DNA from: Komagataeibacter sp. FNDCF1
Lineage (GTDB): Bacteria; Pseudomonadota; Alphaproteobacteria; Acetobacterales; Acetobacteraceae
DNA length: 64,000 bases
Assembly (NCBI RefSeq): GCF_021295335.1
Contig: NZ_JAIWOT010000001.1
Span: 375,001 to 439,000 of the forward strand
Direction: 5' to 3'
Shown: positions 1-64,000 of the stretch, one piece after another
Position numbering within the stretch: the first letter of the stretch is position 1
Layout: the number at the start of each line of letters is the position of its first letter
Program-made: the position numbers and the translations under genes
The notes under the pieces: generated by a model
Databases searched by the model: none
What the model saw: only the letters and a program-made list of their open reading frames with translations
Told to the model about the DNA's origin: nothing

Positions 1-1
1 C

Positions 2-2384
<2,383 letters not shown>

Positions 2385-2396
2385 GGAGCGAATAAC

Positions 2397-2903
2397 ATGG
2401 TCGCTTACAAGTTTCGTATGGACACCGGCTATGCCGGAACCCTTTCCCGCGAACCTGCGCCGGGGGACATCACCCCGGAGAACCTTGACCCCACGGCAGA
2501 TTGGGCAAGCTATGGCTTTGGCATGCCCTACAAATACACATCCGCCGGGCTTGCTACCCCGCTGGTCGGGTCTGAAACAGCATCCGAGATCATGGGCCTG
2601 CTGGTGCGCTCGTATCCCGGTCGCGCTGTCAGCTACACGGGAGATTCGGCCTACCCGCAGATCGGCGCGAATGGCACCGATGGTGCCCGCCGTGGCTATA
2701 TGACGGTCACGCTGCATGGCAGCGCAACCCCGGTAAAGGGTGGCGCTGTGTATGTGCGTGTCGCCAATGCAGGCACCGGCGAAGTGATCGGCGGTATCGA
2801 AGCCGCTGCCGATGGCGATGACACCATTGTCCTGCCCGCAGGCCGCTTTGAAGGCACGGCGGGCAGTGATGGTCTGGTGGAAATCTCCTTCAACCTTCAG
2901 TGA
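2397..2903 (+). CDS. Phage head structural cement/decoration protein
   Basis: A 168-residue protein with a strong AAGGAG ribosome site 12 bases after the DUF2213 gene. The N-terminal part (YKFRMDTGYAGTLSRE) and the glycine/alanine-rich beta C-terminus (AGTGEVIGGIEAAADGDDT) resemble the DUF2190/Gp24 'structural cement' group, which pins capsomers together. No signal peptide or membrane segment is seen. Placement between maturation protein and capsid is the usual one for this group. Assignment is by overall appearance and position. Confidence 0.6.
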   Translation: MVAYKFRMDTGYAGTLSREPAPGDITPENLDPTADWASYGFGMPYKYTSAGLATPLVGSETASEIMGLLVRSYPGRAVSYTGDSAYPQIGANGTDGARRGYMTVTLHGSATPVKGGAVYVRVANAGTGEVIGGIEAAADGDDTIVLPAGRFEGTAGSDGLVEISFNLQ

Positions 2904-2988
2904 CATGAGGGCTTCGGCCCCACCGAATTTCGTGAAAAGTCGCTTGGGTAGCGACCTTGGCCCACAGAGATGTGCGCCCGGCCCTTAG

Positions 2989-4059
2989 ATGGAACCCTCA
3001 CATATGCTTATCAATTCCCCCAAGGATGGCGCATTCACTGCGCTGTCCACTCCGTCGATCATCCGCGCCCGTGCCATGGACAGTGCATTCACCATGGGTG
3101 CCGCCACCATGGACAGCGTTGGCACGTTCTTCATCGAAGAACTTGAGCGCCTCGACCCGACCCTGCATGAACCATTGGTCATGGTGTCGTGGGGTCGTGA
3201 TATCGACCTGCGCGAAGACGTAGGCGTGTCCGATGACCTGTCCAGCTTCACCCGTTCGGCCTTTGGCTCGACCGGCGGCATCAATCCTGCTGGCAAGAAC
3301 TGGATCAGTGCGGAAACGACCGCGATCCCGGCTGCGCAGGTTGACATCGACAAGATCGCCCAGCCGCTGCGCGAATGGGGATCGACCGTCCAGTACACCT
3401 ATCGCGAACTGGAAAAGGCCATGCGCCTTGGGCGTCCCATTGATGCCCAGAAGCTGGCCGCGATGCACATGAAGCATCAGATGGACATCGACGAGATGGT
3501 CTACATCGGCGAGCCTGCCTTCCAGAACACCTACGGGATGCTGAACAACCCGGCCACCACGGTTAGCACGGCATCTGCCGCCGGGTCGGGCGGCGGCACG
3601 TCGTTCGCATCAAAGCTGGCCATGACGAATGGCGCAGAACTGGTCCAGAACGATATCCTTGAGTTCCAGGCAAATGTGTGGGCAGCTTCCGGCTGGAAGA
3701 TGATTCCCTCCCACATCCTGATGCCGCCGGACCAGTATGCCCTGCTGAACCGGACAGTGTCTTCGGCGGGCACGCAGTCCATTCTGGAATACATCCGCGT
3801 CAACAACACCTATACCCAGTCCACCGGGGAGCGTCTGGAAATCCAGCCGGTCAAGTGGTGCATCGGGCGCGGGACGAATGGTACGGATCGCATGTTCGCC
3901 TACACCAAGGACATCAACATGATCCGCTATCCTCTGGTGCCGCTTCAGAAGACGCCGATCACCTATCAGGACATGTGGCTGCGCACGACCTACTGGTCGC
4001 TGCTGGGTCAGGTGGAGTTTGTCTATCCTGAAACGACCGGTGCGATGGACGGAATCTGA
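2989..4059 (+). CDS. Major capsid protein (DUF2184 family)
   Basis: A 356-residue protein with the features of DUF2184 capsids: an N-terminal segment (TFFIEELERLDPTLHEP), a YTYRELEKAMRLGRP helix at about residues 130-147, and MKHQMDIDEMVYIGEP shortly after. These proteins form the icosahedral shell with an HK97-like fold. The start is uncertain: neither ATG 2989 nor ATG 3004 has a clear ribosome site, and the 85 bases before it hold no gene. Downstream genes follow closely as one head-neck operon. Confidence 0.8.
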   Translation: MEPSHMLINSPKDGAFTALSTPSIIRARAMDSAFTMGAATMDSVGTFFIEELERLDPTLHEPLVMVSWGRDIDLREDVGVSDDLSSFTRSAFGSTGGINPAGKNWISAETTAIPAAQVDIDKIAQPLREWGSTVQYTYRELEKAMRLGRPIDAQKLAAMHMKHQMDIDEMVYIGEPAFQNTYGMLNNPATTVSTASAAGSGGGTSFASKLAMTNGAELVQNDILEFQANVWAASGWKMIPSHILMPPDQYALLNRTVSSAGTQSILEYIRVNNTYTQSTGERLEIQPVKWCIGRGTNGTDRMFAYTKDINMIRYPLVPLQKTPITYQDMWLRTTYWSLLGQVEFVYPETTGAMDGI

Positions 4060-4063
4060 TCCC

Positions 4064-4315
4064 ATGCCCGAAATCCTTGTTCTTCACCCGTTCACCCTTC
4101 GCGGGCCGGATGGTCGGCGTCGGGATTTCGGGCCGGGCTGGCATGCCGTCACAGACAGGGAGGCTGCGCTACCAATGGTGGCGCAGCGGTCCTTGCGCAA
4201 AAAGGTCAGAAGCGCACCTCAGACCGATGTGCAGCGGGAGGCCATCCCCGCAGAACCTGTGCCCCTTCCAAAGCGCCGTGGCCGAAAACCAAAGGGCTAC
4301 TATGAACGCCAGTGA
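4064..4315 (+). CDS. Small phage head protein, function unknown
   Basis: 83 residues starting at ATG 4064, four bases after the capsid stop. The N-terminus (PEILVLHPFTLRGPDGRRRDF) looks like a small beta module and the tail (PKRRGRKPKGYYERQ) is basic and AT-hook-like. I do not recognise a family. Its place between capsid and the DUF4054 connector gene is where many phages encode a small head or tail-joining accessory. Its end overlaps the next gene's start by 14 bases. Confidence 0.55.
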   Translation: MPEILVLHPFTLRGPDGRRRDFGPGWHAVTDREAALPMVAQRSLRKKVRSAPQTDVQREAIPAEPVPLPKRRGRKPKGYYERQ

Positions 4316-4685
4316 TTTCCTGACGCTGTTCCCGGAGTTTTCGGACACGACGCGCTATCCCACGGCAACCATCACGATGTGGCTTACGGTGGCGGCGCAG
4401 TTTGTTGACCAGAGACGGTGGGGCGACAGCTATAATCTGGGCCTGTCCCTGTTTGTCGCACATGAACTGGTTCTTGGCCAGCAGGCGGCAATCGCTTCTG
4501 CCGCCGGTTCCGTTCCGGGGGTTACGACCGGCGTGGTGGCGTCCAAGTCGGTCGGGCCGCTATCCAAGTCCTATGATACCAGCATCAGCAAATATGACGA
4601 TGCCGGGTTCTGGAACCTGTCCAGCTACGGGCAGAGATACTGGTATTTCATGGGCCTGTTTGGAACGGGGGGGCACCAGTTTTGA
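4302..4685 (+). CDS. DUF4054 head-tail connector protein
   Basis: 127 residues from ATG 4302 (ASDFLTLFPEFSDTTRYP). This opening 'F...FPEF' followed by helices and a C-terminal WNLSSYGQRYW segment is typical of DUF4054 proteins, head-completion/adaptor proteins under the capsid vertex. It overlaps both neighbours, so it is translationally coupled within the neck operon. An earlier upstream in-frame start would run through the preceding gene and is less likely. Confidence 0.7.
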   Translation: MNASDFLTLFPEFSDTTRYPTATITMWLTVAAQFVDQRRWGDSYNLGLSLFVAHELVLGQQAAIASAAGSVPGVTTGVVASKSVGPLSKSYDTSISKYDDAGFWNLSSYGQRYWYFMGLFGTGGHQF

Positions 4686-5233
4686 AAAAGCCCGGCGTCA
4701 CCCTGACCAAAGACGCGCTTCCCGGATTGCAGGCGCGGATTAAGGCATTGGCCACGAAGCGTGTTATGGTGGGTATCCCCGCCGAGAATGCGCAGCGTGA
4801 CGATGGCAGTGGTGTGAGCAATGCTCTCATTGGCTATGTGCAGGAATATGGATGTCCGGAAAAGAACATCCCCCCGCGACCGTTTCTGGTGCCCGGCGTC
4901 GCATCCATACGCGATGATGCCGTCAAAGTGCTACGCAAGGTTGGCGTTGACTCCCTGGAGGGGAATGCGGCAGCCGCCAATAACGGCCTGAATGAAATCG
5001 GGCTAAGGGCCGAGGCTGCTGTAAAAAACAAGATGGATGAAGGCCCATTCACGCCATTGGCCGATGCAACGGTTGAAGCGCGTGCCCGCAGGGGCAGGCC
5101 GGGGGCGGCGGAAGAACTGACCAACAGGAAAGACGGGCAACCTGCCGGAACCGATCTGGCGCAACCTCTGATCGACACCGGCAATCTGCAACAGCACATC
5201 ACGTATGTGATCCGCACAGTGAAGGCACCGTAA
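4682..5233 (+). CDS. HK97 gp10-like neck/tail completion protein
   Basis: 183 residues starting at TTG 4682, which overlaps the preceding stop (TTGA). It has the conserved beta stretch VMVGIPAENAQRDDG..SNALIGYVQEYG followed by IPPRPFLVPG, characteristic of phage neck proteins in which 'YGxxxxxIPxRPFLxxg' recurs. Such proteins sit between head and tail. It is followed by a TAATG overlap to the next gene. Confidence 0.65.
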   Translation: MKKPGVTLTKDALPGLQARIKALATKRVMVGIPAENAQRDDGSGVSNALIGYVQEYGCPEKNIPPRPFLVPGVASIRDDAVKVLRKVGVDSLEGNAAAANNGLNEIGLRAEAAVKNKMDEGPFTPLADATVEARARRGRPGAAEELTNRKDGQPAGTDLAQPLIDTGNLQQHITYVIRTVKAP

Positions 5234-5625
5234 TGCCGTTACTCGATGTATCCGACAACCTGCTTGACCCGGATTTTATCCAGATGCTTACCGTCACGCG
5301 CCCAACGCAGACGGTAGACAGTCAGGGCATGACCCAGATCACGGAAACCTCGCAGTCGTTCTATGGTGCGCCCGTGCCCCTTACATCACAGGAACTGATC
5401 CGCAATCCGAACGCCGAGCTTCTGGCAGGCGGCATCCGGGTTTATACGCGCTTCGTTCTTGATTCAGGCAGTCCCAATACATCCGCTGACATCGTGACGT
5501 TCGGCGGCAAGAGATACACTGTTGTCTCTGTTGATGACTGGTCCAATTTCGGAGCCGGATATGTCGCGGCGGACTGCGCTGTCATCTCCCTACAGGACAA
5601 GGTAGACGCCGGTGACAGCGAATAA
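5233..5625 (+). CDS. Phage neck/tail-joining protein
   Basis: 130 residues beginning in a TAATG stop-start overlap. It is a small mostly beta protein (IQMLTVTRPTQTVDSQGM, and TFGGKRYTVVSVDDWSNFGAGY) that resembles short head-tail joining proteins by pattern: 'g..Y.V..vddws.yg.gyv'. The exact family cannot be named from sequence alone. It overlaps the next gene by 14 bases. Confidence 0.55.
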   Translation: MPLLDVSDNLLDPDFIQMLTVTRPTQTVDSQGMTQITETSQSFYGAPVPLTSQELIRNPNAELLAGGIRVYTRFVLDSGSPNTSADIVTFGGKRYTVVSVDDWSNFGAGYVAADCAVISLQDKVDAGDSE

Positions 5626-6217
5626 TGATTCATCCACGGCAGGGTATCTTACCCCAATCGAATATGAAGATGCTGGGCAGGACATTGACCTTGACCTGGT
5701 ATTCCAGCCAGCGGTCGCGGCCCTTACCGGAATCGATCCAACGCTTGTTCGCCCGCGATGGCAGCGTCTCCCTCCAAAACAGCCGGAACCGCACATAGAC
5801 TGGTGCGCCCTTTCCGTTACGGACATTGCAGCGGATACGAATGCCATCACGACATTCTCCGAGGCATTATCAGGTGGCGTTGAGCGCCATGAGACCCTGA
5901 CTGTCCTGTGTTCGTTTTACGGCCCCAATTCCGCACTCAGGGCATCGGACCTGCGGGATGGCCTGATGCTGTCCCAAAACCGATCTGCGCTACTGGCAGC
6001 GGGTATTGCCTTCAAGCGTGCCGATACGATCAGGCGCATACCGGAACTGACCAACCGGCGGTTCATTAACCGCGCTGATATTTCGCTCACATTCAGGCGG
6101 CATTCCCGGCGCACCTACCCAATCCTTTCTGTCCTGTCATCTTCCGGGTCAATCATGGCCGATGGCGGCGGCGGGAATATCACCACTGAACCATTCGATA
6201 CGGAAAACGTCTCATGA
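5612..6217 (+). CDS. Neck terminator gp12-like (LIC_12616 family)
   Basis: 201 residues from GTG 5612, inside the previous gene's end. The central pattern (HIDWCALSVTDIA, then HETLTVLCSFYGPNSALRAS, then RRIPELTNRRFINRADISLT) fits the LIC_12616/neck-terminator group, which caps the tail and contacts the head connector. The C-terminal 20 residues are Gly/Asp rich. It overlaps the sheath gene by four bases (ATGA). Confidence 0.7.
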   Translation: MTANNDSSTAGYLTPIEYEDAGQDIDLDLVFQPAVAALTGIDPTLVRPRWQRLPPKQPEPHIDWCALSVTDIAADTNAITTFSEALSGGVERHETLTVLCSFYGPNSALRASDLRDGLMLSQNRSALLAAGIAFKRADTIRRIPELTNRRFINRADISLTFRRHSRRTYPILSVLSSSGSIMADGGGGNITTEPFDTENVS

Positions 6218-7341
6218 GCACGACAGGGCTATCAGTTAATAATGTCGTTGATGTCACGGTAACGCTACAGGCAACCGGGTCGTCAACAAGGAACTTCGGC
6301 GCGTTGCTGCTGCTTGGCACTACGGCTGGCGTATTCTCTGACACGGAGAACCTGCGCGCCTATACCGGGCTGGATGACGTAGGGAATGATTTCGGCACGA
6401 CTGACCCGGAATATATCGCAGCAGACCTGTTCTTCTCGCAGTCCCCACAGCCGTCCACGCTATATATTGGCGAAGTGCGAGACGGGGAAGATATTCCTAC
6501 CGCAGTGAGCCGTCTGGAAGATTACTCCGCAGACTGGTATGGGCTGGCGCTGGCCACGACCAGTAGCGTTGCGGCAAGCACGATTACCGATGTCGCGGAG
6601 ATGGTCGAGGGTTTCAGCATCTCGCGCTCGTTCTGGTTTACCAGCCAGGACACAGCCGCATATGATGCGTCCAGCACGACTGACCTGCCCTACCTGCTCT
6701 CCAAGGCAGGATACGCCCGCACCATCGTGCAGTATTCGTCCAGCAGCCCTTATGCCGCCGTGTCCATGTTTGGGCGCATCGCAACCGTCGATTACAGCGC
6801 GGATAACACGACGCTTACCCTGAAGTTCAAGACTGAGCCGGATATCACTGCGGAGACCCTGACGCAGACGCAGGCAAACGCGCTGGATGCCAAGAACTGC
6901 AACTACTATGTCAACTACCAGAACGGCGATGCCATCATCCAGCAGGGCGTGACGGCAAGCGGCGAATGGATTGATACCCTGATCGGTCTGGACGCTTTCC
7001 AGAATGCCCTACAGGTGGCGGGCTGGAATGCCCTGTATACCAGCACGACCAAGATTCCCCAGACGGACTCCGGCATGAACATCCTGCTGGGTGTCTATGA
7101 AACGGTCTGTGCACAGTTCGTGGATAATGGCCTGTTTGCGCCCGGCACATGGACCGGACCCGACATTGGTTCCCTTCTTGAAGGGGGCACGCTGACCAAG
7201 GGGTATTATGCCTACATGGAGCCTGTTGCTGACCAGTCCACCAGCAACAGGTCCAAGCGTATGGCAGTTCCCTGCCAGATCGCCTGCAAGCTGGCCGGGG
7301 CCGTGCATTCGTCCTCTGTCGCCGTAACCGTCGTGAACTAA
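6214..7341 (+). CDS. DUF3383 tail sheath protein
   Basis: 375 residues. The start (LSVNNVVDVTVTLQATGSSTRNFG) and the YIAADLFFSQSPQPSTLYIG segment at about residues 70-90 are hallmarks of DUF3383, the sheath of small contractile tails. The C-terminal part (GWNALYTSTTKIPQTDSGM... KGYYAYMEPVADQ) also fits. A sheath shows that this phage has a contractile tail. The tube gene follows after 10 bases. Confidence 0.8.
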   Translation: MSTTGLSVNNVVDVTVTLQATGSSTRNFGALLLLGTTAGVFSDTENLRAYTGLDDVGNDFGTTDPEYIAADLFFSQSPQPSTLYIGEVRDGEDIPTAVSRLEDYSADWYGLALATTSSVAASTITDVAEMVEGFSISRSFWFTSQDTAAYDASSTTDLPYLLSKAGYARTIVQYSSSSPYAAVSMFGRIATVDYSADNTTLTLKFKTEPDITAETLTQTQANALDAKNCNYYVNYQNGDAIIQQGVTASGEWIDTLIGLDAFQNALQVAGWNALYTSTTKIPQTDSGMNILLGVYETVCAQFVDNGLFAPGTWTGPDIGSLLEGGTLTKGYYAYMEPVADQSTSNRSKRMAVPCQIACKLAGAVHSSSVAVTVVN

Positions 7342-7351
7342 GGAGCGTTCC

Positions 7352-7804
7352 ATGGCTATTGTTTTCGGGACATATTCGTTCCAGGACGTTACGGCGTCCA
7401 TCGTGGGGTCAGGTCTGGCCGTCTCTCTTGGATCGGACGCGGGCGCGGCAGAGGAAGGCATCTCCATTGAGATGGAGGCCGACAAGACTAATCTGGTAGT
7501 TGGTGCTGATGGTTCCTACATGCACTCCCTGCACGCGGCCAATGCAGGAACGATCACCGTTCGCCTGCTGAAGAACAGCCCGCAAAACGCCCTGCTTTCG
7601 GCAGCCTATAACGCACAGCGCCTGTCATCCGCACTGTGGGGCAAGAACGTGATCGTGGTCAGGCAGAATGTCAGCGGCGATACGCTGACCGCAGCAGGAG
7701 CGGCTTTCCTGCGCTGGCCCAATACTGAATACGCGAACGATGGCGGCGTAGTCACATGGGCCTTCCGTTGCGGCATCATTGATGGCGTCCTGGGCACCTA
7801 CTAA
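7352..7804 (+). CDS. DUF3277 tail tube protein
   Basis: 150 residues with ribosome site AAGGAG just upstream. The opening GTYSFQDVTASIVGSGLAVSLG and the middle block ITVRLLKNSPQNALLSAAYN match DUF3277, the inner tail tube that pairs with DUF3383 sheaths. No signal or membrane segments are present. Sheath, tube and chaperone occur in the standard order. Confidence 0.8.
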   Translation: MAIVFGTYSFQDVTASIVGSGLAVSLGSDAGAAEEGISIEMEADKTNLVVGADGSYMHSLHAANAGTITVRLLKNSPQNALLSAAYNAQRLSSALWGKNVIVVRQNVSGDTLTAAGAAFLRWPNTEYANDGGVVTWAFRCGIIDGVLGTY

Positions 7805-7815
7805 GGAAACTCGGA

Positions 7816-8202
7816 ATGAACGAAATCGAAGTTGCCGACCGGAAATATCTAGTCGGCAAAATGCCCGTCATGAAGCAGCTTCATGTCGCCCGTCGCATGG
7901 CTCCACTCATGGCGGCCATGGCGAACGAGGGCGACGTTGCTGCCAAGATTGCGGAAGCCGTATCCGGCCTGAATGATGCCGATACGGATTATATCGTCGA
8001 TGCCTGCCTTGGCGTCGTGCGCTATGTGGACCCGAACAGCGGCGGCACATCCTTCCCCGTCATGCCGCGCCCCGGCGTGCTGGCGTATGACTTTGTTGAC
8101 CTGCCAACGGTCATGTCCCTTGTGCGGGCGGTCATCGCGGAAAACCTTGGAAATTTTATTCCTACCGCTCCGTCCGCTTCGAGCGCACCGGCAGCGGTCT
8201 AA
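7816..8202 (+). CDS. Tail assembly chaperone, unshifted form
   Basis: 128 residues, with AAGGAAAC upstream. It contains KMPVMKQLHVARRMAPLMAAM and a helical core, typical of tail assembly chaperones that hold the tape measure. The position, directly between tube and tape-measure genes, is diagnostic. Its last 15 codons after the slippery heptamer at 8151 are low-complexity (TAPSASSAPAAV), as often seen when the main form stops shortly after the slip site. The longer form made by -1 shifting is listed separately. Confidence 0.75.
   Translation: MNEIEVADRKYLVGKMPVMKQLHVARRMAPLMAAMANEGDVAAKIAEAVSGLNDADTDYIVDACLGVVRYVDPNSGGTSFPVMPRPGVLAYDFVDLPTVMSLVRAVIAENLGNFIPTAPSASSAPAAV
8151..8157 (+). promoter_or_regulatory. 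Candidate -1 frameshift site in tail chaperone gene
   Basis: The heptamer A AAT TTT lies in the zero frame as ggA AAT TTT, fitting X XXY YYZ. The -1 frame stays open from here to 8390. Tail-chaperone genes of many phages use such a shift to make a second protein. Confidence 0.65.
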
Positions 8203-8390
8203 GGTTCGAGCCGGTCATGCTTCCGGATGGGCTTGATTTTCTCATGCGTCCCATCCTTGCCCAGATGTGCCGTATGGAAAGCCTGCATGACCACACCCTG
8301 TCACTGGCTGATTTTGCCCTGATGAATGATGCCCTTGACGCGCGTGCCGAAAATGAGGTGCGCGCGCACCGCGCTGCGGAGAATAAATAA
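8157..8390 (+). CDS. -1 frameshift extension of tail assembly chaperone
   Basis: After a slip at 8151-8157 translation would continue as YSYRSVRFERTGSGLRFEPV, then a helical stretch ending RAAENK, 77 codons, giving about 191 residues in all (the lambda G/GT arrangement). The frame could also start internally at ATG 8217 (57 residues), but no ribosome site is seen there and the coding-like residues upstream of that ATG favour the fusion. Its stop overlaps the tape-measure start (TAATG). The extension is expected to recruit tube or tape-measure subunits. Confidence 0.6.
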   Translation, partial: YSYRSVRFERTGSGLRFEPVMLPDGLDFLMRPILAQMCRMESLHDHTLSLADFALMNDALDARAENEVRAHRAAENK

Positions 8391-10324
8391 TGCCTGATGC
8401 CAACGTCCTACAGGAGTTTCTCGTCTCCCTTGGTTGGGACGTTGACCAGCGCGGCGGGGACCGCTTCCGTGACCAGCTAAAAAGCATCAAGATCGGGGCG
8501 ATTACGGTCACGGCTGCGCTCACCGGACTGGCAGCCGCCGTAGCCAAGACGGCCCAGACTTACGAGCAGATGCATTATGCATCACAGCGGGCGCAGTCAT
8601 CCGTCACGAACATGAATGCCTTCGGGTTCGCCGTGGGGCAGTTGGGCGGTAATGCCCAGACCGCTAAGCAGTCTTTGCAGGAACTTGGCAACCGGGTCCG
8701 CAATCTGCCCGGCATGGAAAACAGCATACAGCGGTTCGGGGTGCAGACGCGCGATGCCAACGGGCATATGCGCGATATGGCCGATATCGTCACGGATATG
8801 GGCCAGAGGTTCCGTGACGATCCCATTCAGGGCCACGCGCTGGCATGGGCGCAGGCATTTGGCCTGAGCCAGACAGACATGCAGGCGCTTGAGCGTGCGC
8901 CCGACCTGTTGCGGAAATATGAACAGGAATACCGCCGCATCTATTCCTCCCTCGACCTGAACCAAGATCAGGCAGGAGAGCAGAGCGCACAGTTCATGCA
9001 GGATATTCGCGTGACCTGGCAGATCGTGGAAGCGATAGGCCAGAAGGTCATGATCGACCTGCAAAAAGCGTTCGGTGGAAATATCCACGATCTGAACAAT
9101 TACCTGATGCAGCACGGCCCCGAGATTGCCGCCGCCATCGAGCTGGGCGTGCAAGAGGTCGTGGCTTTTGTCCAGTGGCTTATCAAGGCAGGGAAGGCCA
9201 TCAATTCCGGCGTTGAGAACACGGTCGGGTGGAAGGTTGTTCTTGAGGGTATAGCCGCGTTCATGGCGACCCGGTGGATTGCTGGGGTCGTAACGCCCAT
9301 CCTGATGATGGTCCGGGCGCTTGGTGGGGGAAGTCTGGCCGCTGCGGCCCTGCGGACGGCGTTGATGAAGATAGGGGAGCCAGCCGCCGCTGCTGCCAAG
9401 GCATTGGGTGGCGTCGAAGCAGCGGGGGCGGCCGCCAAAGGTGCCGAAGCAGCGGGCGGGGCGGCAACGGCGGCCGAAGGCGGAGCAGAAATGTTCGGCC
9501 CTCCTACCGCTGCCGAAGCTCGCGTTCAGGCTGCATGGAATGCGTCACGTATCGCGCCTGCCGCCGAAGGTGCCGAAGCAGCGAGCGGGGCGGCCTTCGG
9601 TGCCCCCCTAGCTGTCATCGGAGGCGCTGCTGCATTCGCCGGATACGAGGGATACAAGGCATGGGGCGACGTACACGACGCAATCCGTGCTGTGCATAAG
9701 CGACACGCCGTGAGCGATTCCACCGCTGCCCGTGAGAAGCAGGCGCTACAGTTCTTTATCGGCAAGGGATTTTCACCACAGGCATCCGCCGGGATTGTGG
9801 GCAATCTTGAGCAGGAAAGCGGGCTTAATCCAGAAGCGCGGGGGGATAGCGGTCGCGCGGGTGGGGTTGCCCAATGGCATTCTGACCGCGCCCGTGCGAT
9901 CTATCAGCAATTCGGCATTGATGTATATCATGCCAATTTGTCACAGCAGCTTGAGGCCATCTTTGATGAGATGCAAATGGGGTCGGACCCACAGGCAAGA
10001 CAGGCGGGGCGAGACCTTTATCGAACCAATGACGCCGCCATGGCCACCCACATATTCCGTGCTGGATATGAGCGCCCGCTAAACAAGTTCGGGGACGAAG
10101 ACCAGAAGCGGTGGCAGTTTGCATCGGATGCGATGAGCCGGAACCCGCAACTGTTCAATGCGGCTAATGGCGGCGGGGCACCAAGCCAGAGCGTAAGCGT
10201 CAATAACCATGTCACGATCAACGGCGCGCAATCCCCGCAGGCCGTAGGGAAGGCGGTGTCTGATTACATCAGCAACCGCACGACCAGCGCCATCACCCGA
10301 AACCTGATGAGCAAAACGGCATGA
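8390..10324 (+). CDS. Tape measure protein with phage tail lysozyme domain
   Basis: 644 residues, short for a tape measure. The N-terminal part is helical (LQEFLVSLGWDVDQRGGDRF, then hydrophobic ITVTAALTGLAAAVAKT). An Ala-rich repeated middle (about residues 330-410) uses Glu-Gly-Ala-Glu-Ala repeats. Residues ~445-560 match a phage tail-lysozyme fold: KGFSPQASAGIVGNLEQESG with the catalytic-type Glu, GRAGGVAQWHSDRARA, and FRAGYERP. This domain should open peptidoglycan during DNA entry. The start overlaps the chaperone extension's stop. Confidence 0.8.
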   Translation: MPDANVLQEFLVSLGWDVDQRGGDRFRDQLKSIKIGAITVTAALTGLAAAVAKTAQTYEQMHYASQRAQSSVTNMNAFGFAVGQLGGNAQTAKQSLQELGNRVRNLPGMENSIQRFGVQTRDANGHMRDMADIVTDMGQRFRDDPIQGHALAWAQAFGLSQTDMQALERAPDLLRKYEQEYRRIYSSLDLNQDQAGEQSAQFMQDIRVTWQIVEAIGQKVMIDLQKAFGGNIHDLNNYLMQHGPEIAAAIELGVQEVVAFVQWLIKAGKAINSGVENTVGWKVVLEGIAAFMATRWIAGVVTPILMMVRALGGGSLAAAALRTALMKIGEPAAAAAKALGGVEAAGAAAKGAEAAGGAATAAEGGAEMFGPPTAAEARVQAAWNASRIAPAAEGAEAASGAAFGAPLAVIGGAAAFAGYEGYKAWGDVHDAIRAVHKRHAVSDSTAAREKQALQFFIGKGFSPQASAGIVGNLEQESGLNPEARGDSGRAGGVAQWHSDRARAIYQQFGIDVYHANLSQQLEAIFDEMQMGSDPQARQAGRDLYRTNDAAMATHIFRAGYERPLNKFGDEDQKRWQFASDAMSRNPQLFNAANGGGAPSQSVSVNNHVTINGAQSPQAVGKAVSDYISNRTTSAITRNLMSKTA

Positions 10325-10935
10325 CCACCACCGCAACAGAAATCGCATCCCTGCTTTTTATGAGCAACGGTCATATCGTGGCAGCAACAGGAACCACGAC
10401 TACACCCGATATCGTGGCGCGTGAAGGGCACCGGGACGGGCTGGTCATAACCCAGCACCCGGTTGAGACCGGCGCATCCATCACGGACCATGCGTTCAAG
10501 ATGCCCGCTGAGGTCCGGTTGGAATACGGGTTTTCCAACAGCAGCATTCAGGCGCTGGGATCGGACTTTGACAGCTTTTCCCTGACTGATTTGGTTGACG
10601 GGAACCTTGGGGAAGGGTTTGTCAAGGAAATCTATGCCCAGCTTCTGGCGCTACAGTCCGCCCGGACCTTGTGTCAGGTCGTGACCAGCAAGCGGCTTTA
10701 TAAAAACATGCTGATCGCGAGCATCGAGACGGAGACCACGGCGGAAACAGCCTATGCGATGCATGTTTCAGTCATCTGTCAGGAGGTGATTATCGCCAGC
10801 ACGGTTACATCCTCAATATCATCATCCGATCAGTCCGACGCATCTTCCACGGCGGCCACCGTGAATAGCGGCCAGCAGCAGCTATCCGAGGTTAGCAACC
10901 AGACATCGGTGGCGGCACAGGACCCTAGTTCGTAG
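10321..10935 (+). CDS. Dit-like baseplate/distal tail protein
   Basis: 204 residues with a four-base overlap to the tape measure. The N-terminal part (REGHRDGLVITQHPVETGASITDHA then MPAEVRLEYGFSN) is the pattern of Dit-like tail proteins ('HPVE.Ga.ItDH....p.rv...g'). The last ~45 residues are Ser/Thr rich. It closes the tail tube and links it to the baseplate. The baseplate plug and hub would normally follow at once, but 3.9 kb of cargo lies between. Confidence 0.65.
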   Translation: MTTTATEIASLLFMSNGHIVAATGTTTTPDIVAREGHRDGLVITQHPVETGASITDHAFKMPAEVRLEYGFSNSSIQALGSDFDSFSLTDLVDGNLGEGFVKEIYAQLLALQSARTLCQVVTSKRLYKNMLIASIETETTAETAYAMHVSVICQEVIIASTVTSSISSSDQSDASSTAATVNSGQQQLSEVSNQTSVAAQDPSS

Positions 10936-10983
10936 GGATGGGAGGGGCAGAGGGCATATTGCGTTGGGTATCCCTCTATTCCG

Positions 10984-11364
10984 CTACTCCGCCGCAACGG
11001 GATACTCCTGAACCAGCGTATCCGCAGGAAGCCCCAGAACGCGGGAGAAGGCCCGGACCATTCCCATGCTCAGGCCGCGCTTGCGGTTCAGCACATCACT
11101 CAGCCTGCTTTGGGCAATGCCAGCTTCCGCGCAAAGCTGGCTGCGCGACATGCCTTTTTCCTCAAGACGGTAGAGGATGGCGTCTATGGGGTCAGGCAGC
11201 CCGATAGGGTAGTGCCTGGCTTCATAAGCAGCCACAAGGTCCGCCATGACTTCAAGACGGTCTCCATCCGGGCTGCCGGGTTCTGGGTTGAGGTCCATCA
11301 GGCGGCCAACCTCAGCAATGGCGGCGTCCAGATCATCATCATTCCTGATAGGCTTGATATCCAT
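10984..11364 (-). CDS. higA: HigA-type antitoxin with XRE helix-turn-helix
   Basis: 126 residues. The start ATG (11364-11362) overlaps the toxin stop in a TGATG, so the two are coupled. The C-terminal half carries a Cro/XRE HTH (MSRSQLCAEAGIAQSRLSDVLNRKRG) and is preceded by a helical dimer region (DPIDAILYRLEEKG), the layout of HigA antitoxins that bind HigB. It should neutralise the toxin and repress its own promoter. Toxin-first order is normal for higBA. A longer upstream in-frame start lies inside the toxin and is unlikely. Confidence 0.8.
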   Translation of the reverse strand: MDIKPIRNDDDLDAAIAEVGRLMDLNPEPGSPDGDRLEVMADLVAAYEARHYPIGLPDPIDAILYRLEEKGMSRSQLCAEAGIAQSRLSDVLNRKRGLSMGMVRAFSRVLGLPADTLVQEYPVAAE

Positions 11365-11663
11365 CACACTGTCTCCGGGTTGATCTTGTCGTATTCTCTG
11401 TGCGTTCCGATGAACTTTATCAGGACCGTCTTGAACTGGTAGTTGATGTGAGCCACCAGACGATAGTTGTTGCCGCCAATGTTGAAGATCACGCGATTGT
11501 CGCCCACGAAATCCGCTGAATTGTAGGTGGAGCGAACATCGGCCGGGCCAGTCCATGCAGCTTTCTTCACAGTAACGTGCCACGTTTCCAGCGGGGACTG
11601 CGCCCGTGGGTGGACAGTCCAGAAGGCAACGATGGTTTTCTTGGCGACGATCTGCATGGACAT
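11364..11663 (-). CDS. higB: HigB-type mRNA interferase toxin
   Basis: About 99 residues from ATG 11663 (MSMQIVAKK). The C-terminal motif YRLVAHINYQFKTVLIKFIG followed by THREYDKI is the signature of the HigB_toxin (RelE/ParE-like) family, ribosome-dependent mRNA endonucleases. VIFNIGGNNYRL supplies the core beta strand. Start at MQIVAKK (11657) is equally possible. The gene is antisense to the phage late genes, so it is likely expressed in the lysogen, where it may stabilise the prophage. Confidence 0.82.
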   Translation of the reverse strand: MSMQIVAKKTIVAFWTVHPRAQSPLETWHVTVKKAAWTGPADVRSTYNSADFVGDNRVIFNIGGNNYRLVAHINYQFKTVLIKFIGTHREYDKINPETV

Positions 11664-11677
11664 TATATAGCCCATAC

Positions 11678-11715
11678 TTACCAAAATGGGAAGATATAAA
11701 TTACCAGATTGGGAA
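11678..11715 (-). promoter_or_regulatory. Tandem operator upstream of higBA
   Basis: Two 15-bp near-palindromes, TTACCAAAATGGGAA (11678-11692) and TTACCAGATTGGGAA (11701-11715), lie 23 bp apart (about two helical turns) just upstream of higB. A TATAAT on the minus strand (11667-11662) overlaps the predicted start. I infer HigA autoregulation at these repeats. Confidence 0.6.
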
Positions 11716-11810
11716 GTTTATTAGGAGGCTATGTGAGGATTGGCGGCAGGTTGCTAGTGCGGTGTATGGTGGGGGTGGCGGTTTGCTGCCTACCCCGATT
11801 TGGTGGAGGC

Positions 11811-13241
11811 TCAATGGTTGGCGTGCCTGGGTGCGCACTTTTTTAGCTTAACCTGCCCGAGCCAATTCGTCTTTTCGCACATCCGATTTGGGTCTTCAGC
11901 AGGAGGTTTATCACCATGCTCAAAAGTATAAAAGAATACCGTATAACCATTCGAGTCCGCGTGAAACATATCCCTGGAGTAGAAAGAATTCATTAAGGAC
12001 TTTTTTGCTGAATTAAGAAAATCTGTCCTTTGGTCCCCTTCCTGATTTAATAGGACACAATTTCTGGCATAGAAAAACTTTCCGTCTGGCTGAACCATGT
12101 GGCAGCGGATTGATAATTTTGAATAAATATATGATACATCATCGCTTAGGTTATCAGGAAATTCTGCGCTTTCTATATGTCCTTTAAGCGGCTCCCCAAG
12201 TTCTCCAGAACCCGGGAAATAAGAATTTCCAAGATATTTCACGACATTTACCCATGGAGCGACAACTTCCTCCCCCGATGCGGACTGATATTTTGTAGGA
12301 GGCGCTCCCATAACGACGGCTAATTCTCCGTAATTAATATGCCCGTTTGGATCATGAACTATAGTCGTATATACGGTATTGGGATTATACCCAAGTCCAT
12401 TTATTGAAGTAGAAATCTGATTTATCAATAGTATTGTGCTGCTATCAATCCACTGTTTCTGTCCTATTATTGAATTGATGCGTATTATGAAACATTTTCC
12501 TTCTATCGAATATGGGTCATCGAAACCAACCGCATTTAGCGTCTTCGGATATCCGCCACACATACTGTATATGCTCATCTCTCCGGCGTGATTATCTGAA
12601 GGAGGGGCGGGGGCGGCGTCTATAGTAGGGGGCGTAGGCTTTTGTGGACTTTGAGGATTACTGCCATTTTGCTGCAGCGCCACAGCATCATCATTCGACA
12701 GAAAGCCGTCTACAGACGGGCGGTGAGTTACCCTTTGCCACGTCTCTATAGCCGTCCTAGTCCCCTCCCCATACACACCATCTGCCACTGATCCAGTTGG
12801 CAGGTATCCAAGATCAATCAGCCTCTTCTGAAGCTGTATGTGTTGGTCTATCGGTCTTGTCGCCTCCTCTAAAGCATCGCCTGAAAGCCTTCCCCGATAG
12901 GTCGCGGTCAGATCATTCATGTGCGATATATAGCATGATGGAGACGCCTGCCCGCTGGCGGGATCAACGCAGTTCCCTGATGCGTCCTGATCTGATATGG
13001 CCTGCGCCTTCAGGTCTTTCCAGCCAGGCTTTCCGACTTGCTGACGCAGGGCATAATATGCTTGGTCGAACTGAAGTTCAGATTTTGCAGCATCGCTATT
13101 TTTACAAAGCATTGTAGCGACACTGTTGTTGGAAAGATCAGCAGAGCAAGAAAAATCGGGATGATATTCCTGCGCAGATGCATAAGAAATAGGCAATCCC
13201 GCGCAAACAAATGCTAAAAGCAGCTTTCTAATTGTCATCAT
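11811..13241 (-). CDS. Secreted protein with LprI-like and peptidoglycan-binding domains
   Basis: 476 residues with a clear signal peptide (KLLLAFVCAGLPISYASAQE). Residues ~28-100 (FSCSADLSNNSVATMLCKNS...FDQAYYALRQQV) resemble the Cys-containing LprI/lysozyme-inhibitor N-domain. Residues ~135-190 (QKRLIDLGYLPTGSVADGVYGEGTRTAIETWQ) form a PG_binding_1 module. A Pro-rich linker then leads to a large, unrecognised C-terminal domain with several cysteines. Base composition is visibly more AT-rich than the phage genes around it, suggesting separate origin. It overlaps the following (upstream) repressor gene by 14 bases, so both may form one transcript. Possibly a lysogen-expressed envelope protein; function otherwise unknown. 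Confidence 0.6.
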   Translation of the reverse strand: MMTIRKLLLAFVCAGLPISYASAQEYHPDFSCSADLSNNSVATMLCKNSDAAKSELQFDQAYYALRQQVGKPGWKDLKAQAISDQDASGNCVDPASGQASPSCYISHMNDLTATYRGRLSGDALEEATRPIDQHIQLQKRLIDLGYLPTGSVADGVYGEGTRTAIETWQRVTHRPSVDGFLSNDDAVALQQNGSNPQSPQKPTPPTIDAAPAPPSDNHAGEMSIYSMCGGYPKTLNAVGFDDPYSIEGKCFIIRINSIIGQKQWIDSSTILLINQISTSINGLGYNPNTVYTTIVHDPNGHINYGELAVVMGAPPTKYQSASGEEVVAPWVNVVKYLGNSYFPGSGELGEPLKGHIESAEFPDNLSDDVSYIYSKLSIRCHMVQPDGKFFYARNCVLLNQEGDQRTDFLNSAKKSLMNSFYSRDMFHADSNGYTVFFYTFEHGDKPPAEDPNRMCEKTNWLGQVKLKKCAPRHANH

Positions 13242-13431
13242 CTTCCACTCTTAAATGCCCTTCAAGCCCCTTCGCGATCAGGCGACGGATGGCTTCGGGG
13301 CGGGTGATCCCGTTATCGGCAGCCCACGCCTCCAACGCATCGAGAAGGGGGCGTTGCAACCGCGCGGTCACTTCGTCGCTGTCTACCCTCGGTCGGCCTT
13401 TTCTTTTTTTGCTGGCATTTAATGTTGACAT
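13228..13431 (-). CDS. Ribbon-helix-helix repressor
   Basis: 67 residues. It has a basic start (NASKKRKGRPRVDSDEV) and the RHH fold: TARLQRPLLDALEAWAADNG (strand and helix A) and ITRPEAIRRLIAKGLEGHL (helix B). Such proteins bind DNA as dimers. It is divergent from the Rha antirepressor, across a region with paired inverted repeats, so I infer it represses that promoter and its own. A fragment of a second, related gene lies at 24,374-24,435. Confidence 0.7.
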   Translation of the reverse strand: MSTLNASKKRKGRPRVDSDEVTARLQRPLLDALEAWAADNGITRPEAIRRLIAKGLEGHLRVEDDDN

Positions 13432-13457
13432 GCATATTTTATGCCAGCATATAATGC
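13425..13457 (+). promoter_or_regulatory. Divergent promoter/operator between RHH and Rha genes
   Basis: TTGACA (13425-13430) and TATAAT (13450-13455) stand 19 bp apart, reading toward the antirepressor. Within the same 33 bp are GCATATTTTATGC (13432-13444) and GCATATAATGC (13447-13457), both GCAT...ATGC dyads. They are likely the RHH operator. Confidence 0.5.
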
Positions 13458-13520
13458 GGACGGCAACAGGAAATCCTACCTTCCTGCGCCGCCCTAACCA
13501 TCATCAAGGGAACACGCCCC

Positions 13521-14297
13521 ATGACGACAGCTACCGCTGCCATTACCACGATTCCGCTTACCATGTCCTCCCGTGAAATCGCGGAGCTTACGGGGAAGCG
13601 TCACGACAACGTGGTCCGTGACATTGAAAAGATGCTCAATAACGTTGGGATGGGTCTCCTCAAGTTTGAGGATACCTACACGAACCCGCAGAATGGTCAG
13701 AAATATCGCTGCTACAATCTTCCAAAGAACCTAACCATCAACCTGATTGCGGGCTACCGGGATGACATGCGGCTCAAGATCATCGACCGCTGGATGGAAT
13801 TGGAAGCGCAGGAGCATAAGCCGCTAGTCCCCCAGACCTACGCCGAAGCCCTTCTCGAAGCGGGCCGCATCGCAAAGGAGCGGGATGCGCTGAAGGTGGA
13901 GAACAGGGAGCTTGCCGTGAAGGGCGCGGCTCTGGACCGCATTTCCACTGCCACTGGCACGCATGGGCTGTATGAGGCTGCGAAGATATTGCAGGTCGGT
14001 CCCAAGAAGTTCGTGATGTGGCTAGCGTCCAACCAATGGATCTACAAGCGCACTGGCAGCAAGGTGTGGCTGGCTCGGCAGGAGAAGATAAACGCCGGGT
14101 ATCTGTGGCATAAGGTGGACACCTTCACGGATGCCAACGGGGAAGAACGGACCCGCGACACGGTGAAGGTTCTGCCGAAGGGTTTGGAGAAGCTGGCCAA
14201 GGTCGTGCCTGGTGCTCATATCGACGCGGATTATGCCGCTGTTCTTGAGGCCGACATGCGCCCTTTCGCCAAGAACTCGGAGACCGCAACAATGTAG
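13521..14297 (+). CDS. Rha/KilAC phage antirepressor
   Basis: 258 residues in the unshifted form. The N-terminal pRha domain has SSREIAELTGKRHDNVVRDI (residues ~15-35), then the KYRCYNLPKNLTINLIAGY block and DRWMELE. After a coiled coil (~residues 108-135) comes a KilAC/ANT domain with TGTHGLYEAAKILQVGPKKF and WIYKRTGSKVWLARQEKIN. Such antirepressors release phage promoters by binding repressors. It lies in a cargo cassette inside the tail genes. The end contains a slippery heptamer (14261) leading into a conserved -1 frame, listed separately. Confidence 0.8.
   Translation: MTTATAAITTIPLTMSSREIAELTGKRHDNVVRDIEKMLNNVGMGLLKFEDTYTNPQNGQKYRCYNLPKNLTINLIAGYRDDMRLKIIDRWMELEAQEHKPLVPQTYAEALLEAGRIAKERDALKVENRELAVKGAALDRISTATGTHGLYEAAKILQVGPKKFVMWLASNQWIYKRTGSKVWLARQEKINAGYLWHKVDTFTDANGEERTRDTVKVLPKGLEKLAKVVPGAHIDADYAAVLEADMRPFAKNSETATM
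14261..14267 (+). promoter_or_regulatory. Candidate -1 frameshift site at the end of the Rha gene
   Basis: The heptamer C CCT TTC is in the reading frame as cgC CCT TTC (X XXY YYZ). GAGG at 14247-14250 lies 10 nt upstream, as in dnaX-type shifting. The same heptamer, frame and spacing occur in the second antirepressor at 26134. Confidence 0.6.
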
Positions 14298-14770
14298 CCC
14301 TCAAGGAAAACCCAGTCAGCGGCCACTACCCAGAGGATGAAGAACTTCTGATCTGGATAGCGAACTGCGAGGCGTGGGAAACACACCTCACGGGCCGACC
14401 GAACGATGCCAACGCGAAGTGGCGGCGGAACGACCTGATCCGGCACATCCGCTGCCGTCTGGGCATCAAGGTTGAGGTCGAGCAGGCCCGATGCATCTTC
14501 CTGCGTAAGCGCGGGATTAGCGTAGAGCCGCAGGAGGAAGTGAAAGTAGACACTTCACCCGAGAAGATCGGAAAGATGTGCTACGACCCGTTCTTCGGCG
14601 TGCGAGACTATGTTGATGGCAAGACGACCGCCGAAGAACTGTGGCAGGCCATGGGAGAGTGCGCGCAATATGTCGCTCGTGTTATCGCGGACCGGGAGGG
14701 GCAGTCACGACCGCCCGCTGCGGTGAAGATGATGGGTCTGGGTGCGGCATCAATCGCGCGCCAGCGATAG
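14267..14770 (+). CDS. -1 frame extension of Rha antirepressor (conserved domain A)
   Basis: From the slip the frame runs 167 codons to TAG 14768-14770; a shifted product would be 416 residues. The first 95 residues contain GHYPEDEELLIWI, WETHLTGRPNDANAKWRRND and ARCIFLRKRGISVEP, which recur in the second antirepressor extension. The frame has no ATG, GTG or TTG between its opening at 14249 and the GTG at 14540, so separate initiation would lose the conserved part. The remaining residues (EKIGKMCYDPFFGVRDYVDG... to ARQR) are unique to this copy. A frame error in the sequence is the alternative, but two copies share the layout. The domain is unknown to me. Confidence 0.55.
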   Translation, partial: RQELGDRNNVALKENPVSGHYPEDEELLIWIANCEAWETHLTGRPNDANAKWRRNDLIRHIRCRLGIKVEVEQARCIFLRKRGISVEPQEEVKVDTSPEKIGKMCYDPFFGVRDYVDGKTTAEELWQAMGECAQYVARVIADREGQSRPPAAVKMMGLGAASIARQR

Positions 14771-14856
14771 CCAAGGAAATCGCCTGACGTGTCTGCGGTT
14801 CTGCTTGTATCCGGACTCAAGATACGCTACTAATCGACTATCGTCACAAAAATTGC

Positions 14857-14884
14857 GGGCTGTCCTTCGGGGCATCCCTTTTTG
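14857..14884 (+). terminator. Rho-independent terminator with UUCG loop
   Basis: Stem GGG.TGTCC / GGGGCA.CCC closed by TTCG, followed by TTTTTG. It ends the Rha transcript before the baseplate plug gene and marks the right edge of the inserted cassette. Confidence 0.7.
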
Positions 14885-14895
14885 TTTGGCTGGCT

Positions 14896-15210
14896 ATGAC
14901 AACCTATTACGAAGTGCCATTGTCAGGTGAGGCCCAGACCTTCACCGCGTCCATGAATGGCGTCTCTTATACCTTCACCTTCCGGTATCTGAACTGCACG
15001 CAGGGTGGGTGGGTGATGGATCTGGCGGATTCCAGCGGCAATCAGATCGTGGGCGGCATACCGCTTGTGACCGGGACTGACCTGTTGGGGCAGTATGAAT
15101 ATCTGGGCTTCGGGTGCCGCATGTTCGTCAGCACGGATGGCGACTGGGATGCGGTCCCGACTTACGACAATCTGGGAACGACCTCGCACTTGTATGTGGC
15201 GATTGACTGA
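14896..15210 (+). CDS. Baseplate plug protein (cyanophage Pam3 gp18-like)
   Basis: 104 residues. The opening MTTYYEVPLSGEAQTFTASM followed by YTFTFRYLN, GWVMDLADSSG and GGIPLVTGTDLLGQYEYLG is the recognisable pattern of the small baseplate 'plug' proteins found in compact contractile phages. It closes the tail hub. A one-base TGATGG overlap couples it to the hub gene. It is the first baseplate gene after the cassette. Confidence 0.75.
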   Translation: MTTYYEVPLSGEAQTFTASMNGVSYTFTFRYLNCTQGGWVMDLADSSGNQIVGGIPLVTGTDLLGQYEYLGFGCRMFVSTDGDWDAVPTYDNLGTTSHLYVAID

Positions 15211-16202
15211 TGGCACAGCAATTCATCCGCGCGTGCAGTCTGGTTGTCGGGGATAGTTCGGGAAACACGATTGACCTGTCATCCCTGCGTGTGCGGTTCA
15301 GCATCACGCAGGGCACAGTCAACACGCCCAAAACCGCAATGATCCGCATATGGAATGTGAGCAAACATACGGCTGCCATCATCCATACGCAGTTTAACAA
15401 AACCGTGTCCCTGTCGGCTGGCTATGAAAGCAAGTCGGGACTGATTTTTCAGGGAGATGCCCGCCAGATCGTTTTTGGCCGGGAGAGTCCCACGGACACG
15501 TATCTGGATATTCAGGCGCAGTCCAATGGCAATGCGTTTGCCGATGCGACCATCAATAAGGTTATCGCGGCGGGCTGGACGCATCAGGATATTGCCCAGC
15601 AGCAGGCGCAGCAGATGGCGGCATACAATATCTCCCTTGGGGCTTTCCCAGAGGTAGAAGGGTCAGGGGCGCGCCCAAAGATCATGTATGGCATGGTGAA
15701 TGACCATTGCCGGACAACGGCGAAAAGCGTTTCCGGGGTGCATTACACGAACGACGACGGAACGCTCAATTTTGTCCAGCCATCCAAGATGGCGGGCAAC
15801 AGTTCATCATCCGGCGTGATTGAGTTGACCCCCTCAACCGGCCTGATCGGCATACCGATCCAGACGCCAAACGGCATTCAGGCTACCTGCCTGCTGAACC
15901 CGAACATCAAGATGGATTCCATCGTGCATATCCGGGCTGTCAATTCCGATGGAACCAGCAGGATACAGCAGGCGTCTGTGGGTCTGTCCACCAGTGACAT
16001 TAACAACGGCGATCAGACGACAGACGATTCAGCCTCCAACCTGTCAACCGTCAACGGCATCAACCCCACCGGGAAATACCGGGTCATTTATGTGGCCTAT
16101 GAAGGCGATACGCGGGAAACCCCCTGGTATACGACCATTGTTGGCCTGTCGATTGATCCCACACACACGAATGTTGCCGCATCTTCCACGGGTTACACCT
16201 GA
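15210..16202 (+). CDS. Baseplate hub protein
   Basis: 330 residues. Residues ~20-110 form a beta domain (LRVRFSITQGTVNTPKTAMIRIWNVS) like the N-domain of hub proteins. A second domain near ~200-260 (GLIGIPIQTPNGIQATCLLNP then VHIRAVNSD) fits the usual hub barrel. The C-terminal stretch YRVIYVAYEGDTRETPWYT with GLSIDPT also occurs at the end of related hub proteins. The hub carries the spike, whose gene follows with a TGATG overlap. Confidence 0.7.
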   Translation: MAQQFIRACSLVVGDSSGNTIDLSSLRVRFSITQGTVNTPKTAMIRIWNVSKHTAAIIHTQFNKTVSLSAGYESKSGLIFQGDARQIVFGRESPTDTYLDIQAQSNGNAFADATINKVIAAGWTHQDIAQQQAQQMAAYNISLGAFPEVEGSGARPKIMYGMVNDHCRTTAKSVSGVHYTNDDGTLNFVQPSKMAGNSSSSGVIELTPSTGLIGIPIQTPNGIQATCLLNPNIKMDSIVHIRAVNSDGTSRIQQASVGLSTSDINNGDQTTDDSASNLSTVNGINPTGKYRVIYVAYEGDTRETPWYTTIVGLSIDPTHTNVAASSTGYT

Positions 16203-16915
16203 TGACTGACAGCCTTGATATCCGTGAACGCTATACAGACCATCTGGAGGACATGAACCTTCTGGCTGATGGCTTGCAGTCGCGCATCTGGACCATGCTT
16301 CCGGGCATCATACAGTCTGTCACGATCAACAATGGCAGTCCATATGCTGCGGTGCAGCCCGCTGCCAAGGGTCGCACCATCGCATCGGATGGTACATCGA
16401 CATTTGTTGACCTGCCCCTACTGCCTCATTGCCCGATCTGGTTCCCGCGCGGCGGCGGTTGCTCCATGACCTTTCCAGTCGCGGAGGGCGACGAATGCAT
16501 GCTGCTGTTCTCATCCAGATCCATTGACGAGTGGTGGCAGAACGGGACCGCCCAGCCTGCTTATGATCTTCGCCAGCATGACCTGTCCGATGCGGTTGCC
16601 GTTGTCGGCCTGACCAGCGAGGCCAAGCCGATTGCATCAGGCACCATCAGCACGGACAGCGTCCAGCTTCGTGCCGATGACGGCAAAACCGTCATTGACC
16701 TAAACCCGACAACGCAGGCCGTAACCGTGACCGTGCCGGGCGGCCTGACCGTGAACGGGCCTGTCAAGTTTTCCAGCACATTTGAAGTCGATGGCGCGGT
16801 TACAGCCAAGTCCTCGATCACGGCAGATGGCGATGTGAAGGCTGGTAGCATTTCCCTCGAAAGCCATACGCATCCTGTCACAGATGCGCCCGGAACCACT
16901 GGCGAGCCGGAGTAG
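16202..16915 (+). CDS. Gp138-type membrane-puncturing spike
   Basis: 237 residues. An N-terminal OB-like section (LPGIIQSVTINNGSPYAAVQPA; LPLLPHCPIWFPRGGGCSMTFP; EGDECMLLFSSRSIDEWWQNG) is typical of Gp138 spike proteins. It is followed by short beta repeats (~residues 150-215: VTVTVPGGLTVNGPVKFSS). A C-terminal SHTHPVTDAPG tip suits metal binding. The spike pierces the outer membrane as the sheath contracts. Start overlaps the hub gene. Confidence 0.8.
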   Translation: MTDSLDIRERYTDHLEDMNLLADGLQSRIWTMLPGIIQSVTINNGSPYAAVQPAAKGRTIASDGTSTFVDLPLLPHCPIWFPRGGGCSMTFPVAEGDECMLLFSSRSIDEWWQNGTAQPAYDLRQHDLSDAVAVVGLTSEAKPIASGTISTDSVQLRADDGKTVIDLNPTTQAVTVTVPGGLTVNGPVKFSSTFEVDGAVTAKSSITADGDVKAGSISLESHTHPVTDAPGTTGEPE

Positions 16916-16918
16916 ATC

Positions 16919-17266
16919 ATGCGCGTAAGAAAGCAGGATAGCAGCGGCGATATGGTGTTCGGTCATGGCAGCGCGGATTATTATTACAATACCCCTGCCG
17001 GTGTTGGCCAACTGGTCCAGACGCGCCTGAAACTATGGCTAGGGGAATGGTTTCTCGACACATCCGATGGCACGCCGTGGACCACGAAGGTTCTGGGGAA
17101 CAGAACAACCTCGACTTATGATGCCGTGATCCGGGCACGCATCCTTGGCACGCCGGGCGTATCATCCATCAGCAGTTATTCAAGCACGCTGAACAATCGA
17201 AAACTGACCATATCCGCCACGATCCAGACCGAATATGGCACCACCACCGTCACCACGGGCAGTTAA
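16919..17266 (+). CDS. Baseplate wedge protein, gp25-like
   Basis: 115 residues. VGQLVQTRLKLWLGEWFLDTSDGTPW is the signature of the small wedge protein of compact contractile phages, in the gpW/gp25-like fold. It nucleates the sheath at the baseplate. It is spaced by three bases from the spike gene and three from gpJ, within one operon. Confidence 0.75.
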   Translation: MRVRKQDSSGDMVFGHGSADYYYNTPAGVGQLVQTRLKLWLGEWFLDTSDGTPWTTKVLGNRTTSTYDAVIRARILGTPGVSSISSYSSTLNNRKLTISATIQTEYGTTTVTTGS

Positions 17267-17269
17267 GCT

Positions 17270-18469
17270 ATGGCATCAGTTTCTTCCGTATCCGATCTGG
17301 CCTGTTCGGTAAGCGCATCCGGTATCACGGCCCCTGATTATTCCTCTATCCTGACATGGCTCAAAGATGCCTTCTGGGGGATTTACGGGTCGGATGTGTC
17401 GCTGGATAATTCCACGCAGGACGGCCAATGGCTGGGGATCATCGCGCAGGCAATAAACGCATCCAACAACGCCATGATCGCGACGTTTAACTCGTTCTCC
17501 CCCTCGACAGCGCAAGGAACCGGGCTGTCATCGGTGGTGAAGATCAATGGTATCGCCCGCAATACTGCATCCTATTCAACCTGCGATGTGATCGTGTCGG
17601 GCGCTGTTGGGACCATAATTTCAGGCGGCAGCGTGAAAGACAGCACGTATGATTATACGTGGGATTTACCGTCCAGCGTGACGATCCCGGACGGCGGCAA
17701 GATCACGGTAACGGCTACGTGCGAGACGGAAGGCGCTATCACTGTAGCAGCGGGAACGTTGACCACGATCAACACGCCAACACGGGGATGGACCAGCGTT
17801 ACGAACACAACGGCCTCATCTCCCGGCGTTGCAATCGAAACCGACGCGGCACTCAGGAAGCGCCAGGCATCCAGCACGATGACGCCATCCTATTCGATCA
17901 TGGATGGTCTGATCGGATCCATCAAGGAACTGACAGGGGTATCCGCTGCGACCGGATATGAGAATGACACGGACGCTACGGACAGCAACGGCATACCAGC
18001 AGGTTATATTGCCATAGTGGTTGAGGGCGGAGACGCTTCCGATATCGCGACCGTCATTGCAAACAAGAAATCCATGGGCGTGGGAACCGTTGGCAATACG
18101 TCAGAACTGGTTACAGACAGCTCAGGCACCCAGCGCACAATCAATTTCTACAGACCTGATGACGGCACGATTACGGTCAAGATCGGACTGACCGCTCTGA
18201 CCGGATATACCGATGCAATCGGCACCCTTATTTCTGAGGCTGTGTCCGATTATATTTCTGGTCTGTCCATCGGTAGCACCATCTATACAACAAGGCTATA
18301 CAAACCAGCCACGCTGGATAGTGACGACGGTGGGGATACATACGATATAACGTCCATTACCTTGGCGGTTAATGGCGGCGCGCTGTCCACTGCGAACATA
18401 GAACTTGGGTTTTACGAAATGCCGCTATGCACAAGTGATGATGTAACGATTGTGGCGAGTGCTGACTGA
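17270..18469 (+). CDS. Baseplate J-like wedge protein (gp47/gpJ family)
   Basis: 399 residues. SSILTWLKDAFWGIYGSDVSLD and DGQWLGIIAQAINASNNAMI (residues ~25-75), then TGLSSVVKINGIARNTASYS, are the conserved start of baseplate J. GVAIETDAALRKRQA near the middle is another hallmark. It forms the wedge arms that join hub to fibres. A one-base overlap leads into gpI. Confidence 0.85.
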   Translation: MASVSSVSDLACSVSASGITAPDYSSILTWLKDAFWGIYGSDVSLDNSTQDGQWLGIIAQAINASNNAMIATFNSFSPSTAQGTGLSSVVKINGIARNTASYSTCDVIVSGAVGTIISGGSVKDSTYDYTWDLPSSVTIPDGGKITVTATCETEGAITVAAGTLTTINTPTRGWTSVTNTTASSPGVAIETDAALRKRQASSTMTPSYSIMDGLIGSIKELTGVSAATGYENDTDATDSNGIPAGYIAIVVEGGDASDIATVIANKKSMGVGTVGNTSELVTDSSGTQRTINFYRPDDGTITVKIGLTALTGYTDAIGTLISEAVSDYISGLSIGSTIYTTRLYKPATLDSDDGGDTYDITSITLAVNGGALSTANIELGFYEMPLCTSDDVTIVASAD

Positions 18470-19038
18470 TGGCTGAACTGTCCGATTTCACAGAACTGAT
18501 TACCAGCGAGCATGCCGGAGCGACCAAATTCGTCGCCACAGTCGAGGCATCCGTGCAGGCGTTTGTCGATCAGATCAATGTGGCTGAAAATGCCTATAGC
18601 TACTATGATCTGGATAATGCCGTAGGCACGCAGCTTAACGCCGTAGGGCTGTGGGTTGGGGCATCCCGCCTGATTAAACTGCCGGTAAATGTCTATTTCT
18701 CATTTGATAAGGATGGCGTCGGATTTGACCAAGGCATCTGGTGGGAAGTAGGGGATGCACTCAATGTCGTCACGTCCCTTGATGATGACTTATACAGGTT
18801 GTTTATACGCGCTAAAATCCTGTGCAATATGTGGGACGGAACCTTTCCGGCGGCCATAGAAATTCTTGAGACAATAACCGATGGCATAGACGTTACCATC
18901 TCTGGAATAGAGGGGGCGCGATCAGTTGCATTTACCATCACCGGCAATGTTTCAACGGTCATAAAATCCATAATCCAAGAGGGATACCTCCCCCTGAAAC
19001 CGGCTGGAATATCCGTTTCCTACAATTTCGTATCGTGA
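18469..19038 (+). CDS. Tail protein I-like baseplate protein (DUF2612)
   Basis: 189 residues. NAVGTQLNAVGLWVGASRLI followed by hydrophobic strands (NVYFSFDKDGVGFDQGIWW) and LYRLFIRAKILCNMWDGTFP is typical of DUF2612/gpI-like proteins. They attach fibres to the baseplate wedge. It sits between gpJ and the fibre gene. Confidence 0.75.
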   Translation: MAELSDFTELITSEHAGATKFVATVEASVQAFVDQINVAENAYSYYDLDNAVGTQLNAVGLWVGASRLIKLPVNVYFSFDKDGVGFDQGIWWEVGDALNVVTSLDDDLYRLFIRAKILCNMWDGTFPAAIEILETITDGIDVTISGIEGARSVAFTITGNVSTVIKSIIQEGYLPLKPAGISVSYNFVS

Positions 19039-19039
19039 G

Positions 19040-20341
19040 ATGCCAATGGCTACCAGTTCCTTTTCTGCCTTCGCCTCTGGCGGCAGCGCCAATGTTGTAA
19101 CAGATACTGAATACCAGTCCCTCATTGGATCAGAGGGTGCGCTTGCTTTAGGTTTTGTGGCGGGTCTGGCGTATTCTTCCTATGTCAATAAGGTCTTGCG
19201 ACAGACCAGTATTTTTTCTGCCGTTCTCGGAAAAATAATTGCTGACAATGGGCAGGACTGCACGGATAGCGATACCGTGGATGATCTGAAATCGTGGCTC
19301 CTTACTGCCATTCTATCAGGCTATGCCACTGAAGCGTTTGTTGGTACCAGCGTAGCCACTGAACAGGCCCGCGCCGAAGGCGTAGAGTCCGGTCTTGTTT
19401 CCGGTATCTGGGCAAAAGGAACGACTGCGTATCAGGTGCTTGGCCTGACCTACCTGATCAGTGCGCAGCGGCCACAGTATTTCTATCAGGACGATAGCGG
19501 CAACCAGTACTCGGGAGGCGCTCTGGCCCTGTATTCGGATGTTACAAGCGAGACCGAGCGTGCCGAAGGCGTAGAGTCCGGTCTTGTTTCCGGTATCTGG
19601 GCAAAAGGAACGACCTCCTATCAGGTGCTTGGCCTGACCTACCTGATCAGTGCGCAGCGGCCACAGTATTTCTATCAGGACGATAGCGGCAACCAGTACT
19701 CGGGAGGCGCTCTGGCCCTGTATTCCGACGTGACGGCCGAACAGGCAGCGCGAGCTAGCGCCATTAGTGCTGAGGCCACGGCACGCGCGAACGCCGATGC
19801 CCAGCTTGTATCCGGCGTGTGGGCCAACGGTACGGGGCCGGGGCAGGTTCTGGGCATGACCTACAACCTGACTTTCGTCGGCGGTGCGCGCCCGCAGGTC
19901 TTCTACAACGACGCCAGCGACAACCAGCAGGTCATCGGGCTGGCCACCTATAACGATCTCTCCGGCTATGTCCCGAAGGGTGGTGTGCAGTACGGCCAAA
20001 CGTGGGATGTGTGGACGCCTTCCGCCAATCAGGTCACGAACCTGACCCTGACATTCACATGCACATCCGGCGGGCTGCTGATGATGTCGGCTGGCGTTTA
20101 CCCGTTCAGCGCACAGCCCAGCAATGGCAGTTCCTCAAATACGGGATCGGATGTCAACCTGATCCTGGACGGCACCAGCGTGTATGACGACAACGTACGC
20201 AGCGCCACGCATGAGGACGTGCCGCAACTGGTGGGCGCGGGCACGCATACCATCACCCTTCGGTATACGGCCAACACCGCCACGTCGGGCTGGGTCAGCC
20301 AGCGCGCCAAACTGTCCTACTTCTTCATCCCGACCGAATGA
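19040..20341 (+). CDS. Tail fibre/receptor-binding protein with internal repeats
   Basis: 433 residues from ATG 19040 (19046 also possible). The N-terminal ~115 residues (TDTEYQSLIGSEGALALGFV; VNKVLRQTSIFSAVLG) are the usual fibre attachment domain. Residues 112-165 and 175-228 form a near-identical repeat, followed by a third, diverged copy (ANGTGPGQVLGMTYNLTFVG) with a similar 'YQDDSGNQ...' hairpin. A beta-rich C-terminal domain follows from ~residue 310. The repeats vary the shaft length. The fibre probably defines host range. Confidence 0.75.
   Translation: MPMATSSFSAFASGGSANVVTDTEYQSLIGSEGALALGFVAGLAYSSYVNKVLRQTSIFSAVLGKIIADNGQDCTDSDTVDDLKSWLLTAILSGYATEAFVGTSVATEQARAEGVESGLVSGIWAKGTTAYQVLGLTYLISAQRPQYFYQDDSGNQYSGGALALYSDVTSETERAEGVESGLVSGIWAKGTTSYQVLGLTYLISAQRPQYFYQDDSGNQYSGGALALYSDVTAEQAARASAISAEATARANADAQLVSGVWANGTGPGQVLGMTYNLTFVGGARPQVFYNDASDNQQVIGLATYNDLSGYVPKGGVQYGQTWDVWTPSANQVTNLTLTFTCTSGGLLMMSAGVYPFSAQPSNGSSSNTGSDVNLILDGTSVYDDNVRSATHEDVPQLVGAGTHTITLRYTANTATSGWVSQRAKLSYFFIPTE
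19373..19725 (+). repeat. Tandem near-identical repeat in tail fibre gene
   Basis: Bases 19373-19536 recur at 19562-19725, an offset of 189 bp, with only a few mismatches. The reading frame is kept (63-residue unit). The identity at DNA level points to recent duplication. Confidence 0.85.
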
Positions 20342-20350
20342 GGCCGCGCC

Positions 20351-20842
20351 ATGTCCACATCTGACACCATCCAGAATTATATCCTGTACCGGACGACCGC
20401 ATCCGGGTGGCAGGCGGTCGGCTATGTCATTGCCGCCATGCAGATGACGGCGGAGCAGGCGACCGGAGCCGGGACGGGCCTGGCCTACGTACTGGACGCG
20501 GCGGGCAAATACCCGGCCGGAAGCCTCTATCCGGTACCCTCCACGGGGTATGCGCTCACCGGGCCATCCACGGCAACGGCGGGAACTGCCCTGACGCTGA
20601 CCCTGACGCCAGACAATTACGGCCCGGACACGGCAACGGCGGTGACGCTTTCCGATGGTGGCGCGGGCGGCACATTCTCATCCGCCACGGTCACATTCGG
20701 CGCGGGCGTAAAGACCGCCCAGACCGTGACCTACACGCCGAAGGCGGCGGGCAGCGTCACCATCAGCGCCACAAACAGTGGCGGCCTGACCAACCCGGCA
20801 GCTCTTGCCATCACCGTCGGCGCGGCGGCTGCCACAACCTGA
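20351..20842 (+). CDS. Ig-like domain tail-associated protein
   Basis: 163 residues. The first ~55 are helical (SDTIQNYILYRTTASGWQAVG), after which comes a bacterial Ig-like beta domain: GPSTATAGTALTLTLTPDNY, VTLSDGGAGGTF, and AAGSVTISATNSGGLTNPA. Such domains on phage tails bind surface sugars weakly. It is the last gene of the tail operon, followed by a terminator. The Ig call rests on the Thr/Ala-rich strand pattern. Confidence 0.65.
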   Translation: MSTSDTIQNYILYRTTASGWQAVGYVIAAMQMTAEQATGAGTGLAYVLDAAGKYPAGSLYPVPSTGYALTGPSTATAGTALTLTLTPDNYGPDTATAVTLSDGGAGGTFSSATVTFGAGVKTAQTVTYTPKAAGSVTISATNSGGLTNPAALAITVGAAAATT

Positions 20843-20868
20843 CCGCCCCCACGATCCGCGCCTGCCAG

Positions 20869-20890
20869 ACCGCCCGTGAGGCGGTTTTTT
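20869..20890 (+). terminator. Rho-independent terminator after tail operon
   Basis: ACCGCC, loop CGTGA, GGCGGT and a T run. It separates tail genes from the lysis block. Confidence 0.8.
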
Positions 20891-20903
20891 CATGAGAAGA
20901 CGA

Positions 20904-21332
20904 ATGAGCGAAACCACCACACTGACCCAGGGCGGCCCGGTCATGCCCCAGCGCTGCGCCACGATCGAGGATCTGGCCCGCGTGCGTGAGCGGCTGGCCA
21001 AGGTCGAGGGCGGCCATGACAACCTGCGCGACGGGCTGAGCACGCTGTCCCAGCAGTTTGCCAACCTCAGGCGCGACCTGACGCAATCCGTATCCGACAA
21101 CGCCGCCCAGACCCGGCGCGAGATCATGGAGCGCGTGGACGACATGACCGACACCGCCACCGAGCGTAACAACGAAATATCAGGCAGGCTGGCGCGCATC
21201 GAGGGCGGCCTGAAGCTGACCTCATGGGTCACCATGACCTTCATCGTGCTGGCCACCGGCCTGCTGGGCTGGGGGCAGATTGGCGATGCCGCGTGGTCGT
21301 TCTGCAAACGCGCATTCGGGTATGCGTCATGA
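20904..21332 (+). CDS. Coiled-coil membrane protein of lysis region
   Basis: 142 residues from ATG 20904 (an in-frame ATG at 20892 also exists). Long amphipathic helices (about residues 20-100, ARVRERLAKVEGG, DLTQSVSDNAAQTRREIMER) are followed by one C-terminal membrane segment (SWVTMTFIVLATGLLGWG). This resembles accessory phage proteins next to endolysin genes (spanin-like or gp-like anchors), but I do not recognise a family. It overlaps the next start in ATGA. Confidence 0.55.
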   Translation: MSETTTLTQGGPVMPQRCATIEDLARVRERLAKVEGGHDNLRDGLSTLSQQFANLRRDLTQSVSDNAAQTRREIMERVDDMTDTATERNNEISGRLARIEGGLKLTSWVTMTFIVLATGLLGWGQIGDAAWSFCKRAFGYAS

Positions 21333-21742
21333 GCGCATACATTCCCCGCGGCATCCGCAACAACAATCCGGGCAACCTTGATTTTGTGGGTCAGGCGGGC
21401 GCGCATCTGGAAACCGGCGTGGCAGAACCGCGCTTTGCGGCTTTTCCGACCATGGCAGACGGCATCCGCGCCCTGCGTGACCAGTTGCTGCGCTATGCCG
21501 AGCGCGGACTGACCACGGTTGCCTCCATCATCTCGGTCTATGCGCCTGCCACCGAGAACGTGACCAGCGCCTATATCGCCGGCCTGTGCCGCCAGATGGG
21601 CGTGCAGGCCGATGCCGTGCTGGACCTGCACGATCCGGCCACCATGCTGGGGTTGATCGAGGGCATCGCCACCATGGAAAACGGGCCGGGGCATCTCAGC
21701 ACGGAACAGATCAATCAGGCCCTTGATGGAGACGACAAATGA
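21329..21742 (+). CDS. Structural protein P5-like endolysin
   Basis: 137 residues from ATG 21329. GIRNNNPGNLDFVGQAGAHL, RFAAFPTMADGIRALRDQLL and TVASIISVYAPATENVTSAY are typical of small 'P5/transglycosylase-like' phage proteins. They have a lysozyme-like Asn-Asn-Pro-Gly-Asn motif and act as endolysin or virion muramidase. There is no signal peptide, so export would need a holin, and the following gene fits that. Overlaps both neighbours by four bases. Confidence 0.7.
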   Translation: MSAYIPRGIRNNNPGNLDFVGQAGAHLETGVAEPRFAAFPTMADGIRALRDQLLRYAERGLTTVASIISVYAPATENVTSAYIAGLCRQMGVQADAVLDLHDPATMLGLIEGIATMENGPGHLSTEQINQALDGDDK

Positions 21743-22098
21743 ACACAGCCGCGAAGTTCGGCGGCATCGGGGCTTTTGTCCTGCTGCTGCTTAATAAGGT
21801 GCCGGAACAGTACACGCTTTATGCCGCCGTGTTCGTGTTCGCCTGCTCGGCGGCATCCGCGCTGATCCCGCCACCTTCTGCGCATAGCCGGTGGGCCGTG
21901 GCCTACCAGATCATGACCACCATCGGCCTGAACATCGGCTGGGCGGAAAACCACTTCAAACCGGGGCAGTCGGGCGTGCGCGTGCCACTGGCCGACAAGC
22001 CCGCTGCCAAGCAGGCCGTAGAGGCGGCAGGCATTCCTGTCCTGAACAAAAAGGGTCAGCCTGAAGCGCCGCCCGTGCCGGGTAAGTCCGCTTCCTGA
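21739..22098 (+). CDS. Putative holin
   Basis: 119 residues with two hydrophobic segments (FGGIGAFVLLLLNKV, ~residues 6-20; YTLYAAVFVFACSAASALIPP, ~25-45) and a basic, Pro/Ala-rich tail. Small size, two membrane segments and its place after the endolysin suggest a holin. It starts within the endolysin stop (ATGA). No named family is recognised. Confidence 0.5.
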   Translation: MNTAAKFGGIGAFVLLLLNKVPEQYTLYAAVFVFACSAASALIPPPSAHSRWAVAYQIMTTIGLNIGWAENHFKPGQSGVRVPLADKPAAKQAVEAAGIPVLNKKGQPEAPPVPGKSAS

Positions 22099-22119
22099 TT
22101 AATCGAAAAGGAATACACC

Positions 22120-22698
22120 ATGAACCAGAACATCTCCCGCCGGTCCCTGCTGCGCGCCGGGGCCGGAACGCTGGCGGCTGGCCTGTTGGCGGCCTGCACG
22201 ACCACCAAGAAGGGCACAACCACTACCATCACCCTGAACGTGGCCGAGGTCGTGGATTACGGCAACGCCATCCTGTCCTTCGCCAGCACGGCCATCAATG
22301 TTTCGTTCGTGGCATCGGCCATGGGCACGGCCAATCTGGCGCTGGCCAACACGGTCATTGCCTCGCTCAAGTCCGCCCTGACCGCGTTCCAGTCAGCCGC
22401 AGGATCCAGCACGTCCGTCAGTTATAACAGCGCCAGTGTCAAGACGGCGTTCGACAGCATCATTACCGATGTGGAGAAGGTGGACACACTGATCATCGCG
22501 GTCATTACCGGCACGGCGGCGAACCTGTCCAGCAGCATGGTGTCCGACGCCAAGACGGCAGCAGGGGCAGCGGAGACGCTGATTGATCTGCTCAAGGCCA
22601 TGGTGGATGTGTCCGGCCCGCGCCTGCGCTCCGTATCTCCTGCCGATCCGGACGCGGCCATCGGCAAGATCGCCATCTTCGCGGCTTCGCAGGGCTAA
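22120..22698 (+). CDS. Tat-exported lipoprotein
   Basis: 192 residues. The N-terminus has a twin-arginine motif (SRRSLLRAGAG) followed by a hydrophobic core and a lipobox LLAAC, so it is predicted to be folded, exported by Tat and lipidated. The rest is helical and Ser/Ala-rich (NLALANTVIASLKSALTAF; SDAKTAAGAAETLIDLLKAM). No known domain is recognised. It is the last of the lysis block and could be a superinfection or spanin-like envelope protein. Function open. Confidence 0.5.
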   Translation: MNQNISRRSLLRAGAGTLAAGLLAACTTTKKGTTTTITLNVAEVVDYGNAILSFASTAINVSFVASAMGTANLALANTVIASLKSALTAFQSAAGSSTSVSYNSASVKTAFDSIITDVEKVDTLIIAVITGTAANLSSSMVSDAKTAAGAAETLIDLLKAMVDVSGPRLRSVSPADPDAAIGKIAIFAASQG

Positions 22699-22710
22699 CC
22701 TGTCCATTAG

Positions 22711-22735
22711 GGGGCGGCTCGGAACAAGTCGCCCC
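22711..22735 (+). terminator. Stem-loop after lipoprotein gene
   Basis: GGGGCGGCT, loop of seven, AGTCGCCCC (one mismatch). No T run follows, so it may be a weak terminator or an RNA-stability hairpin. Confidence 0.4.
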
Positions 22736-22764
22736 ACCCATGCATTCCTATCGAGAACCTCGCA

Positions 22765-23766
22765 ATGCACCCCTCGCAGCTTCACGTTGTATCGGTATTC
22801 AACAACAACCGGCGCTGGCGTTCGCGTGAACGCCTTCTGCGCAAGTTCATCACGCATATGCAGGCATCTGGCGTAACCCTTACGCTGGTTGAGCATGTTA
22901 TGGGCGAACGCGATTTCTTCCTTGATCCGAATGACCCGTCCCTTGCCGGAGTCCGCCTGTTCCAGATACGCGGGGATAACCGGCAGGAAAACTGGCTCAA
23001 GGAAGGACTGATCCGCTATGGCGTCTCGCGCCTGCCGCCTGATGCGAAATACCTGGCGGTGATTGATGCGGACGTGTTCTTCCAGCGGCAGGATTGGGCG
23101 CTTGCCACGCTGGACATGCTCCAGGTGCATCGCGTTGGCCAGCCATGGTCCTACTCCGTGGACCTTGGACCGGACGAAAACCCGATCTGCGATGAGAATG
23201 GTCGGCAGATGGACCGTTCGTTCTGTGCCGCATGGGAAGCGGGGGATATCATCGTCACGGATGAGGACTACGGCGCAGGCCAGTCGAGTGCCCAGTGGCT
23301 GCTTGACCCCAATCGCAAGCGCGACTGGCGACAGCACTATGGGTATGCATGGGCCTTCCGGCTGGATGTGTGGACCGATTTTGGCGGCCTGCCTGACTGG
23401 CTTGTGACCGGTGCGGCTGATTACATCGCCGCTATGGCGTTTGCGGGCAAGCTGGACACGTCCGATGCCTATACGTCGCCAGCCTGCGCCCGACGCTTGC
23501 GGCACTTCGCGGCGGCCTGTGACCGCGCCGTGCGACAGGATATCGGCGTGGTGCCGGGACTGCTTGCCCATGGCTTCCACGGATCGAAGAAGAAGCGCTT
23601 CTATCTGGACCGCAAGGACATCCTGCGCGAAGCCAATTTCGATCCTGACGTTGATATCGGATACGACCGTCACGGCCTGCCATTCCTCGCCAGCGATAAC
23701 CGCGTCCTGCGCGACGGCCTGCGCCGCCTTTCGGTTGCCCGCGATGAAGACAGTAACGCGCCATGA
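22765..23766 (+). CDS. Phage-borne GT-A-type glycosyltransferase
   Basis: 333 residues. VVSVFNNNRRWRSRERLLRK near the start, and the DxD sequence AVIDADVFFQRQDWA (~residues 93-108) mark a GT-A nucleotide-sugar transferase. GYAWAFRLDVWTDFGGLPDW contains a 'wafrldvw..iGglpd' block seen in glycosyltransferases that check sugar-acceptor pairs. No membrane segment is visible. Its place at the prophage's cargo end suggests surface-sugar change in the lysogen or virion modification. It ends in an ATGA overlap with a small membrane gene. Confidence 0.65.
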   Translation: MHPSQLHVVSVFNNNRRWRSRERLLRKFITHMQASGVTLTLVEHVMGERDFFLDPNDPSLAGVRLFQIRGDNRQENWLKEGLIRYGVSRLPPDAKYLAVIDADVFFQRQDWALATLDMLQVHRVGQPWSYSVDLGPDENPICDENGRQMDRSFCAAWEAGDIIVTDEDYGAGQSSAQWLLDPNRKRDWRQHYGYAWAFRLDVWTDFGGLPDWLVTGAADYIAAMAFAGKLDTSDAYTSPACARRLRHFAAACDRAVRQDIGVVPGLLAHGFHGSKKKRFYLDRKDILREANFDPDVDIGYDRHGLPFLASDNRVLRDGLRRLSVARDEDSNAP

Positions 23767-23906
23767 CCATTCATGCACTCGCCGGTCTGGGCCTGTTCCT
23801 GACCGGCGCGGCGTTCTCGCAGGTGCTGGCGTTCGGTATCGCCGCATGGGCCAAGGCCCGGCGCGAACGCCAGATTGACGACACGCTTGGGCCTCCTGCG
23901 CCTTAG
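23763..23906 (+). CDS. Small membrane protein (47 aa)
   Basis: The frame starts in the ATGA of the glycosyltransferase stop and encodes one hydrophobic helix (LAGLGLFLTGAAFSQVLAFGIAAWAKA) followed by a charged tail (RRERQIDDTLG). It ends just before a hairpin terminator. Overlap and clean hydrophobic content make it likely real. It could be a holin-like or accessory membrane protein. Confidence 0.5.
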   Translation: MTIHALAGLGLFLTGAAFSQVLAFGIAAWAKARRERQIDDTLGPPAP

Positions 23907-23939
23907 CTGGAACGGTAACTCTCAATCCCAATAAAGAAA

Positions 23940-23963
23940 CCCCGCCCCATTTAAGGGACGGGG
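23940..23963. terminator. Hairpin terminator between convergent genes
   Basis: CCCCG.CCC, loop ATTTAA, GGG.CGGGG. The minus-strand side is followed by a T-rich run, so it ends the leftward small-protein operon and perhaps the rightward genes. Confidence 0.6.
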
Positions 23964-23988
23964 CTAAATCTACGATTTTTCATGTTCC

Positions 23989-24081
23989 TCAATTTCTGAT
24001 GGGCATTTTGGCGAGGATGGTTCCGCCGACTGCCAGAACGATAGGCATGACGACGAAAGCGATAAGCTCCATGAACGTCAT
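23989..24081 (-). CDS. Tiny membrane protein (30 aa), coupled to the next
   Basis: ATG at 24081 lies in the ATGA overlap with the preceding gene's stop, with GGAGG a few bases upstream. It reads as a single hydrophobic helix (ELIAFVVMPIVLAVGGTILA) with a short basic tail. Both genes are small membrane proteins on the minus strand. Confidence 0.45.
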   Translation of the reverse strand: MTFMELIAFVVMPIVLAVGGTILAKMPIRN

Positions 24082-24320
24082 TTTACCAAGCCTCCTAACA
24101 CGTCCTGTGCCAGCCTGTGCAGCCATGTGGCCGCGAGGAGGTACAGGATCATACCGAGTATGACCACGGACCGAATCGGCTCGTGGCCACTTACGTTATA
24201 TAGCGTTGTTGCGATAGGTGCCAATACACCAACCGTTACAGCCGATGTCGCCCCCGTGTTCAGCGCATTCGCTCTCAGCTTAACGCGCTCATTATGTATC
24301 TGTTTCTCTGCCGCGTTCAT
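24078..24320 (-). CDS. Two-helix membrane protein (80 aa)
   Basis: 80 residues with a basic/helical start (NAAEKQIHNERVKLRANALN), then two hydrophobic segments (TSAVTVGVLAPIATTLYNVSG and RSVVILGMILYLLAATWLHR). Translationally coupled to the 30-residue gene after it. The pattern is of a lysogen-expressed membrane pair; holin/antiholin or superinfection exclusion are guesses. Confidence 0.5.
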   Translation of the reverse strand: MNAAEKQIHNERVKLRANALNTGATSAVTVGVLAPIATTLYNVSGHEPIRSVVILGMILYLLAATWLHRLAQDVLGGLVK

Positions 24321-24373
24321 TTCAAGATTTCAGATTGATGATGCGGCTATCTGCCTGACAGGGACGATTCTCG

Positions 24374-24435
24374 TCAAACTTCAGACTTGTCGGCCTCAAG
24401 CCCCTTCGCGATCAGGCGGCGGATGGCTTCGAAAT
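24374..24435 (-). pseudogene. Remnant of a ribbon-helix-helix gene
   Basis: Minus strand encodes EAIRRLIAKGLEADKSEV and stop, matching the C-terminal part of the repressor at 13228-13431. 36 bases (24396-24431) match 13262-13297 with one difference. No full ORF remains. Confidence 0.6.
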
Positions 24436-24441
24436 CAGATG

Positions 24442-24720
24442 CTAATCTTTCCGTTTGGAAGATAAAAAGTCCTGGAGATCGGTTTTCATTGCAGCCAAAT
24501 CACTATCAACTTTGGCGTAAAATGGTCGAATGGCTTCTTCGATGAGCGTATCTAACCGCGCTCTTGCCTTATCTTCATGCAGAACCATTCCACTCTTCGC
24601 CAATTCAATGCAGGAAAGAATTTCCGCATTGATCGATCGGTTATTGGCCTTCGCCTTTTCTTCGACCCACTCTTTCAAATGGCGAGGAATCCGCAGGCGG
24701 AAATGTGCATCGTCGGACAT
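24442..24720 (-). CDS. Arc-family DNA-binding repressor
   Basis: 92 residues from ATG at 24720. Its N-terminus DAHFRLRIPRHLKEWVEEKAKANNRSINAEI is the Arc/Mnt ribbon-helix-helix pattern. The C-terminal ~45 residues form a coiled coil (ARARLDTLIEEAIRPFY; LAAMKTDLQDFLSS). An earlier in-frame start would place the start inside the operator region. It is divergent from a second Arc-like gene across four repeated boxes. Confidence 0.75.
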   Translation of the reverse strand: MSDDAHFRLRIPRHLKEWVEEKAKANNRSINAEILSCIELAKSGMVLHEDKARARLDTLIEEAIRPFYAKVDSDLAAMKTDLQDFLSSKRKD

Positions 24721-24801
24721 GACGCAAGAATGACGCATTTTGCGCTTGACCTCAATGACGCTATTTGGCACACAAAAGAGGCATGACGCATTTCGCGTCA
24801 T
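24719..24801. promoter_or_regulatory. Operator array of ATGACGC boxes
   Basis: ATGACGC occurs at 24719, 24730, 24755 and 24783. The last forms a perfect dyad ATGACGC-ATTTC-GCGTCAT (24783-24801); the one at 24730 is followed by ATTTTGCG, a half dyad. Position between two divergent Arc-type genes indicates binding sites for them. Confidence 0.6.
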
Positions 24802-24816
24802 TTATGAGAGGGAGAT

Positions 24817-25002
24817 ATGGAACAAGACCACATGCGGTTACGCTTGCCGAAGCAACTTAAAGAGTGGGTGAAAGCATCCGCAGAGAGAAATCACAGGAGC
24901 CAGAACGCTGAAGTCCTGTTCTGGCTATCGCACGCAGCGCAAACAGAAAAGGCATCAGGGTCCGGTTTGGCGACTTCCCCTGATGCCTCTCACGCTGAAT
25001 AA
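24817..25002 (+). CDS. Arc-like regulator (short)
   Basis: 61 residues with a GAGAGGGAG site upstream. The N-terminus (HMRLRLPKQLKEWVKASAER and NHRSQNAEVLFWLSHA) is an Arc-type ribbon-helix-helix, without the long coiled coil of its partner. It is divergent from the longer Arc gene and heads an early-gene operon (25014, 25310). This resembles an arc/mnt or cI/cro-like switch controlling antirepressor expression. Inference only. Confidence 0.65.
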   Translation: MEQDHMRLRLPKQLKEWVKASAERNHRSQNAEVLFWLSHAAQTEKASGSGLATSPDASHAE

Positions 25003-25013
25003 GGAATACAGCT

Positions 25014-25313
25014 ATGCAGAAACGTAGCACTTCAAAAAACTATAGTCCAGTCATTCAGAACCTGCGCGACAGCGTTCTTACGATAGATACTTATGTCCAG
25101 ATTGGGCATCGTATTGGCCTTTCATGTCATGCTCAGGGAAGAAGGCCCCTTGATCTCCACGGTCCAGTTGAAGGCGCAGCGTTTGCCATCGCTGAAATGG
25201 CGAAGATTTCCGGAATCAAAACAGAAGATGCCATGAGGATCGCGGCGGCGATGGCGGACTCTGCTATGCGTGCATTTGAAGAAGCGGAAGAAGCTAAGGG
25301 AAGCGTGGCATGA
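25014..25313 (+). CDS. Hypothetical protein upstream of antirepressor
   Basis: 99 residues, soluble, mainly helical, with a basic start (QKRSTSKNYSPVIQNLRDSV) and a helical end (DAMRIAAAMADSAMRAFEEAE). No family recognised. It overlaps the antirepressor start (ATGA), so the pair is co-translated. It may modulate the antirepressor. Confidence 0.55.
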   Translation: MQKRSTSKNYSPVIQNLRDSVLTIDTYVQIGHRIGLSCHAQGRRPLDLHGPVEGAAFAIAEMAKISGIKTEDAMRIAAAMADSAMRAFEEAEEAKGSVA

Positions 25314-26170
25314 CCCAGCAGATCACGACAATCGACTTCCACGGTTCAAACCTTATCGCGATCCCCGGAGATCGTCCCGAAACCGCACTTGTTGCGATGA
25401 AGCCCGTTGTTGAAGGGATGGGGCTGAAATGGGAAAGGCAGAGGGAAAAAATCCAGTCGCATCCTATTCTTTCATCTGCCCCCTCCATTCAGGGGGTGCA
25501 GATGCCGGGAGACGATCAGGAACGTCAGCATCTCTTTATGCCTCTGAACCGCCTTAATTTTTGGCTTGCAACCGTCAATCCCAATCAGATCAAGAACGAG
25601 GAAACCCGTGCCAAAGTCATCGATTACCAGACTGAATGCGCTGATGTCCTGTTCAACCACTTCTTCGGCAAGGCCATTGCATCGGGCGCTCATCTGACTG
25701 CCCAACAGGTCGGCGGCATCGTCAAGTCCGGCCTCGGTAAGATGCACCGCGAGATCATGGCCGAAATCCGTGCTGAACTGAAAAACGAACTGACGCCTAT
25801 TCTGCAAAATGTCCGGATCACCCACCAGGCGGGCGCATCAGCCGTGACAGACAAGACGGCGAAGGAATGGCTTGACCAGTATGGGTGCGTGCAGAAGGGG
25901 CGTGGTAAGGTTGTCCTCAAGGTCAGCAATGCCCTGCGTGCCTTGGCCAATAAGATGGGCACACCACTGTTACGCTGCGCCCGCACAGGAACGTGGCTGT
26001 TCCCCTACACCATCGCTATTCCCTTTATGGAGGGGCAGGGAAAGGCCATTATCCGCATGCACAATGACTTCATCCAGTTGGGCCAGCGTCCTATCCCAAT
26101 GGAGAAGGCTGTCAAGGGAGGGTCAGTAACTGCCCCTTTCGCGAAATCCCCGGAGCCAGCGGCAACGTAG
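25310..26170 (+). CDS. P22-type antirepressor
   Basis: 286 residues in the unshifted form. The N-terminal ~120 residues (TTIDFHGSNLIAIPGDRPET; VVEGMGLKWERQREKIQSHP; FMPLNRLNFWLATVNPNQIK) are the P22_AR_N domain of phage antirepressors. The C-terminal part (TAKEWLDQYGCVQKGRGKVV; ALRALANKMGTPLLRC) is not homologous to the Rha gene. It is the target of the Arc-pair promoter. The end holds the slippery heptamer 26134-26140. Confidence 0.8.
   Translation: MTQQITTIDFHGSNLIAIPGDRPETALVAMKPVVEGMGLKWERQREKIQSHPILSSAPSIQGVQMPGDDQERQHLFMPLNRLNFWLATVNPNQIKNEETRAKVIDYQTECADVLFNHFFGKAIASGAHLTAQQVGGIVKSGLGKMHREIMAEIRAELKNELTPILQNVRITHQAGASAVTDKTAKEWLDQYGCVQKGRGKVVLKVSNALRALANKMGTPLLRCARTGTWLFPYTIAIPFMEGQGKAIIRMHNDFIQLGQRPIPMEKAVKGGSVTAPFAKSPEPAAT
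26134..26140 (+). promoter_or_regulatory. Candidate -1 frameshift site at the end of the P22-type antirepressor
   Basis: The heptamer C CCT TTC lies in frame as gcC CCT TTC. AAGGGAGGG at 26114-26122 ends 11 nt upstream, a strong Shine-Dalgarno-like stimulator as in dnaX. It mirrors the site at 14261. Confidence 0.65.
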
Positions 26171-26439
26171 CGCAGGAGGATACCGTCAGTGGCCATTGCC
26201 CGGAAGACGAGGAACTCCTGATCTGGATAGAAAATTGTGAAGGATGGGAACGCGCCCTGTCTCACAGGCCGAATGACGCACAGGCAAGGTGGTCGCGGAA
26301 TGACTGTATCCTGCGCATTCGGACGCGGATCGGGCGCAAGAAGGGTGTCGAACAGACCCGATGCATCTTCCTGCGCAAGCGGGGGATTAGTGTGGAGCCT
26401 ATAGAGCTTCGCCCCGTGCCACACAGGCAGATTGCATAA
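26140..26439 (+). CDS. -1 frame extension of P22-type antirepressor (conserved domain B)
   Basis: 99 codons from the slip to TAA 26437-26439, giving a 376-residue fusion. It contains GHCPEDEELLIWIENCEGWE, SHRPNDAQARWSRND and TRCIFLRKRGISVEP, homologous to the extension after the Rha gene. The frame opens after TGA 26065-26067 and has no ATG/GTG/TTG before this conserved block. Many third-position differences between the copies (GAG GAT GAA GAA CTT against GAA GAC GAG GAA CTC) leave the protein unchanged, which shows selection for translation. A terminator follows five bases later. Confidence 0.6.
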   Translation, partial: REIPGASGNVAQEDTVSGHCPEDEELLIWIENCEGWERALSHRPNDAQARWSRNDCILRIRTRIGRKKGVEQTRCIFLRKRGISVEPIELRPVPHRQIA

Positions 26440-26443
26440 CCAC

Positions 26444-26470
26444 AAGGCGGTTCTTCGGAGCCGCCTTTTT
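26444..26470 (+). terminator. Strong terminator with UUCG tetraloop
   Basis: AAGGCGGTTC, TTCG loop, GAGCCGCCTT, then a T run (T·G pair inside). It ends the antirepressor transcript. Confidence 0.85.
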
Positions 26471-26484
26471 TATTGGAATACACC

Positions 26485-26625
26485 ATGACAAAACGCTTCC
26501 TCGGGTGCCTGCTTCTGGCGGCCATTTTTCTTTCAGGCTGCTCGACATACAGGGATTGCCGATCTGAAAACATTCCCAAGGGCCAGTGCATTTTTGTAAC
26601 AATTTTTGAGAACATCCAGCCATGA
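26485..26625 (+). CDS. Small lipoprotein (46 aa)
   Basis: ATG 26485 to TGA 26625, with signal FLGCLLLAAIFLSGC ending in lipobox LSGC, then a short mature part (STYRDCRSENIPKGQCIFV) with two extra Cys. Stop overlaps the next start (ATGA). Size and position are compatible with an Rz1-like or conversion lipoprotein; no close family is recognised. Confidence 0.55.
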   Translation: MTKRFLGCLLLAAIFLSGCSTYRDCRSENIPKGQCIFVTIFENIQP

Positions 26626-27425
26626 TCAATCGCAAGCTTGGCTGCCGCCCGGCTGAACACCGGCCCGGCCAGCCGCATCTGTCCGTCATGCGGGGCTTCT
26701 GCGCCCGGCAGGCTCCGCCACGCCTGATCCGCGACCATATCGACCCACACCCGGCAATGCTCGGCAATGACACTCTGGGGGATTGCACTTCCGCCGGGAT
26801 CGGTAATCACCTACATGCCACCGGCGCACTGGCTGGTTTTGATGTCAGTGGCATCACGACTGACGCCGCTGTGCGGTTCTATTCCCTTTCCACCGGGTAT
26901 GTGCCCGGCAACCCCACCACGGACAACGGCGGCGTGGAGGTGGACGTTCTGACGACCGCCCTGCGTGATGGCTATGCGCTGGCTGACCAGACGCTTTATC
27001 CGATCTGGGGCAGCGCCGATCCGGGCGACCTGAACGGGGTCCGCAACATCGCCGCGGGCCTGTCTGCCGCCTATCTGGGCGTGCAGCTTGCCCAGTCCGA
27101 TATGTGGGAAGATGAAGATGGGAACCTCGCGCCTGTATGGGATACGCAAACGCCTATTGGGCATGGCGACACGACGCCGGGCAGCGCGGGCGCCCACTGC
27201 CTACTTCTTTGGGACTACGCTGGCACGGCTGACACGGATTTGGTCACGCTTCTGACTTGGGGAAGCAAGCAGAAGGCAACATGGCGATGGGTTCGGTCCC
27301 GCATCATGGAGGCGCATGGTCTGGCGTGGGGCCAACTGCACGCGCCGGGTGGCCTGTATCCGGATGGTTATGACTGGGATGCGCTGGTTGCGGCCAACGA
27401 CGCATACCTGCGGGGTGCGGCATGA
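26622..27425 (+). CDS. Papain-like (C39/C1-type) cysteine protease-fold protein
   Basis: 267 residues. AMLGNDTLGDCTSAGIGNHL (~residues 45-65) has the nucleophile motif GDC[TS]. GAHCLLLWDYAG (~190) supplies the His, and LLTWGSKQKATWRW has the 'S/TWG' motif after the third catalytic residue. This papain-like fold with the opening 'LGND..GDC' is seen in other phage/actinobacterial proteins. Signal peptide is not obvious. It overlaps two lipoprotein genes, suggesting envelope or surface action, but the substrate is unknown. Confidence 0.55.
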   Translation: MINRKLGCRPAEHRPGQPHLSVMRGFCARQAPPRLIRDHIDPHPAMLGNDTLGDCTSAGIGNHLHATGALAGFDVSGITTDAAVRFYSLSTGYVPGNPTTDNGGVEVDVLTTALRDGYALADQTLYPIWGSADPGDLNGVRNIAAGLSAAYLGVQLAQSDMWEDEDGNLAPVWDTQTPIGHGDTTPGSAGAHCLLLWDYAGTADTDLVTLLTWGSKQKATWRWVRSRIMEAHGLAWGQLHAPGGLYPDGYDWDALVAANDAYLRGAA

Positions 27426-28045
27426 ACCGGGGCGACTGCGCGGCATTCCTGTTCGCTTGCATGGTTGGTCTGTCGGGATGCGCTGTCCACCCAGACCGCG
27501 TTGCAACCACTATCCCGCAGGCCATGGCAAGCATCCAGTCCAGTCTGGCACAGGCCGGGGTGGTATCGGTATCGCACGCGGGCGATTGGACCGAGGATCA
27601 GGACGTGCTGTTCGTCCGCGCCGTCCGTTCGGCACAGTGCAGTCAGGGCCGGGACGACCCGGTGGTGGGCACGATTGCGGGCGATGTGACGCTGCAACTC
27701 TCCGGACAGTTCGCGCAGGGTGGTCAGTTCAGCGTGGGCGCGATTACGACAGCACCTACCTTCGGCATTCAGGGCGATGCAAGTCGAACGCGCGGCCAGA
27801 CGATAAGCCTGCCAGTGTCCTATGCGCCCCTGTCATCCATGCCTGACGTGGAGATGGGCAGGCAGATTGGCTATGAGGCATCCATGTTCGCGCAAAACGA
27901 TGACGCCCGGCACGCCGAGGCCAAGCGCCTGATCGCTGATCGTGAGGCCCTGCGGGGGAGGGTGCAGGCGCTGATTGATACCTGGACCGCTGGCGAGTGT
28001 GTCAGGCATGAGCCTGACGTGCCGTTCGTAGGCGCGCGGCGATGA
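27422..28045 (+). CDS. Lipoprotein, prophage edge
   Basis: 207 residues with a signal ending in lipobox (FACMVGLSGC) and a beta/helical mature part (GQFAQGGQFSVGAITTAPTFG; MGRQIGYEASMFAQNDDARH). Its start overlaps the previous stop. No family recognised. It is the last substantial gene before nrdB, so the prophage probably ends near 28,050-28,120. Confidence 0.55.
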   Translation: MNRGDCAAFLFACMVGLSGCAVHPDRVATTIPQAMASIQSSLAQAGVVSVSHAGDWTEDQDVLFVRAVRSAQCSQGRDDPVVGTIAGDVTLQLSGQFAQGGQFSVGAITTAPTFGIQGDASRTRGQTISLPVSYAPLSSMPDVEMGRQIGYEASMFAQNDDARHAEAKRLIADREALRGRVQALIDTWTAGECVRHEPDVPFVGARR

Positions 28046-28097
28046 TCTGGCGCTGGCTACACCGGTTGTTCTGTTTGCGGAGAGGGTGCCGGAAGGG

Positions 28098-28119
28098 GTG
28101 ACCGGAAATCCCCGGTCAC
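28098..28119. terminator. Hairpin at prophage/nrdB boundary
   Basis: GTGACCGG, six-base loop, CCGGTCAC, right after nrdB's stop on the minus strand. No T run. A tiny ORF (28042-28101, 19 codons) precedes it and is not supported. Confidence 0.5.
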
Positions 28120-28120
28120 C

Positions 28121-29089
28121 TCACACGAACGCCTCATCCCAAGTCCCCTGAGTAGCCCCGCGGCTATACTCCGTCGCCCGGTTCTCAAAGAAGTTGGCGT
28201 GTTCCACCGCGTTCATCATTTCGTCAATCCACGGCAGGGGATTGCTGGGCACGTCATAGATCGGGGCTAGTTCCAGACCGATCAGACGCCGGTTGGCAAT
28301 GAAGCGGATATACTGCTTGACCTCGGCTGCCGTCAGACCCTTCACCGGCCCCATGCGGAAGGCCAGGTCGATAAACCGGTCCTCGTTCTCCACAATTTCA
28401 CGGCAGGCCAGATGGATCGCGTCGGCCACAGCGGGCTTGTCGATCTGGTGGCCGAACTCCTGCATGTAGGTCTTGAACAGGCGCGTGATGCTCTCGACGT
28501 GCAGACTCTCGTCACGCACGGACCATGTCACGACCTGCCCCATGCCCTTCATCCGGTTGTGGCGGGGGAAGTTCAGTAGCATGGCGAAGGACGCGAACAA
28601 CTGTAGCCCCTCTGTGAACCCGGCGAACACGGCCATGGACAGCGCCGTATTGTGGTGGTCATCCATGTTGAACCGCTGCAAAAACTCATGCTTCGCGGCC
28701 ATTTCCTCGTATTCAAGGAAGGCGGCATACTCGGTTTCCGGCATGCCGATGGTATCCAGTAGGTGACTATAAGCCGCCTGATGGATCGATTCCATGTTCG
28801 TGAACGCCGACAGCATCATCCGCACTTCGGTCGGCTTGAAGCGGGGCATATACAGGTCGATATAGGCGTTCTCGACCTCGGTATCCTGCTGGGTGAACAG
28901 GCGGAAAATCTGCGTGACTAGATATTTTTCTGTCTCGGACAGGTTGTTATTCCAGCCCTTCACGTCATCCCCAAGGGGGATTTCCTCGGGCAGCCAGTGC
29001 AGGGACTGCTGGGTTTTCCATGCCTCGAACGCCCACGGGTAGCGGAAGGGCTTGTAGACCGGGCTGGGCGTAAGAAGGGTCTGTGTCAT
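28121..29089 (-). CDS. nrdB: Ribonucleotide reductase class Ia small subunit
   Basis: 322-324 residues. The di-iron ligands are present: QDTEVENAY, NMESIHQAAYSHLL with the EXXH pair and the radical Tyr, FTEGLQLF, and RDESLHVES. It supplies the tyrosyl radical for converting NDPs to dNDPs; the large subunit is elsewhere. I chose ATG 29089 (AAGGA 5-9 bases upstream); ATG 29095 is alternative. Its stop is next to the prophage end. Regulation is hinted at by a structured leader with a terminator just upstream. Confidence 0.93.
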   Translation of the reverse strand: MTQTLLTPSPVYKPFRYPWAFEAWKTQQSLHWLPEEIPLGDDVKGWNNNLSETEKYLVTQIFRLFTQQDTEVENAYIDLYMPRFKPTEVRMMLSAFTNMESIHQAAYSHLLDTIGMPETEYAAFLEYEEMAAKHEFLQRFNMDDHHNTALSMAVFAGFTEGLQLFASFAMLLNFPRHNRMKGMGQVVTWSVRDESLHVESITRLFKTYMQEFGHQIDKPAVADAIHLACREIVENEDRFIDLAFRMGPVKGLTAAEVKQYIRFIANRRLIGLELAPIYDVPSNPLPWIDEMMNAVEHANFFENRATEYSRGATQGTWDEAFV

Positions 29090-29109
29090 GTTCATTCCTT
29101 GCAGACGAA

Positions 29110-29138
29110 AACGGCAGGAACCCGAAGGCCCTGCCGTT
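29110..29138 (-). terminator. Intrinsic terminator/attenuator before nrdB
   Basis: AACGGCAGG / CCTGCCGTT with an 11-base loop, followed on the minus strand by TTCG. It lies only 20 bases before nrdB, so it either ends a small RNA or attenuates nrdB. Confidence 0.65.
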
Positions 29139-29424
29139 CTGTGCCAGATTGCTGCGGGCCGGGCTTGATACCGGCTACGGCGTCGGGCTCACCCGATATT
29201 CGCACGTTGCTTTCGCATCCTAAATGTCACGTTTCCCAAGCGCATCGGGCTGACCTCATTAGGGGCGCGGCATGTCCATCCACGCTGCCACAGCATCTGG
29301 AACCTGAAACTGGTGCGGGGCTTCCACCCGCCGCGACCCGAGGGCCTCTAGAAATGCGGTGCTGCGACGGCCATTTCGCCCGGATCACCAATTGGAGATG
29401 GCCCGTCGCAGCGGGGTGATTATA
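29139..29424 (-). ncRNA. Structured RNA/leader upstream of nrdB (unassigned)
   Basis: A 420-base gene-free stretch (29096-29517). On the minus strand TATAAT (29424-29419) is followed by a long hairpin GCTGCGACGG(G)CCAT...ATGGCCGTCGCAGC (about 29411-29350), further GC-rich stems, and the terminator at 29138-29110. The ~300-nt unit could be a small RNA or an nrdB leader. It does not match cobalamin, TPP, RNase P, tmRNA or SRP sequence motifs that I could test by eye. Confidence 0.45.
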
Positions 29425-29517
29425 GGCGTTGGATGGCAAAAGTACAGGGATATTTTGCATTCAAACCGTCTATCCGTTCCCCGGAAACTTAGAAAGTTGT
29501 CTTAGTAAGTATATGTT

Positions 29518-29892
29518 TTATATACGTTTTGTATAATGCTGCATCAGGATCTGCGGCACCACGTTCACGTTCTGCGGCGTGTGCATGGCATCCTGCGGCA
29601 TGCGGCTCAGGCCGATGGATTCATGCAGCACGTTCATCGGTGAGGCCGTGACAAGGGTCGTGTCGTGCGAGGTGTCGGATGAATGGTTGTACACATCCGG
29701 CGCGGCCGTATCCGTGTCCCTTGCCGGGGCTTTGTCCGATGCCCTGACGCTTTGGGCCGCGCCGTCGGTTTTCCGGGCGGGGGCGGAAGGGTCCTGCGCC
29801 GCCTGCGCGCCCGTGGCGGCGCAGGCAAGCGCCATGCTGGCGCCAAGCAGGGAGAAGGGTCGTAGTCTGGGGCGGATGATCTTGTTCGTCAT
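29518..29892 (-). pseudogene. Truncated TonB-dependent siderophore receptor
   Basis: 124 residues: signal peptide (LLGASMALACAATGAQA) followed by an Ala/Asp-rich linker and then RMPQDAMHTPQNVNVVPQIL, the start of the plug domain of Fiu-like catecholate receptors ('LpQdvmhTPQ.invVPQ.lm'). A stop follows, and no barrel (~600 residues) remains, so the gene is 3' truncated. An inverted repeat TTGCGAT-N17-ATCGCAA (29922-29952) lies upstream and may be a metal-responsive operator. Confidence 0.65.
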
Positions 29893-30032
29893 TGTTGCAA
29901 CAGCCTCTTAATTGCAGAATATTGCGATACATATTTTGATAATTAATCGCAACTGACATCGGAACGGATATTCATGGCTGTCACATAAATGCAACAAATT
30001 CGCATTCTCATTTTTGGCGAATGCGAGAAAAA

Positions 30033-30056
30033 CCCTGCATGAGCCATCATGCAGGG
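30033..30056 (-). terminator. Terminator of oprB-like gene
   Basis: CCCTGCATGA, loop GCCA, TCATGCAGGG; minus strand continues with TTTTTCT. Confidence 0.85.
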
Positions 30057-30090
30057 CTGTTATGCGTTTTGTGGAATATTACGGCGGGAA

Positions 30091-31803
30091 TCAGAGATTG
30101 GCGATAATCTTCAGCCCCACCAGCGCCGCGTTGGGGATGTGCTTTGTCTCACCCGGACGGATCATGTATTCGAACTCGGGCTGCACCAGCATGCCCGGCA
30201 GGGCGTCGATCGCGTAATAGGCTTCTATGATGTGGGAGTCCGTCTGCGGTGCGCGCACCGCGGTGCCCAGCGAATAACCGGCCTCATAACGCAGGATCTG
30301 CCCTTCCTCTTTGCGGTGGCTGACATGGTACCATGAATACATGATGCCCACCCGGTCCGTCACGCGCGATGGAATGACCCCGGCAAAGGACAGGCCACCA
30401 TAGGCCTGATCCGAAATCGAGGTCACATGCGGGGTGTTGTGGATGTAGCCCGCCATCAGGTAACCGCCCGCCATCTGGTTGCGCCCGCCCCGGCGGTAGA
30501 CCATCTGATCACCTTCGAACCAGAACATGTCCATCGGGGCCGAACGCCGGTGGCCCGCGGCGGTGGTCAGGGCGGCGGGCAGGCCGATGCCGATCTGGTC
30601 GGGGTAGCGTGTCGTGTCATGTGCGTAGCCCAGCACATAATGGCCCGGCAGGCGGTTGCGGGTCAGGAACGGCTGCCACGTGAACTCGACAGGCAGCATG
30701 AGACCGGTGGCTTTCTCCGCCCCCCATGCCCAGCCGCTGGGGTTGTCGGACAGGGCGCTGACCGAATAGGCGCCAAGCTGGATGGCGGTGTCACGCGTGG
30801 GGCGCATGCGGATGCGGCTGCCCCATGTGGCCTTTGGATACACGCTGAAGCCGGGGTCGAGCTTGAGCGCCACGGGGGCCGAGCACGTGACCATGAACGA
30901 ACACAGCAGGGGCGATGTTGCGAACACATGCGTCAGCGCCATGCGGCCAAAGGTGATGTCCAGCCGGTTGTCGAGCAGTTTCTTCTCGGCATAGAAATCC
31001 ACCAGATGCGCCACCACATTGCCCGACAGGCCATAGACTTCCTGCAGGTTGACGTAATATTCCCCCACGCGGTCATGACTTACGGCGTGGCCTGCGCGTT
31101 CCATCACCAGCGTATGGACGGACCAGCCCTTCATGCCGGCCATCTTTTCCAGGTCGAAGTTCACCTGTGCGGTCAGTTCGTGCACGTAGCTCATGCCACG
31201 TTCCACCCCGCCATTGATCACGCCCATGGCCTCGCCCTTGTAGGTAAAGGCAAAGCTCACCCCATGGTCACGCAGCCTGTCGCGCAGGGGGGTGAGCTGC
31301 GGCACCAGGTGCCCGCTCCCGGCGGTCGGCACGTAGTACGGGTCTTCCAGGTCGGAATCATGCTGTGCATCCACCCATGCGGGCAGCAGGCCCGACGGGC
31401 CTTCGTGGCGGGTCAGGGCATCAAGTTCGATCTTGTGGAATGCCCTGCTGTCACCGGGGCTGCTGACCGGGCCGACACTTATTGTCGCAAGCCCCGCCGA
31501 TGGGTACACAGGCACCCCGCTGGGCGGAATGGGCGTGTTGGGCGGACGGCGGATCGCTTCGGGCGTGGGGCCAAGATGTTCGGCATCAAGCGTGTTGAGG
31601 CTGATCTGTGATGCGGGTGGCGCGGGTATGGCCGGTACCGCATTGACCGAAACGAGCGAAGGCACCGCCCCCGTGGGGGTAATCTGCGCGTGCGCCACGT
31701 GCAGTGGCGTGGTGGCCATGCCCGTGGCCAGCAGCCATCTGCAGGTGTGGGAAAGCATATGGCGCGCACGCCCGTGATGGGCATGCCGGGTCTGTCTGGT
31801 CAT
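30091..31803 (-). CDS. oprB: OprB-family carbohydrate porin
   Basis: 570 residues with an N-terminal export signal (TCRWLLATGMATTPLHVAHAQ). The C-terminal 380 residues are porin-like: GVSFAFTYKGEAMGVINGGV, VYGLSGNVVAHLVDFYAEK, LDITFGRMALTHVF and IIEAYYAIDALPGMLVQPEF, typical of OprB. The first ~110 mature residues are Pro/Ala-rich and variable. OprB porins pass glucose and related sugars across the outer membrane. Several starts are possible (31803, 31758). A terminator follows. Confidence 0.85.
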   Translation of the reverse strand: MTRQTRHAHHGRARHMLSHTCRWLLATGMATTPLHVAHAQITPTGAVPSLVSVNAVPAIPAPPASQISLNTLDAEHLGPTPEAIRRPPNTPIPPSGVPVYPSAGLATISVGPVSSPGDSRAFHKIELDALTRHEGPSGLLPAWVDAQHDSDLEDPYYVPTAGSGHLVPQLTPLRDRLRDHGVSFAFTYKGEAMGVINGGVERGMSYVHELTAQVNFDLEKMAGMKGWSVHTLVMERAGHAVSHDRVGEYYVNLQEVYGLSGNVVAHLVDFYAEKKLLDNRLDITFGRMALTHVFATSPLLCSFMVTCSAPVALKLDPGFSVYPKATWGSRIRMRPTRDTAIQLGAYSVSALSDNPSGWAWGAEKATGLMLPVEFTWQPFLTRNRLPGHYVLGYAHDTTRYPDQIGIGLPAALTTAAGHRRSAPMDMFWFEGDQMVYRRGGRNQMAGGYLMAGYIHNTPHVTSISDQAYGGLSFAGVIPSRVTDRVGIMYSWYHVSHRKEEGQILRYEAGYSLGTAVRAPQTDSHIIEAYYAIDALPGMLVQPEFEYMIRPGETKHIPNAALVGLKIIANL

Positions 31804-32114
31804 GTCTGTCGGTTTTCTCGTGGCCCGGTCGCCAGTGGCGGGGCATGAATACGCGGCATGGATGCCGGCGGGATGGGGGCCGTGTTCTCAGCGGGGAGCG
31901 GCCAGCCGGACGGAACGGGAAAAGACGACAGGCGCCACGACGGGCGGGACCGGGCTGATCATGATTTTTCCAACCATTGTTCTTGTTTTTTATGACTGCG
32001 AGTGATGGGGTAAAATTATCAAAAAGTCAAATCATACATAATTATATTAATTTTGCGCCGCACAAATTGTAATATTATTTCAAAAATCATTCTCCTTTCC
32101 GTCATTCCGACATC
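31804..32114. other. Gene-free intergenic stretch
   Basis: 311 bases between divergent oprB and kinase genes. The right part (about 31,990-32,100) is AT-rich and could hold promoters. No clear repeat or box is seen. Confidence 0.4.
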
Positions 32115-33326
32115 ATGGTATCGCCCGTGGCAGGCCGTGCGGCAGGTCAGGGATGGGGGAATGGTGTGACGGCGCTTGTTCTGCTTGTGGTTGGCGTGGT
32201 CGTGGGCATGCTGGGTACGTGGTCTGTCCTGAACCGGCACAGGGTGGCGCAGCGGCTGCCCTATTACCCCGTCGCGCGCGCGGCAGCCGACCCCATGGCT
32301 GGCGCGGATGAGGATTCGGTCAGGGTGGATGACCTGCCGGTGGCGCTGCTTGTGCTGGCGCGTAATGGTCGCCTGCTGCATGCCGGCGCCCGCGCACAGG
32401 GCGAATTTGCCGAAGGGCTGGGCACCATGATCCGCCATCCCGCCCTGCAGCGCGCCGTAAGCGAACTGCAGCCCGGCAGTGTTACCGATGTCCGGATCGA
32501 GGCGGACGTGCCGGTAAGGCGCGTGGTACAGGCTTTTGTAAAGGCGGCGCCGTGGCACGGGCAGCCTGCCTGCGTGGTCGTGCTGCTGGACGCCACGGCA
32601 CGCGACGCGCTGGATCGCGCGCGCAGTGACTTTGTAGCCCATGCCAGCCACGAACTGCGCACACCGCTTGCCGCCCTGATCGGCTTTATCGAGACATTGC
32701 AGGGCCCCGCTGCGCATGATGCAGTGGCGCGGCAGAAATTCCTTGGCATCATGGCGCGGCAGGCAGGCCGTATGCAGCGCCTGATTGACAGGCTGCTCTA
32801 TCTGTCGCGGGTGCAGATGCTTGAGCACCAGCGCCCGCAGGGACAGATGGTGGTGGCCGACCTGCTTGGCCGTTTCAGGGATGAACTGCAGGGCAAGCCG
32901 GCGGAGGAACGCGCGGCACTGGTTGTCCAGCCCGCCCCGCCAGGCACGTTGCGGGGTGATGCGGACCAGATCCTGCAGGTCCTGGTCAATCTGTGCGAGA
33001 ACGCCCTGCGTTACGGCAGGCCACAGCCCCCTGCCGTGGCCTGTATCGAGATCGGGGCACGCTGGCTGGAAACGGGCGGCCTGCTTCTGTCCGTGCGCGA
33101 TAACGGGCCGGGCATCGAATCCAGGCACCTGCCGCGCCTGACGGAACGGTTCTACCGTGTAACCCAGGCGGGCGGGCGCAACACCGGCGATCAGGGCACG
33201 GGGCTTGGGCTGGCCATCGTGCGCCATATCGTTGACCGCCATGGTGGCCGGCTGGACATAACCAGCACACCGGGGGAAGGCACCTGCTGCACGGTCTGGC
33301 TGCCCGGCCAGCCGCCCGAGGCATAG
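32115..33326 (+). CDS. PhoR-like sensor histidine kinase (orphan)
   Basis: 403 residues. One N-terminal membrane helix (VTALVLLVVGVVVGMLGTWSV) is followed by a PAS-like part (LPVALLVLARNGRLLHAG). The kinase core has H-box FVAHASHELRTPLAALIGF, N-box VNLCENALRYG, G1 DNGPGI and G2 GTGLGLAIV. It autophosphorylates on His and signals to a response regulator. No response regulator gene is adjacent, which is unusual. Signal unknown. Confidence 0.85.
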   Translation: MVSPVAGRAAGQGWGNGVTALVLLVVGVVVGMLGTWSVLNRHRVAQRLPYYPVARAAADPMAGADEDSVRVDDLPVALLVLARNGRLLHAGARAQGEFAEGLGTMIRHPALQRAVSELQPGSVTDVRIEADVPVRRVVQAFVKAAPWHGQPACVVVLLDATARDALDRARSDFVAHASHELRTPLAALIGFIETLQGPAAHDAVARQKFLGIMARQAGRMQRLIDRLLYLSRVQMLEHQRPQGQMVVADLLGRFRDELQGKPAEERAALVVQPAPPGTLRGDADQILQVLVNLCENALRYGRPQPPAVACIEIGARWLETGGLLLSVRDNGPGIESRHLPRLTERFYRVTQAGGRNTGDQGTGLGLAIVRHIVDRHGGRLDITSTPGEGTCCTVWLPGQPPEA

Positions 33327-33480
33327 CCCCGCGCACGGGGGAACGGCATCCGCCATTATCGGACACGATGAGTATGGCGGGTTCTTCCTCCCCGCCTGTC
33401 AGCCGCGATGCGCCCGGCAGGCCGGATGGCGGTGGCAGGGGGATGCGCCGTGCCCGGCCCGCCGGCCCCGTGTGGCCCGC

Positions 33481-34386
33481 TTACACGTCAAAATAGTTAC
33501 GGCGCAGTTCCCGGCGTACGAAGTCAAGGAAGAAGCGCGTGCGCGGCGGCAGATGCGTGCGGGAGGGAAAGACGGCGTACAGCGTCACATCCTCCCATGT
33601 ATAGGTGCTGAGACATTCGATCAGCCGGCCGCATTTCAGGTCATCGGCAATGTCCCACAGCACTTTCAGCGCAATGCCACGCCCGCTGACCGCCCAGTCA
33701 TGCACCACTTCGCTGCTGGATGTGGCCAGCCGGGGGATGATATGGATTTCCTTGCGGGTCTTGCCGTCAAAATACACCCATTCATTGAATATGCGCTGGC
33801 GGCGGATCAGGCAGATGCAGTCATGCTTGAGCAGGTCATGCGGGGTGGCGGGCAGGCCCCTGCGCGCGCTGTATTCCGGTGAGGCACAGACCACGCGGCG
33901 GCTGTTGAGCAGGCTGGTGGTCATGACTTCCTGGTCCGATGGCATGCCGGGGCGGATGGCGATGTCCAGCCCGTCGTCAATCACATCCAGCCCGGCATCG
34001 GACAGGGTCAGGTGCACGGTCACGTCCGGGTACTGTTCCACAAACGTGGCGACGACCCCGGCCAGCATCTTGCGTCCGATTTCGGACGGAACCCCCACGC
34101 GCAGCAGCCCGTGCGGGCTGTCGGCGCGGGCGGTCAGTTCGGCTTCGGCTTCCTCCACATCGTGCATGATGCGCACGGCGCGTTCATGCAGGCGCTGGCC
34201 TTCCGCCGTCAGCGCGAAATGGCGTGACGTGCGGGTGACAAGCCGGGTGCCCAGCCGGGCTTCCATCGCGCTTAGCCGTCGGCTCATGGCGGCGGGGGAC
34301 AGGCCCATGGCACGCGCGCAGCCCGCAATGCTGCCCGCTGCCGCAAGGATGCAGAAGAACTTCAGGTCACTGATCTCGTTGGGCAT
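33481..34386 (-). CDS. LysR-family regulator
   Basis: 301 residues with N-terminal winged HTH (FCILAAAGSIAGCARAMGLS then SRRLSAMEARLGTRL) and the substrate-binding region (DVTVHLTLSDAGLDVIDDGLD). The gene is divergent from the malic enzyme gene, so it likely regulates it. Stop lies near a GC-rich stretch after the kinase gene. Confidence 0.85.
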   Translation of the reverse strand: MPNEISDLKFFCILAAAGSIAGCARAMGLSPAAMSRRLSAMEARLGTRLVTRTSRHFALTAEGQRLHERAVRIMHDVEEAEAELTARADSPHGLLRVGVPSEIGRKMLAGVVATFVEQYPDVTVHLTLSDAGLDVIDDGLDIAIRPGMPSDQEVMTTSLLNSRRVVCASPEYSARRGLPATPHDLLKHDCICLIRRQRIFNEWVYFDGKTRKEIHIIPRLATSSSEVVHDWAVSGRGIALKVLWDIADDLKCGRLIECLSTYTWEDVTLYAVFPSRTHLPPRTRFFLDFVRRELRRNYFDV

Positions 34387-34507
34387 GCGGGCGGCAGTCC
34401 ATGATTGCGTGGGGCGTACGGTTGGCGTGCAGCCACATGCTCTACACGAATATGTGCGAATACGTATCCTGCGTGTTCTCTGAAGTTATTACAATGTCGG
34501 GTTCCTG

Positions 34508-36235
34508 ATGTCGGATACAGCATATTCCCCGGGTCATGTGCCCCTTTGCACGGCCCTGCATGGCAGGGAACTGCTGGATAATCCCGTGCTGAACAAAGGG
34601 AATGCATTCGACAGGCGCGAACGTGACCTGTTCGGACTGCATGGCCTGCTGCCGGCCCATGTCGAGACGCTGGCCGGGCAGGTTGAACTGGCCTGCGCAC
34701 GACTGGCGGCCCTGCCGGACAATTTTGCGCGACACATTGCGCTGCGCGAAATCCAGGACCGGAATGAAACCCTTTTCTATGCCATTGTCGAGCAGGGGCT
34801 CGAGAAATGGCTGCCCATCATCTACACGCCCGCCATCGGTCGGGCCTGCCAGCAGTTCAGCCATATCTGGACCCGCCCGCGCGGTCTGTTCCTGAACTTC
34901 ACGGACCGGGGGCGCATTGCCGAAATCCTGGCCAGCCCGCAATGGGATGACGTGCGCGTGATCGTGGCGAGCGACGGCGGCAGCATCCTGGGCATAGGGG
35001 ACCAGGGGGCCAACGGCATGGGCATCCCCATTGGCAAGCTGTCGCTCTACACGGCCTGTGGTGGACTGGACCCTGCATACGCGCTGCCCGTGCTGCTGGA
35101 CGTGGGCACGGATAACGAAGCCCTGCTGGCCGACCCCGAATATATCGGCTGGCGGCACAGGCGCGTGCGTGGCGTGGAATATGATGCCTTCATTGCGGAA
35201 TTCGTCACCGCCGTGGCCGCCCGCTGGCCTGCCATCGCCCTGCATTGGGAGGATCTGCCCGGCGCCGATGCCCTGCGCATCCTGCGGCGCTACCGCGATG
35301 GGATGTGTACCTATAACGATGACATACAGGGCACCGCCGGCGTGGCTGCGGGTGCGCTGCTGGCCGCGATCCGGGCCGGGGCCGCGCCGCTGGCGGAACA
35401 GCGCATTGTCATCTTTGGCGCGGGCGGCGCGGGTTGCGGCATTGCCGACCTGCTGGCCCGGATGATGATGGTGGACGCGGGCATGACGGCGGCGGATGCC
35501 CGCAGGCGGTTCTTCATGGTCGATGTCGATGGTCTTGTCCGCCATGGCATGGACAAGATGACCGAGGGGCAGCGCCCCTTTGCCCGGCCCGCCGACATCG
35601 CGGCGGGCTGGCAGGTGGCGGATGGGGCGCATGTCACGCTGGCCGAAGTGGTGGCGCATGTGCGGCCCACCACGCTGATCGGCACATCGGGGCAGGGCGG
35701 GGCGTTCACGCGCCAGATCGTGGAATCCATGGCGCAGCACGTGACCCGGCCAGTCATCTTCGCCCTGTCGAATCCTACGGCCAATATCGAGGCCACGCCT
35801 GCCGACCTGCTGGAATGGACCGATGGCCGCGCCATCATCGGCACGGGCGGTCCGTTCACGCCGGTGACCCATGCGGGCCGCCCGCGCCCGGTGGACCAGA
35901 TCAACAATTCCTATGTCTTCCCCGGCGTGGGGCTTGCGGTCGTGGCCGGTGGCATTACGCGCATGACTGATGGCATGTTCCTTGCCGCGGCCCGTGCGCT
36001 GGCCGGTCTTTCCCCCGCGGGCGGGGCGCAGGGTGGGGTGGACGCACCACTGCTGCCGCCCGTGTCCGGGCTGCGCACCGTCGCCATGGCGGTGGCCTGC
36101 GCCGTGATCCGGCAGGGACAGGCGGAAGGTGTGGCCCCGGCCATGTCTGACACGGATGTCGAAGCCGCCCTTGCCGCTGCCATGTGGCGGCCCCGCTACC
36201 GCCCGTATGAACGCAGGGAACACAGCAGCACCTGA
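34508..36235 (+). CDS. maeA: NAD-dependent malic enzyme (long form)
   Basis: 575 residues. Malic-enzyme N-domain has YTPAIGRACQQFSHIWTRPRG and DGGSILGIGDQGANGMGIPIGK (the Lys catalytic acid/base region). The Rossmann domain has VIFGAGGAGCGIADLL, and FALSNPTANIEATP, RAIIGTGGPFTPV near the C-terminus. It decarboxylates malate to pyruvate. The long size and motif pattern fit the MaeA/SfcA (NAD) form rather than the phosphotransacetylase fusion. LysR divergent upstream. Confidence 0.9.
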   Translation: MSDTAYSPGHVPLCTALHGRELLDNPVLNKGNAFDRRERDLFGLHGLLPAHVETLAGQVELACARLAALPDNFARHIALREIQDRNETLFYAIVEQGLEKWLPIIYTPAIGRACQQFSHIWTRPRGLFLNFTDRGRIAEILASPQWDDVRVIVASDGGSILGIGDQGANGMGIPIGKLSLYTACGGLDPAYALPVLLDVGTDNEALLADPEYIGWRHRRVRGVEYDAFIAEFVTAVAARWPAIALHWEDLPGADALRILRRYRDGMCTYNDDIQGTAGVAAGALLAAIRAGAAPLAEQRIVIFGAGGAGCGIADLLARMMMVDAGMTAADARRRFFMVDVDGLVRHGMDKMTEGQRPFARPADIAAGWQVADGAHVTLAEVVAHVRPTTLIGTSGQGGAFTRQIVESMAQHVTRPVIFALSNPTANIEATPADLLEWTDGRAIIGTGGPFTPVTHAGRPRPVDQINNSYVFPGVGLAVVAGGITRMTDGMFLAAARALAGLSPAGGAQGGVDAPLLPPVSGLRTVAMAVACAVIRQGQAEGVAPAMSDTDVEAALAAAMWRPRYRPYERREHSST

Positions 36236-36323
36236 TCCGCCCGTCACTACGCCCGGAACGACAGATCACGCCCCCTGCGGGCGCGGACCATGTCCGCCAT
36301 GCCGACACGACGGACAGGAGTAT

Positions 36324-38381
36324 ATGGATATTTCCCGCTTTGTGCCCGCCCCCATGGCGGGCGTGGCCATGCTGCGCTGGCTGTTCTGCCCTGCGCCACA
36401 GGCGGTGGGGTTTGCGCTACGTAACACGCTGGCATCCCTCATCGCGCTGGCCATCGCGCTGTGGATGGAACTGGACAGCCCGCAATGGGCGGTGGCCACG
36501 GTCTGGTCGGTGGCCCAGGTACGCCGGGGGGAGAGCATGTCCAAGGCGCGGTGGCGCATCGTGGGCACGCTGGCGGGGGCGGTGGCGGCGGTGGTGTTCA
36601 TCGGCGCCTTTCCGCAGCAGTCCTGGCTGTTTTTTCCTGCCGTGGCGACATGGATCGGGCTGTGCAGCTTTCTGGCCACCTTCTGCCTGAACTTCCGTTC
36701 CTATGCGTTCGTGCTGTCGGGCTACACGTGCTCCATCATTGCGGTTGCTGCGGCGTCGGCCCCCGATAACGTGTTCTTTATCGGCATCTCGCGCGCGACC
36801 TACATCGTGCTGGGGGTCGTGTGCGAGGCCGCGATCGCCATGCTGTTCACGCGCAACCTCTCCACGCGTGCGCAGGCGACCATGGTGGGGCAGGTGGAAG
36901 GCGTCCTGCGTCACCTGGCCGTCCTGCTGCGTGAAATCGTGCTGCATGAGCGTGACACGCTGGTCCATGCCGGTGAATTCTCTGACATGCTGGTTTCGGT
37001 CCATCAGGGTCTGGAATTCCCGGCCATCGAGATGGGGCGGCAGGTACGAGCCGGCGATCATGCCCGCGCCGTGCTGGCGGATGTGTCCATTCTCGTCACC
37101 CGTCTTGTCGGCCTGTCCGGCGGGGCGGAACGGGCCATGCTGGCCGATGACGGGGCGCTGGCCGACACGCGGGGCCAGCTGCTGCACCTGTGTGACCGGC
37201 TGGCCGTCGCCCGGCTGGCCGAAGGCGCGCTGGAAGGCATGAATGATCAGGTCGTGCACCTGCGCACGCTGTTCGCGCGGCGGGCCGGGACCGGCGGGCA
37301 GGAGATGGCGCGCATCACCCATGGCGTGCTGGCGGCCGCCATGGATGACCTGGAGGATGCGCTGGCGCATTGTCACGCCATCTGCACCCCGCCGGCGCAT
37401 GACCGCTTCCGCTTTCATCTGGGTGGGCACCGCGATATCCGGCTGGCGTTCCATAATGGCCTGCGCGGGGCCATTGCCATCATGCTCGCGGCCCTGGTGT
37501 ACGAGGTCACGGCCTGGCCCGGTGGCATGGGTTTCATTGCCATTACCACACTTGTCTGCGGCCTGTTCGCCACGCGGGAGAACCCGGTGGTGGGAACCAC
37601 GCGTTTCCTGTCGGGTGCCGTGTGGTCCGCCGTGGCGGCGGGCTTTCTTGACCTTGGTGTCCTGCCTTATCTGAGTGATTATGAAGAATTCGCCTTCGTG
37701 CTGGGCATATTCCTGTTCGTGGGTGGTCTGGCCAAATGCAACCGGGGCACGGCGGGGGCGGCGGCCGCGTACGGGCTGCTCATGCCCAACCTGCTCATGC
37801 CCGGCAACCAGAGCCGGGTGGATGAGGTGCTGTTCCTCAACACCGCGCTGCATACGGTGCTGGCGGTGGGGTTGAGCGTGCTGGTGTTCCGCCTTGTCCT
37901 GCCTTTTCGCGCGCGTGATGAGCGGCTGCGTTTTGGTGTGTATATCCGTGGTGAACTGCGGCGGCTGTGCGTTATGCCGCTGCCGCCTTCGCCACAGTGG
38001 TGGATCGGGACCAGCGTGGACCGGATCGGTCGCATGGTGCGGCACGCGGCGCAGGCGGGTGACCATGCGGCGGTAGGCGGCATCCGGCTTATGCTCATGT
38101 TTTCTTCCATCGGGCTTAATATCCTGCTGCTGCGCCAGTTCAGGCGGGAGCGGCGTGATGCGGTATCGGATGTCATAACCGCGCTGCTGCGTGCGCTTGC
38201 GCGCTACAGGCCCGTCAGCCCGCGTGGCATTGCCATGGTGCGCGCCGCGCGCGGGCGGCTGGCGCGCATGGAACGGGCCGATCCCGGCAATGGCAGGCTG
38301 CTGGACGTACTCGCCTGTCTGGACGGTATCAGCCGCACGGCGGCGGCCTGTGTTGTCGCGATGGGAAGGGGGGTGGAGTGA
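36324..38381 (+). CDS. FUSC family (AaeB-like) efflux protein
   Basis: 685 residues from ATG 36324 with AGGAG upstream. Two membrane blocks at about residues 25-180 (SLIALAIALWMELDSPQWAVATVW; RATYIVLGVVCEAAIAMLF) and 430-570 (AIAIMLAALVYEVTAWPGGMGFIAITT) enclose a cytosolic helical region. The WSVAQVRRGESMSKARWRIVG motif is typical of FUSC exporters of aromatic or organic acids. LysR downstream may regulate it. Substrate unknown. Confidence 0.8.
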   Translation: MDISRFVPAPMAGVAMLRWLFCPAPQAVGFALRNTLASLIALAIALWMELDSPQWAVATVWSVAQVRRGESMSKARWRIVGTLAGAVAAVVFIGAFPQQSWLFFPAVATWIGLCSFLATFCLNFRSYAFVLSGYTCSIIAVAAASAPDNVFFIGISRATYIVLGVVCEAAIAMLFTRNLSTRAQATMVGQVEGVLRHLAVLLREIVLHERDTLVHAGEFSDMLVSVHQGLEFPAIEMGRQVRAGDHARAVLADVSILVTRLVGLSGGAERAMLADDGALADTRGQLLHLCDRLAVARLAEGALEGMNDQVVHLRTLFARRAGTGGQEMARITHGVLAAAMDDLEDALAHCHAICTPPAHDRFRFHLGGHRDIRLAFHNGLRGAIAIMLAALVYEVTAWPGGMGFIAITTLVCGLFATRENPVVGTTRFLSGAVWSAVAAGFLDLGVLPYLSDYEEFAFVLGIFLFVGGLAKCNRGTAGAAAAYGLLMPNLLMPGNQSRVDEVLFLNTALHTVLAVGLSVLVFRLVLPFRARDERLRFGVYIRGELRRLCVMPLPPSPQWWIGTSVDRIGRMVRHAAQAGDHAAVGGIRLMLMFSSIGLNILLLRQFRRERRDAVSDVITALLRALARYRPVSPRGIAMVRAARGRLARMERADPGNGRLLDVLACLDGISRTAAACVVAMGRGVE

Positions 38382-38626
38382 CATCCATTCCTGCCCCGCC
38401 TGCCGTCAGGCGCCACGTGCGAGGCGGACAGGGCGGGCTGCGTTCACATTTATCTGTCTTGCGCCACGGCGTACCGGCGGCCGTGACGGTAGGCAGGCGC
38501 GGACACCCATGATAGGGCAGGGAGAGCACCATCATCGGAGCATCATCCGACGGGTGGGTTGCATCCGCTTTTTCGTGATGGCCGGACCGGGTGCGCCCGG
38601 TTCGCAGGGGATTGAAGACGCAGGGC

Positions 38627-39589
38627 ATGAGAAAAGGCTACGATCTCGACCTGCTGCGCAGCCTTCAGGTACTGCTTGAGGAGGAAGGGGTCTCCCACGC
38701 CGCCCGCAGGCTGAAAACGAGCGAGGCCGCGATGAGCCGCAGCCTTGCCAAGCTGCGCGTGGTTTTTGGCGACCCGATCCTGGTGGCATCGGGGCGGCGG
38801 ATGGTGGCCACGTCCTTTGCGCTGGGCCTGCGCGAGCGGGTGCAGGCGCTGGTCACGGGGGCCGATGCCCTGCTGGAAGGGCAGGAAACGCCCGACCTGG
38901 CCGGGCTTTCGCCGCATTTTACCCTGCGGGCCAATGATCTGATCGTGGGTGCATTCGGTGCCGCGATCCTGACGGCGCTGCGGCATGAGTGCCCCGGCTG
39001 CGCCATCACCTTCGCGCCCGAGACGGATGAGGAACCCAGCGACGACCTGCGTGAAGGGCGGGTGGACCTGTATCTGGGCGCGACCGATGACATGCGGCCC
39101 GAAATCCGTCGGCAGAGCCTTTTCCCCACATCATTCCGTGCCCTTGTACGTGCGGACCACCCCATCCTGGCCGAAGGCGTCACCCCGGCCGCCATCGCGC
39201 GCTATGAACATATAAGCGTGTCGCGCCGGGGGCGGCTGCATGGCCCGATCGATACGGTAATGAAAGAGCGTTTCGGCCTGAAACGCCGCGTGGTCATGGT
39301 CGTGCCCACCTATTACGCCATGGTCGAGACCCTGCGCATGATGGACATGATCCTGCCGCTGCCGGGCATCGCCATCGACTACCTGCCCATCCGCTCCATG
39401 CATCTGGCAGAGTTCGAATTTCCCTTCCACCTGCCCCCCGTTCACACGTTCCAGGCATGGCATCCCCGGCGCGACAGCGACCCGGTGCACCGCTGGCTGC
39501 GTGGCACGGTCTACCGCGTGGTGCGCCAGCGCCGCGGGGCCCCGCCCGAAGGCTTTTCCCCCGTTTCGGCCGGTATCGCGGGCGCGTAG
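38627..39589 (+). CDS. LysR-family regulator
   Basis: 320 residues from ATG 38627; a longer GTG start (38591) lacks support. HTH: LLRSLQVLLEEEGVSHAARRLK then SEAAMSRSLAKLRVVFGDPIL. C-terminal effector domain includes FTLRANDLIVGAFGAAIL. The NodD/NahR-like subfamily is suggested by RSLAKLR and the PILVASGRRMVAT stretch. It follows the FUSC gene and converges with dadA. Confidence 0.85.
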   Translation: MRKGYDLDLLRSLQVLLEEEGVSHAARRLKTSEAAMSRSLAKLRVVFGDPILVASGRRMVATSFALGLRERVQALVTGADALLEGQETPDLAGLSPHFTLRANDLIVGAFGAAILTALRHECPGCAITFAPETDEEPSDDLREGRVDLYLGATDDMRPEIRRQSLFPTSFRALVRADHPILAEGVTPAAIARYEHISVSRRGRLHGPIDTVMKERFGLKRRVVMVVPTYYAMVETLRMMDMILPLPGIAIDYLPIRSMHLAEFEFPFHLPPVHTFQAWHPRRDSDPVHRWLRGTVYRVVRQRRGAPPEGFSPVSAGIAGA

Positions 39590-39600
39590 GCCAACAGCCG

Positions 39601-40857
39601 TTACTGTCCGTAGCGGACGATGCCCAGGTCCTCATGCGGGATGTCGGGCATGCGACCGGACATGATATCGGCCAGGACCTTTCCCGACCCGCACGCCATG
39701 GTCCAGCCCAGCGTACCATGGCCGGTGTTCAGGAACAGGTTGTCATGGCGCGTACGGCCGATGATGGGTGTGCCATCGGGTGTCATCGGGCGCAGGCCGG
39801 TCCAGAACCGTGCCGTCGGGATGTTGCTGCTGCCGGGGAACAGGTCGGTTACCGAATGTTCCAGCGTCTCGCGCCGGGGGGCGCGCAGCGTGGTGCTGAA
39901 CCCGGCCAGTTCCGCCGTGCCGCCAGCGCGTACGCGGTTGCCCAGCCGGGTGATGCCGATCTTGAATGTCTCGTCCATGACGGTGGAGACGGGGGCCTGC
40001 TGTTCGTTGGTGATGTCGGCGGTCAGCGAATAGCCCTTGACCGGATAGATGGGCAGGTCCAGCCCCAGGTGGCGCACCATGGCCGGGGAATAGCTGCCCA
40101 GCGACAGGACATAGGAATCCGCGCGCATCGGGCCCCGGCTGGTTTCGATGCCGGTCACGCGGCCGCCTTCGGCCGTGATGGCGCGGATGCGGGTATCGTA
40201 ATGGAAGGTGACGCCTGCATCCGCCGCCCTTGCCGCCAGACGCTGGGTGAACATGAAGGCATCCCCCGTTTCGTCACCGGGCAGGCGCAGGCCCCCTACG
40301 ATCTTGTGCGCCGACGGACCCAGCCCCGGTTCGGCCTTCACGCATTCCGCGCGGGTCAGCAGTTCGTAGGGCACGTCATACTGTTCCAGCACGCGGATAT
40401 CGCCCGCGATCCCGTCCATCTGCTTCTGCGTGCGGAAAAGCTGCAGGGTGCCCTGCTGGCGGTCGTCATAGGTCATGCCGGTGCTGGCGCGCAGGTCACG
40501 CATCATGTCGCGGCTGTATTCCGCAATGCGGACCATGCGGCCCTTGTTGCGGTCATAGGCGGCGGCATTGCAGTTCTCCAGCATCTGGACCAGCCATTTC
40601 CACAGATGCGGGTCGGGCATGGGCCAGAATACGAAGGGGCGGTATTTCATCATCAGCCACTTCAGGGCCTTGAACGGCACGCCCGGCCCCGCCCATGGGG
40701 AGGAATATCCCGGCGAGACCTGCCCCGCATTGGCAAAGCTGGTTTCAAGCCCGGATTCAGGCTGGCGGTCGACAACCGTAACCTCATGGCCTGCCTGCGC
40801 AAGGTACCATGCCGATGTAACACCGACGACACCGCTACCCAGAACGATGATTTTCAT
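39601..40857 (-). CDS. dadA: D-amino-acid dehydrogenase
   Basis: 418 residues. FAD-binding motif [23 protein letters not shown], DadA-specific [20 protein letters not shown], and the C-terminal [16 protein letters not shown] and [11 protein letters not shown]. It oxidises D-alanine to pyruvate plus ammonia, feeding electrons to quinones. It forms an operon with alanine racemase, 34 bases upstream. Together they degrade L-alanine. Confidence 0.93.
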
Positions 40858-40891
40858 TGCAAATATGCCTTTTCTGGCAGGTGGGAACGCC

Positions 40892-42037
40892 TTACGCGGC
40901 CTGCGTCAGGTAAGCGCGGTGGAAACGCGCGCCGAGAGCTGTCAGCACCTCGTAGCCGATGGTGCCAGCGGAATGGGCCACGTCGTCCACGCTGCGGCGG
41001 GGGCCGATCATGTCGACATGCGTGGCCTGATCCAGCACGCTTTCGGGAACGGCGCTGACATCGACCGTGGTCGAATCCATCGAGATCCGGCCCAGGATCG
41101 GCAGGCGGTACGCATCCAGCCATGCACAGCCGCCGTTATTGGCCCCCTGGCGCAGGAAGCCATCCGCATAGCCGATGCCCAGCGTGGCGATACGGCGCGG
41201 CCCGGGGGCGCGCCATGTCAGGCCATAGCCCACGCCATCGCCCGCGCCGATGGTGCGTTTCTGCACGATGCGGGCGCGCAGCCGTACTGTGGGGTGCAGC
41301 GGGTTGGGGCCGTCGGCATTGGGGGCCAGCCCGTACAGGGCCGCACCGGGCCGCACAAGGTTGAAATGATAGTCCACCCCAAGGAAAATGCCCGATGAGG
41401 CCGCAAGCGCCAGCGGAGCCGCGGGCAGCCGGGCGGCCATGGCGTGCAGCCTGTCGCGCTGCATGGCATTGGCGGGGCTGGCAGGTGTGTCGGCACAGGC
41501 AAGATGGCTCATGACCAGTTGCGTCCCGATCCCGTCCAGCAGGGCAGGCCGGGCGGCCAGGACCGCCACATCCGCATCCGACAGGCCGAAGCGCGACATG
41601 CCGGTATCAACCTGCAGGGCGGCGGGCAGGGGCCTGCCCATCTGTGCGGCATGCCCGCACCAGCCGGCGATCTGCTCCATGCTGTTGAGCACGGGCAGCA
41701 GGGCATGGCGGGTGAATTCAGCTTCCGTGCCGGGCATGGGCCCATGCAGGACAAAAATCGCCGCCGTGGCGCTGACATGGGGGCGCAGGCGCATGCCTTC
41801 TTCCAGATGGGCGACGAAAAAAACCTTTGCCCCCGCCCGTTCCAGCACCGGACCCACCCTGTGGGCACCCAGGCCATAGGCATCGGCCTTGACCACGGCG
41901 GCGCAGGTGGCCTGCCCGGTGCGTGCGTTGAGCAGGCGGTAATTGGCCGCGATGGCGCCCAGGTCTATTTCCAGCATTGCTCCGGCGCCTGGCGCGGCCC
42001 ATCCGGCAGCGGACAGGGAAGAAGGCAGGTCGGTCAT
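40892..42037 (-). CDS. alr: Alanine racemase (catabolic type)
   Basis: 381 residues. PLP lysine motif [17 protein letters not shown], and catalytic Tyr region [14 protein letters not shown] with [12 protein letters not shown] near the C-terminus. It interconverts L- and D-alanine; placed with dadA it matches DadX-like catabolic use, but could also supply D-Ala for peptidoglycan. lrp is divergent. Confidence 0.93.
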
Positions 42038-42110
42038 GCGCGGCGAACTCCGTCGTTCAGGGCGGGAACAGGACTGATCGTATGCGTGAGTGGATGAAAT
42101 GTCCTGTCGT

Positions 42111-42160
42111 TCAATGCAATATTATGCAATTATGGGCCTGCAATACGCAATTATATGCGA
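42111..42160. promoter_or_regulatory. Repeated TGCAAT elements between alr and lrp
   Basis: TGCAAT occurs at 42115, 42125 and 42139, and CGCAAT at 42146, in an AT-rich stretch. Plausible Lrp sites controlling the divergent genes. Confidence 0.45.
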
Positions 42161-42180
42161 AAACAAGCGGAAAATTCACC

Positions 42181-42624
42181 ATGCCGTTCGACCGGATGAC
42201 CGATGCCATATTGCGTAACCTCCGCCATGACGGACGCATGAGCAATGCCGACCTGGCGCAGCGGGTCGGCCTGTCGCCTTCGGCGTGCCTGAGGCGGGTA
42301 CGCATGCTGGAAAGGGACGGGGTGATCCGTGGGTACCGCGCCCTGGTGGATGAGCGTTCGGTCCATGGCATGACCACCGTGATCGTGCACATCACGCTGG
42401 AACGGCAGACGGAGGAATGCCTGCGCCGGTTCGAGGCCCGCGTACGCGAATGCCCCGATGTGCGCGAATGCTATCTCATGACCGGCAATGCCGACTATCT
42501 TGTGCGCGTGGAAGCGCGTGATGCGGCCGATTATGAACGCATCCACAAGGAAGAACTCTCCCGCATGCCCGGTGTGGCGCGGATACAGAGCAATTTCGCC
42601 ATCCGCACCGTGGTCCAGCGTTAG
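42181..42624 (+). CDS. lrp: Lrp/AsnC-family regulator
   Basis: 147 residues from ATG 42181. AsnC HTH: TDAILRNLRHDGRMSNADLA and QRVGLSPSACLRRVRMLERDG. RAM domain: VHITLERQTEECLRRFEARV and ECYLMTGNADYLVRVEARD. Such regulators sense amino acids. It is divergent from alr-dadA, so it likely activates alanine catabolism. Confidence 0.9.
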   Translation: MPFDRMTDAILRNLRHDGRMSNADLAQRVGLSPSACLRRVRMLERDGVIRGYRALVDERSVHGMTTVIVHITLERQTEECLRRFEARVRECPDVRECYLMTGNADYLVRVEARDAADYERIHKEELSRMPGVARIQSNFAIRTVVQR

Positions 42625-42746
42625 GGGGCATGTAACCCGTCATGTACCGTGTCGGCCATGGGGAGCGTGGCGCGTATTGTGATTGCGGGGGCCGTGGCCC
42701 GGGCCTGCTGCCGCCGGCGGGTTCCGGCGGCAGCATGGGGATGCGC

Positions 42747-43559
42747 TCAGGGTGCCGGGGGGATGACCGGCGCCGCATTGCGGGGAATGAACGGACGGAC
42801 CAGGAACTGGTAGCAGCCCGCCCCCAGCACGCCGCCCAAGATGGGTCCGGCAATGGGTACCCACCAGAAATGATCGGGTGCGGGCAGGGCTGCGTCCCCC
42901 CATCCGGTCAGGAAGCAGAACAGCCGTGGCCCGAAATCACGCGCGGGATTGATGGCCCATGCCTCCAGATAACCCGAGCAGGCCCCGATGCTGGCGACCA
43001 GCAGGCCGATGATCAGGGCGCTGGAATTGGCCTGCGGGGCAACGGTGTTGTATTCGCATGTAACGGCGAAAATACCGAGTACCAGCAATCCGGTCAGGAT
43101 CGTCTCATCCACGAAGGCATGCAGCGGGGTGACGAATTCCCCCGGATGGGTGAAGAACACGCCCGCCGCCCCGCCATCGGCGCGGGTCAGGCCATGCAAC
43201 TGGTTGTAATGATCGATTACGGGCTGGTACAGCGTGTAGACCAGCATCGCGCCGATCATGCCCCCCAGCACCTGTGCCGCGCAGTATGCAGGTACCCTGC
43301 GCCACGGAAAACCCCGGTACAGCGCCAGCGCCACGGATACGGCGGGGTTGGCGTGCGTGCCCGATACGCTGCCCGTTATGTAGATGGCAATGGTCACGCC
43401 CAGCCCCCACACGATGCTGACCCCCCAGTAGGAGAGTTTGTACGGGCTCGGGTCATACAGTGTGTACATGGCGGCCACGGAATCGCCAATCAGCACGATG
43501 ATGATGACCGCCAGGCATTCCGATATCAGTTCACCCAGGAATTGTCGGTTTTTCAGCAT
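42747..43559 (-). CDS. glpF: Glycerol facilitator (MIP family)
   Basis: 270 residues from ATG 43559; an upstream in-frame start exists but would cross the operator. Both NPA boxes are present: THANPAVSVALAL and AINPARDFGPRLF (the D after NPAR marks aquaglyceroporins). Six membrane helices are visible. It admits glycerol and is divergent from glpD, with a GlpR operator in its leader. Confidence 0.92.
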   Translation of the reverse strand: MLKNRQFLGELISECLAVIIIVLIGDSVAAMYTLYDPSPYKLSYWGVSIVWGLGVTIAIYITGSVSGTHANPAVSVALALYRGFPWRRVPAYCAAQVLGGMIGAMLVYTLYQPVIDHYNQLHGLTRADGGAAGVFFTHPGEFVTPLHAFVDETILTGLLVLGIFAVTCEYNTVAPQANSSALIIGLLVASIGACSGYLEAWAINPARDFGPRLFCFLTGWGDAALPAPDHFWWVPIAGPILGGVLGAGCYQFLVRPFIPRNAAPVIPPAP

Positions 43560-43635
43560 TTTAGCCCACTTTATTCTTTTATTATCATTTGATGGGAATG
43601 GGCTGTCCGGCTTCCGGCCTTTTTCCAGCCCTTCA

Positions 43636-43653
43636 ATGTTCTTAAACGAACAT
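43636..43653 (-). promoter_or_regulatory. GlpR operator upstream of glpF
   Basis: ATGTTC-TTAAAC-GAACAT, a dyad with the same arms as the site before glpD, matching the E. coli GlpR consensus half-sites. Confidence 0.7.
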
Positions 43654-43960
43654 GGGGGGCAGGGAAAGAGGGGCACGCGATTGTTAAGGCAAGAAGGTCT
43701 CCTTTTCCCATGTATTTCAATATATTTCATTTAACCTCTCCAACCTTTCCGATTCGGGTGGCGGCCTGGCCTGTTGGTACCGACCATTGACGGGGGCACG
43801 TTTCGGGTGCGACATGCGCGACTTCGCACATGCACAAAAATAAAGGGTCATATAAAGGGCAGGTAATGGCGAATTTATGGCTGGCCCGTTAACAGGAAGA
43901 ATAGAAAATATTTTAGGGAAAGACAGGCGTCCCGTGCGCTTTCTCTCTTGAAGCGCGCAC

Positions 43961-43980
43961 GATGTTCGTTTACGAACATC
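43961..43980 (+). promoter_or_regulatory. GlpR operator upstream of glpD
   Basis: GATGTTCGTTTACGAACATC: perfect 9-bp arms with a 2-bp spacer, 21 bases before glpD's start. The 440-base stretch 43560-44001 holds this, the glpF operator and no gene. Confidence 0.8.
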
Positions 43981-44001
43981 CGTATCAGGAGGAACATCCA
44001 C

Positions 44002-45564
44002 ATGGCGTCCATGGACGAAACATTCCGCTCCCCCCCCGTGCAGGGCAGTCCGTTCGACCTGCTGGTCGTGGGTGGGGGCGTCAACGGCACGGGCATCGCA
44101 CGCGATGCCGCGGGACGGGGCGCATCCGTGCTGCTGGTCGAGCAGGACGATCTGGCCAACCACACATCATCCGCCAGCACCAAGCTGATCCACGGTGGCC
44201 TGCGCTATCTGGAATATTATGAATTCCGCCTGGTGCGTGAGGCGCTGATCGAGCGTGAGCGGCTGCTGCGCATCGCGCCGCACATCATCTGGCCCATGCG
44301 CTTCGTGCTGCCCTATACCCCGCAGGCGCGTCCGGCGTGGATGCTGCGCCTTGGCCTGTTCCTGTATGACCATCTGGCCCCCAACATGACGCTGCCCAAG
44401 TGCAAGTCGCTCGACTTCCGCACAAGTTCGGCGGGCAAGCCGCTCAATGGCAAGCTGGCGCGTGGTTTCGCCTATTCCGATGGCTGGGTGCAGGACAGCC
44501 GGCTTGTCGTGCTTAACGCCATGGATGCAAAAGCGCGCGGGGCCGACATCCGCACGCGCACCCGCCTGGTGCAGGCCCGGCGTGTGGATGGGCTGTGGGA
44601 AGCCGTGATCGAGAATACGCGCGATGGCAGCCAGCAGACCGTGCGGGCGAAAATCGTGGTCAATGCCGGTGGCCCATGGGTGAGCGAAGTGCTGCGCGAG
44701 CGTGCGAAGGTGGATTCCACCAAGAACGTGCGCCTGGTCAAGGGCAGCCACATCGTGGTGCCGCGCCTGTTTGACGGGCCGCAGGCCTATATCCTGCAGA
44801 ACCCGGACAAGCGCATTGTCTTCGCCATTCCCTACGAGCAGAAATTCACCCTGATCGGCACGACTGACGTACCCTGGACGCAGGCTCCCGGTCATGTCGA
44901 GATCTCGCCCGAGGAAATCGGCTACCTGTGTGAAAGCGTAAGCCGCTACTTCACAAAACCCGTCACCCCCGATGACGTGGTGTGGAGCTATGCCGGCGTG
45001 CGACCGCTTTATGATGATGCGGCCAAGAACGCTTCCGCCGTGACGCGCGATTACGTGCTGGACGTGGACACGCAGGGCAACCAGGCGCCGATGCTTTCCA
45101 TCTTCGGCGGCAAGATCACGACGTTCCGCCGCCTGGCCGAACATGCGATCGAGAAGCTCCAGCCCTTCCTGCCGGTCCTGTCCGCACCGGGCTGGACGGC
45201 GGACCGGGTGCTGCCCGGTGGTGACCTGGGTGAGGGCGGGTTCGAGGGCGCGCTGGGCCGCCTGGCGGCAAAGGCCCCGTTCCTTGATGCGCAGCTGTGC
45301 TGGCGGCTGGTGCGCAATTACGGTTCGCGTGCCGACATGATCGTGGGTGATGCCCGCAGCATGGCGGACATGGGCGAGCAGTTTGGCGCTGGCCTGACCG
45401 CGCGGGAGGTGGAATACCTGATCGCGCATGAATGGGCCCAGACGACCGAGGACATCCTGTGGCGTCGCTCCCGCCTTGGCCTGCACGTGACGGATGAGGA
45501 CACGGCCCGGCTGGACGCCTACCTGCGCACCCGCCAGCCGGTTGCGGCGCGCGTGGCTTCGTAA
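44002..45564 (+). CDS. glpD: Glycerol-3-phosphate dehydrogenase
   Basis: 520 residues from ATG 44002 with AGGAGG upstream. FAD motif DLLVVGGGVNGTGIARDAAG, then SSASTKLIHGGLRYLEYYE. C-terminal DIQ-type region includes RPLYDDAAKNASAVTRDYVL. It oxidises G3P to DHAP at the membrane and passes electrons to quinone. First gene of glpD-K-X-fba-R. Confidence 0.95.
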   Translation: MASMDETFRSPPVQGSPFDLLVVGGGVNGTGIARDAAGRGASVLLVEQDDLANHTSSASTKLIHGGLRYLEYYEFRLVREALIERERLLRIAPHIIWPMRFVLPYTPQARPAWMLRLGLFLYDHLAPNMTLPKCKSLDFRTSSAGKPLNGKLARGFAYSDGWVQDSRLVVLNAMDAKARGADIRTRTRLVQARRVDGLWEAVIENTRDGSQQTVRAKIVVNAGGPWVSEVLRERAKVDSTKNVRLVKGSHIVVPRLFDGPQAYILQNPDKRIVFAIPYEQKFTLIGTTDVPWTQAPGHVEISPEEIGYLCESVSRYFTKPVTPDDVVWSYAGVRPLYDDAAKNASAVTRDYVLDVDTQGNQAPMLSIFGGKITTFRRLAEHAIEKLQPFLPVLSAPGWTADRVLPGGDLGEGGFEGALGRLAAKAPFLDAQLCWRLVRNYGSRADMIVGDARSMADMGEQFGAGLTAREVEYLIAHEWAQTTEDILWRRSRLGLHVTDEDTARLDAYLRTRQPVAARVAS

Positions 45565-45636
45565 GCATACCGGCCGCGGGCGTGCATGCCGCCCGCGGCC
45601 CAAACCCGTATCCGCCCGCATGGGCAGGAGAAAATA

Positions 45637-47136
45637 ATGAACAAGAAGAACAGAATTCTCGCCATTGATCAGGGAACAACGTCCACCCGCAGCATCGTGT
45701 TCGACCGCGATATCGCGGCCATGTCCGTTGCCCGTGTCGAATTCGCCCAGCATTACCCCAATCAGGGCTGGGTGGAGCACGATCCGGAGGAAATCTGGTC
45801 CAATGTGCTGTCCACGGCACGCGAAGCCATTGAAAAGGCCGGTGGTCCCGCCACGATCGCGGGCATCGGCATCACCAACCAGCGCGAGACCGTTGTGGTA
45901 TGGGACCGCGGGACCGGCAAACCCATCCACCGCGCCATAGTATGGCAGGACCGCCGCACAACGTCCGTGTGCATGCGCATGCATGAACAGGGATACGAAC
46001 CGCTGGTGCGCGAGCGCACGGGGCTTCTGCTCGACCCCTATTTTTCCGCCACCAAGATTGCATGGATACTGGACAATGTAGAGGGCGCCCGCGCCCGCGC
46101 CGAGCGTGGCGAACTGGCCTGTGGCACCATAGACAGCTTCCTGCTGTGGCGCCTGACGGGTGGCCGCGTGCACGCGACCGACACGACCAACGCCTCGCGC
46201 ACGCTCCTGTTCAATATCCATACCTGCGCGTGGGATGACGAACTGCTGGCACTTTTCAACGTGCCGCGCGCCGTCCTGCCCGAAGTGCGCACGAACAGCG
46301 AGATATTTGGCGAGACGGAGGCCGGCCTGTTTGGCGAACCGCTGAAAGTGGCCGGCATGGCGGGCGACCAGAACGCCGCCATGGTCGGCCAGGCCTGTTT
46401 CAAGCCCGGCACCGCCAAGGCCACGTATGGCACGGGCTGCTTCGCGCTGCTCAACACGGGTACCAGGCCGGTCACGTCCGAAAACCGCATGCTGACCACC
46501 ATCGCCTACCGCATCGGTGACGAGACGGTCTATGCGCTGGAAGGCTCGATCTTTGTGGCGGGGGCCGCCATCCGCTGGCTGCGCGACGGGCTGGGCCTGA
46601 TCACCCATGCCTCACAGACAGATGACATGGCGACCCGCGTGCCGCACAGCCATGGCGTGTACATGGTCCCCGGCTTCGTGGGGCTTGGCGCGCCGCACTG
46701 GGACCCCGATGCCCGTGGCCTGATCTGTGGCATGACGCTGGGCTCCACTGCGGCCCATATCGCCCGCGCGGCGCTGGAATCGGTTGCGTACCAGACGCTC
46801 GACCTCATGGACGCGATGCGCGAGGATGGTGGCGGTGAACTGAACGCACTGCGTGTTGATGGCGGCATGTCGGTCAATGACTGGTTCTGCCAGTTTCTGG
46901 CCGATATGCTGCAGACTCCGGTCGAGCGTCCCCGGCAGGTTGAAACGACGGCGCTTGGGGCGGCCTTCCTGGCGGGGCTTGCGACAGGTGTATGGAGCAG
47001 CATCCCCGAACTGGAGGGTACCTGGACACGGGGGCACCTGTTCCGCCCGACAATGGACAGGGCACAGCGTGACAGTATGGTGGCAGGATGGCATCTGGCG
47101 GTGCGCCGCACGCTCAGTTCCACCGTAGCCGCCTAA
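45637..47136 (+). CDS. glpK: Glycerol kinase
   Basis: 499 residues from ATG 45637 (GCAGGAG upstream). FGGY kinase motifs: [16 protein letters not shown] at the start, [21 protein letters not shown], and [17 protein letters not shown] near the C-terminus. It makes glycerol 3-phosphate for GlpD. Upstream 72 bases have no gene. Confidence 0.95.
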
Positions 47137-47171
47137 CCGACGAATACAAGAACACAGGAAAAGAGTGCTTC

Positions 47172-48158
47172 ATGACCTCCACACGGCATAACCCCTATCA
47201 GGTTACGGATCGCAACCTTGCACTTGAACTTGTCCGCGTGACGGAAGCCGCGGCGGTTGCCGCGTCCGCCTGGACCGGTCGCGGGCTGAAGAACGAAGCC
47301 GATGGCGCAGCGGTGGAGGCCATGCGACGTGCCTTCGATACGGTTGCCATCGACGGCACCGTCGTCATTGGTGAGGGTGAGATGGACGAAGCCCCGATGC
47401 TGTTCATCGGGGAAAAGGTGGGCGCGGGCGGTCCCGGCATGGATATCGCCGTGGACCCGCTGGAGGGCACGAACCTGTGCGCCAAGAACCTGCCCAACGC
47501 CCTGACCGTGGTGGCGCTGGCGGAAAGCGGCAATTTCCTGCATGCACCCGACATCTACATGGACAAGATCGTGGTCGGCCCCTACTTGCCCGAAGGTGTG
47601 GTTGATCTGGACAGCAGCATCGAGGCGAACCTGAAGTCGCTGGCAAAAGCCAAGAAGCGCGATGTGTCCGAACTCATGGTCTGTACGCTGGACCGCGAAC
47701 GTCACGAAGAACTGATCGCGCGTGCCCGTGCCGTTGGTGCGCGCGTGACCCTGCTCAGCGACGGGGATGTGGCGGCCGCCATTGCCGCCTGTCTCGATGA
47801 CAGTGAAATTGACATCTATGTCGGTTCCGGCGGCGCGCCCGAGGGCGTGCTGGCCGCCGCCGCCGTGCGCTGTGTGCATGGCCAGATGCAGGGCCGGCTG
47901 ATGTTCGAGGACGACAGCCAGATCGAGCGTGCGCGCAAGATGAACCCTGGCGCCGACCCGTCGCGCAAGCTGGCGCTTGAGGACATGGCGCGGGGCGATG
48001 TGCTGTTTTCGGCCACCGGTGTGACCGGGGGGGCGCTGCTGCACGGCATCCGGCGTTCGGGTGTGCGCACGGTCACGCATTCGCTGGTCATGCGCTCCAA
48101 GTCCGGCACGATCCGGTTTGTAGAAGGCCATCACGATTACCAGACCAAGAACTGGTGA
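47172..48158 (+). CDS. glpX: Class II fructose-1,6-bisphosphatase
   Basis: 328 residues from ATG 47172. GEGEMDEAPMLFIGEKVGAG and VDPLEGTNLCAKNLPNALTV are the GlpX metal/substrate motifs. It converts FBP to F6P, completing gluconeogenesis from glycerol. Placement with glpK and aldolase shows the pathway logic; acetic acid bacteria usually lack phosphofructokinase (family knowledge). Confidence 0.93.
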   Translation: MTSTRHNPYQVTDRNLALELVRVTEAAAVAASAWTGRGLKNEADGAAVEAMRRAFDTVAIDGTVVIGEGEMDEAPMLFIGEKVGAGGPGMDIAVDPLEGTNLCAKNLPNALTVVALAESGNFLHAPDIYMDKIVVGPYLPEGVVDLDSSIEANLKSLAKAKKRDVSELMVCTLDRERHEELIARARAVGARVTLLSDGDVAAAIAACLDDSEIDIYVGSGGAPEGVLAAAAVRCVHGQMQGRLMFEDDSQIERARKMNPGADPSRKLALEDMARGDVLFSATGVTGGALLHGIRRSGVRTVTHSLVMRSKSGTIRFVEGHHDYQTKNW

Positions 48159-48206
48159 GCATTTCATCCATTGCAGAACAACAATAATACGCAATAGAGG
48201 AACGAC

Positions 48207-49313
48207 ATGACTGAAAACGCGACTACCGTCTCCACCCGCCTCGGTCTCAGGCCCGGCGTGGTGACGGGTGCCGATTACCGTCGCCTGGTGGAAACCTGCC
48301 GTGATGAGGGCTATGCCCTGCCCGCTGTGAACGTGGTGGGCACGGACAGCATCAATGCCGTGCTGGAAGCCGCGGCGCGTAACCGGGCGGATGTGATCAT
48401 CCAGCTTTCCAACGGTGGTGCGCGGTTCTACGCGGGTGAAGGCATGAAGGATGCCGCGCAGGCGCGCGTGCTGGGCGCGGTCGCCGCGGCCCGTCATGTC
48501 CATACGGTTGCGGCGGCCTATGGCGTATGCGTGATCCTGCATACCGACCACGCCGACCGCAAGCTGCTGCCATGGATATCCGGTCTGGTCGATGCCAGCG
48601 AGGAGGCAGTGAAGGAAACCGGCCGACCGCTGTTTTCCTCGCACATGATCGACCTTTCGGCCGAACTGCTGGAAGACAACATTGCCGAATGTGCCCGCTT
48701 CCTGCGTCGCATGGCCCCGCTTGGCATCGGTCTTGAAATCGAACTGGGTGTAACCGGCGGTGAGGAAGATGGTGTCGGCCACGACGTGGATGATGGCGCG
48801 GACAACGCGCATCTGTACACCCAGCCCGAGGATGTGCTGAAGGCCTATGAAGCACTCTCCCCGCTGGGTTTCGTGACCATCGCGGCGTCCTTTGGCAACG
48901 TGCACGGCGTGTACGCGCCGGGCAATGTCAAACTGCGGCCCGAGATCCTGCGCAGTTCGCAGGCTGCTGTGGCAAAGGCCACGGGGCGCGGGGACAAGCC
49001 GCTGGCGCTGGTTTTCCATGGTGGTTCGGGGTCGGAACAGGCCAAGATTACCGAGGCCGTGTCCTATGGCGTGTTCAAGATGAACATCGACACCGACATC
49101 CAGTTCGCCTTTGCCAGCAGTATTGGCCGCTACGTGCAAGAACATGCCGAGGCCTTCAGCCACCAGATCGCACCGAGCACCGGCAAGCCGACCAAGAAGC
49201 TGTATGACCCGCGCAAATGGCTGCGTGTGGGGGAAACGGGTATCGTGGACCGGCTGGAACAGTCCTTTGCCGATCTGGGGGCAACCGGGCGCACCGTCGC
49301 GCGGGCGGTCTGA
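48207..49313 (+). CDS. fbaA: Class II fructose-bisphosphate aldolase
   Basis: 368 residues, FbaA-type (class IIA): zinc/active site CVILHTDHADRKLLPWISG, GIGLEIELGVTGGEEDGV, ASFGNVHGVYAPGNVKLRP and LALVFHGGSGSEQ. It condenses DHAP and GAP to FBP. Between glpX and glpR in the operon. Confidence 0.93.
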   Translation: MTENATTVSTRLGLRPGVVTGADYRRLVETCRDEGYALPAVNVVGTDSINAVLEAAARNRADVIIQLSNGGARFYAGEGMKDAAQARVLGAVAAARHVHTVAAAYGVCVILHTDHADRKLLPWISGLVDASEEAVKETGRPLFSSHMIDLSAELLEDNIAECARFLRRMAPLGIGLEIELGVTGGEEDGVGHDVDDGADNAHLYTQPEDVLKAYEALSPLGFVTIAASFGNVHGVYAPGNVKLRPEILRSSQAAVAKATGRGDKPLALVFHGGSGSEQAKITEAVSYGVFKMNIDTDIQFAFASSIGRYVQEHAEAFSHQIAPSTGKPTKKLYDPRKWLRVGETGIVDRLEQSFADLGATGRTVARAV

Positions 49314-49347
49314 GCGGCGCGCGTGACGCAGCAGGGAAAGAGGTAAC

Positions 49348-50106
49348 GTGTCAGCAGAAGAACGCCACCAGGAAATTACGGCGCTGGTGCGTACCCAGGG
49401 CTATGTTTCGAACGAGGAACTGGCCCAGAGACTGAATGTTGCTGTCCAGACCATACGGCGTGATGTCAACCTGCTGGCCCGGCGCGGGCTGGTGGCGCGA
49501 CATCACGGCGGGGCCGGGCTTGCATCCTCGGTCGAGAACATCGCCTATTCCGAACGGCAGGTCCTCAACCGCCGGGCCAAGGAGGCGATCGGCCAGCTTG
49601 CCGCCCGGCAGATTCCAGACAATTCATCGCTGTTCGTCAGCATCGGCACCACCACGGAAGCCTTTGCCAAGTCATTACGGCGGCACAAGGCGCTGCGGGT
49701 CATCACCAACAACCTGCACGTGGCCACCCCGCTTTCCGCACAGACCGATTTCCAGGTTATTGTAACGGGCGGGCAGGTGCGTTTCTATGATGGTGGCATT
49801 ACCGGTTCGACCGCCAGCACCTTTATCGAGCAGTTCCGCACCGATTTTGCCGTGATCGGCATAAGCGGGATAGAGGAGGACGGGACGCTGCTGGATTTTG
49901 ACGCGGACGAGATCAGCGTGGCGCAGGCCATGATGCGCAACGCCCGGCGTGTCTACCTGCTGGCGGACCAGACCAAGTTCGGGCGCAGGCCGATGGGGCG
50001 GCTGGGGCATCTGTCGCATGTCCATGGCTTCTTTACCGACCATCAGCCATCCGAACGAATATCCGCCATCCTGCGCGAACATGATGTGGAAGTGCACGTG
50101 GCCTGA
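49348..50106 (+). CDS. glpR: DeoR-family glycerol repressor
   Basis: 252 residues starting at GTG 49348 (AGAGGTAAC). DeoR HTH: HQEITALVRTQGYVSNEELA and LNVAVQTIRRDVNLLARRG. Sugar-sensing domain: SLFVSIGTTTEAFAKSL and VITNNLHVATPLS. Last gene of the operon; it should bind the two operators upstream of glpF and glpD and respond to G3P. Confidence 0.92.
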   Translation: MSAEERHQEITALVRTQGYVSNEELAQRLNVAVQTIRRDVNLLARRGLVARHHGGAGLASSVENIAYSERQVLNRRAKEAIGQLAARQIPDNSSLFVSIGTTTEAFAKSLRRHKALRVITNNLHVATPLSAQTDFQVIVTGGQVRFYDGGITGSTASTFIEQFRTDFAVIGISGIEEDGTLLDFDADEISVAQAMMRNARRVYLLADQTKFGRRPMGRLGHLSHVHGFFTDHQPSERISAILREHDVEVHVA

Positions 50107-50144
50107 CGCAATGCGTCGCCGGACGCCACGCGCACCCCGGCAGG

Positions 50145-50906
50145 TTACTGGGCCAGGTAGCCGCCATCGACCGGCAGTACCGCACCGGTGATGAAGGAGG
50201 CGTCATCCGATGCAAGGAACAGGATGGCGCTTGCGATTTCGGCCGGTCTGCCCATGCGGCCCATCGGGTGCATTTCCACGACCTTGTGAATGGCTTCGGC
50301 ATCCATGCCGGCCACGGCAGGCGTGTCGATCGTGCCCGGTGCCACCGCATTGACGCGCACGCCCTTGTCCGCCAGGTCGATGGCAAGGTGCTTGGTCAGG
50401 CCCGATGCCACAAACTTCGCCGGACCATAGACGGCCTGGCCCTTCTGCCCCGCAAAGGCGGAAATCGAGGACAGGCACACGATCGCCCCCTGTCCGGCAT
50501 GGACCATCTCGGCTGCGGCGTATTTGCACGACAGGAACATGCCGCGTGCATCCACCGCCATGGTGTGATCCCACAGATCCGCCGTGGCGGAGGCCAGGTC
50601 GGCTTCGGGAATCACGCCCGCATTGGCGACCAGTATGTCGATCCGGCCAAAGCGCTTCATGGTTTCATGCATCACGCGCTGGATGTCCGCCTCGCTCGTT
50701 ACATCCGCAGGTACGGCGATGACCGATACACCGCTTTTTTCAAACTGGTCGACCAGTTCGTCCAGCGCGTCGGTATTGAGGTCGGTCAGCGCCAGCTGCG
50801 CGCCCTCTGCCGCGAAACGTTCGGCCGTAGCCCGTCCGATCCCGCTGGCGGCGCCCGTAATGACGGCGACCTTGCCATGGATACGTCCGTTGGGGGTGAT
50901 GGTCAT
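50145..50906 (-). CDS. Short-chain dehydrogenase/reductase
   Basis: 253 residues from ATG 50906 (AGGAG upstream). NAD(P) motif VAVITGAASGIGRATAERF, active-site SSISAFAGQKGQAVYGPAK (S..YxxxK) and DTPAVAG near the C-terminus. Typical classical SDR with Asp in ALTDLN suggesting NAD. Substrate not known. Confidence 0.85.
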   Translation of the reverse strand: MTITPNGRIHGKVAVITGAASGIGRATAERFAAEGAQLALTDLNTDALDELVDQFEKSGVSVIAVPADVTSEADIQRVMHETMKRFGRIDILVANAGVIPEADLASATADLWDHTMAVDARGMFLSCKYAAAEMVHAGQGAIVCLSSISAFAGQKGQAVYGPAKFVASGLTKHLAIDLADKGVRVNAVAPGTIDTPAVAGMDAEAIHKVVEMHPMGRMGRPAEIASAILFLASDDASFITGAVLPVDGGYLAQ

Positions 50907-51285
50907 GCTTTCTCCTGTTCTGGGTGGTTGCCGGATTCTGTCTGGTTGCGTGTGTAGCGCATCATGCGGGCTAACGCGGCAGGGGCATGGATGTTGCCCG
51001 CGCGTCAAGGTCCGGCCAGATGCTGCATGGGGAGGTCATGCTGATCGGGTTCTTTTGATCGGCGTGACACAGGGCCGGTTTTCTGGTGCTTTCACGTGGG
51101 GTGAGGGCGGTTGGCCCACCGGCCTGTTACGTATTCGTGCACGAAATCGTCCTGCGGCATGTTTCGGGCATGGGGGGGATGGCCTATGCTCGCCAGCATA
51201 GTGGTTTGCATGGATCTGGCGGACCGGCTTTCCTTGCTTATATGGAGGTCGCGACGTCGGTAAGCGGGTTTGGAGCATTATCGAG
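50907..51285. other. Gene-free intergenic stretch
   Basis: Between divergent SDR and NADH dehydrogenase genes. I see nothing of note except ordinary promoter-like AT stretches. Confidence 0.4.
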
Positions 51286-52572
51286 ATGGCACAGAAGTTT
51301 CGGATCGTGATTGTAGGCGGTGGCGTGGCCGGGCTGGCCCTGGCCACGCGGCTGGGCAATTCGGTCGGGCGGTCGGGGCAGGCCGAGATCACGCTGGTGG
51401 ACAAGAGCTTCGCCCACGTATGGAAGCCGATGCTGCACTGCTTTGCCGCCGGTACTGCAGCCAACGAGAATGACCGCATAAGCTTCATGTCACAGGCCAG
51501 CCTCCATCATTTTGAATTCTGGCCAGGTGAGATCACGGCGCTGGACCGGACCGCCAGAACCATTTCCCTGGCCCCGATCCGTGACAGTCTGACCGGGGAA
51601 GTGGTGGTCGATGCCCGCACGCTTGATTATGACGCGGTCGTCCTGTCCATTGGCAGCCGGGCCAATGATTTTGGCACGCCAGGCGTTGCCGAACACTGCC
51701 TGTTCATTGACAACCTGGTGGATGCCAACGGCTTCAATGATCGTTTCCGCATGGAACTGCTGCGCGCGTTCGCCAACAGTCAGGAACTCGATATTGCAAT
51801 CGTGGGCGGGGGGGCGACCGGCACGCAGCTTGCCGCCGAACTGCACAAGGCACTGGATATCGCCTCGCTCTACAGCTTCGGCAAAAAGCCACCCAGGTTG
51901 CGCATTACCCTGCTTGAAGCGGGGCCGCGCATCCTGCCTGCCTTCCCCGAGGCGGTATCGGCGGCGGCGGTCAGGCAGCTTGAGGCCATCGGGGTCAGTG
52001 TGCGCGCGGGTGCCATGGTCAGCGGCGCGGATGAAAATGGCTTCCTCCTCAAGGATGGCAGCCGCGTGCCGGCAACGCTGCGTGTATGGGCCGCAGGGGT
52101 CAAGGCCCCGGATGTGACCAGTAAATTTGGTGGCCTCAAGCTGTCACGCTCCGGCCAGCTGGAGGTCAGGCCAACCCTGCAGGTCATTGGGGATGACAGC
52201 ATATTCGCCATGGGTGACTGCGCCTTCATTGCGGAAAAACCCGTGGCTCCCACCGCGCAGGCCGCCCGCCAGCAGGCACATCACCTGGCCCGTGTCATGC
52301 CGGGATGGATGAAAAGCGGCGCCGCCCTTCCAGCCTTTACCTTCCATAACAAGGGCGCTGTCGTGGCGCTGGGTGACTATAATGGCTGGGGCACATTCCC
52401 CGGTGGCACGGTATTCGGTGGTGGCTGGCTGCATGGCCTGTCGGCGCGGCTGGTCCATCTCATGCTCTACCGCCAGCATCAGTTTGAACTGTACGGGCCG
52501 TTGCGTGGTACGATTTCGTGCCTGGTGGACTGGCTTGATGTGTTCGTGCGCCCCTCCGTCCGGCTGGACTGA
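51286..52572 (+). CDS. ndh: Type II NADH dehydrogenase
   Basis: 428 residues. FAD motif FRIVIVGGGVAGLALATRLG, the second Rossmann motif LDIAIVGGGATGTQLAAEL and the end-of-FAD motif DDSIFAMGDCAF. A C-terminal amphipathic region (WLHGLSARLVHLMLYRQHQFE) provides membrane binding. It moves electrons from NADH to ubiquinone without pumping. No adjacent partner. Confidence 0.9.
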   Translation: MAQKFRIVIVGGGVAGLALATRLGNSVGRSGQAEITLVDKSFAHVWKPMLHCFAAGTAANENDRISFMSQASLHHFEFWPGEITALDRTARTISLAPIRDSLTGEVVVDARTLDYDAVVLSIGSRANDFGTPGVAEHCLFIDNLVDANGFNDRFRMELLRAFANSQELDIAIVGGGATGTQLAAELHKALDIASLYSFGKKPPRLRITLLEAGPRILPAFPEAVSAAAVRQLEAIGVSVRAGAMVSGADENGFLLKDGSRVPATLRVWAAGVKAPDVTSKFGGLKLSRSGQLEVRPTLQVIGDDSIFAMGDCAFIAEKPVAPTAQAARQQAHHLARVMPGWMKSGAALPAFTFHNKGAVVALGDYNGWGTFPGGTVFGGGWLHGLSARLVHLMLYRQHQFELYGPLRGTISCLVDWLDVFVRPSVRLD

Positions 52573-52607
52573 GGGCTATGGCAGGCAGCAGGCAACCGGT
52601 TTTCTGA

Positions 52608-52962
52608 CCTGCCTGCGTCGCTGAACAGGTATTTCACGCAGGCCTGTGTAACCCCTGTCATGCCATGGGCCTCTGCATTGTGGTCCACCATGGCCATGAA
52701 CGGTTTGGCCAGGATGCTGGCGGGGGACACACCGATATCGAACTGCTCGGCCCGATTTCCCGCATGGCCAGCAGGGTTTTTTGGCTTTTCAAGCCACCAG
52801 CGGATCATCCGGGTCGCGCTGGGTGATGCTGTTGGTGGCACCGCACGTGTCCGTCGGTATCCAGCATGGGGATACGGGCGAACCGGGTCTTGAGATACGC
52901 CCGCTGGTAGCTGAAACCAGCGTCGATATCCTGATATAATTCACGAAAAAAAATCGTATGAT
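52608..52962 (-). pseudogene. Degraded sulfate-binding protein gene (sbp-like)
   Basis: Minus strand shows RELYQDIDAGFSYQRAYLKT (52,870-52,960; cf. Sbp 'RELYEQYNKAF') and SPASILAKPFMAMVDHN plus VTQACVKYLFSDAGR (52,608-52,745; cf. 'SILAEPTVSVVDK...AYLKYLYSPEG'). The middle of about 200 residues is missing and frames differ, so it is a remnant. Confidence 0.55.
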
Positions 52963-53470
52963 ATATTCCGCAGGTCTGTGGCTGCCCCTGCCCGCAGGGC
53001 CGGAACGGCATGGCCATTCCCGCCACAATGGTGCCTGTGGCAGACCGCACCGTGTGGGGAATGGGTTTTATATTCCTTTTCACGTAGGGAAAGAGGAAGA
53101 ACAGGCGCGATTCCGGGAGGGCATGCCAGGCAGGAGACATGCTTTTCATATCGGTATATGTATAATTAAAAAAACACTATAAAAAACAGATATATGCGTA
53201 TAGTGCCTTTCCATCATCTGTTAATGATACGTTCCGGATCATCGTAAAAACCAGATGCGGTGCTTTAACAGGCATGCCCTTGTGCGAAAATTTTAAAAAC
53301 TTTTATAAAACAGCAACATATAAAAAATTTACGCTGGATTCCGGGTTTTTCGGATAATTTGCCGGAAGAATGTAAAAATATACAATTGACGTGATCTTAT
53401 CCATATAATACGAAAACATTTAGTGCTTAAATGACGGAACATTCCGTACATATCGAACTGGTGCGTAACT
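52963..53470. other. AT-rich gene-free stretch before porin
   Basis: Bases 53,150-53,440 are strongly AT-rich with many A/T runs, compatible with promoters or transferred/decayed DNA. No clear boxes. Confidence 0.4.
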
Positions 53471-55252
53471 ATGGTGCCTTTCCTGAATTCCGCCACGCCT
53501 GTGACCTCTCGGTCTGCTCGCCACGCCGCACTGTGCGCCCAGGTCGCGCGGAGCGGCAGGAAGGCTGCTGATTTTCATGTCCTGGCCATGCTGCTCAGCC
53601 TGCCATCGGGCATCGCCATTATGGGGCAGAACGCCTGTGCGGCTGATCCGGCGCCATCCGGGCAGACCGGTCGTACGGGTGTCCAGCCGGTTTCGCAGCC
53701 GGAAAACGTGGTTGTCCATATCACGCCCCGGCCACCTATCCTGACCTATCCACATGCCAACCCCGTGGGCCAGCCCATGCGGATGGGCGGGGCGGAAAAC
53801 CGCAAAAACGGGCACCAGTATGACTGGGGGGTGTTCAATCGCGGCAATGGTGAGGCGGCCGGGTTCGGGCCGGTGGGTACCTATGGTGTGGCACCCTGGG
53901 CGGAAGACTGGAGCAGGCTGCGTAATGCACGCAGGCATGATGACCCGTTCGATGTACTGAAATATATTCCCCTGACCCGTGACGGAACCGTATGGATCAG
54001 TTTTTCAGGCGAGACGCGGCTGCGCAACTGGTTTGAAAGCAGGCCCCAGCTTGGCACCCAGAAGCCGAATGATTCCGGCCGTTTCGGGGTGCGTAACCTG
54101 TACGGCGCGGATCTGCATATCGGTCCGCACCTGCGTTTTTTTGGTCAGTTGATCAATGCCGATGCCGCCGGGTGGGGTGGGTATGGCTATGGGTCGACCT
54201 ATCGCAAGAGACTGGATGCACAGCAGGCATTCGTGGAGACACGATGGAACATGCTGGGGGCCAAAAGTGGTTTTATGTTCGGGCGGCAGCAGTTTCTCGA
54301 TGCCCCTTCGTACATGCTGTACAATCGTGAGACCCCGAACGTGCCGCTTTCATGGGATGGGTTCCGGGCCTATATGGTCTGGAAGCGTGTCCGTGTGGAC
54401 GGGTGGGATTTCGTGCAGACATACGACAGTGAAAACAAGATGTTTCATGATGTCGAAAACTATGCCTCGCGTCTGTACGGGTTCAATACCACCTGGGCGC
54501 CCCCTGATTTCACCTTCATGGGGCAGAAGGAGTATTCCTTTCTTGATGCATTCTATATTGGCTACAAGCTCAATGGTTCCGCAGGTGCCATTGCGGGGCC
54601 GAACGGGTCTTCCGTAAAGGGGTCGAATACACGCAACAACTTCGGCATGCGCTGGCATGGTGTTGCGGGGCCGATCGAATTTTCAGTAGGCGGCATCTGG
54701 CAGGGCGGCGTTTTCCGTCAGGCTGGCAATAATGCGGCGCGTAATGTCAGCGCCTATGCCATCAATTCCACCGTTGGATACCGCCTGCCCAAAAATGCGC
54801 TCGATGCTTTTGCCGGGATCCAGACAGATGTGTATTCGGGCGGTAATGCTTCAGACAAAAATGGTACGATCGGCACCTATATTTCGCCATTCAATCCGCA
54901 GACCAACTACCTCGACACCACAACCTACATGACTGCATCGAACCTGATCAGTTTTGCGCCGCTTATCCGTATTACACCATTCAAGTCCGTAAGCATCCAG
55001 ATCAAGTATCCGCTGTTCTGGCGCGACAGTGTGAATGACCCGGTTTACAAATCATCGGGGTTCTACAAATTTGCCGGTAATTTCCATGGCAGGTTCATCG
55101 GCATGGCGCCGCAGGCCTCCCTGGCATGGCAGATCAATACCCATGTGTCGTGGACGCAATATGTCTCACGCTTCATGACCTCACGCGCGCTTAACGAGGC
55201 TGGTGGGTCAAGCGGTACTTATTACCAGTCGAATTTTGTCTTCCGGTTCTGA
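53471..55252 (+). CDS. Alginate-export family outer-membrane porin
   Basis: 593 residues. The first ~60 carry a late signal-like segment (VLAMLLSLPSGIAIMG...ACAAD). The barrel has WISFSGETRLRNWFESRP, LRFFGQLINADAAGWGG, RLDAQQAFVETRWNMLG and SGFMFGRQQFLD, as in alginate_exp porins, ending in FRF (aromatic C-terminus). It likely passes acids or sugars; the substrate is unknown. The start may be further downstream. Confidence 0.75.
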   Translation: MVPFLNSATPVTSRSARHAALCAQVARSGRKAADFHVLAMLLSLPSGIAIMGQNACAADPAPSGQTGRTGVQPVSQPENVVVHITPRPPILTYPHANPVGQPMRMGGAENRKNGHQYDWGVFNRGNGEAAGFGPVGTYGVAPWAEDWSRLRNARRHDDPFDVLKYIPLTRDGTVWISFSGETRLRNWFESRPQLGTQKPNDSGRFGVRNLYGADLHIGPHLRFFGQLINADAAGWGGYGYGSTYRKRLDAQQAFVETRWNMLGAKSGFMFGRQQFLDAPSYMLYNRETPNVPLSWDGFRAYMVWKRVRVDGWDFVQTYDSENKMFHDVENYASRLYGFNTTWAPPDFTFMGQKEYSFLDAFYIGYKLNGSAGAIAGPNGSSVKGSNTRNNFGMRWHGVAGPIEFSVGGIWQGGVFRQAGNNAARNVSAYAINSTVGYRLPKNALDAFAGIQTDVYSGGNASDKNGTIGTYISPFNPQTNYLDTTTYMTASNLISFAPLIRITPFKSVSIQIKYPLFWRDSVNDPVYKSSGFYKFAGNFHGRFIGMAPQASLAWQINTHVSWTQYVSRFMTSRALNEAGGSSGTYYQSNFVFRF

Positions 55253-55319
55253 TGGTCTGCATCGAATGGCAGGCCCTTTTCATAAACCGGACCAGGAACA
55301 AATCAGTCGTCAAAATTCC

Positions 55320-55496
55320 ATGACAAGGAAAAATCATTCCATGTTCCGCAGGATATGCGCACGGGTAAGCGGGTCTGATACGGCAGGGATGGCCATGGCC
55401 CTGGCGGCACTGTGTGGATGTGCCTGCGCCGCTTATGGTGGGGGCATGACATGGGCGGACCTGCCGGAAGCAACATCTTCCATCTTCAGATATTGA
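55320..55496 (+). CDS. Small hypothetical protein
   Basis: 58 residues from ATG 55320, with one hydrophobic stretch (GMAMALAALCGCACAAYGG). Ribosome site is weak. The 388-base stretch 55253-55640 otherwise has no gene. Confidence 0.3.
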   Translation: MTRKNHSMFRRICARVSGSDTAGMAMALAALCGCACAAYGGGMTWADLPEATSSIFRY

Positions 55497-55640
55497 GAGA
55501 CGGTCCTGAAGCGGCTACCCTGTTGAAAAGGCCGTCAGTTACAACAATTTTTTCTGCTGGGGTATTGCCCGAAGACTTCCGCGAACGCCGTTTTCATGAA
55601 TAAAGACGGCAGCCGGAAACCATGTTGTTTCATGCACCCC

Positions 55641-56291
55641 TCAGTCGGCATCGGGTCCGGCATGACCTGTTGTTTCATGCCACAGCGAGATCTGGAGCGC
55701 ATAGGTTTTCTGTAAAAGGGGCACCAGTGCCGGACGCCCCCGGAGCCTGATCCATTCATCCAGTGCGGTGCGAAAGATGGCAATGCCACCGCGTGCCATC
55801 AGGCGGGCCGCGGTCTTGCGATTGCGGCGTTCGGTTATCCGCCTTGCCAGACCTTCCGCCAGGCAGTCTTCCCATTTGCCGTATTTCTGCAGGCTGACGC
55901 TCTGGAGGGAGGGGGTCTTTTCGATCAGGTAGACAAAGGCATAGGTATCATGCCGGTTGGCCGCAATATGGGGGACGAGCGCGGTAAAGGCATGCATCAT
56001 CGCATCCGCGGGTGGCATATCGGCAGGGCAGTCGGCCAATGCGCCGGTCAGGGCCTGCGTCATGCCCCGGGTCCAGGCCAGCACGATATCTCCCTTGGTT
56101 GCAAACATGCGGAACAGGGTGCGGCGCGAGACCTCCGCCGCGTCGGCGATTTCATCCACGGTGGTCTGGTCATAGCCCTGAGCGGAAAACAGGCGCATCG
56201 CTTCCGCAATCAGGGTGTCGCGCACACGGGCCTGCTTGCGTTCACGCAGTCCGGGCCGGGGCGTGGCATCTGGGGTGGCGATGGGCTTCAT
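55641..56291 (-). CDS. TetR/AcrR-family repressor
   Basis: 216 residues. HTH: IAEAMRLFSAQGYDQTTVDE and AEVSRRTLFRMFATKGDIV. The effector domain is unrecognised. The neighbouring porin is convergent, so its target is not clear; autoregulation is likely. Confidence 0.85.
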   Translation of the reverse strand: MKPIATPDATPRPGLRERKQARVRDTLIAEAMRLFSAQGYDQTTVDEIADAAEVSRRTLFRMFATKGDIVLAWTRGMTQALTGALADCPADMPPADAMMHAFTALVPHIAANRHDTYAFVYLIEKTPSLQSVSLQKYGKWEDCLAEGLARRITERRNRKTAARLMARGGIAIFRTALDEWIRLRGRPALVPLLQKTYALQISLWHETTGHAGPDAD

Positions 56292-56802
56292 TCAATATCC
56301 TCTCGTGCCGGTCCATTGTGCCGCAGGGCAGGGCGGACCTTCAAGACGCGAGAAAACGGGGGCTCACGCCGGAAAACAGCCTTCTTAAACACAAAAACGA
56401 TATTATTGGAAGATAAAGGGTTTTGTCACGCCATGATGACACATGATCAGAAATAAAAACGTATCCTGTCCGAATAAAATATAGATATTTTTCAGTATGA
56501 TATGAAATATTTTACCGAATTGTCAACGTCGTGCGAAAAATCATTCCGTTTAATGGAACGGATTTGATGAAGATGCCGGAATTCAATGGATTTTTAATAA
56601 AAATATTCCAACCTCTGCAACGCGGGCATGAATTTTATGGTGTGCATTGTCAGGCGTATATCCATCTGATGACCTGACGCTGGTTCTGGCGCCTTTCATG
56701 CCCGCCGTTGCGGCTGTTCTTACAGGATACTGTCATGTTCCTGTATGACAGGGTCAGGCACATATATTGCAGATATTGTATCTTCCACCAGCCAGCCATG
56801 GC
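56292..56802. other. Gene-free stretch between tetR and fur
   Basis: AT-rich. A hairpin CTGTCAT-(8)-ATGACAG at 56730-56751 may terminate the fur transcript on the minus strand. Confidence 0.4.
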
Positions 56803-57228
56803 CTATTTCATCTTTTTACCAAACAGTTCCAGGCGTGTCGTTACAAGATCAAAGCCCATGCGGACGGCAATCTGCCGAAGCATGACTTCCAGTACTTCAT
56901 CCTCGAATTCGATGACGGATCCGGACTTTGCATCAATCAGGTGATAGTGGTTGCCATGGTCGGTTTTTTCATACCGTGCCCGACTGCCACCAAAATCACG
57001 CCGAAGCAGAATGCCTTTTTCCTCAAACAGGCGTACGGTGCGGTAGACGGTTGCAATGGAAATGCGGGGATCAATTGCCAGGGCGCGGCGGTAGAGTTCT
57101 TCCACATCCGGATGATCATCGGATTCCGACAGGACATGGGCAATCACACGACGCTGGTCGGTCAGTTTAAGTCCCTTGTCACGGCAAAGACTGGCAATGG
57201 GCGATTCTGGAATGTCATCTTGTGGCAT
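56803..57228 (-). CDS. fur: Fur-family iron regulator
   Basis: 141 residues from ATG 57228. HTH region GLKLTDQRRVIAHVLSES, HPDVEELYRRALAIDPRISI and ATVYRTVRLFEEKGI. Metal sites: KTDHGNHYHLIDAKSG. Cys pairs are absent, as in many alpha-proteobacterial Fur proteins. Next to bfr, which has a Fur box upstream. Confidence 0.88.
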   Translation of the reverse strand: MPQDDIPESPIASLCRDKGLKLTDQRRVIAHVLSESDDHPDVEELYRRALAIDPRISIATVYRTVRLFEEKGILLRRDFGGSRARYEKTDHGNHYHLIDAKSGSVIEFEDEVLEVMLRQIAVRMGFDLVTTRLELFGKKMK

Positions 57229-57420
57229 GGCATGCCCTAACTGGAATAGATGCAGAAATACTGGAGCCCATGCAGGCATACATGCGGCCGTACCAATTAT
57301 AATGATCAATAATTTCTATCAGAAATAATGTATTTTCCATCCCGATATGAAATCAATAACAATCAGGCGGAAGCTTGATCCACCAGGCGGCCGGGATCAT
57401 GAACGGGCCGCCCGGACATG

Positions 57421-57443
57421 GGGCAGGCATGGAATGCCTGCCC
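57421..57443. terminator. Hairpin after bacterioferritin
   Basis: GGGCAGGCAT, GGA, ATGCCTGCCC; perfect 10-bp stem just after bfr. No T run on the minus side. Confidence 0.55.
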
Positions 57444-57453
57444 GGCCGGATCT

Positions 57454-57942
57454 TTATTCCTGATCTGGGGCGGGGGCCGAGTTGAGCTGGATATAACGCT
57501 CGATACCCACCTGACGGATCAGGTCGAACTGCCGGTCAAGGAAGTCTTCGTGCTCTTCCTCGTTCACAAGGATCTTGAGCAGAAGGTCACGCGATACGAA
57601 ATCGCGCACGCTTTCGCAGTAGGCGATGCCTTCACGCAGGTCACCGATGGCCTTTTCCTCAAGCTTCAGGTCGCATTTGAGGATTTCCTCCACGTCCTGA
57701 CCGACCAGGATCTGATTGTAGCGCTGCACGTTGGGCAGCCCGCCCAGATACAGGATACGCTCGATCAGCCAGTCGGCATGGCGCATTTCTTCGATGGATT
57801 CCTCGTATTCCTTCTTGCCCAGCAGGGTCACGCCCCAGTGGCGCAGGGTGCGGGCGTGCAGGTAATACTGGTTGATGGCCGTCAGTTCATTGGTCAGCTG
57901 GGTATTCAGGAACTCGATGACCTTGGGGTCCTTGATCGGCAT
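57454..57942 (-). CDS. bfr: Bacterioferritin
   Basis: 162 residues. Ferroxidase ligands in LTNELTAINQYYLHARTL, SIEEMRHADWLIERILYLGG (Met heme ligand and EXXH) and NEEEHEDFLDRQ. It stores iron in a 24-mer with heme. A perfect Fur-like palindrome lies 100 bases upstream. Confidence 0.93.
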   Translation of the reverse strand: MPIKDPKVIEFLNTQLTNELTAINQYYLHARTLRHWGVTLLGKKEYEESIEEMRHADWLIERILYLGGLPNVQRYNQILVGQDVEEILKCDLKLEEKAIGDLREGIAYCESVRDFVSRDLLLKILVNEEEHEDFLDRQFDLIRQVGIERYIQLNSAPAPDQE

Positions 57943-58041
57943 GATGCGGCTCTTTTATCCGTTAATGAGAATTGTTTATAACACATAGCGTATGCAGTGC
58001 GATTTTACAAATAAAATAACATTATATATCAATGCACTAAT

Positions 58042-58057
58042 AATGATAATTATCATT
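58042..58057. promoter_or_regulatory. Fur box between bfr and AEC gene
   Basis: AATGATAATTATCATT, a perfect 16-bp palindrome close to the E. coli Fur consensus. The 377-base intergenic stretch 57943-58319 otherwise has no gene. Confidence 0.7.
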
Positions 58058-58319
58058 CGCAACTAACAGGATGCAGGACGCCCAGCCATTGTTATCAAAC
58101 GGTTTTCATGCACCCGCAGGCAGGGCCATGGTGCATGGCTTGCATCAAGGGATTTAATATTTCCCTAACCCGTGGGGCCGGTTCGGTTTTACGGCCGGTC
58201 TGTTTCATGCAATGTTTCCGCTCCCCTTCACCTTCCCGCCGGGGCCTGTCGTTTCCCGACGGCATGATATAGACATCATTGCCAGCAGGTCCGGCCTGCC
58301 CGTGCGCCGTAAGACATAG

Positions 58320-59273
58320 ATGACAGGATCAGGGCCCATGCTTTCGACCATCGTTGCCGCGATGCTGCCGCTTGTCGTGATATTCGTGCTTGGCTACGGG
58401 GCTGGATGGCGCCGGGATTTCAATGGAGAACAGGTTGCCATCCTCAACCGGATGGTCATGCTCTATGCGTTTCCGCTCAGCCTGTTCGTGGGGATTGCAC
58501 GTATGCCACGCACGATCCTGGCGGGGCAGTTGCCGCTGGCGGGATCGGTTTTCGGCATCATGTGCCTGAGTTTTGGCGTGGCCTATCTTTTGTCACGCTA
58601 CATCTTTCGGCGCAATGCCGCGTCCGCCACCCTGCAGGGGCTGGCCATGGGCGCGCCATCGGTACCGTTTATCGGTTCCGCCATGCTGCCGGTGCTGATA
58701 GGGCAGAGCACGACGGCCGTTGTCATTTCCGCTTCCGTCTTTGCCATGGTGCTCGTGCAGACCCCGGTCTGCATGGTGATGCTAGCCAAGAACGCAACGG
58801 CAGGTGGTGGCCACCCGGTGCATCTGGGGCGCGAGATCGCCACCTCCCTCAGGGAGCCGATTGTCTGGGCCCCCATTGCCGCAACCGTTTTGGTGGCCTG
58901 CAATGTGCATTTTCCCGTTGCCCTGCTCAATGCGTTTGCGCTGCTGGGCAGCGCGGCTGCGGGCGTTGCGCTGTTTGCATCCGGTATCGTGCTGTTCCTG
59001 CAGCGGGTTTCCATTACTCTGCCGGTCATGGTTACGGTTGCAGTCCGCAATATGGTCGTGCCCGGCCTGTCATGGCTGGGACTGGGCATGATGGGGCTGC
59101 CGCATGAAGCCGTGCGTGCGGCGGTGCTTGCCCTGTCCATTCCGGTCGGAACCGTTGTTGTCATTCTTGCGGTCCGTTTTGGAACCGACGAACAGGAAGC
59201 GGCCTCCACGCTGTTCCTGAGCGCGGTTGTCTCGGTCCTGACAATGGCGTTCTTTATTGCCTGTACAGGATGA
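58320..59273 (+). CDS. AEC-family transporter
   Basis: 317 residues, ten hydrophobic segments (MLPLVVIFVLGYGAGWRRDF; NRMVMLYAFPLSLFVGIA; LQGLAMGAPSVPFIGSAMLP). The N-terminal 'FP.slf' and conserved Asn/Pro pattern fit auxin efflux/AEC carriers, which export small organic acids. ATG at 58338 is an alternative. Substrate unknown. Confidence 0.8.
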   Translation: MTGSGPMLSTIVAAMLPLVVIFVLGYGAGWRRDFNGEQVAILNRMVMLYAFPLSLFVGIARMPRTILAGQLPLAGSVFGIMCLSFGVAYLLSRYIFRRNAASATLQGLAMGAPSVPFIGSAMLPVLIGQSTTAVVISASVFAMVLVQTPVCMVMLAKNATAGGGHPVHLGREIATSLREPIVWAPIAATVLVACNVHFPVALLNAFALLGSAAAGVALFASGIVLFLQRVSITLPVMVTVAVRNMVVPGLSWLGLGMMGLPHEAVRAAVLALSIPVGTVVVILAVRFGTDEQEAASTLFLSAVVSVLTMAFFIACTG

Positions 59274-59334
59274 ATGCCTGATCAGTCATAAAAATAAGCA
59301 TATTGATGTCACGGCATGGGTTTATGGCGTGTTC

Positions 59335-60789
59335 TAGCAGCCTGTCGGGTTGGGGTACCCTGTGAAGGGGTAAGGCTGTAGAGTGTCGCGATGAGCCGCT
59401 TCATCCCGTTTGACCGATCCCAGCCGTATCTTCTGCCGCCTGATCTGACGTCGTGGCTTCCGGCTGACGATATGGCGCATTTCATTGTCGCAGCTGTTGA
59501 GCGGGTTCCGATGAGTGCGTTCTGCGTGCCAGTGCGCACGGGAGGCAAGGCGCAGTATCATCCGCGCCTGATGCTGGCCCTTCTGATCTTCAGCTATGCG
59601 AACGGGTTGTTTTCCTCACGCCGGATCGAGCGGGCGACATATCGCGACATCGGGGTACGCTTCGTGGCGGCGAACCTGCATCCGGATCATGATACGATTG
59701 CGACCTTCCGCCGGACGAACCGGACAGCCATTGAAGCTGCATTTGCGCAGGTCCTGCTTCTGGCGCGCGAGACGGGTCTGCTGCGTCTGGGTGTCGTATC
59801 GATTGACGGCACGAAAATTGATGCCGACGCTTCGAAATACCGTTCCCTGCGCTACGACCGGATCAGGGCACTGCGCGAACAGCTGGCGGTGGATATCGCG
59901 AAACTGATGGACCAGGCGGAGCACGCAGATGCCACAGACAGAGATCCGCAGGCCCTGCCAGAAGAGCTTGCCCGACGGGAAACACTGAAAGCGAAGCTGG
60001 ACGAAGCCTGCGCCCGGCTGGAAGCAGATGCGAAAGCGCAGGCCGAGGCGGCGCGACCGGCATACGAGAAGAAGAAAGCCGCTTATGATGCGAAAACAGG
60101 GCGTCGTGGCAGGGCGCCGAAACCGCCGGATGATGAACCGCCACCCGACCGGCAGATCAGTCTGACCGATCCCGACAGCCGCCTCATGCGGCGTTCGGAC
60201 GCCCACGAGTTCCGGCAGGCTTACAATGCCCAGGCCGTGGTCTGCGCCGAAGGCAGTCAGCTGATCGTGACAACCGACGTTGTCGCCACGTCAGCGGACG
60301 CGCCATCCTTTGCCAGCACCGTGCTGTCGATGGAACACACGATCGGTCTCCCAAAGACAGTGCTCGCCGACACCGGTTACGCCAGCGGGCAGGCGGTCCG
60401 GGACCTGCGGAAAAAAGGCATCGATCCGCTGGTCGCCATCGGACGGCCCTGCGCCCGCAGGCCTTATGACTTCCGGCCACCTCCTGAAGACAGGGAACCG
60501 CGCCGGATCACCGAACCCTGGCGGCTTGCCATGAAGAAAAAACTGGAAACCACAAAAGCCGGAAATATTTACAGACTACGAAAACAGACCGTTGAACCGG
60601 TCTTTGGAATTATCAAAAGCATCATGGGCTTCAGAAGATTCAGTCTGCGTGGCCTTGCAAAAGTCACGACTGAATGGACCCTCGTCGCTCTCGCATACAA
60701 CTGCAAAAGAATGGCACGGCTTCAGGCAGCATAAGCCGGGTCAGCCTCGGCGTTATCAGCCGCAAAATGCCCAACCCGACAGGCTGCTA
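59335..60789 (+). mobile_element. IS1182-family insertion sequence
   Basis: Ends TAGCAGCCTGTCGGGTTGGG (59335-59354) and its exact inverse (60770-60789). CTAG flanks each side (59334-59337; 60787-60790), suggesting a 4-bp palindromic target duplication and true ends at CAGCC/GGCTG. Complete, one transposase. Confidence 0.85.
59391..60734 (+). CDS. IS1182-family transposase
   Basis: 447 residues. N-terminal LMLALLIFSYANGLFSSRRIE and HDTIATFRRTNR are typical of IS1182. DDE signs: VVSIDGTKIDADAS, VLADTGYASGQAV and VEPVFGIIKSIMGFRRF. Appears intact. Confidence 0.93.
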   Translation: MSRFIPFDRSQPYLLPPDLTSWLPADDMAHFIVAAVERVPMSAFCVPVRTGGKAQYHPRLMLALLIFSYANGLFSSRRIERATYRDIGVRFVAANLHPDHDTIATFRRTNRTAIEAAFAQVLLLARETGLLRLGVVSIDGTKIDADASKYRSLRYDRIRALREQLAVDIAKLMDQAEHADATDRDPQALPEELARRETLKAKLDEACARLEADAKAQAEAARPAYEKKKAAYDAKTGRRGRAPKPPDDEPPPDRQISLTDPDSRLMRRSDAHEFRQAYNAQAVVCAEGSQLIVTTDVVATSADAPSFASTVLSMEHTIGLPKTVLADTGYASGQAVRDLRKKGIDPLVAIGRPCARRPYDFRPPPEDREPRRITEPWRLAMKKKLETTKAGNIYRLRKQTVEPVFGIIKSIMGFRRFSLRGLAKVTTEWTLVALAYNCKRMARLQAA

Positions 60790-60790
60790 G

Positions 60791-61650
60791 AGGGTGTTAT
60801 GTACTTTCGTTCCTGATTGGTGCAGTAATGAGGGATGGCACCCGCACGCAAACCGTATCCCTCTGATGTATCAGACGAAGAATGGTCTTTGGTCGTTCCG
60901 TATCTGGTCCTGATGCGAGAGGACGCGGAACAGCGGCGGCATGATCTGCGCGAACTGTTCAACGGGTTGCGCTACGTGATCCGCTACGGGATTGCCTGGC
61001 GCGCGATGCCAAACGATCTGCCGCCGTGGTCGGCGGTTTACCAGCAGTCCCGTCGTTGGATGGATGCCGGCTGCTTCGAGACGCTGGCCTGCGATCTACG
61101 TGCCGTCTTGCGCATGGCTTCTGGTCGCCTGCCGGAACCCACTGCAGCCATCCTCGACAGCCGGACATTACGTTCGACACCCGAGAGCGGGCCTCGCGCC
61201 GGTTACGACGGGGCCAAACGCAAACGGGGCTCGAAGCTGCATATGGCTGTGGATACGCTGGGCCACCTGCTGGCCCTGCATGTCACGCCAGCCAATCGGG
61301 ATGATCGCGCCGAGGTCGGACGCCTCGCCGGTGCCATTCAGGAGGCCACTGACGAAAGCGTCGAACTGGCCTATGCCGATCAGGGATATACGGGCTCAAA
61401 ACCAGACGAGGCGGCTCGCACGCACGGTATCGCACTCGAAGTCGTCAAGTTGCCCGAAGCCAAGCGCGGCTTTGTCCTGCTGCCGCGCCGATGGGTCGTC
61501 GAGCGGTCTTTCGCATGGGCCACACGATGCCGCAGGCTCGTCAAGGACTACGAGCGTTACGCTTCAACCCTCGCAAGTCTCCATGTCGTCGCTTTCGCAT
61601 GTTTCATGCTCAGAAACGCCGCTATACTCGCGCAAGGTGCATAACACCCT
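60791..61650 (+). mobile_element. IS5-family (IS427/IS1031-like) insertion sequence
   Basis: Inverted ends AGGGTGTTATG (60791-60801) and CATAACACCCT (61640-61650); a flanking TA is present on both sides. It abuts the preceding element with no spacer. About 860 bp. Confidence 0.85.
60835..61644 (+). CDS. IS5-family transposase
   Basis: 269 residues. N-terminal DVSDEEWSLVVPYLV and FNGLRYVIRYGIAWRAMPND are typical. DDE region: AAILDSRTLRSTPES, LAYADQGYTGSKPDE and RRWVVERSFAWATRCRRLVK. Intact, no frameshift. Confidence 0.93.
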   Translation: MAPARKPYPSDVSDEEWSLVVPYLVLMREDAEQRRHDLRELFNGLRYVIRYGIAWRAMPNDLPPWSAVYQQSRRWMDAGCFETLACDLRAVLRMASGRLPEPTAAILDSRTLRSTPESGPRAGYDGAKRKRGSKLHMAVDTLGHLLALHVTPANRDDRAEVGRLAGAIQEATDESVELAYADQGYTGSKPDEAARTHGIALEVVKLPEAKRGFVLLPRRWVVERSFAWATRCRRLVKDYERYASTLASLHVVAFACFMLRNAAILAQGA

Positions 61651-61798
61651 CTAAATAAAAATACTATGATCTATCAATAAATATAAAATACGCAGCATGG
61701 TTCATGGATTTAATCAAATATTCACATTCATGATGATGCAGCCTCCGTATACCTGTCCATGCCTATGATCTGATAGGTGTCTGACAGGAATGCATATC

Positions 61799-61963
61799 AT
61801 GAAACAGGATTCCGAATACAAGCCGGCCTCCATCCATGAAGAATGGCGGCCTGCGGTCGTACTGGTCTGGAAAGACAGGAGGGGCCTGACGGAACGGAAG
61901 TCTCCCCCGCGGGAAGCCGACCCGCAGGCGGAGGACGAAATCTATATCCAGGATGAATTCTGA
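61799..61963 (+). CDS. Small hypothetical protein (54 aa)
   Basis: From ATG 61799 (AGGA 9 bases upstream; ATG 61790 also in frame). Soluble, charged (HEEWRPAVVLVWKDRRGLTE then PQAEDEIYIQDEF). No family recognised. It precedes ppk2 by 30 bases and may be co-transcribed. Confidence 0.45.
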   Translation: MKQDSEYKPASIHEEWRPAVVLVWKDRRGLTERKSPPREADPQAEDEIYIQDEF

Positions 61964-61993
61964 TCCTGTTTTCATTCTGAGCGCCTGAAATTT

Positions 61994-62923
61994 ATGGAGA
62001 TGTATCCAGCCATGACCGAAGCTCCCGGCCGCGCGAGAGAGTTATGGGAAAGAAACCGCCTGCGCGAGGACGTTCTTGACGATATCGACGAAGAAATTGA
62101 ACTGGAACTTGATGATAGCCGCCTGGGATCGGACAAGGACCATGGAACCCCGGATTCCCGTCGGTCCTATTTCCGTGAACTGCTGCGCCTGCAGGGTGAA
62201 CTGGTCAAGCTGCAGGACTGGGTCAAGGATACCGGGCACCGGCTTGTCGTGATCTGCGAAGGACGGGATGCGGCGGGCAAGGGGGGTGTGATCAAACGCA
62301 TTACCCAGCGGCTCAATCCACGGATATGCCGTGTCGCGGCCCTGCCTGCCCCCAATGACCGTGAGCGCACGCAGTGGTATTTCCAGCGCTATGTCAGCCA
62401 TCTTCCCGCCGCGGGTGAAATCGTGCTGTTTGACCGTAGCTGGTACAACCGTGCCGGTGTGGAACGTGTCATGAATTTCTGCACGGATGAGGAATACGAG
62501 GAATTCTTCCGCTCCGTCCCGGAATTCGAGCGTATGCTGGTGCGCAGCGGCGTACAGATCATAAAATACTGGTTCTCCATTTCCGATGACGAGCAGGAAA
62601 TGCGTTTCCGCGCCCGTATGGAAGACCCGCTGAAGCAGTGGAAGCTCAGCCCGATGGATCTTGAAAGCCGCAGGCGGTGGGAATCCTATACGCTGGCCAA
62701 GGAAATCATGCTGGATCGTTCCAATATCAGAGAGGCGCCATGGTGGATCGTTCCTGCCGATGACAAGAAGAAGGCGCGTCTCAACTGCATAAGCCATCTT
62801 CTCTCGCAGGTACCGTATCAGGAAATACACAAGCCGGAAGTCAGGCTGCCCGATCGGGTGTTCAGCCCCGATTACCTGCGCCAGCCCGTGCCTGACAGCA
62901 TGATCGTGCCCCAGGAATACTGA
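61994..62923 (+). CDS. ppk2: Polyphosphate kinase 2
   Basis: 309 residues. PPK2 motifs: Walker A VVICEGRDAAGKGGVIKRIT, DRSWYNRAGVERVM (Walker B-like) and QEMRFRARMEDPLKQWKLSP. It transfers phosphate between polyphosphate and nucleotides. Several starts are possible (61994, 62012). Followed by a terminator and a convergent phosphate transporter. Confidence 0.93.
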   Translation: MEMYPAMTEAPGRARELWERNRLREDVLDDIDEEIELELDDSRLGSDKDHGTPDSRRSYFRELLRLQGELVKLQDWVKDTGHRLVVICEGRDAAGKGGVIKRITQRLNPRICRVAALPAPNDRERTQWYFQRYVSHLPAAGEIVLFDRSWYNRAGVERVMNFCTDEEYEEFFRSVPEFERMLVRSGVQIIKYWFSISDDEQEMRFRARMEDPLKQWKLSPMDLESRRRWESYTLAKEIMLDRSNIREAPWWIVPADDKKKARLNCISHLLSQVPYQEIHKPEVRLPDRVFSPDYLRQPVPDSMIVPQEY

Positions 62924-62964
62924 CGACCTTCCTGTCTGGAACCGGACGGGATACGGATATGATC

Positions 62965-62999
62965 AACCGGGAGCGCGGTCCGTGCCCTCCCGGTTTTTT
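62965..62999 (+). terminator. Terminator after ppk2
   Basis: AACCGGGAG ... CTCCCGGTT followed by a T run. Confidence 0.85.
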
Positions 63000-63210
63000 A
63001 TGGGCCCGTGGCGTTCAGGCCGCTGCCGGACAACAGGCATTTCCAGATGCTGGCAATCAGGCTGGCGCAAAGCGGGCCTGATGGCATGACCGACATCTCC
63101 ATTTTTATGGAAATGAGTGCGGGATCATGGCGACTGTATCCAATTTTCTTGAATATCAGATTCCATGCAGCCTGTGCAGGATGTCCCGGTTACAGGGAAT
63201 GCAGATATGG

Positions 63211-63242
63211 AAAAGACCGGGAGGACATGGCCTCCTCCCGGT
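63211..63242 (-). terminator. Terminator of phosphate transporter gene
   Basis: ACCGGGAGG ... CCTCCCGGT; minus strand continues CTTTTCC. The stretch 63000-63210 shows no gene. Confidence 0.7.
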
Positions 63243-63302
63243 AATTATTGTATTAAATGCTATTTCAGCAAAAAATTATTCTGAAATGCGCTTTGATCAA
63301 CA

Positions 63303-64000
63303 TCAGATACTCAGGAGATAGAACAGGCCCGCGGCAAGGGTAATGGTAACCGGCAGGGTGCAGATCCATGCCAGGGCAATCTTGACCAGCATGCCCCGGT
63401 TGATGCCGGAACCGGAGCCCAGCATGGTTCCAGCAATGCCTGCGGTAATGATGTGCGTCGTGCTGACGGGCAGTCCGGTATAGCCGGCGGTGGCAATCAG
63501 GCCCGCGCCCACCAGTTCAGCCGATGCGCCCTGTGCGGGGGTGAGGTGGGTATTGCCAATCTTCTCGCCCAGCGTATGGACGATCCGCTTGTAGCCAATC
63601 ATGGTGCCGATCCCCAGGCACAGCGCGCTCAGCAGGCGTACCCACCATGGGGCATATTCCACCACGGGGCGGATCTGGTTGCTCAGGGTTTTGGCGGTCG
63701 CCCGGTCATGGGCCGAAGCGTCAGTGTTGGCGGCCACGGCCTTGAGACCCGCCACGACTTCATAGATGTCGGCACGCAGTGCGGAGGCGACAACCGTATC
63801 CGGGCTGGTTTGGGTCAGGCGGTTGACGGAGGCAATGGCTTCATCGCGCAGGCCGTCGTGATCATATTGGGTAATCAGCGGGGCGGCGATGGTCGCGTTC
63901 TGTGCGATATGGGTGATCTGGCCCGCGCTGTCAGGCGCCAGTGCAAACGTGGCGGGCAGGACACCGATGATGGTCAGCATGATCAGGCCAATGCTTTTCT
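63303..64000 (-). CDS. pit: PitA-like phosphate transporter (5' partial)
   Basis: The frame is open to the window end (KSIGLIMLTIIG upstream of ATG 63980), so the N-terminal part is missing. Visible: LSALCLGIGTMIGYKRIVHT, then GASAELVGAGLIATAGYTGL and PVSTTHIITAGIAGTMLGSG, the PHO4/Pit signature, and a final LFYLLSI. It imports phosphate by proton symport; placed near ppk2 it fits phosphate storage. Confidence 0.88.
   Translation of the reverse strand, partial: KSIGLIMLTIIGVLPATFALAPDSAGQITHIAQNATIAAPLITQYDHDGLRDEAIASVNRLTQTSPDTVVASALRADIYEVVAGLKAVAANTDASAHDRATAKTLSNQIRPVVEYAPWWVRLLSALCLGIGTMIGYKRIVHTLGEKIGNTHLTPAQGASAELVGAGLIATAGYTGLPVSTTHIITAGIAGTMLGSGSGINRGMLVKIALAWICTLPVTITLAAGLFYLLSI

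Follow-up and report, generated by a model that had tools for sequence, protein, structure and literature searches.

Sequence comparison indicates that antirepressor-type genes of Komagataeibacter very likely carry a conserved, functional −1 programmed frameshift, which would reside in a swappable cassette. The best reading, held with considerable confidence, is that SD-stimulated slippage would yield two products from each such gene, a short antirepressor and a tail-extended form. Two of these genes lie in the window, the whole 64,000-nucleotide stretch of Komagataeibacter sp. FNDCF1 that was analysed (positions 375001-439000 of contig 1; genome size 3.74 Mb).

Results

The first window gene (13521-14297, plus strand) encodes a zero-frame product of 258 aa with an Rha N-terminal domain (Pfam Phage_pRha, 8e-18) and a KilAC domain (ANT, 5.2e-23). 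Its 3' end reads CGC CCT TTC GCC AAG...TAG, placing the heptamer C_CCT_TTC (14261-14267, plus strand) in the register that fits a −1 slip out of the Rha ORF, as the initial annotation had described. The zero-frame TAG (14295-14297, plus strand) follows 34 nt past the heptamer start, and the SD-like GAGG noted earlier is indeed present 10 nt 5' of the heptamer (14247-14250, plus strand). The tail ORF in the −1 frame (14249-14770, plus strand) matches phrog_32902, to which no function is assigned. ORF inspection agreed that its earliest ATG, GTG or TTG is the GTG at 14540, and the predicted fusion of 416 aa is consistent with 249 zero-frame plus 167 −1 codons.

The second gene (25310-26170, plus strand; 286 aa) encodes an antirepressor-type protein with a P22_AR_N domain (2.4e-28); for both window heads, the Pfam domains scored above the curated cut-off. 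A second copy of the heptamer (26134-26140, plus strand) is preceded at 11 nt by the SD-like AAGGGAGGG (26114-26122, plus strand), with an anti-SD energy of −10.5 kcal/mol for the 8-nt window AGGGAGGG. The −1 frame (26068-26439, plus strand) has its earliest canonical start at GTG 26392, and the predicted fusion comprises 376 aa by codon count. The two window tails are 73% identical across 74 residues and both match PHROG 32902, confirming that they contain the same conserved domain. The initial annotation had further argued that a coincidence of heptamer, spacing and frame in two genes is unlikely. This argument does not hold: the two genes are not independent because the cassette, including the heptamer, is common by descent, with the window copies homologous from the heptamer on. 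The appropriate argument is conservation across a larger set of copies.

When the window was scanned together with the fetched loci, 28 tail rows resulted. L029 (at 49944) was removed as a duplicate of L027, three fragments lacking the first 35 residues (L036, L037 and L040) were left out, and L048 was kept apart as a divergent relative. The resulting set of 23 copies consists of 16 from nine genomes, four from the phages phiKX1 and phiKX2, and three from IMG/VR contigs, one copy (L057) being cut by the contig end. In all 23, CCCTTTC stands at the cassette start in the −1 register and the zero-frame stop lies at +34; the layout claimed for the window genes is thus kept on different heads throughout the set. 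With L048 included, a conserved X_XXY_YYZ heptamer is found in register inside the overlap in 23 of the 24 copies that have both a tail and a cassette start. None of the 23 contains an ATG, GTG or TTG between the heptamer and the tail motif GHxPxDE, so that the overlooked upstream start that might have undone the proposal was sought and not found, and the ORF pair overlaps in −1 without a downstream start of its own, as in programmed −1 frameshift genes. A tail-frame GTG occurs 63 nt 5' of the heptamer in 3/23 copies. The codon preceding CCT ends in C in every copy, though six different residues are encoded.

Of 19 Komagataeibacter genomes searched by profile, 11 have the first tail, two of them (G135 and G212) as fragments only. 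Tail matches in genome draws from the family, order and class all fell in Komagataeibacter. Among named records, the tail occurs in genomes of K. melaceti, K. oboediens and K. diospyri as well as in phages phiKX1 and phiKX2; the copies in two genomes of the genus, G204 and G207, are identical to those of named K. melaceti and K. oboediens contigs. Both phages have the tail annotated as a separate gene (L027:5109-5525 and L028:5100-5519). In PMC8566455, the source of both, PHAST classed phiKX1 as incomplete and phiKX2 as questionable, and neither 'frameshift' nor 'antirepressor' occurs in the main text.

In the one exception, L048, the tail is still in −1 but CCCTTTC is missing from the homologous site, which reads GCCGGAA at the ungapped heptamer position and GTCTTTT when aligned by eye. 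L048 has an upstream CCCTTTC with an SD-like GGAGG, whose −1 frame ends after four codons (L048:3890-4300), followed by a longer overlap with A_AAG and U_UUU tetramers and then the tail in −1. Our guess would be that its slip site has perhaps been relocated, with A_AAG or U_UUU serving instead. A further locus, L071, which was found via its head rather than its tail, is decayed: TTTTTTC stands at the expected cassette start and most of the tail is lost (L071:1835-1960).

The first tail sits behind Rha, KilA-N, Bro-N, ORF6N and P22_AR_N heads. Pfam searches on 12 of the 23 heads returned Rha + ANT, Rha without an ANT match, KilA-N, ORF6N with or without ANT, Bro-N + ANT, and P22_AR_N. The description of the heads as unrelated stands for the window pair, since the Rha/KilAC and P22_AR_N heads show no mutual match at E ≤ 1e-3; as a general statement it does not, because several heads have N- or C-terminal modules in common and are mosaic rather than wholly unrelated. 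Clustering by the last 90 nt gave 12 head classes, or 10 if an in-register shared 9-mer also merges classes. With one representative for each of the 12, column conservation ranged from 0.33 to 0.83 over the 30 nt upstream and was 1.00 at all seven heptamer columns. Conservation therefore jumps at the first base of the heptamer, and the shared block begins at the slip site.

To assess the specificity of the heptamer, mechanical ORFs of at least 200 aa were taken from the window and the two phages, 172 in total. Their 57,394 codon triples contain C_CCT_TTC in frame at six sites, every one of them a junction whose heptamer starts 34 nt before the stop; the count is descriptive, since phiKX1 and phiKX2 are closely related and the mechanical ORFs include some that do not represent genes. 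Outside these junctions, none of 96 Pro-Phe pairs is written C|CCTTTC, against approximately 4% expected from codon usage.

We scored SD-like character as duplex energy with CACCUCCU, averaged over representatives of the head classes. The mean energy for 12 representatives is lowest 6-10 nt 5' of the heptamer, the region in which the GAGG of the Rha gene lies, and reaches −5.3 kcal/mol at 9 nt compared with −1.0 kcal/mol over all positions; this is the minimum among all scored upstream positions (about 540-590). When the 10 stricter classes were used, none of 100,000 random placements reached so low a value, whether or not codon phase was imposed. The site is weak in L011 and L012. As a sequence feature, an SD-like element is thus present at a stimulating distance, making it a candidate for the common stimulator.

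A stimulatory RNA fold downstream of 14267, proposed earlier as a check, did not emerge in either window gene (shuffle z-scores of +1.07 and +0.41 for nt 12-72). Nor was a general downstream structure, an optional stimulator, found across the copies: mean z was −0.45 for nt 12-72, and −1.19 for nt 12-112, the latter being a value without a coding-sequence control. Four copies outside the window (L016, L021, L047 and L057) have a strong hairpin around the zero-frame stop, from ~16 nt after the heptamer start, with a 60-nt fold of −25.7 to −28.5 kcal/mol that is weaker in L022 of the same sub-lineage. In this sub-lineage the hairpin is a possible extra stimulator.

Selection was analysed by pN/pS on 21 copies, leaving out L009 (one-codon deletion) and the partial L057. 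Past the zero-frame stop the tail frame is under purifying selection, with a value of 0.55 vs 1.06 and 1.20 in the other frames. Within the 27-nt overlap (nine codons), purifying selection shows in the zero frame (0.63) and not in the tail frame (1.08), the third frame giving 1.02. Neither of the zero-frame stop columns T34 and A35 varies, even though the latter falls on a third codon position of the tail frame. Invariant tail third positions number 6/70 after the stop and 2/9 in the overlap, both of the latter inside the heptamer. AlphaFold predicts an all-helical tail, with a three-helix core (residues 24-83, pLDDT about 85-95) plus a helical extension that is less certain; the mean pLDDT is 72.6 and the whole-model pTM 0.48. 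No trusted fold match was found for the model, and no Pfam match at E ≤ 0.01 in the 19 tails scanned.

The junction also occurs with a second, different tail. Across the 19 genomes there are 18 KilAC places. The first tail follows at seven of them, and at six CCCTTTC occurs 34 nt ahead of the stop and leads to a different tail; of the remaining five, four lack a junction and one (L071) is decayed. One place, L062, was judged through L084. All five P22_AR_N places have the first tail, as do two of six KilA-N places; the other four KilA-N places have no junction, three of these being the KilAC-place genes without one. The genome of the window itself holds a third C_CCT_TTC junction outside the window (L072, G000:C1:1220794-1220830), on a KilAC gene with a second-family tail and a GTGA start-stop overlap.

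We examined 11 second-family copies, including three viral contigs, L122 from another genus and Acetobacter phage phiAX1. The zero frame of L122 is open for just 21 codons, and its head is therefore broken or gone. The stop is at +34 in 10 of the 11 and at +31 in phiAX1, and an ATG or GTG overlaps the TGA stop in every case. In phiAX1 (L123:1602-2818) the same junction lies on a KilA-N gene with a second-family-related tail and an ATGA overlap, and is annotated as two genes with a 4-nt overlap. Because of the ATGA/GTGA start-stop overlap, coupling is a real alternative in this family; judging by the codons, its tail could be produced by reinitiation without slippage. The overlap of start and stop also means that the heptamer is kept where tail expression does not need a slip.

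Discussion

We propose that the majority of ribosomes would reach the zero-frame stop and release the short antirepressor-type regulator. Some would slip one base back on C_CCU_UUC, with Pro re-pairing from CCU to CCC and Phe from UUC to UUU, probably aided by 16S rRNA pairing with the SD-like sequence upstream. Slipped ribosomes would then read the −1 frame, adding a small helical tail to the same regulator, and the tail may alter the binding partners or assembly of the regulator. Slip signal and tail would form one cassette, set behind different antirepressor heads by recombination. In a survey of heptamers in E. coli, 61 of 64 gave values above twice background with the IS3 pseudoknot; C_CC.U_UU.C is outside the three that failed, and all-pyrimidine motifs belong to the more shift-prone type, strong stimulators having been used (PMC4066793).

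The second family is the main complication for this proposal: either the junction serves a double function, or conservation of the heptamer has some other cause in this family. It also bears on a rival account, in which translational coupling (termination-reinitiation) at the head stop yields the first tail as a protein of its own and the heptamer is incidental. We regard this as improbable. The start codons overlapping TGA in 11/11 second-family copies and the two-gene annotation of phiAX1 speak in its favour, but in the family of the window the tail-frame codon over the zero-frame stop is GTA (21/23) or ATA (2/23), never ATG, GTG or TTG, and no near-cognate codon was found at a single fixed place across all 23 copies. 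Furthermore, the ATG annotated as the tail start in phiKX1 and phiKX2 is at offset 96, inside the conserved domain, and is missing from both window copies. For the window's tail family, slippage thus appears from the reading frames to remain the sole evident route to the tail.

A slightly smaller probability attaches to the heptamer being kept only as the start of a recombination DNA block, or for the zero-frame peptide PFAK, with no frameshift taking place. The DNA similarity of the head classes does begin exactly at the heptamer, constraint within the overlap acts on the zero frame, and the second family keeps the heptamer next to a start codon. However, this leaves the SD-like minimum at frameshift spacing unexplained, offers no account of purifying selection on a start-less tail frame or of the constant −1 register, and is at odds with the absence of C|CCTTTC from Pro-Phe pairs beyond the junctions. 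Decayed copies (the three fragments and L071) could suggest that the genes are broken fusions, arising from an indel or sequencing error, with the tail a relic. This is the least credible alternative and scarcely merits weight: the identical layout of the 23 distinct copies, which come from nine genomes as well as two phages and three viral contigs, excludes the indel that the initial annotation had named as a refutation, and the tail is under purifying selection. The searches made found no in-frame relatives with a shift-free ancestral form.

Programmed frameshifting thus remains our preferred reading, and a wider scheme can be put forward tentatively, at somewhat less than even chances. A portable junction (SD-like element, C_CCT_TTC, ~27-nt overlap and stop) would be reused, joining numerous antirepressor heads to two or more unrelated tails. 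With a TAA or TAG stop the tail would be made as a frameshift fusion only, and with TGA overlapping ATG or GTG it would also be made alone by reinitiation. Phages would mix regulators and tails, and the letters of the stop codon would set whether a free tail exists.

Ig-like domains are joined by frameshifting to diverse phage proteins and spread between phages (PMC5009743, citing Fraser et al. 2006). The cases described there concern virion proteins, with a shift that may be −1 or +1 or lacking altogether, a variation put down to chance in that review. The predicted system is similar in that a C-terminal domain would be appended to different phage proteins; in contrast, the heads here belong to regulators, a −1 shift applies to all tail-bearing copies that have a cassette start, and, with the exception of L048, the same heptamer travels with the tail. 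An Ig-like β-sandwich was rejected for the tail, as the predicted model is all-helical and the scanned tails lack Pfam matches. FseA of ICEMlSymR7A (msi172-msi171) combines DUF6499 and DUF2285 by a +1 programmed frameshift (PMC10359603, PMC5009743). These accounts concern one domain pair and a +1 shift and, in the sections on FseA, mention no head swapping, unlike the genes described here. What the two have in common is a regulator on a mobile element of an alphaproteobacterium that programmed frameshifting builds from two ORFs, here as a prediction. Pfam includes models for DUF6499 and DUF2285, neither of which matched any of the 12 heads or 19 tails; with the tail in −1, identity to FseA was rejected.

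In dnaX, −1 frameshifting involves an upstream SD at a set spacing and the motif A_AAA_AAG. An upstream GGAG SD similarly takes part in the −1 frameshifting of IS911 (PMC4066793), and −1 frameshifting has been described for the cro gene of phage A2, as read in E. coli (PMC5009743). The junctions resemble dnaX and IS911 in combining an X_XXY_YYZ heptamer with an upstream SD-like candidate stimulator, and differ in having C_CCU_UUC rather than A_AAA_AAG and in that no conserved 3' structure was found. The P22 immI region, in which Arc and Mnt accompany the antirepressor Ant, provides a parallel for the gene neighbourhood, since ribbon-helix-helix genes adjoin both window genes. Two Arc-like genes lie upstream of the P22_AR_N head (24442-24801, minus strand, Pfam Arc 3.8e-10; 24817-25002, plus strand, 4.3e-08), while the divergent gene beside the Rha head (RHH_1/CopG; 13228-13431, minus strand) matches RHH_1 (1.3e-06) rather than Arc. 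Of 15 relatives checked, 13 have similar ribbon-helix-helix or Arc-like genes in the 2 kb upstream. We know of no frameshift tail on P22 Ant.

Programmed frameshifting in tailed phages is best known from tail-assembly chaperones and virion proteins. Both the mechanism and frameshift-appended phage domains are therefore familiar; a slip cassette common to regulators, as predicted here, would be new, and the literature searches made found no earlier description of frameshifted antirepressors. Frameshifting is apparently recurrent in the antirepressor-type regulators of one bacterial genus, and a cassette starting at the slip site appears to have moved among different DNA-binding regulators. Two isoforms are implied for each such regulator, hidden from current annotation, since phiKX1 and phiKX2 list separate hypothetical genes whose tail start lies inside the domain. 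The series of junctions would also offer a natural comparison of the evolution of SD-assisted slippage after exchange of the sequence upstream.
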